From a virus: DNA of 20,192 bases. Positions within the stretch are counted from its first letter, which is position 1. Each line of letters starts with the position of its first letter. This document shows, piece by piece, positions 1-20,192 of this stretch. The translations under genes and the position numbers were made by a program. The stretch lies in the IMG/VR virus record IMGVR_UViG_3300028829_005913, positions 1 through 20,192 of that record; one strand, 5' to 3'. The notes under the pieces were generated by a model. That model saw only the letters and a list, made by a program, of their open reading frames with translations. It did no database searches and was not told the origin of the DNA.

Positions 1-1
1 T

Positions 2-982
2 TTAACTGAAACTGGTATACCTGGCGTTTGTCAGATTTTTAATTGGAACCATCACTCACCATCACAAGCAGTTTATCCAGACGGAAACTTTGCGTACAGA
101 TATTGGGTAACAACTCAAGAGCAAAGAAGAAAGTTTGAAACAAATTCAAATATGCACGCTGGCATCGCAGTTGGAAATGCAATTGCATACAGATACGCTC
201 AAAAAATTTTTAAAATAAATCCATCAACAAAAAAGATTTCTCCTTACGACCAAATTCCTTGCGAACTTGATATAGCTATACAAAAAGTTCAAGAGGAGTT
301 TGATCGTTACAAACCATCTAACGAAAAAGATAATTTAAAATTTCATTGGTATAAAGAAACTATACCTCAAACGATTTCGCAGCTTGAGAAAGCTTGTGAA
401 CTACTAGGTGTCAGACATAATGTGGTAGCGGAAAATGTTTTATCCTTGCATGATCCTCGCCTATTACTTCCAATTATTGGAAGATCTGACATTGAATACG
501 ATCTAAAAGATTTTTCATCGATCGCTTCTCATGTTGGCGATCATCCTTTCGGTCTTTTAGAAATTAAAACAAGTCACGATAGACCTTCTAGATTAAAGAA
601 GGATGGAACCTACAGTTGGGTTAGTGCTAAAGTTCCTACTGCACCTAGTAGAAATCATTTACTTCAGGTAGCGTTTTATAAAAAATGCAAGCCTGATCAT
701 TTTGTAAGTTTAGTTTACGTAGTTAAGGATGATTTCAAAATCTTCGATAAAAATAATTGCGGAGATTTACAAGATGAGAACTTAGAAAATTATTACGAAC
801 AGTTAGTTACAATCTTCAAAAGAAGAGAACGGTTGATGATGCGTTACGCTGAAGAAACCAACAAAGAAAAAATCATTAAAGAATTGATCCAAGATTTAGA
901 TCCGCAGTTTGACCACAATTTCTGCTGGTCCATTGGTTCACTATTTCTAAATGATGCAAAAAAATTGTGGAACAACAAATAG
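2..982 (+). CDS. PD-(D/E)XK nuclease of a phage recombination module (5' end outside window)
   Basis: The reading frame is open from the first bases of the window, with about 50 codons before the first Met at 152, so the true start lies to the left. Counting from that Met, a PD-(D/E)XK core is visible: Asp113 in GRSDIEYD, then Glu137-x-Lys139 in GLLEIKT, followed by Gln172 and Tyr176 in NHLLQVAFY. The last matches the QxxxY motif of the Cas4/RecB/lambda-exonuclease-like branch. The expected role is DNA end processing that produces single strands for the annealing protein encoded next. The gene ends 7 bp before the following start, in the same operon. The fold assignment is fairly secure from the motifs. 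Exonuclease rather than endonuclease activity is inferred from the neighbour. The acidic and lysine residues look intact. Confidence 0.72.
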   Translation, partial: LTETGIPGVCQIFNWNHHSPSQAVYPDGNFAYRYWVTTQEQRRKFETNSNMHAGIAVGNAIAYRYAQKIFKINPSTKKISPYDQIPCELDIAIQKVQEEFDRYKPSNEKDNLKFHWYKETIPQTISQLEKACELLGVRHNVVAENVLSLHDPRLLLPIIGRSDIEYDLKDFSSIASHVGDHPFGLLEIKTSHDRPSRLKKDGTYSWVSAKVPTAPSRNHLLQVAFYKKCKPDHFVSLVYVVKDDFKIFDKNNCGDLQDENLENYYEQLVTIFKRRERLMMRYAEETNKEKIIKELIQDLDPQFDHNFCWSIGSLFLNDAKKLWNNK

Positions 983-989
983 GTAAATA

Positions 990-1577
990 ATGGAAAAATA
1001 TAACGACAAACTAATAGACGCAATAAACGAGTATAAGAAATATGGAGGTAAGGATGATGTCAAAATTCATGGCAAATCTTACGCTTTAGTTTCAACAAGA
1101 CTTGCTTATGCGAGAAGAGTTCTAGGATCTTTATTGGATCTTAAAACTACAATAATTCACCATGACGATAAAAAGGTGATTGTTCAAGTAGATGCTTATA
1201 TCTCAGATATACACGTATCTACTGGATTATCTGAAGAGTATAGAAGTTTTAGTAAAATAAATAATACTTCGGCTCTTGAGAACGCTGAGACGTCAGCCTG
1301 CGGTAGAGCGCTAGCATTTCTAGGCTTTGCTTCGGATAGCGTCGCTAGTGCTGAGGAAGTTTCTTTAGCAATAGAGCAGCAAGATCGTCAATTACAAACA
1401 GCTCTCCAGGAATTAGAAAAAGTCTCACATTCTGGAAATTATCAGTCTTGGATAACCAAACATAAGTCTATGCTTGAGAAAACTAAAGCTGCTAATCCAA
1501 TCGCTTACGATAAATTCAAAGAGCGATTTACTGAGTTGAAATCAAACCTTGAGACTAAAGGAGTGTTAAATGGCTGA
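990..1577 (+). CDS. Candidate single-strand annealing protein (ERF/Rad52-like)
   Basis: This 195-residue protein carries a pattern typical of phage annealing proteins of the ERF/Rad52-like group. A basic beta-rich N-terminal half (SYALVSTRLAYARRVLG around residues 30-46) is followed by a Thr/Ser-Ala-rich helix, NAETSACGRALAFLGF (98-113), and then ASAEEV (119-124). The C-terminal third is helical and charged. Such proteins anneal complementary single strands during phage recombination. The gene directly follows the nuclease by 7 bp, giving the familiar nuclease plus annealing-protein pair. AGG precedes ATG by 6 bp. The call rests on remembered family patterns and context, not on a search. The exact family (ERF, Sak or another) is not resolved. 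Its 3' end overlaps the next gene by 8 bp. Confidence 0.6.
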   Translation: MEKYNDKLIDAINEYKKYGGKDDVKIHGKSYALVSTRLAYARRVLGSLLDLKTTIIHHDDKKVIVQVDAYISDIHVSTGLSEEYRSFSKINNTSALENAETSACGRALAFLGFASDSVASAEEVSLAIEQQDRQLQTALQELEKVSHSGNYQSWITKHKSMLEKTKAANPIAYDKFKERFTELKSNLETKGVLNG

Positions 1578-1821
1578 AGGTCAAAGCACTAAATCATACG
1601 GAACTGCTATTGTTAATACTGACAAAGCAAGTCCTAAATCGTACGACTTAAAAGGTACGATTGAAGTTGACGGAACTAAATATCGTTTCGGCGCTTATAA
1701 ATCAACTGCATCAGGTAAAGGAAAATTACCTGAAGGTTCTCCGTACTATTGGATGCACCGTGTAGAAAAACTGGAGATGAACTCTGAAGGTGAGAGTTTC
1801 GATCCCGCTGCATTGGAGTAA
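1570..1821 (+). CDS. Small unknown protein in the recombination operon
   Basis: An 83-residue protein I do not recognise with confidence. The centre (DLKGTIEVDGTKYRFGAYKS, residues 26-45) looks like alternating beta strands with glycines and aromatics. The tail is acidic (ends FDPAALE). A basic-aromatic beta core plus acidic tail next to an annealing protein could suggest a small OB-fold single-strand-binding protein, but no diagnostic motif is visible and this is only a guess. A good Shine-Dalgarno (AAGGAG, 7 bp before ATG) and the 8 bp overlap with the preceding stop support translation and coupling. Confidence 0.6.
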   Translation: MAEGQSTKSYGTAIVNTDKASPKSYDLKGTIEVDGTKYRFGAYKSTASGKGKLPEGSPYYWMHRVEKLEMNSEGESFDPAALE

Positions 1822-1824
1822 AAA

Positions 1825-1998
1825 ATGGATACGGAAAAATATAAGTCTATTGCTATTTCGATGCCAGTTTATTTGAAGTTAAGAAAATTAGCTCAAAATA
1901 AATTTGATGCTCCAGTGAGCATGGCAAAGATTGTTGAAATGGAAATCAACAAATCTTTTGAAAAAACGTTTGCTGAGGAAAATGAGCATCGATCATAA
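1825..1998 (+). CDS. Ribbon-helix-helix (CopG/Arc-like) small DNA-binding protein
   Basis: A 57-residue reading frame that starts 4 bp after the previous stop, with GGAG 5 bp upstream of the ATG. The sequence fits a minimal ribbon-helix-helix fold. A short beta strand KSIAISMP (residues 7-14) is followed by an amphipathic helix VYLKLRKLAQNK (15-26), a turn with Ser (VSM), and a second helix AKIVEMEINKSFEK (34-47). Proteins of this size and layout dimerise through the strand and bind palindromic operators. Here it could autoregulate the early operon or act as a phage repressor or antirepressor component. No operator was identified. The fold is inferred from pattern only. Confidence 0.62.
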   Translation: MDTEKYKSIAISMPVYLKLRKLAQNKFDAPVSMAKIVEMEINKSFEKTFAEENEHRS

Positions 1999-2254
1999 AA
2001 TAGAACACATCCGTAAAGTGAAGCAAGCAGAGTATGGAGATTTTAGCCGTAATATGGAATTGATCGCCAAATCCTGGAGCGCTCTGCTTGATCTTCCAGC
2101 ACCTATTGCACCTGACAAAGTGTGCTTGATGTATGTTGTTGCAAAAGTAATTAGAGCAGCTCATTCATTTAAGGAAGATAACTTTATTGATGCACTTAAC
2201 TACCTAAGAAAAGCTGAAGAATTGCAGCGACAAAAAAATGGCGAAGATAATTAA
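1982..2254 (+). CDS. DUF6378-type phage protein
   Basis: I chose the Met at 1982 rather than the in-frame Met at 1931. GAGG lies just upstream of 1982, and the earlier start would overlap nearly half of the ribbon-helix-helix gene. The 90-residue product has the hallmark layout of the DUF6378 group: a basic helix, YGDF (residues 18-21), N24, IAKSWSALL (28-36), a Pro-rich linker, VCLMYVVAKVIRAAH (47-61), then D..DALNYL (67-73). It is an all-helical small protein common in phages and prophages. Its biochemical role is not known to me. It overlaps the preceding gene by 17 bp and the following gene by 17 bp. Confidence 0.78.
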   Translation: MSIDHKIEHIRKVKQAEYGDFSRNMELIAKSWSALLDLPAPIAPDKVCLMYVVAKVIRAAHSFKEDNFIDALNYLRKAEELQRQKNGEDN

Positions 2255-2510
2255 TTTTCCTAACTCACCGAAGAGCGCAGCTCAAATTGAAGCTGAAGCA
2301 ATGGAGCTAAATAAAATGGCTACAGAGGTTTCACTTCGAGTAGCAATGACTAGTCCTATTTGGGAATACTACGAATTAACTACTGAAGATATTGAGAGCT
2401 TAGAACAATTCGGTGAGGTTATGGAATTTCCGCCTGATGTTGCTGCAAGACTAATAACTAAATTAGCAAAACTAACTAACATTAAACCAAATGATGAGCC
2501 ATTAATATGA
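2238..2510 (+). CDS. Unknown small acidic protein
   Basis: A 90-residue product with no family that I recognise. It begins MAKIINFPNSP, an opening common among phage early proteins of unknown function. It continues as a mainly helical acidic protein, with ELTTEDIESLEQFG around residues 46-59. There is no signal peptide, membrane segment or metal motif. The start overlaps the upstream gene by 17 bp. The stop forms an ATGA overlap with the next start, consistent with translational coupling within the early operon. Confidence 0.6.
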   Translation: MAKIINFPNSPKSAAQIEAEAMELNKMATEVSLRVAMTSPIWEYYELTTEDIESLEQFGEVMEFPPDVAARLITKLAKLTNIKPNDEPLI

Positions 2511-2845
2511 ATGATCAGATAACAGAAATAGAACAACATAAAATAACTTACGATAGTTATTTTAATTACCAAAATTTTAGCAGTGATGAACCTACTGCTA
2601 GGATCAATAGAACACCTTTTTACTTAAAGTATGAAGAAGGAGTACCAGCGTTTTATTTTAGGTACCAACATACGTTTAAAGAAATTTCTATTGAGGCGTT
2701 TCTAACCAATGCAGAGCAAAGTCGAATGTTTGATATGTCCGACTGGAAGCTCCAGGTAGAAACTTATTTTAACTTAACAATGGAGGAAATCCAATGTCAA
2801 ATCGAGGAACAACGGTTGATGAAAAAATCTTCAACCATCAATTAG
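2507..2845 (+). CDS. Unknown protein, early operon
   Basis: A 112-residue product starting in an ATGA overlap with the upstream gene. It is rich in aromatic residues in the first two thirds (YDSYFNYQNF, residues 15-24; FYLKYEEG, 38-45; FYFRYQHTF, 49-57) and has a helical C-terminus (NLTMEEIQCQIEEQ). No catalytic or binding motif is seen and I do not recognise it. The last 52 bp overlap the XRE-type regulator gene in another frame, which is long for this operon. Part of the C-terminus may be dispensable. Confidence 0.55.
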   Translation: MNDQITEIEQHKITYDSYFNYQNFSSDEPTARINRTPFYLKYEEGVPAFYFRYQHTFKEISIEAFLTNAEQSRMFDMSDWKLQVETYFNLTMEEIQCQIEEQRLMKKSSTIN

Positions 2846-3231
2846 GTAAAAATATTAGATACCTAAGAAAACAAAAAGGCTTTACACAAGAGAGATTAAG
2901 CAGAGTATGCGATGTCCGATTTCAACAAATTCAGAAATACGAAAAAGGCTCCAACTCACCTCATCCTTGCGCTTTAGTAAAGCTAGCTCAATTCTTTAAA
3001 GTAAGCTTAGATAAGCTATGTAGCCAAACACTAATAGAAGATGCTGAGCAATTTAAGAATAGAGTTAAAAGTCTAGAAGTAGCTACTGTCGATGGCGTAG
3101 GAATACCACTGGATGGCATGAACGCTGAAATAGATGCTTTGATTGCAAAGATGCAAAAGAACTCTGACAAATTTATTAAGGACCAACCACTGGTATTTAA
3201 ATTTGATAAGGAGGTTGATCCATGGCTGTAA
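2794..3231 (+). CDS. XRE-family helix-turn-helix transcription regulator
   Basis: A 145-residue protein with a clear XRE/Cro-CI-like HTH at residues 17-77: LGKNIRYLRKQKGFTQERLS, then a QQIQKYEKGSNSP recognition and loop segment, then LAQFFKVSLDKL. The C-terminal half contains helical stretches (MNAEIDALIAKMQKN) and probably mediates dimerisation. There is no LexA/CI-type Ser-Lys autoprotease domain, so RecA-triggered self-cleavage is not expected. GGAGG sits 8 bp before the ATG. It is the best candidate in the window for a lysis-lysogeny or early-operon regulator. It is embedded mid-operon and not divergently opposed to a cro-like gene. No operator was assigned. Confidence 0.85.
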   Translation: MSNRGTTVDEKIFNHQLGKNIRYLRKQKGFTQERLSRVCDVRFQQIQKYEKGSNSPHPCALVKLAQFFKVSLDKLCSQTLIEDAEQFKNRVKSLEVATVDGVGIPLDGMNAEIDALIAKMQKNSDKFIKDQPLVFKFDKEVDPWL

Positions 3232-3593
3232 TTAAAGCAAACAAAGTAGAGTTTGAAATAATCAAACAGAATGTAAATGGAGCTGCTGCTAAGTATCTTA
3301 TTAAATTATCTTATGAACCGATGCAGTTTGAGAGCAAAGAAATCGTTAGTTTAATATTAACTAATCAAACTCCTTACATAACTTTAGCTGAAGAAGATGA
3401 GCGTTGTATGAACATACTTCAAGTTTCTGGACCTGACGGACACACAACATCGCCATTTGAACCACCAGAAAAAGTGTTTGGTGATAAACCAACTAAAGAA
3501 GAATTGCTTGATGCTGTTATAGAAGATGAAAATCAACTGATGGCAAAAGGTAAACTAACACCTGAGGCTGCAGCATGGCGATCAAAAAAATAA
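3222..3593 (+). CDS. Unknown acidic early protein
   Basis: A 123-residue product preceded by a near-perfect Shine-Dalgarno (AAGGAGG, 6 bp before ATG) that lies inside the end of the HTH gene. The N-terminal two thirds are predicted beta-rich (VEFEIIKQNV, YLIKLSYEPMQF, EIVSLILTN). The C-terminus is acidic and helical (TKEELLDAVIEDENQLMAKG). There are two unpaired-looking regions but no Cys/His motif, membrane segment or signal. I do not recognise a family. The strong ribosome-binding site suggests higher expression than its neighbours. Confidence 0.6.
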   Translation: MAVIKANKVEFEIIKQNVNGAAAKYLIKLSYEPMQFESKEIVSLILTNQTPYITLAEEDERCMNILQVSGPDGHTTSPFEPPEKVFGDKPTKEELLDAVIEDENQLMAKGKLTPEAAAWRSKK

Positions 3594-3775
3594 AATCAGG
3601 TGAAGCTACATTTACCAGTGAGCAAAAGTTTATGACAGCTGAAGATGCTTACAATAGTAAAGATCCAATTAGTGAAGAACAAATTACGGTTCAAGACGTA
3701 AAAATAGATAAGACAATTATTAAGAAGGAGGTAACTATCGATGTCACTAGACAGCAAAATAGAGAGACTAAATAA
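3575..3775 (+). CDS. Unknown small charged protein
   Basis: A 66-residue hydrophilic product with many Lys, Glu, Asp and Thr residues (KIKSGEATFTSEQKFMTAED near the N-terminus) and no motif that I recognise. GAGG lies 8 bp before the ATG, inside the end of the preceding gene (19 bp overlap). Its own 3' end overlaps the next gene, which has a strong Shine-Dalgarno. The conserved packing argues for a real gene. The lack of hydrophobic core residues suggests a mostly disordered protein. Confidence 0.48.
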   Translation: MAIKKIKSGEATFTSEQKFMTAEDAYNSKDPISEEQITVQDVKIDKTIIKKEVTIDVTRQQNRETK

Positions 3776-3998
3776 AAGATACAGAGGATTAGCTAGAGTA
3801 ACTAGCGCAATCAACGATCTTTATATTTACGGTATCTATGAGAGTAACTTTCCAAGATTAATGGAAACTTTGAATAAAGCTAAGGATGCAACTAAAGACG
3901 AAATCCAAGCTACAAAAGATGAGATCGAGTATTCTGCTGGCTATACAATAGCCTCAGAGAAGCCTACAGATCCATTTTTAAATCAGGATAACGAATAA
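3741..3998 (+). CDS. Unknown small helical protein
   Basis: An 85-residue product with a strong Shine-Dalgarno (AAGGAGG about 8 bp before ATG). It opens with a basic helix (LDSKIERLNKRYRGLARVTS, residues 3-22). It then has a heptad-like segment containing two near-identical turns, AKDATKDEIQ and ATKDEIE (around residues 49-63), suggesting a short coiled coil. The stop and the next start share one base (TAATG). The function is unknown. An accessory or structural partner of the following coiled-coil protein is possible but unproven. Confidence 0.55.
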   Translation: MSLDSKIERLNKRYRGLARVTSAINDLYIYGIYESNFPRLMETLNKAKDATKDEIQATKDEIEYSAGYTIASEKPTDPFLNQDNE

Positions 3999-4432
3999 TG
4001 ACTTATAGCGGTTTGTTTGATGAAGGAAAAAAGGATAAGCAAATCGCAAAGCTTAAAAAGAATCTAAAAGAAGTACGAGCTTCTTATGACAAAGACAGTC
4101 AACTATATCAGATTGAGATAGATCAATTAAAAGAAATAGATAAAGAACACCAAAAATTAAACGGTGAATTAAGAACTGAAATAGAAAAATTAAAAAAAGA
4201 AAACGAAATATTGTACGAAGGAAATGACGTACTTGGAATATATATTGGTGGAGGTGTTAAAGATAATTTGAAAAAAATTATAAAAAGTATGATTAAAGAT
4301 ATTGAAGTAGCAGCTCCAATTTTGAGAAGAAATCCAAAAGGAATATTATTTAAGACAAGTATCCAGTCTCTCGCAAAATATGCAAAGAGACTGAATGATA
4401 TTTACCAGGAAATGGTAAAAAAAATTAATTAA
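3998..4432 (+). CDS. Coiled-coil protein, last gene of the early operon
   Basis: A 144-residue product. Residues about 10-75 form a long, highly charged coiled coil (KDKQIAKLKKNLKEV, then IDQLKEID and EIEKLKKENEILYEGND). The remaining part is a basic helical region ending SLAKYAKRLNDIYQEMVKK. There is no transmembrane segment or enzymatic motif. It starts in a TAATG overlap with the upstream stop. Its 3' end overlaps the end of the convergent integrase gene by 8 bp, so no dedicated terminator fits between them and the two transcripts must overlap. The family is unknown. Confidence 0.58.
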   Translation: MTYSGLFDEGKKDKQIAKLKKNLKEVRASYDKDSQLYQIEIDQLKEIDKEHQKLNGELRTEIEKLKKENEILYEGNDVLGIYIGGGVKDNLKKIIKSMIKDIEVAAPILRRNPKGILFKTSIQSLAKYAKRLNDIYQEMVKKIN

Positions 4433-5657
4433 GCTTTAAAGCGTTATCTAAACTTTCAATATAATCGACATCTTTATCAGACTGATAATCTAAATCGTTG
4501 TGATCACCGTAAATCATACGAGTAGTTTTAATATCTCTATGACCTATTTGTGTTTTAATAAAGTTATCTGAAAGCATTGGATTAGCAGCTTGTGCATCAA
4601 GTAAAGCAGTAGATGCAAAGTGTCTAAAAGTTTTAAATGGTTCACCTTTAAACTTACAAGTAACTACTTTAACATGAGTAGCGTTATCTTCTATGACAGC
4701 TAAACCAATTTTAGCGTATGATCTGTATATAAAATTACGTAACTGTTTATCAGTAACTGGTAAAGCAGTTGTTGCATTTTGTAATACAAATCTTGGATTG
4801 ATTAATCTTTCAGCTTGATAGTCCTTCCATCTAGCTAATATTTTTCTCAATTTAGAAGGTATAAAAAGAACACGATCAGAGCCTTTAGCTTTAAGCTTAT
4901 GCTTAACCTTCTGCTCATCCATTTGTTGTTTAATATGTATTCTATTTGTTAAAGTATTAACACCACTCCACTCTATTGCTCTTACTTCGGCTGGTCTTGC
5001 ACCAGTGTAAATAAAAATACTAACAGCAACATAATTAACTACTTGATCATAATTTAATGGATCTGTAGGTTTGATAGCTTCTTGCAACCTATTAACTTCG
5101 TAACGGTTAATCATTGTAGTTTTTTTTCTTTTGTCGGAACCATCTTTTGGTTTTAACTCAGGATAATTTCCAACCTCAAAAAACTTAATGTTGTAATCTT
5201 CTTCCTCTATATAGCCTTGGTCTACACACCACTCAACCATACCTTTAAAAGAATATACCATCATAGAAGACATCTTAAATGTAGATCCATTTTTTCTAAT
5301 ATTCTTAAAAAAATTTACAAGATGTTTGGTTTTTAATTCTCTTAAAAGTACATCGTTAGGAAAGTAATCAATTATCCACTTACAATGTCTTTGATAGATT
5401 TTAGCTTGATGCTCACTTAGTTGGTCATGTGTATTCCATAAGTCAAACTTGTAATCAGCATAATTACTATAAGCTTGTCTTACTGTCATAGTATTTACAC
5501 TGGCTATAGCTTTCTCAGCATTTTCTAAAAGCCTTTTTCTAAATACTTGCGCATCTAATTTATCGTTAAAAGATGCAACTTGTTTGTATTTACCTAACTC
5601 ATCTTGCTTTTGAACAACGTAGTTTTTGTTTCTTTTAATTACTTTTGTCTTAATCAT
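4425..5657 (-). CDS. int: Tyrosine recombinase (phage integrase)
   Basis: A phage-type tyrosine integrase that would catalyse recombination between attP and a host attB. Numbering from the most upstream Met (5672), the catalytic residues are Arg226 (YTGARPAEV), the beta-hairpin Lys261/263 (KAKGSDR), Arg350 in FKTFRHFAST, His378 in QIGHRD, and nucleophile Tyr388 in TTRMIYGD. The first box reads Lys-x-x-Arg instead of the usual His-x-x-Arg, a substitution tolerated in some integrases. Residues 1-60 look like an arm-binding N-terminal region and 60-165 like a SAM-like core-binding domain. I prefer the start at 5657 because GGAG lies 9 bp upstream. Met codons at 5666 and 5672 are also in frame. 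The gene converges on the early operon (8 bp overlap). Confidence 0.95.
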   Translation of the reverse strand: MIKTKVIKRNKNYVVQKQDELGKYKQVASFNDKLDAQVFRKRLLENAEKAIASVNTMTVRQAYSNYADYKFDLWNTHDQLSEHQAKIYQRHCKWIIDYFPNDVLLRELKTKHLVNFFKNIRKNGSTFKMSSMMVYSFKGMVEWCVDQGYIEEEDYNIKFFEVGNYPELKPKDGSDKRKKTTMINRYEVNRLQEAIKPTDPLNYDQVVNYVAVSIFIYTGARPAEVRAIEWSGVNTLTNRIHIKQQMDEQKVKHKLKAKGSDRVLFIPSKLRKILARWKDYQAERLINPRFVLQNATTALPVTDKQLRNFIYRSYAKIGLAVIEDNATHVKVVTCKFKGEPFKTFRHFASTALLDAQAANPMLSDNFIKTQIGHRDIKTTRMIYGDHNDLDYQSDKDVDYIESLDNALKLN

Positions 5658-5727
5658 TTTTATCATCTCCATTGGTTATAGAGTTGACATCAACAATTTC
5701 AAATTTAGGAAGGTCTACAACTTGGAA

Positions 5728-5773
5728 CGGTCGTAATGTAAACGACTGGTTTAACCCACTCACCCAACTGGTC
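5728..5773 (-). other. tRNA-like D-arm and anticodon-arm segment upstream of int
   Basis: Read on the minus strand, the segment follows the 5' half of a class II tRNA. It has 7 bases in acceptor position (GACCAGT), TG, a 3 bp D stem GGT/ACC around an 11-base loop containing GTGGG, one A, then a perfect 5 bp stem GTCGT/ACGAC with a 7-base loop TTACATT. It shares AGTTGGGTGAG exactly with the tRNA-Ser gene at 6595. By hand alignment I count 32 matches in 47 columns with one gap. No matching T arm or acceptor 3' strand follows, and position 37 of the loop is T, so it is not a working tRNA. The hairpin also has the shape of an integrase core site (inverted arms, 7 bp centre). Confidence 0.4.
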
Positions 5774-5791
5774 GGGTTTTGTACCTTTCGT

Positions 5792-6002
5792 GTCACTTGT
5801 GTATCTTTTTTTGTACCTTGGAAGTTACAATTTGAAGTTTTTTGGTGACATGTAACACAATTTAAAGTTTGATTTCGTGTTACAAGACAATCTAAAAGTG
5901 TTTGCTGACAACTCATACCAGTCATTCTATGAGCGACTAATTTCGTTAGCAAGCAATTAGTTTTGTTATATACCGCAACGTTTTTAACATGACTTGTGAC
6001 AA
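5792..6002. repeat. Degenerate direct repeats with GTNAC boxes
   Basis: On the minus strand, boxes of the form TTGTMAC occur at 5996-6002 (TTGTCAC), 5905-5911 (TTGTCAG), 5879-5885 (TTGTAAC), 5845-5851 (ATGTCAC), 5824-5830 (TTGTAAC) and 5792-5798 (AAGTGAC). Two of them continue as GTRACACGAAA. On the plus strand ACAATTTGAAGTTT (5827), ACAATTTAAAGTTT (5857) and ACAATCTAAAAGTG (5887) recur at exactly 30 bp spacing. TTTTGTACCTT occurs at 5777 and 5809. Such clusters next to an integrase commonly serve as arm-type binding sites or operators. No protein partner can be assigned from sequence. Confidence 0.55.
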
Positions 6003-6071
6003 ATCGTGTATCTTTTGCCGAAAATAGCAAATCAAGTTGAGAAATTATTTAAAGATAAACTTCTAAATGAA

Positions 6072-6230
6072 TTACTTAAAACCTTTTCGCATCTTACGAT
6101 AACTTTTAGAACTTACAGTTGATTTCTTTTTTGATCTACTTGTTCCAGATTTTTTTCTTTTGTTTATATTGTAATACAAACCTTTACGAGCGAGCTTACC
6201 ACTTTTAGTTTTATGATAACCTTTTTTCAT
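6072..6230 (-). CDS. Small, very basic conserved phage protein (52 aa)
   Basis: A 52-residue product, dominated by Lys, Arg, Ser and Gly: begins MKKGYHKTKSGKLARKGLYY, continues NINKRKKSG, and ends SYRKMRKGFK. The GLYYNINKRKKSG core resembles a family of tiny basic proteins that I recognise from marine phages (pattern G-L-x-x-N-I-x-x-K-R). Their function is not known to me. Nucleic-acid binding is plausible from charge alone. The start overlaps the end of the upstream zinc-binding gene by 20 bp, with a weak AGGA before the ATG. It is the last minus-strand gene before the repeat region and int. Confidence 0.6.
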   Translation of the reverse strand: MKKGYHKTKSGKLARKGLYYNINKRKKSGTSRSKKKSTVSSKSYRKMRKGFK

Positions 6231-6519
6231 ATTTTTTCCTTTTTAGTTCAGCAAGAAAATTGTCGAACTTATTGATTACTTTTTCTTTTTCTTGAACGCT
6301 GACTTTTTTTTGTGGCTGTAAGCGCTCTTGTTTTTTTTTGATTTTTTCTTGTACATTTTTCCTCCTATCTTTTGCATAGTCAGCCAAGCAATCTTTAAAA
6401 GGCTCCTCGCCTGGTGTATGTATCTTGCAGAAAATTTTATGTTTGTCGGTAATAACGTAACTATCACTACCAGGTTCATTTGTTTGTAGTTCTGTTCCGC
6501 ACCAATCACAGTGGCGCAT
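6211..6519 (-). CDS. Small putative zinc-ribbon protein with basic coiled tail
   Basis: I chose the Met at 6519 because it is preceded by a purine-rich AAGAAGAG stretch and because longer in-frame starts (ATG 6546, TTG 6567) run into the promoter of the divergent tRNA gene. The 102-residue product opens with CDWCG (Cys4, Cys7) and has a second pair CKIH (Cys31, His34), a plausible C2-CH zinc site of the kind seen in small phage zinc ribbons. After about residue 50 it becomes an extended Lys/Glu/Gln-rich helix. It could bind DNA, RNA or a host protein. No function can be assigned. Confidence 0.6.
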   Translation of the reverse strand: MRHCDWCGTELQTNEPGSDSYVITDKHKIFCKIHTPGEEPFKDCLADYAKDRRKNVQEKIKKKQERLQPQKKVSVQEKEKVINKFDNFLAELKRKKYEKRLS

Positions 6520-6551
6520 GAACACTCTTCTTGTTCTTCGTTTCATAGTTA

Positions 6552-6580
6552 TTGAAACACTCAGCAATTCGGTCTATAAC
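6552..6580 (+). promoter_or_regulatory. Sigma70-like promoter of the tRNA-Ser gene
   Basis: TTGAAA (6552-6557) and TATAAC (6575-6580) each match the -35 and -10 consensus in five of six positions and are separated by exactly 17 bp. Transcription would start near 6587, leaving a leader of about 8 bases before the mature tRNA 5' end at 6595. The -35 and spacer lie in the region upstream of the divergent zinc-ribbon gene, supporting a start for that gene at 6519 or 6546. It is the clearest host-type promoter in the window. Confidence 0.7.
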
Positions 6581-6594
6581 GCTTATGCAAAAAT

Positions 6595-6687
6595 GGAGAG
6601 TTGGGTGAGCTGGTTGAAACCACACGTTTGCTAAATGTGCGTAGGAAGAAATTTCTACCGAGGGTTCGAATCCCTCACTCTCCGCCA
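6595..6687 (+). tRNA. tRNA-Ser (anticodon GCT), complete with CCA
   Basis: A full class II tRNA can be folded by eye. The acceptor stem GGAGAGT (6595-6601) pairs perfectly with ACTCTCC (6677-6683), then discriminator G and encoded CCA (6685-6687). The D arm GGT/ACC carries a loop containing CTGGTTG. The anticodon stem CACGT/ATGTG (one G-T pair) holds loop TTGCTAA, giving anticodon GCT for serine codons AGC/AGT. A long variable arm GTAG...CTAC is typical of tRNA-Ser. The T arm is GAGGG/CCCTC around TTCGAAT. It lies on the plus strand within an otherwise minus-strand block and ends one base before the stop codon of the neighbouring gene. It may be a phage-borne tRNA or part of an attachment site. 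Confidence 0.96.
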
Positions 6688-6688
6688 G

Positions 6689-6883
6689 TTATCTTCCAGT
6701 AAATTTGTCGAACCAATAAAATATTCTTCCAAATTGTTTATCAACATTTAACAATTCATTTTGAATTGAACTCACTGTTGCTTGTAATTCTGTAATAGAG
6801 ATTAAGGTCCAAGCAGATAAAGATAATAATATTCCACCAACAATTGGTAATATCCAACTATAATCCTTTTTGCCTTTTCTCAT
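6689..6883 (-). CDS. Small single-span membrane protein of the lysis region
   Basis: A 64-residue protein with a basic N-terminus (MRKGKKDYSW), one hydrophobic segment (residues about 10-31, ILPIVGGILLSLSAWTLISI), and a polar helical C-terminus (TELQATVSSIQNELLNVDKQ). N-terminal span plus coiled tail is the layout of small holin or inner-membrane spanin-type proteins, and the endolysin is encoded nearby. The sequence does not decide between these. Its start lies within the end of the upstream 35-codon gene (26 bp overlap, different frame). Its stop sits directly beside the tRNA 3' end on the other strand. Confidence 0.6.
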   Translation of the reverse strand: MRKGKKDYSWILPIVGGILLSLSAWTLISITELQATVSSIQNELLNVDKQFGRIFYWFDKFTGR

Positions 6884-6965
6884 GTTTATTAGGTCTCTTT
6901 TTATGTTTTCGTAATCTTGGTTTTTTTTCTCTTGGTACGAAATGTACGAATTTTTGTTTAGCCAT
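6858..6965 (-). CDS. Tiny basic conserved phage protein (35 aa)
   Basis: A 35-residue product: MAKQKFVHFVPREKKPRLRK, then HKKRPNKHEKR and a short tail. It matches a tiny Lys/Arg/His-rich protein type that I recognise from marine tailed phages (VHFVPR...RKHKK..NKHEKR pattern). Its function is unknown to me. The ATG overlaps the stop of the upstream 40-codon gene (TAATG), and its 3' end overlaps the next gene, so three minute genes form one coupled chain. Recognition of the pattern plus this coupling makes it more likely real than chance. Confidence 0.58.
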   Translation of the reverse strand: MAKQKFVHFVPREKKPRLRKHKKRPNKHEKRQKGL

Positions 6966-7087
6966 TACTCAATAGGAAAATCTTTTTTATTTTTTGATTT
7001 AGGAAAATTAAAAGTAAAGACCTGATCTACCTTTAAGAATAGTTTGTCTATTTTACCAAAGAAGCTGTAGATAAAACGATCTATCAT
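6965..7087 (-). CDS. Tiny conserved phage protein (40 aa)
   Basis: A 40-residue product beginning MIDRFIYSFFGKIDKLFLKV, followed by DQVFTFNFPKSKNKK. An amphipathic, aromatic N-terminal helix is followed by a V-F-T-F-x-F-P-K turn and a basic end. I recognise this as a recurring tiny protein near the lysis genes of marine phages, without known function. An amphipathic membrane-associated peptide is plausible. Its ATG overlaps, as ATGA, the stop of the frame that would complete the holin-like protein upstream, which supports both calls. It hands over to the 35-codon gene by TAATG. Confidence 0.6.
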   Translation of the reverse strand: MIDRFIYSFFGKIDKLFLKVDQVFTFNFPKSKNKKDFPIE

Positions 7088-7435
7088 TTCTTCTTAAATT
7101 TATTCATCGTAGTTACACCAAAAGATGCACCAACTATTGTAAGAATAATGTACCAAAACATATTGAAGTATCTCCCAGCCTCTTTGCATAGCATCCTGAG
7201 TAGCTGGTATAAAATGACAAGCCATAAGGATTGTGAAAAAAACAACTAACCACTCATCCTTAAATGAGTTCTCTTGTTGTTTTACTTGTTCTACAGAAAT
7301 ATTTTGAGCAGCTTCTATTTCTTTAGCTTTAATAATTTTATCCTTCTCTAACTTATGTTGAATTGCACCTACTGTTTTCTCAGCAACAATTCTAGTTAAA
7401 GGATTTTTAAGTAAAGGTAATATAAAGTTAAGCAT
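7084..7435 (-). CDS. Holin-like membrane protein with an apparent +1 frameshift
   Basis: The intact frame from ATG 7435 runs 111 residues to a stop at 7100. It shows a hydrophobic start, a Lys/Glu/Gln coiled segment (residues 25-58), then KDEWLVVFFTILMACHFIP (60-78), the first clear membrane span, and RGWEILQ. After that, the frame gives an atypical Cys/Trp/Tyr-rich tail. The +1 frame instead reads MFWYIILTIVGASFGVTTMN followed by KFKKK, a good second span and basic end. It stops at 7084-7086 in an ATGA overlap with the next gene. Dropping one base of the four-T run (minus strand, 7155-7158) joins them as EILQYVWYIILTIVG. This layout is common in phage holin-like proteins. A sequencing error, a real mutation or recoding are all possible. 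Confidence 0.68.
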
Positions 7436-7833
7436 TAGTATATCCAGGCGTTAGGTCTATGAGATAATTCTTCTTTAGAGATAATATCTATATGTATAAA
7501 AGTTTTAGCTATACCAAGACCAGTTACTTTGTTTGAAAAGTAATCAATTAATTGTTTTCTATGTTGTCCGTTAGATACGTGAATATCAACAGCTTTCGAA
7601 GTAGTATGAGGTCCAGCTAAACCAGTTGATGAAACTTTATCGTTATGATCTGGACATCTAAAAGCGCTGGTAATTGTAATAGGTCCTAATACATCACGTG
7701 CTTTTTGCAAAAGGTCTAGTAAATCAGAATGAACTGATACATGACCACATCCACACTGACATTTAAATTCATCTAGGCTAAAGTTTTTCCACTTTTCCAT
7801 CCACTCGTTTGGTTCTCTTATGTAAGTTGACAT
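7435..7833 (-). CDS. M15-family peptidase (endolysin, D-Ala-D-Ala or L-Ala-D-Glu type)
   Basis: A 132-residue peptidase M15-like lysis enzyme that would cleave peptide links in peptidoglycan. The family signatures are clear. NFSLDEFKCQCGCG is at residues 17-30 and TSAFRCPDHN at 55-64. Zinc ligands are His76 and Asp83 in GPHTTSKAVDIH (H-x6-D) and His114 in FIHIDI, with a C-terminal RPNAWIY. There is no signal peptide, so release depends on a holin. Met at 7833 overlaps the upstream nuclease gene by 56 bp. A second in-frame Met at 7800 directly precedes the conserved part and is a possible start. The 3' end is joined to the holin-like gene by TAATG. Confidence 0.92.
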   Translation of the reverse strand: MSTYIREPNEWMEKWKNFSLDEFKCQCGCGHVSVHSDLLDLLQKARDVLGPITITSAFRCPDHNDKVSSTGLAGPHTTSKAVDIHVSNGQHRKQLIDYFSNKVTGLGIAKTFIHIDIISKEELSHRPNAWIY

Positions 7834-8065
7834 AGTAATTTTTTACTCCAAGTTTAATTTGTAGTTCCGATTGTTCTCTAGGTCGGTGTCCGTCATCTTT
7901 GTCAGTTTTGACATCAAACATTTCTACCGCTCCAGTATTTTTATTTATCCGCACTAAATCGACTGGACCTATTCCACAAATATTTGTGAATACTAAGTAG
8001 TCATCATCTAGTAGGTCTATTGCTGCTGTTAGGTGAGCAGCGATACCTCTGTTGTAATATTTCAC
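7778..8065 (-). CDS. Small PD-(D/E)XK nuclease
   Basis: A 95-residue protein with a compact PD-(D/E)XK core: NRGIAAHLTAAIDLL (residues 5-19, N-terminal helix), GIGPVDLVRI with Asp36, and VEMFDVKTD with Asp51-x-Lys53. The size and strand order resemble Holliday-junction-resolvase-like or small phage endonucleases. Resolving branched DNA before packaging, or degrading host DNA, are both conceivable. The start is GTG, forming a GTGA overlap with the upstream stop. Placement between a membrane protein and the endolysin is unusual for a recombination enzyme. Substrate and activity are not shown by the sequence. Confidence 0.7.
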   Translation of the reverse strand: MKYYNRGIAAHLTAAIDLLDDDYLVFTNICGIGPVDLVRINKNTGAVEMFDVKTDKDDGHRPREQSELQIKLGVKNYYVNLHKRTKRVDGKVEKL

Positions 8066-8295
8066 TTATAAGTAATGAAACCTATGATCCCAGCAATAAT
8101 GGATCCAATAAAGACAAGTACAGAAACTGCACCTTTACCTTTACTGACACTTTCAGATAATTGAGAAACTTTTTTTTCTAATCTCTCAATTGATACTCTT
8201 ATTTGTTCCATGCGTTCAGCGCATAATTTTTCGTGACTAGATAAACGTATACCAACTTGTTGACTAACAACCGATGTAGTTTTTTTTCTAGCCAT
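8062..8295 (-). CDS. Small coiled-coil plus C-terminal membrane span protein
   Basis: A 77-residue protein with a basic start, a helical coiled segment (HEKLCAERMEQIRVSIERLE, residues 21-40, with heptad Leu/Ile continuing to about 50) and a hydrophobic C-terminal span (AVSVLVFIGSIIAGIIGFIT, residues 56-75). This resembles XhlA-type hemolysin/holin accessory proteins and other small phage lysis proteins. It is the first gene after the virion block and overlaps the giant gene by one base (TAATG). A role in membrane permeabilisation with the M15 enzyme is inferred from layout. Confidence 0.66.
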   Translation of the reverse strand: MARKKTTSVVSQQVGIRLSSHEKLCAERMEQIRVSIERLEKKVSQLSESVSKGKGAVSVLVFIGSIIAGIIGFITYK

Positions 8296-11200
8296 TATGC
8301 CTGACTTTCACTCCAAGAAATTCTTGATGCAATTGAGAACGGATTACTTGTACTAACATTTGATGGATCTTCAGTAAGTCTAGCAACAACAGTTAGAATA
8401 TCTGGACCATCAGGATAAGTATTATCACCACCTTGAATAGCATTTCCAAGAGAAGCAACCTCGCCTAGTGTTTGTTCAGTAGCAATTGGAGTTCTTCCAG
8501 AAGTTCCAACTCCACCTTGAACTCTAAATTTAAATAGATCAACACCACCAACAATACTGTCACCAGTACCATGATAAACTAATTGAGATAATGATGGATT
8601 GGTTACTCCAGTAAAAGTAGCGTTATCAACAGAGCCATTTAATTTTAATGTAATCTCTGCAGCGTGAGTTGTAATAATACCGCAAGAATTTAAAATTAAT
8701 TGCATACGATTTATAATTTCTCTTTCACCTAAAGCTCCGATTGTTCCAGTATCTACTGAAGGCGCTAGCCTAATTGAGATAATTGGAATATCATAAACAA
8801 CTGGTGTCGTAGCACCTGATAAAGTAACTGTATAAGAGCTATTACTTCCAGATGTACCAGTAGTATTTCTATCAAGAACTAAAAGATTTCTAACTTGTTG
8901 ACCACTATAGCTATAGCCTTGACTTGAATTTATATCTGGTTGATACGGAGTTGCAGTAAATCTATTGTCATAAGGATTTCTTAATTTAGTACCAGTAGCT
9001 AAGTTAGCTCCAGTTATTTCCATACCAGCTGACAACTGATTATATAAAGAGTTTTGATTAATCTCTAAAGCATTACCAATTCTTCTTAATCTATTTTGTT
9101 CAAGACCATAGTAAGTATATTGATAAGCACTTTTTCCAGTTACCGTTACAGATGCAGATCCAGTTACCTGAATTTCATTTGAAGATGCTGTAAAGATATA
9201 TGCTTTATCATCATCAAATCTTCCATCCATAATAACCGATGTACCCCAGTGAGCTAACGCTGGAACATAAGTTGGAGTTCCAATGTTTTGAAGATCGTAT
9301 CTAGCTGGAACATTTCCAGATCTCATATACGCTTCACTCTCTAAGTTGTTATGAGTAAATTGATGTACATATTGTACGTCACCATTTTGGTCTTTAAATC
9401 CAAATCTTATTTTACCAGCTCCATACCAAGAGTAATCAATATAAGCCATTTGAATTTTATGGATGTCTAAATTGTAACCAGTAGGTCCAGTTCCATCTGC
9501 AACATCTACATTCCAATTAGCTTGAGATACTTTTATATTTTCAGTTAAAGTTACGATTATATTAGATGCAGTTTTACCTCTATAAGAAGGAGTAATATAA
9601 CAAGTCGTATCACTATCGATTTGAACAATCATATAAGATTGACCTCTTATAACAACATACTCACCAACATTTAATTGAGATTGGAATTTTGTATTTACTC
9701 CAGATATTTGACCTGAGCCAAAAGTTGCAGTTACAGATCCCGATAATTGTTTAATAGATTTTCTTCTACAAACTTTTAAGTTTTGACCATCATATTCAAA
9801 AAACATTCCATTTTGATCATCAAACAATCCACATCTTAAATTAGAGTTTTGCCAATTTTCTACATAGAAGAATGAATATCCACCAGTTGATGTAGCTGGA
9901 GGTGTAGATGCTAAAGTAACCTGGAATGAATATTCATCTGGAATTGCTGATACAGCAAAGGTTCCATTAAAATAATCAGTACCAGAAATACTAGGCGCAT
10001 CGTGTATAGACACATTTAGACCTACAGATAATCTATGCGGGAACTTAGAATGTATTGTAGCTGTAGTTGATCCAGTAGTTACTATTCTTTCAATTTGTGT
10101 TGTTGGACTAAAGTTTACAGCAAAAGAAACCTGAATACCTTTACCTGATTGATACCTAAAGTATTTTCTAGTTTGTCTAATCATCTGACTATCAGGATTA
10201 GAACTAGGTATTAACTCTACTCCACCATCATAAGGTCTATGCAATGCAAAACCATCTGATCTTAAAATTAAAGAAGTACCAACTGAATATTCAATATCAG
10301 CTAAAGCTTCAGTAGCTGCATCTTCAAGTTCAATTTTAGTAGGTGATAAAACTTTAGAAATTGAGTTTAATAAAGTATCTCCAGTTGATGTTATTTTTTT
10401 AACTGTTGCTCCAGCTTGAGATCCAGATAATGCAATGATATTAGTTCCACCAGTTGCATCTGCTGCTGTAGGATAAAAAGATAATGTACTCGTAGTAGGT
10501 GGAGATACATAATAAATATAACCACTTGTTAAACCAGTAGCTGCAGTTGATGCTTCATATATAACTGCATCGCCAGCACTATATCCATGAGAAGTAGCAG
10601 TCACTCTATTGTTGCCAGTATCTAATGCAGAAACGGTTTTTGTGCTAAAAGTTTCTGGTTTATATAATGAAATATCATCACCAGTTTTAAAGAATGATGA
10701 AAAGTTTGTATTAGTACCAGATAATAACTTTGCCTCGTTTTCAATACTTGCAGTTCCTTGACCTAAAATTTCACCAATAATTGTTGATGTGCTTAATGAA
10801 GCTAGTCCAGATCCTCTAGAAGTTAAAGTGATATAAGTATTAGCTTCAGCATCTGCTTCACTAGCAGCTAATCTAATCCAGTTTCTTGATACTCTAATTA
10901 CATAATAAGTAGTACCTGATGTTAAACCACCAGTAACTGTATTCGATGTTGAATAAGTAACTGCAAAACCAGTTCTAAAATAATGATTAGGTATTCTTAA
11001 AGCATCTTGCTCAGTCCATACTGCAGCACTTGCATCGAATTGAACTTGTCTAGTTGGAATTTGTCCGCTAGCGTTCATTTCAAATGAAGTAGAGTTTATT
11101 CTGTTATCTACTTTATAAACACCATCACTAGCACCATCTATATTAGCTGTAAATTTTTGCGCTCCAGCACCTTCAGATGATATATCTACGATGTTTGTTT

Positions 11201-13904
11201 TTCTTAATCTTCCAGTTCCTGAATATGGATATGAGAATAAAATTCTATCACTCCAACCAGTACCAGTTTGAGCGCCAGATAAAGTTCTATATAAATAAAA
11301 ATAACTAGAGTTAATTCTTCTTACAAAATAAAAAGCATTATTTGTTAAACCACCTACTGGCGTATTAGATGTATATTGAACTCTATCACCAGTGCTAAAA
11401 CCGTGTGATGTTCTTCTAATATAACTAAAACTATAAATGTAACCAGTAGTTTGAGATCCTCCCGTGCTATGTCTAAAAGTTATATCTGGAGTTTCATATC
11501 CAGTAGTTCCAGTTGATAGTTGTAATTTATTTGTTGTTGGATTTTGAACATAGTAAGTAACACCATTAGTTAATGCACCAATTGTAGTATTACCTTCGTC
11601 TGTATAAACAACAGCATCTCCAGCATCTAATCCGTGTCCGCTTGTTGTTGATGAAGGAGCTGGAGTTGTAATTGCTCCACCCATGCCAGCGTGATTAATA
11701 CAATAGTAATATAAAGAAGGAGCGCCAGTTGCTACGACTATTTGAGTATAAGCACCAGCATTACCTGGAGTACCAACTTCAGTTACACCAGTAGTATAAG
11801 CTGATCCTCCTCCATTAACTCCATCTGCTGTTTCTGAAAATCTTAATAGATGTCCAAAGTTAGTAGCATTATCTTGATTGAAAATATAAGTGTTACCTTC
11901 AGTCAATGCTAAAGCTGGAGCTTCAACACCATCAATATAAAAAGCATTACCACCACCACCAGATTTTGCATCTACACTAACAGCGTAGTTAGTAGTAGTT
12001 GGTGAAGCAGTAATTGTTTGTTGAGCAAGAATAGTATCTGCGTCTTTAACTGCAGTAAAACCAGTAATATCTAGTGTTGCAGTGTATGATCCTTGAGACG
12101 TTAAATTTCTAATACTTGTCGAATTGTATTGTTGAAAACGTATTCTGTTATTGTTGACTACTTCAGGTCTATAATATTGATTTCTAGTTAATCCAGTTGG
12201 TACTGTACTTGAAGAAGATCCAAATCTTATAACGTCTGTATTTTTTAATCCATGACCTATAAACCAAATAGAATTTGCAGTTGGATCAGGTTGAATTAAA
12301 ACCATTGCACCGTTTACAGTTCCTGAGTTTATATTTCTTGTAGAGCCATTTGGAGTGTAAGCAAACTGACATCTAGTTTCACCATTAACAACTGATACGT
12401 TTTTTGTAAAAAGTATTTGTCCAGATGTATCACCATAAGCTGTTAAGTTATTTGAATTATTCATATACGGTAATCCACCAGTTGTAGTGTAGTTCATAAT
12501 TACACGTTGGTTTCGATCGTTTGCAATTAATGGAACCTCAGTATTAAATCTTAATTGTTCCGATGATGAACTTGTAAAAGCTTGAACTGGATCAAAAGCT
12601 CTTACAAAGCAACTTCTAGATACTCCATTAAAACTTCCATAAGAAGATAAATTTACTCTTGCTGTTGATGTTGGTCCTCCAAGTGTTAAATAAATAGTAT
12701 TGTTATCAACCACTCTTACCCAATAAGGTCTAGTATCAGTTAATCCACCAAGCGCACCATTTCCATAACCATGCCAATAAACAACATACATGCCATCAGT
12801 AAATCCGTGTGGACCATCGAGAAATGTAATTGTCTCTACTCCACCAGCAGTATTAAGTGTAATAGTTCTTTTATTTGCATCTGTTCCTTGAACAAACCAT
12901 TTAACAATCAATCCTTTAGTTGCATCTTGGATAGGTAAATAATTGTGAGGATTAACAGCACCATAATTCCAATTTTGAGTTTCTCCAGTAGAAGCATTAT
13001 TATCTGTAGTTGTTCCAATGTTTGCAAAGTTTTCATCTATTACATAAGCAGATCCACCAGTAAAATTAACTACCTTTTGACCTACAGAGTTAGTTAAAAA
13101 TAATGATGTATCTTCAGATAAACCTAAAGGAAATTGTGTATTTACAGTTAGTTTAGAAGGAGTAGCATTATCAGTAACAATACCATTTAGATTTTCTAAT
13201 TTAAATTCTGTACCTTGATAAATAGAACCTAAGAATATTTGAGTGTAAGTTTCTTTAATTTCTTGAGTATCTGCTAAAGGAGCTTTTGCTTGATAAGTAA
13301 AGATAGTTGATGAGATAATTCTTGTTACAACGAAACCACCATTAGCTGTTGATTTAGAAGTTCCTTGTACAATAATTGGATTACCTTGAACTAAGTTATG
13401 GTCCTCTGCGCAAGTAACTCTAACTTCAGATGAGTTAGCTGTTGTAGTAATAGACGATATATCAATATCTTCGTCACCATTTCTTGAAAAGAATGTTGGA
13501 ATATTTTTAATTAATTCTAAAGTTTCCCACTTTGTACTTTGTAAACCATATTCAAAGTCAGTATCAATTAAGTTCTCAGGTTGAGATACTCTAAATTTAG
13601 ATACAGGATCAGTATAAGTTTTATCAGGTCTAATAAAATTACTATCACTTTCAATAAACGCTTGGAGTTTGTCTGTTGCAGACATTGACGTTGTATCGAA
13701 AGTTAAAGTTAATTCTGTAGTCTTATTTGTTGTATCTTGATTAAATGCAGTTGCACCAAATGACGGATCACCAAAACTATAAATAATTTGATTAGTCGTA
13801 ACATTTGTTATGATAAGTATTCTTTCTCTTCTAATAAGATCAAAGAATTTTACTTTTCTTGTTGATGGTGTGAACTCGTATTTGTGTATTATTTGTTTAG
13901 CCAT
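8295..13904 (-). CDS. Giant beta-repeat virion protein with cupredoxin-like domain (1869 aa)
   Basis: A very large, Ser/Thr/Gly/Asn-rich, beta-predicted protein with GGAGG 9 bp before its ATG. The N-terminus (MAKQIIHKYEFTPSTRKVKF) lacks a signal peptide. From about residue 160 to 1450 there are some eight degenerate units of 60-70 residues, with pattern HG(L/F/Y)..GD.V.Y....GGLT....YYV......(L/I).L. One cupredoxin-like domain interrupts them at about residues 640-750 (GNTYIFNQDN, GHLLRF, YYYCINHAGMGG). The C-terminal 400 residues differ and probably form an assembly or tip domain. It follows the tail-fibre gene and is presumably a tail fibre, adhesin or baseplate-like component contacting the host surface. 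I recognise the overall style from large marine-phage structural proteins. The exact virion location is unproven. Confidence 0.8.
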   Translation of the reverse strand: MAKQIIHKYEFTPSTRKVKFFDLIRRERILIITNVTTNQIIYSFGDPSFGATAFNQDTTNKTTELTLTFDTTSMSATDKLQAFIESDSNFIRPDKTYTDPVSKFRVSQPENLIDTDFEYGLQSTKWETLELIKNIPTFFSRNGDEDIDISSITTTANSSEVRVTCAEDHNLVQGNPIIVQGTSKSTANGGFVVTRIISSTIFTYQAKAPLADTQEIKETYTQIFLGSIYQGTEFKLENLNGIVTDNATPSKLTVNTQFPLGLSEDTSLFLTNSVGQKVVNFTGGSAYVIDENFANIGTTTDNNASTGETQNWNYGAVNPHNYLPIQDATKGLIVKWFVQGTDANKRTITLNTAGGVETITFLDGPHGFTDGMYVVYWHGYGNGALGGLTDTRPYWVRVVDNNTIYLTLGGPTSTARVNLSSYGSFNGVSRSCFVRAFDPVQAFTSSSSEQLRFNTEVPLIANDRNQRVIMNYTTTGGLPYMNNSNNLTAYGDTSGQILFTKNVSVVNGETRCQFAYTPNGSTRNINSGTVNGAMVLIQPDPTANSIWFIGHGLKNTDVIRFGSSSSTVPTGLTRNQYYRPEVVNNNRIRFQQYNSTSIRNLTSQGSYTATLDITGFTAVKDADTILAQQTITASPTTTNYAVSVDAKSGGGGNAFYIDGVEAPALALTEGNTYIFNQDNATNFGHLLRFSETADGVNGGGSAYTTGVTEVGTPGNAGAYTQIVVATGAPSLYYYCINHAGMGGAITTPAPSSTTSGHGLDAGDAVVYTDEGNTTIGALTNGVTYYVQNPTTNKLQLSTGTTGYETPDITFRHSTGGSQTTGYIYSFSYIRRTSHGFSTGDRVQYTSNTPVGGLTNNAFYFVRRINSSYFYLYRTLSGAQTGTGWSDRILFSYPYSGTGRLRKTNIVDISSEGAGAQKFTANIDGASDGVYKVDNRINSTSFEMNASGQIPTRQVQFDASAAVWTEQDALRIPNHYFRTGFAVTYSTSNTVTGGLTSGTTYYVIRVSRNWIRLAASEADAEANTYITLTSRGSGLASLSTSTIIGEILGQGTASIENEAKLLSGTNTNFSSFFKTGDDISLYKPETFSTKTVSALDTGNNRVTATSHGYSAGDAVIYEASTAATGLTSGYIYYVSPPTTSTLSFYPTAADATGGTNIIALSGSQAGATVKKITSTGDTLLNSISKVLSPTKIELEDAATEALADIEYSVGTSLILRSDGFALHRPYDGGVELIPSSNPDSQMIRQTRKYFRYQSGKGIQVSFAVNFSPTTQIERIVTTGSTTATIHSKFPHRLSVGLNVSIHDAPSISGTDYFNGTFAVSAIPDEYSFQVTLASTPPATSTGGYSFFYVENWQNSNLRCGLFDDQNGMFFEYDGQNLKVCRRKSIKQLSGSVTATFGSGQISGVNTKFQSQLNVGEYVVIRGQSYMIVQIDSDTTCYITPSYRGKTASNIIVTLTENIKVSQANWNVDVADGTGPTGYNLDIHKIQMAYIDYSWYGAGKIRFGFKDQNGDVQYVHQFTHNNLESEAYMRSGNVPARYDLQNIGTPTYVPALAHWGTSVIMDGRFDDDKAYIFTASSNEIQVTGSASVTVTGKSAYQYTYYGLEQNRLRRIGNALEINQNSLYNQLSAGMEITGANLATGTKLRNPYDNRFTATPYQPDINSSQGYSYSGQQVRNLLVLDRNTTGTSGSNSSYTVTLSGATTPVVYDIPIISIRLAPSVDTGTIGALGEREIINRMQLILNSCGIITTHAAEITLKLNGSVDNATFTGVTNPSLSQLVYHGTGDSIVGGVDLFKFRVQGGVGTSGRTPIATEQTLGEVASLGNAIQGGDNTYPDGPDILTVVARLTEDPSNVSTSNPFSIASRISWSESQA

Positions 13905-13907
13905 TTA

Positions 13908-15017
13908 TTAACCTCCAAGTGCAATCGCTAGAACAAGAGCATTTGATGAAATTGTGAAAGTTTCATTAGCTCCTGAATTTTGTATTTCTTTTTTTAAACC
14001 AAGACCGACATTAAACTTTTGGTCTAAGAAACCAGGTGTAGTGTCTGTTGTTGATGCTTTTACAGCTCCACCTCCAGATGACGCAGCAGCCGAAGCAGCA
14101 CTTGCAGCAGCATTTGTTTCTGAAGTCGATGCAGCACTCGCACTATTTGCGGAAGCTGTAGCTGAAGATAGAGAATTTTGAGAATAAGTTAAACTGTTAG
14201 CTTCGGATAAAGCGGCTGCAGTAGCAGCAGCTTGAGCTAAACCAGATTGTGTAGTTGCTGTTGCAGCATCAACAGTTGTTAATGCAGCATTTGCAATTGC
14301 AGTTGATGCACTTGCAGCAGCTTGATTTGCAGAGTTAGTAGCAGCTTCAGCATCAATTAATAAAGACCATTTAGCAATATCAGCATTGCTACTTAACGGT
14401 GTTGAGCCTTGAGATGTATGAGCAACAAGACAATAATAAACATTATTGTTTGAAGTATCTTTAACAATATCTCTTTCGGCATAAGCAATACCAGCTGACC
14501 AATTTCCTCTATTAGAACCTAGTTCTTGTTCAACAGTAAGCTCACCAAGACTATCAAAAGTTAAAACTTTATTTGCTCTTGCTGCAGCATCTTCAGTAAA
14601 CTCTGTAGAATTAATTGTAGTAGTTTTAGATAGTTTAAGTGATCTATCTACTTGTTCTTGTAATTCTTGAGCTATAGAAATAATTTTATCGTGAGCGTTT
14701 TCTAGAGTATCTGCTGGTAGTGGATCATTTTCGATTAGATCCATACCTTGAGTTTGTGGAGTTGATCTTCTTAATAATACTGTCTCTGTGCTAAGTGGAG
14801 CTTGTCCAGAAACAAAAGATACCGTTCCACCTCCAGCGTTACCTACTCCGCTTACAGTATAATTAGTTGTTTTTACTTTTGTAGTTTCATTTCCAGCAGC
14901 ATTTCTAACGATAACTTGTATTTCGTCTTCATCTGTAATTTTAAATGTATAAGTAAAATCAAGATTGGTATTGTTACCTAAGTAACTGTTTTTAATTGTT
15001 GTTGTACTAATTGTCAT
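13908..15017 (-). CDS. Tail fibre protein with T7-type N-terminal domain
   Basis: This 369-residue protein opens with a T7 gp17-like attachment domain (residues 1-130). It has SYLGNNTNLDFTYTF (11-25), then LLRRSTPQTQGMDLIENDPL (81-100) and AQELQEQVDRSLKL (116-129), the usual signature that docks the fibre to the tail tube. Residues 172-220 (GNWSAGIAYAERDIV, YYCLVAHTS, IAKWSLL) resemble a small carbohydrate-binding-like fold seen in phage fibres. Residues 223-320 are Ala/Ser/Thr-rich and fit a trimeric coiled coil. The protein is shorter than T7 fibres and lacks a large distal head, so the adjacent giant protein may supply the receptor-binding part. The start overlaps the upstream gene by 11 bp. 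Confidence 0.87.
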   Translation of the reverse strand: MTISTTTIKNSYLGNNTNLDFTYTFKITDEDEIQVIVRNAAGNETTKVKTTNYTVSGVGNAGGGTVSFVSGQAPLSTETVLLRRSTPQTQGMDLIENDPLPADTLENAHDKIISIAQELQEQVDRSLKLSKTTTINSTEFTEDAAARANKVLTFDSLGELTVEQELGSNRGNWSAGIAYAERDIVKDTSNNNVYYCLVAHTSQGSTPLSSNADIAKWSLLIDAEAATNSANQAAASASTAIANAALTTVDAATATTQSGLAQAAATAAALSEANSLTYSQNSLSSATASANSASAASTSETNAAASAASAAASSGGGAVKASTTDTTPGFLDQKFNVGLGLKKEIQNSGANETFTISSNALVLAIALGG

Positions 15018-17856
15018 TCATTCCTCTAATATTTGGTAAATCTTTTCTTAATAAATCATATCCTTCGGTCATAACTCGCTCCGATATAGATTTGTCTTTT
15101 TGCATTTCATTTTTAGTAAAACCTCTTGCAGCTGAAATAGTTGCTGAGATTAATTTTTCCTGAACTTCTCTTGGCATTTTTTGATAGTAGTCTTCCTTAA
15201 ACATTTGTTGCAAACCAGGAACAACATCAAATTTAAAAGCTGATCTTAAAACAGATCCGCCTGGAGCTGGAAAACCTCCATCATTAGTAAGTCTACCAGC
15301 TACTAATTTAAAAGCGCTCTCCTCTTCCTCTGTCATTTCTACTTGTTGAGGAAATAATCTTGTTACTCCAGCCTCATCATTAAAATTAAAATATTTATTT
15401 AATTTAGGTAACGTTGGATTAACTCTTTTAATTTCTCCAGTAGTAGTATTTTTTCTAATTCTATTGAAGAAACCTATTTTATAAATTGGTTGACCTAAAA
15501 TATCGTAATCAATAGCTTTTTGATTTTCGACAATATTTTTTAGTAATATGCTATCAAACTCTTTTGTAATTTTTTTAAAGTCATCATCAAAGAACTTACC
15601 TACTTGCTCAACACCAGTTGGAACAAAAGATGCTGCATATCTTTGAAAATATTTTTTCCAAAACTTATCATCTGTATCGTTATTGTAAGCTTGCTTTCCG
15701 TAAGTCCAATCTTCAGCAAAGTTTGTAACACCTTGCATGTAAGTAGAGTTTTTTAAATTATCACCAAAAGCAATAATCATACCTAAAGTAAAATCTGTGT
15801 ATGACTTCCAATTATCAGGATCGTCAGCAATATAATGAGCAAGTTGACCAGCGTCAGCAGCCATACTCATCATTTGAGCTAGAGGATCCATACCCATTGT
15901 ACCAATTCTAAACTCGTCAAAATTAATAGACTTAGGTATTTCGTTTTCTAAAGCTAAAATATCTCTTTTACTTTTTTTATTAACTCTTGGATTACTTCCA
16001 CTTACGTGATTGAAATAACCTAGTGGAGCAATCATTCCATAAAATGATGATCCTAAAGCAAGTTTAGATAATGCCTTTTGTCTTCTAGCACCGCCAGCAG
16101 CAAAATCATCATTCCAACTTTTAAGTAAAAAATTTAAACCTGGAGTTCTTTCAAAAGTAAATCCAGCAATATTAGTTGGCGTTCTAATAAATGGTAAATA
16201 ATAATTAGTCCACCAAGAAAACCATCCAGAATTTCTTTTTATTGCAGATCCAGTTTTTAAAACGTTATCTAAAAAATCACCTCGATTTTTAGTTTGATAA
16301 GTAACATAGTGAGCTGCGTCGTAAGCTTCTTTAACTGCGTTCTTACTAGGATTGACTACAAAGTCTGCAATGTAATCTTCTGCTTGTTTAATATCTAATT
16401 CACCAAGCTCAATTTTTTTCATTGCCTCTCTAAAACCTAAGCCGTAGAGTTCACCTCTGTATTCTATGTTTTTAAAATAATTATCAGCGAAAGTTAAAAA
16501 TCTAGTAGGTATACGTTTTAATGTAATTGTCTTACCGACAATATCAGCCATTGATGCGCCAATTTTATTTTCAATATTAAAGTTGGCTGCACTAGCAGCA
16601 TTAATTCTATCTCCTAATTCTACTTTACTACCTTTATTAAATATTGGTTTAATATCAGCTGCTTCGAAATTTCCTTTTAATGCTTGAGCTAAAGACTTCT
16701 TCATAGCCACGTGCATTTCAGTAGCAATTTGATGCTTGCCAAAAGCTTTTGCTACATCTTCATAAAGAACCATTTTATCAAAGTCGTTCTTTCCAAAAGT
16801 TGGCATCATCGTAGCCATCTTTCTTTCAGCCTGAACTATTGCTGAAGTAATCCAGTTACCAGCAGTATTTCTAACGTGTGTCATTGGATTAGACAAAATC
16901 ACGTTGATAAAACTTTCAGCTATTGCATCTGAGAATTTTGTTATATTTGCAAAAACTCCAGTAGCTTGATTGAAAGCAAGTTTTTTTTCTGGAGAACCAC
17001 TATCTAAATAAAGAGTAGCAAGATCCTTAGTTGCAGCATCATCTCCTAATTCTAAAATAAGATCACGCTCTAAGAGAGCATCCATATTAGGATTTGATCT
17101 ACCTACTTCTCTAGTTCCAATTCTAAATTGTTGTAACGCTCTAGCAGTTTCTGTTTGGACACCTTTAATTACTTTTTGTAATTCAGATGTTAAAGCAAAA
17201 TGTTGTCTAAAAGCTATAAGATCACTTGTATTTCCGTTTTCAACTTTTTTAGCTAAATCATCTAATTTATTTAGTGAAGCTACTAACAGTTCTCTTGATG
17301 CAAAAATAGTTTCTGCATTTAACGTAGAACCAGGTTGTAAAGTTAATAGCTTAGAGGTTAAAGCGTTTTCGTTTTGATTTAATAAAGTAGATAATTGTTT
17401 TGTAACTTTATTTGTCTGTACGCCTCTTTTTTGCTTATCAAATTCTTTTGCAAATTTTTGAGAAATCTTTTGTATTAAAACTTTAATATCTTCTTCAGAT
17501 GTAATTTTATTAATATTAAAATCACTTAATATTTCTCTTCCTATTTTATTATCTAATAGGTCTATCTTAATATCTTCTAATACTTCGTCAGCTTGTTTGC
17601 TTTGATCTTTTAGTTTAATTTTTTCTTGTTTAATTTTAACTTTAGTAGCTGTTTGCTGACCTTCTTTTAGAGTAAGTTTTTTATCTTTTATTTTTAAAGT
17701 TTTATCTGTAGATTTTTTTTTCTCTAAATTAGATCTTGGAGTAAGATCAACTCCTTCCTCTGCAGCTTTTATCTTTTTTTCTATTGCTTCAAAATCAATT
17801 CCTGACTTTTTTTTTAATTTTACGCTAGCTATTGTTTTAAGTATTTTTACAACCAT
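15007..17856 (-). CDS. Internal virion / ejection-type protein (949 aa)
   Basis: A large, Lys-rich, mostly helical protein. Residues 1-110 are an extremely basic, low-complexity region (KKKSTDKTLKIKDKKLTLKE, 47-66) expected to be disordered or coiled. Further in are MTHVRNTAGNWITSAIVQAE (about 326-345), a helical body with FLTFADNYFKNIEYRGELYG, and FSWWTNYYLPFIRTPTNIAG with hydrophobic Gly-rich helices around 545-625. This arrangement is typical of the large proteins encoded between tail tube and fibre genes in podoviruses, which enter the cell with the DNA. No transglycosylase or protease motif was found. The ATG at 17856 has no recognisable Shine-Dalgarno. Assignment as an internal virion protein rests on position, size and motif style. 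Confidence 0.68.
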   Translation of the reverse strand: MVVKILKTIASVKLKKKSGIDFEAIEKKIKAAEEGVDLTPRSNLEKKKSTDKTLKIKDKKLTLKEGQQTATKVKIKQEKIKLKDQSKQADEVLEDIKIDLLDNKIGREILSDFNINKITSEEDIKVLIQKISQKFAKEFDKQKRGVQTNKVTKQLSTLLNQNENALTSKLLTLQPGSTLNAETIFASRELLVASLNKLDDLAKKVENGNTSDLIAFRQHFALTSELQKVIKGVQTETARALQQFRIGTREVGRSNPNMDALLERDLILELGDDAATKDLATLYLDSGSPEKKLAFNQATGVFANITKFSDAIAESFINVILSNPMTHVRNTAGNWITSAIVQAERKMATMMPTFGKNDFDKMVLYEDVAKAFGKHQIATEMHVAMKKSLAQALKGNFEAADIKPIFNKGSKVELGDRINAASAANFNIENKIGASMADIVGKTITLKRIPTRFLTFADNYFKNIEYRGELYGLGFREAMKKIELGELDIKQAEDYIADFVVNPSKNAVKEAYDAAHYVTYQTKNRGDFLDNVLKTGSAIKRNSGWFSWWTNYYLPFIRTPTNIAGFTFERTPGLNFLLKSWNDDFAAGGARRQKALSKLALGSSFYGMIAPLGYFNHVSGSNPRVNKKSKRDILALENEIPKSINFDEFRIGTMGMDPLAQMMSMAADAGQLAHYIADDPDNWKSYTDFTLGMIIAFGDNLKNSTYMQGVTNFAEDWTYGKQAYNNDTDDKFWKKYFQRYAASFVPTGVEQVGKFFDDDFKKITKEFDSILLKNIVENQKAIDYDILGQPIYKIGFFNRIRKNTTTGEIKRVNPTLPKLNKYFNFNDEAGVTRLFPQQVEMTEEEESAFKLVAGRLTNDGGFPAPGGSVLRSAFKFDVVPGLQQMFKEDYYQKMPREVQEKLISATISAARGFTKNEMQKDKSISERVMTEGYDLLRKDLPNIRGMNDN

Positions 17857-17967
17857 GTTATTTGAATTTTTTTAAAAAGACCGATTTGAGGATAGTCTTT
17901 TTATTAGATGTTTTTGTTTAATTTGAAATAGTATTGTTCCTAGTATTATCTAGGATGGAATTACTCT
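17857..17967. terminator. Spacer with two inverted repeats between two virion genes
   Basis: The only real gap in the late block (111 bp). AAAAAGAC (17874-17881) pairs with GTCTTTTT (17895-17902) around a 13-base loop, an A/T-flanked hairpin readable as a weak terminator in either direction. TCCTAG (17938-17943) pairs with CTAGGA (17950-17955) around TATTAT. On the minus-strand transcript both lie between the stop of the right-hand gene and the start of the 949-residue gene. Partial termination, RNA processing or a phage promoter are all possible. The stems are short, so confidence is modest. Confidence 0.4.
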
Positions 17968-20192
17968 TTAGTCTCTGATGAGTTCGTCAAATTCTGAGAA
18001 GGCTCGTTCGTCAAAGTCGTATCTGTATTTTTCTGAGAACTCTTTGTCGAGGTCTTTTTTCTTGGTGAGTAGATCTCGTACGAGCTGTCGAATATCGGAT
18101 CGTCTAGTTTGTCCAAGGATCTGCTTATAATTTTTCCCATAGTCTGTTTTATCTCTAGTTATTAAGTTACCGTTTTTATAATATATGATATGAGCTGCAT
18201 CATCAACATTCAATTCGACTAGGTTTTCGAGTCTTTTTTGAAACTCTATATTATCTAAGTCACCTACGTTGATTACAACCACACCTTTTTCTTTAGCAAT
18301 GACCGCATGACCATCACCAAATTCTTTGTCTAAAGCAGTACCGAATTTCTTCATTTGATCTGCTGTAAATTTTTTATCAGTTCTAACTGCAACTGAGTTT
18401 GCGTTTTTTTGTGATCCAGCTTTTATAAATCTGTGATAACCAATTGCGTCTTGCTGTAAGACAACGCCTCTAACAGCTGAATATAATTCTAATAATTCCT
18501 CACTTGGTGCATCCATCTGAGTAACATCTTTACCAGCACCTTTTACTCTAGTTGTTGCAATTTTAGTTTGTCCAGATGGATTTGATACACCTTGATAATA
18601 ACCTGGAGCCTCAAAATGACCTGGAGAAAGTAGGTTTAATTTTTTAGCAATAATATCTGAACCATCTTCATCGTTCATTATTTGTGAAACTTTAAATTGG
18701 TATTCTGACTTTATATTAGGTGTAGCGCTAGATAATTGATTTAAATGTTTAGAATAAGTTCCTGGTACAGTTTCCCAGGACACAAATGCCAAATTATCTT
18801 CTAAAGCATCAGCAAAATCAAATGCAGCTTTGCCAGTATCTTTTGAAGTTAACTCGTAATCCATTGCAGTATTAAATCTTAAATCAGCAAATTCTTTTTC
18901 TTTACCTTTTATTGGAATGATAGATCCACCACTTCTAACACCTACATTTTGTTCTAATGCAGCGTCAGCAAAAATCTTTTTTGTACTATCAAATCTTCCT
19001 TTTGTTGCAACCCAGATTGCAGCTTGAGCTTGATCAATATCCCAATTCTTTTGTTTAGCAACTTCGTTTGTAATATCTTCTAAGTAAGAATATTTTACAC
19101 CATCACTCAATTCTTGACTTACAAAACCACCAGCTCTGTTCATCCATAAATCAATCGTTGCACCTTGTTTTAATTCTGGATTAATTTCTTTCATTATATT
19201 GTTATAGAAATTATTTGTCTTTCTTCCGTTCCAAGGAATATTTTCGTTTAACAATAAATGTGATTTTAAATCTTTTGTTTTTTCTGCAATGTTATCATAT
19301 TCGCCATGACGAACTACCATAACATTTCCGCTGTCATCAAGTTCTACAACTTCTAATCCTGTAGATTTTTGTCCTTTAACTCTTTTAGCTCCGCCATACT
19401 TACCAATTAAATCTCTTTTAAATTTAGCTTTCTGAGTAATATTTAAATCTTGTGGAATAGTTGCTCTCTCTAATATTTCTCCATCCCAAATTTTTTCTCC
19501 AGATTGAAACTTATTCCAAGCCTTAATTGCAAACTGAGTGTTTGTAGCAACTGGTTTTTGTGGTGAGTAGATTGCTAATAGTTGAGCAAATTGATCAGCT
19601 GCTTGTTTATCACCTCTGACATAATTTAAAATATTTTGTCCACTTTTATTATACCAGTCTTTACCGAGCTTACCTTCATCAGCTAATCTATTAAAATTAC
19701 TTAAAGTTTTTTTTTCAAAACCTTCAGCTGATAGCTTTTTTAAAGAAGGAAGGACCTCACCAGCCTTCGTTCCTAACATTTTTTTTACAACTGTCGGACC
19801 TAATCCAGCAGTCTTTTCAAAACCATATTCATTAACTGTGTCAGGAATACTACTTTGATCATCATCAATGTTAAATTCTAACGGTGGTATTTCATCACTA
19901 TCAGTAACATTCTCTGTATTAGATATTGTATTATCAAGAATTGCACCTGAGCTTGCTCCACCACCTACAGCAATTGCTCCTTGTTGTGCTTTGTCAGCTT
20001 TCATTTTTCTAGCTGCAATAATTCCTTTTAATAGTTTTTCTCCAACATCGGTGTAGAGTAAATACTCTCCAAACTGTGCGAACTTATCTACTACCTCACC
20101 CATTGGTGTATCATCTGGTAAATTAAAAGTTTCTTTTACTGCTCTAAAATATTTACTATCTGTAAAGAAAGTCTCTGATTTATCAAAAGCTA
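17968..20192 (-). CDS. Large virion-associated protein (5' end outside window)
   Basis: The frame stays open through the right edge, with about 29 further codons above the Met at 20103 (reading SKYFRAVKETFNLPDDTP just before it), so at least 740 residues are present and the start lies outside. Recognisable stretches include NYVRGDKQAADQFAQLLAIY followed by SPQKPVATNTQFAIKAWNKF (about 147-190 from that Met) and WDIDQAQAAIWVATKGRFD. This is an all-helical pattern found in large phage polyvalent or virion proteins. The segment beyond 380 alternates short strands and helices. The last 50 residues are dense in Arg, Asp and Glu, and their codons are richer in G/C than the rest. Gene order suggests an internal or ejection protein. 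No enzyme motif is certain. Confidence 0.62.
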   Translation of the reverse strand, partial: AFDKSETFFTDSKYFRAVKETFNLPDDTPMGEVVDKFAQFGEYLLYTDVGEKLLKGIIAARKMKADKAQQGAIAVGGGASSGAILDNTISNTENVTDSDEIPPLEFNIDDDQSSIPDTVNEYGFEKTAGLGPTVVKKMLGTKAGEVLPSLKKLSAEGFEKKTLSNFNRLADEGKLGKDWYNKSGQNILNYVRGDKQAADQFAQLLAIYSPQKPVATNTQFAIKAWNKFQSGEKIWDGEILERATIPQDLNITQKAKFKRDLIGKYGGAKRVKGQKSTGLEVVELDDSGNVMVVRHGEYDNIAEKTKDLKSHLLLNENIPWNGRKTNNFYNNIMKEINPELKQGATIDLWMNRAGGFVSQELSDGVKYSYLEDITNEVAKQKNWDIDQAQAAIWVATKGRFDSTKKIFADAALEQNVGVRSGGSIIPIKGKEKEFADLRFNTAMDYELTSKDTGKAAFDFADALEDNLAFVSWETVPGTYSKHLNQLSSATPNIKSEYQFKVSQIMNDEDGSDIIAKKLNLLSPGHFEAPGYYQGVSNPSGQTKIATTRVKGAGKDVTQMDAPSEELLELYSAVRGVVLQQDAIGYHRFIKAGSQKNANSVAVRTDKKFTADQMKKFGTALDKEFGDGHAVIAKEKGVVVINVGDLDNIEFQKRLENLVELNVDDAAHIIYYKNGNLITRDKTDYGKNYKQILGQTRRSDIRQLVRDLLTKKKDLDKEFSEKYRYDFDERAFSEFDELIRD

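Follow-up and report, generated by a model that had tools for sequence, protein, structure and literature searches.

A phage tRNA-Ser(GCU) gene near a tyrosine integrase and the probable tRNA-dependent lysogeny of a SAR11 phage

The stretch of viral DNA analysed here, which we call the window (IMG/VR record IMGVR_UViG_3300028829_005913, positions 1 to 20,192; 20,192 nucleotides), carries a complete tRNA-Ser(GCU) gene close to a tyrosine integrase gene, and so raises the question of what this tRNA does for the phage. A preliminary description of the sequence offered two readings: capture of the tRNA for AGC/AGT decoding, or an unusual attP that carries the full gene. Our comparisons with related viral contigs and host genomes favor a different one: the window very probably derives from a temperate phage of SAR11 (Pelagibacter), bacteria that abound in the ocean, with tRNA-dependent lysogeny, in which the phage tRNA-Ser(GCU) would replace a host gene split by integration.

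The tRNA gene and its surroundings

The tRNA is intact and encodes its CCA, as had been read from the letters: ARAGORN calls a tRNA-Ser(GCT) at 6595-6687 on the plus strand, and the Rfam tRNA model gives it 52.6 bits (cut-off 29 bits). It runs antisense to its neighbors and to the late block as a whole, and a single base lies between it and the stop end, at 6689, of the gene on the other strand (6689-6883), both of which agree with the preliminary description. The distance from the integrase start at 5672 is 923 bp, and that from the attP core described below is 643 bp (Table 1).

The same description credited the tRNA with its own consensus-like promoter, which is correct as to the hexamers and their spacing (TTGAAA at 6552-6557, a 17 nt spacer and TATAAC at 6575-6580), but weak as to promoter status: a scanner for consensus promoters did not call the pair, since it requires a final T, which TATAAC does not have, and of the tRNA-bearing relatives only the closest (L051/L073; TTGAAA-17-TATAAG) has such hexamers at the 17-nt spacing. 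They also sit shortly upstream of the likely ATG of the divergent gene (about 6546). We regard this as a possible, weak promoter of the phage tRNA, not an established one.

Table 1 Features of the window discussed in the text, with coordinates on the 20,192-nucleotide stretch.
Feature	Position	Strand	Basis
Helix-turn-helix regulator, possible lysogeny regulator	2794..3231	+	Pfam HTH_3
Tyrosine integrase	4425..5672	-	Pfam Phage_integrase (PF00589) above cut-off; PHROG integrase; catalytic residues
Decayed stretch like host tRNA-Ser 5' half	5727..5766	-	Local alignment score 40 vs shuffle maximum 26
Direct repeat GTGTATCTTTT, possible arm-type integrase site	5799..5809	+	Sequence
Inverted arms ACTAATT...AATTAGT in the attP core region, perhaps core-type sites of the integrase	5936..5961	.	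Sequence
attP core TTGCTAA (TTAGCAA on +), identical with the whole anticodon loop (7 nt) of the host tRNA-Ser(GCU)	5946..5952	-	L003 phage/host junction; predicted attL
Second copy of GTGTATCTTTT, on the opposite side of the core	6006..6016	+	Sequence
Promoter-like hexamers TTGAAA-17-TATAAC (weak)	6552..6580	+	Direct reading; same spacing only in L073; scanner negative
tRNA-Ser(GCU), complete, CCA encoded; proposed replacement of split host gene	6595..6687	+	ARAGORN; Rfam; pairing conserved, with compensatory changes, across 11 relatives

A junction contig and a split host tRNA gene

The IMG/VR contig IMGVR_UViG_3300028844_000518 (L003) is near-identical to the window and has the same tRNA, with a 99% match from window position 5946 onward. 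Its phage sequence ends at window 5946-5952, and beyond this point lie the 3' half of a SAR11 tRNA-Ser(GCU) and then SAR11 chromosome: the first ~100 bases of L003 differ from the window, and their reverse complement is TTGCTAAATGACCGTGCGGGGAAACTTGTACCGAGGGTTCGAATCCCTCCTCTTCCGCCA plus flank. Part of this end sequence is present in twelve Pelagibacter/SAR11 genome contigs, where it falls within tRNA-Ser(GCU), and 11 of these 12 loci hold the whole gene, while in the twelfth the contig ends within it. Past the tRNA, the flank is nearest to SAG-MED48 and SAG-MED49. The junction and the SAR11 tRNA and flank that follow it thus mark L003 as the end of a prophage in SAR11, and the window as the form with an intact attP. 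The preliminary description was right to suggest comparing the tRNA with tRNA-Ser genes of hosts and with the borders of prophages. In principle L003 could be an assembly chimera, against which stand the position of the break, exactly at the core, and a flank that is collinear with SAR11. The split host gene and the phage tRNA gene are different genes of the same isotype, GCU, and the phage tRNA is retained whole inside the prophage in L003.

In the crossover region, attB is CCAGTCGTTTGCTAAATGACCG and attP is ACTAATTGCTTGCTAACGAAATTAGT, and their contiguous common stretch is TTGCTAA only. The attL predicted from them is identical to L003 at 100/100 bases. Of these sites, only attB gives an ARAGORN tRNA call; attL, attP and the predicted attR give none. 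Beyond TTGCTAA attP does not continue the tRNA, as it would where a tRNA gene is reconstructed in canonical integration. Integration therefore splits the host tRNA-Ser(GCU), and neither junction (attR as predicted) rebuilds it. Scans for further attL or attR junctions returned only L003 and four viral contigs with a whole SAR11-like tRNA-Ser(GCU) (L104-L107), and attR was not found among them; these four, on which no relative of the tested integrases was found, are apparently other marine phages. A scan with the attP arm ACTAATTGCTTGCTAA returned five contigs besides L003, and tRNA-Ser was found in none of these.

The consequences for the host depend on its other serine tRNAs. The SAR11 genome HTCC9565 has one tRNA-Ser(GCU), one Ser(TGA) and one Ser(GGA), and when 297 genomes of the family were searched, each genome appeared once among the matches listed. 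By standard decoding rules AGC and AGU are read by neither Ser(TGA) nor Ser(GGA). With no other serine tRNA to read these codons, a host that loses its tRNA-Ser(GCU) should die unless the loss is complemented.

Several smaller features of the region deserve mention. The decayed stretch between attP and the integrase gene, TGGGTGAGTGGGTTAAACCAGTCGTTTACATTACGACCGT, keeps the anticodon stem while its loop is now TTACATT, and may be what is left of an earlier attP or tRNA copy. The phage tRNA has the TTGCTAA loop too, inverted relative to attP, so that self-recombination must somehow be avoided. The window and L003 also differ in the minus-strand gene at 7100-7435: about 11 bases (CGGATCTGCAA) near 7161 are absent from the window, which alters the C-terminal part of the protein (111 aa in the window, 120 aa in L003).

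Integrase, tRNA and core in related phages

A search based on the endolysin led to two relatives, L051 and L052, whose integrases are 54% and 36-37% identical to that of the window, and whose tRNA-Ser(GCU) matches that of the window in position and orientation; the same search returned L053-L055, with no such integrase on the contigs and no tRNA in the stretches examined. A profile built from the three integrases (window, L051 and L052) then identified 23 loci, and in 11 of them, on eleven contigs including those of L051 and L052, a tRNA-Ser(GCU) lies antisense upstream of the integrase gene. The integrases of these eleven contigs are 28-54% identical to that of the window, and R226, R350, H378 and Y388 are invariant in 12 relatives. 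TTGCTAA is found upstream of the integrase gene, in the same direction, in all 11 tRNA-bearing loci, mostly at -220 to -300. The core is present in 16 of 16 loci tested (window included) where 1.7 are expected by Markov resampling, a test that left out L074 and L081 and in which many members are related. A match to attB longer than 7 bp is seen in L075 (17 bp) and L082 (13 bp), still too short for the tRNA to be rebuilt. With a wider integrase profile only two more loci appeared, L108 and L109; each has the core, and a flank too short for the tRNA check.

The link between integrase and tRNA is not absolute: L074 has a related integrase and neither core nor tRNA, and L081 has TTGCTAA at -190 and no tRNA on the contig. 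These two loci share TTATAAGGCTTCTATCATAA upstream of the integrase gene, which is possibly a different attachment site, one to which no host tRNA could be assigned.

The tRNAs themselves bear the marks of selection on structure. Across twelve phage tRNAs, with identity down to 59%, 27 of 27 pairs are kept (100% of cells), compared with an average of 72% paired in shuffles; compensatory changes occur at 22 of the 27 pairs, in all five helices, and no pair is broken. Such a pattern reads as the signature of a working tRNA and not of an att remnant. Divergence of the tRNA correlates with that of the integrase (Mantel r 0.76, p 0.0002). Yet between L089 and L091 the integrases are 91% identical and the tRNAs, both Ser(GCU), only 69%, which suggests that the tRNA module has been swapped with the isotype kept.

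A model for integration, its alternatives and known systems

We propose that the tyrosine integrase recombines attP with the host tRNA-Ser(GCU) gene at its anticodon loop; the host gene is split, and neither predicted junction folds as a tRNA. The tRNA lost in this way would be the sole one with a GCU anticodon in HTCC9565, the SAR11 genome examined. The phage tRNA would be transcribed in the prophage and substitute for it, and a lysogen that lacked the phage tRNA would not be viable. On excision, attP and an intact host gene would both be regained. A tyrosine integrase, attB within a host tRNA gene, a short core (attR as predicted) and matching isotypes are all found here, as in tRNA-dependent lysogeny described elsewhere. 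What speaks against the model is the weakness of the phage tRNA promoter, the existence of the L074 and L081 integrases, the dependence of the junction on L003 as its sole contig, and an attR that has not been seen.

Carriage of tRNA genes is common in phages, and codon supply has been proposed as their role in many. The tRNA could likewise have been captured for AGC/AGU decoding in lytic growth, its nearness to attP being incidental, and the occurrence of a whole SAR11-like tRNA-Ser(GCU) on the four unrelated-looking viral contigs, away from any tested-integrase relative found, fits this idea. However, AGC and AGT make up 28% of serine codons in the late genes and 30% in all window genes counted, compared with 31% in 70 host ORFs, so that use of these codons is not raised over the host and a codon-supply role is not supported. 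Capture would also leave two things unexplained: that the phage's single tRNA corresponds to the gene that integration splits, and that this tRNA is repeatedly associated with the integrase. We consider capture very unlikely. The phage tRNA might instead counter a host anticodon nuclease that cuts the host tRNA-Ser(GCU), an idea raised for tRNA-Lys (PMC10865867). The anticodon stems of the phage (CACGT/ATGTG) and the host (GTCGT/ATGAC) do differ, but the anticodon loops are identical, and replacement of a split gene accounts for the isotype unaided; the chance that this is the explanation seems slimmer still.

We give the least credence of all to the tRNA gene being itself the attachment site or its remnant, an unusual attP with a whole gene and promoter. 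It is near the integrase gene and holds the TTGCTAA loop, but the observed junction is hundreds of base pairs away, the L003 prophage retains the phage tRNA whole, and the compensatory changes point to function. The preliminary description thus rightly saw a functional-looking tRNA linked to integration near the integrase gene, but neither of the two readings it offered is right as it stands.

If the replacement model is right, its mechanism is one already known from actinobacteriophages (PMC10865867) and proposed for tRNA-Leu in SAR11 phages (PMC6811365), and the present case appears to work alike, with another tRNA, another integrase and another phage group. Tyrosine integrase, attB in a host tRNA gene and a same-isotype phage tRNA near the integrase gene are shared with the actinobacteriophages Fionnbharth, LeBron and Gaia, in which tRNA-dependent lysogeny was shown experimentally, and so is a core too short for rebuilding (8-17 bp there, 7 bp here; PMC10865867). 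Those phages use tRNA-Lys, tRNA-Ile2 and tRNA-Leu in Actinobacteria, and the requirement was established by experiment (PMC10865867), whereas the window phage has tRNA-Ser(GCU), a SAR11 host, a core that is the anticodon loop, and evidence from sequence only. Canonical prophages that target tRNA genes likewise combine a tyrosine integrase with a tRNA gene target, but their cores of ~40-50 bp carry the end of the tRNA and rebuild the gene, which the 7-bp core does not; an HTVC019P-like genome, for example, has a 46-bp tRNA-Leu match (PMC3861242).

New elements are the tRNA isotype and the phage group involved, a core that equals the anticodon loop, and conservation over a divergent integrase family. 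tRNA-dependent lysogeny, whose prevalence outside actinobacteriophages was said still to need investigation (PMC10865867), would extend to a second SAR11 phage group and a new tRNA isotype. A lone phage tRNA near an integrase gene may be readable as a lysogeny gene, which offers a route to attB sites with cores too short for the usual predictions. The implication is that a SAR11 lysogen relies on a viral gene for translation, and that an infected cell probably survives only through the tRNA that the virus supplies. We lean toward a broader view in which lysogeny tied to a phage-borne tRNA-Ser(GCU) is an old, family-wide strategy of the marine phages of this integrase lineage: the integrase would use as a near-symmetric core the anticodon stem-loop of a tRNA gene that seems to be single-copy, the tRNA module would be exchangeable as long as the isotype is kept, and the prophage would be addictive for streamlined hosts.

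The HTVC019P-type group III pelagiphages HTVC011P, HTVC025P and uv-Fonsiphage-EPL also have SAR11 hosts, and uv-Fonsiphage-EPL, with a core of 11 bp, is stated to replace the lost host gene by its own tRNA-Leu (PMC6811365). We confirmed a tRNA-Leu(TAG) in HTVC011P and HTVC025P. In this group it lies just downstream of the integrase gene on the same strand, whereas the tRNA-Ser(GCU) of the window lies upstream on the opposite strand, and a search with the window integrase at E 1e-5 did not match the group III integrases. The closest isolate is Pelagibacter phage HTVC028P (integrase 25.6%, internal virion protein 32.8%), which has a similar gene order, with the integrase, small genes, M15 peptidase and late genes on the minus strand, and in which no tRNA gene was found; a DNA similarity search of isolated phages gave distant tRNA matches only. 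Among the 297 SAR11 genomes, relatives of the integrase reach just 24-26% identity and have other tRNA genes, or no tRNA gene, nearby. Four of these distant integrases (25-26%), in genomes L068, L070, L071 and L072, are found near tRNA-Val, tRNA-Cys, tRNA-Met and tRNA-Cys, respectively.
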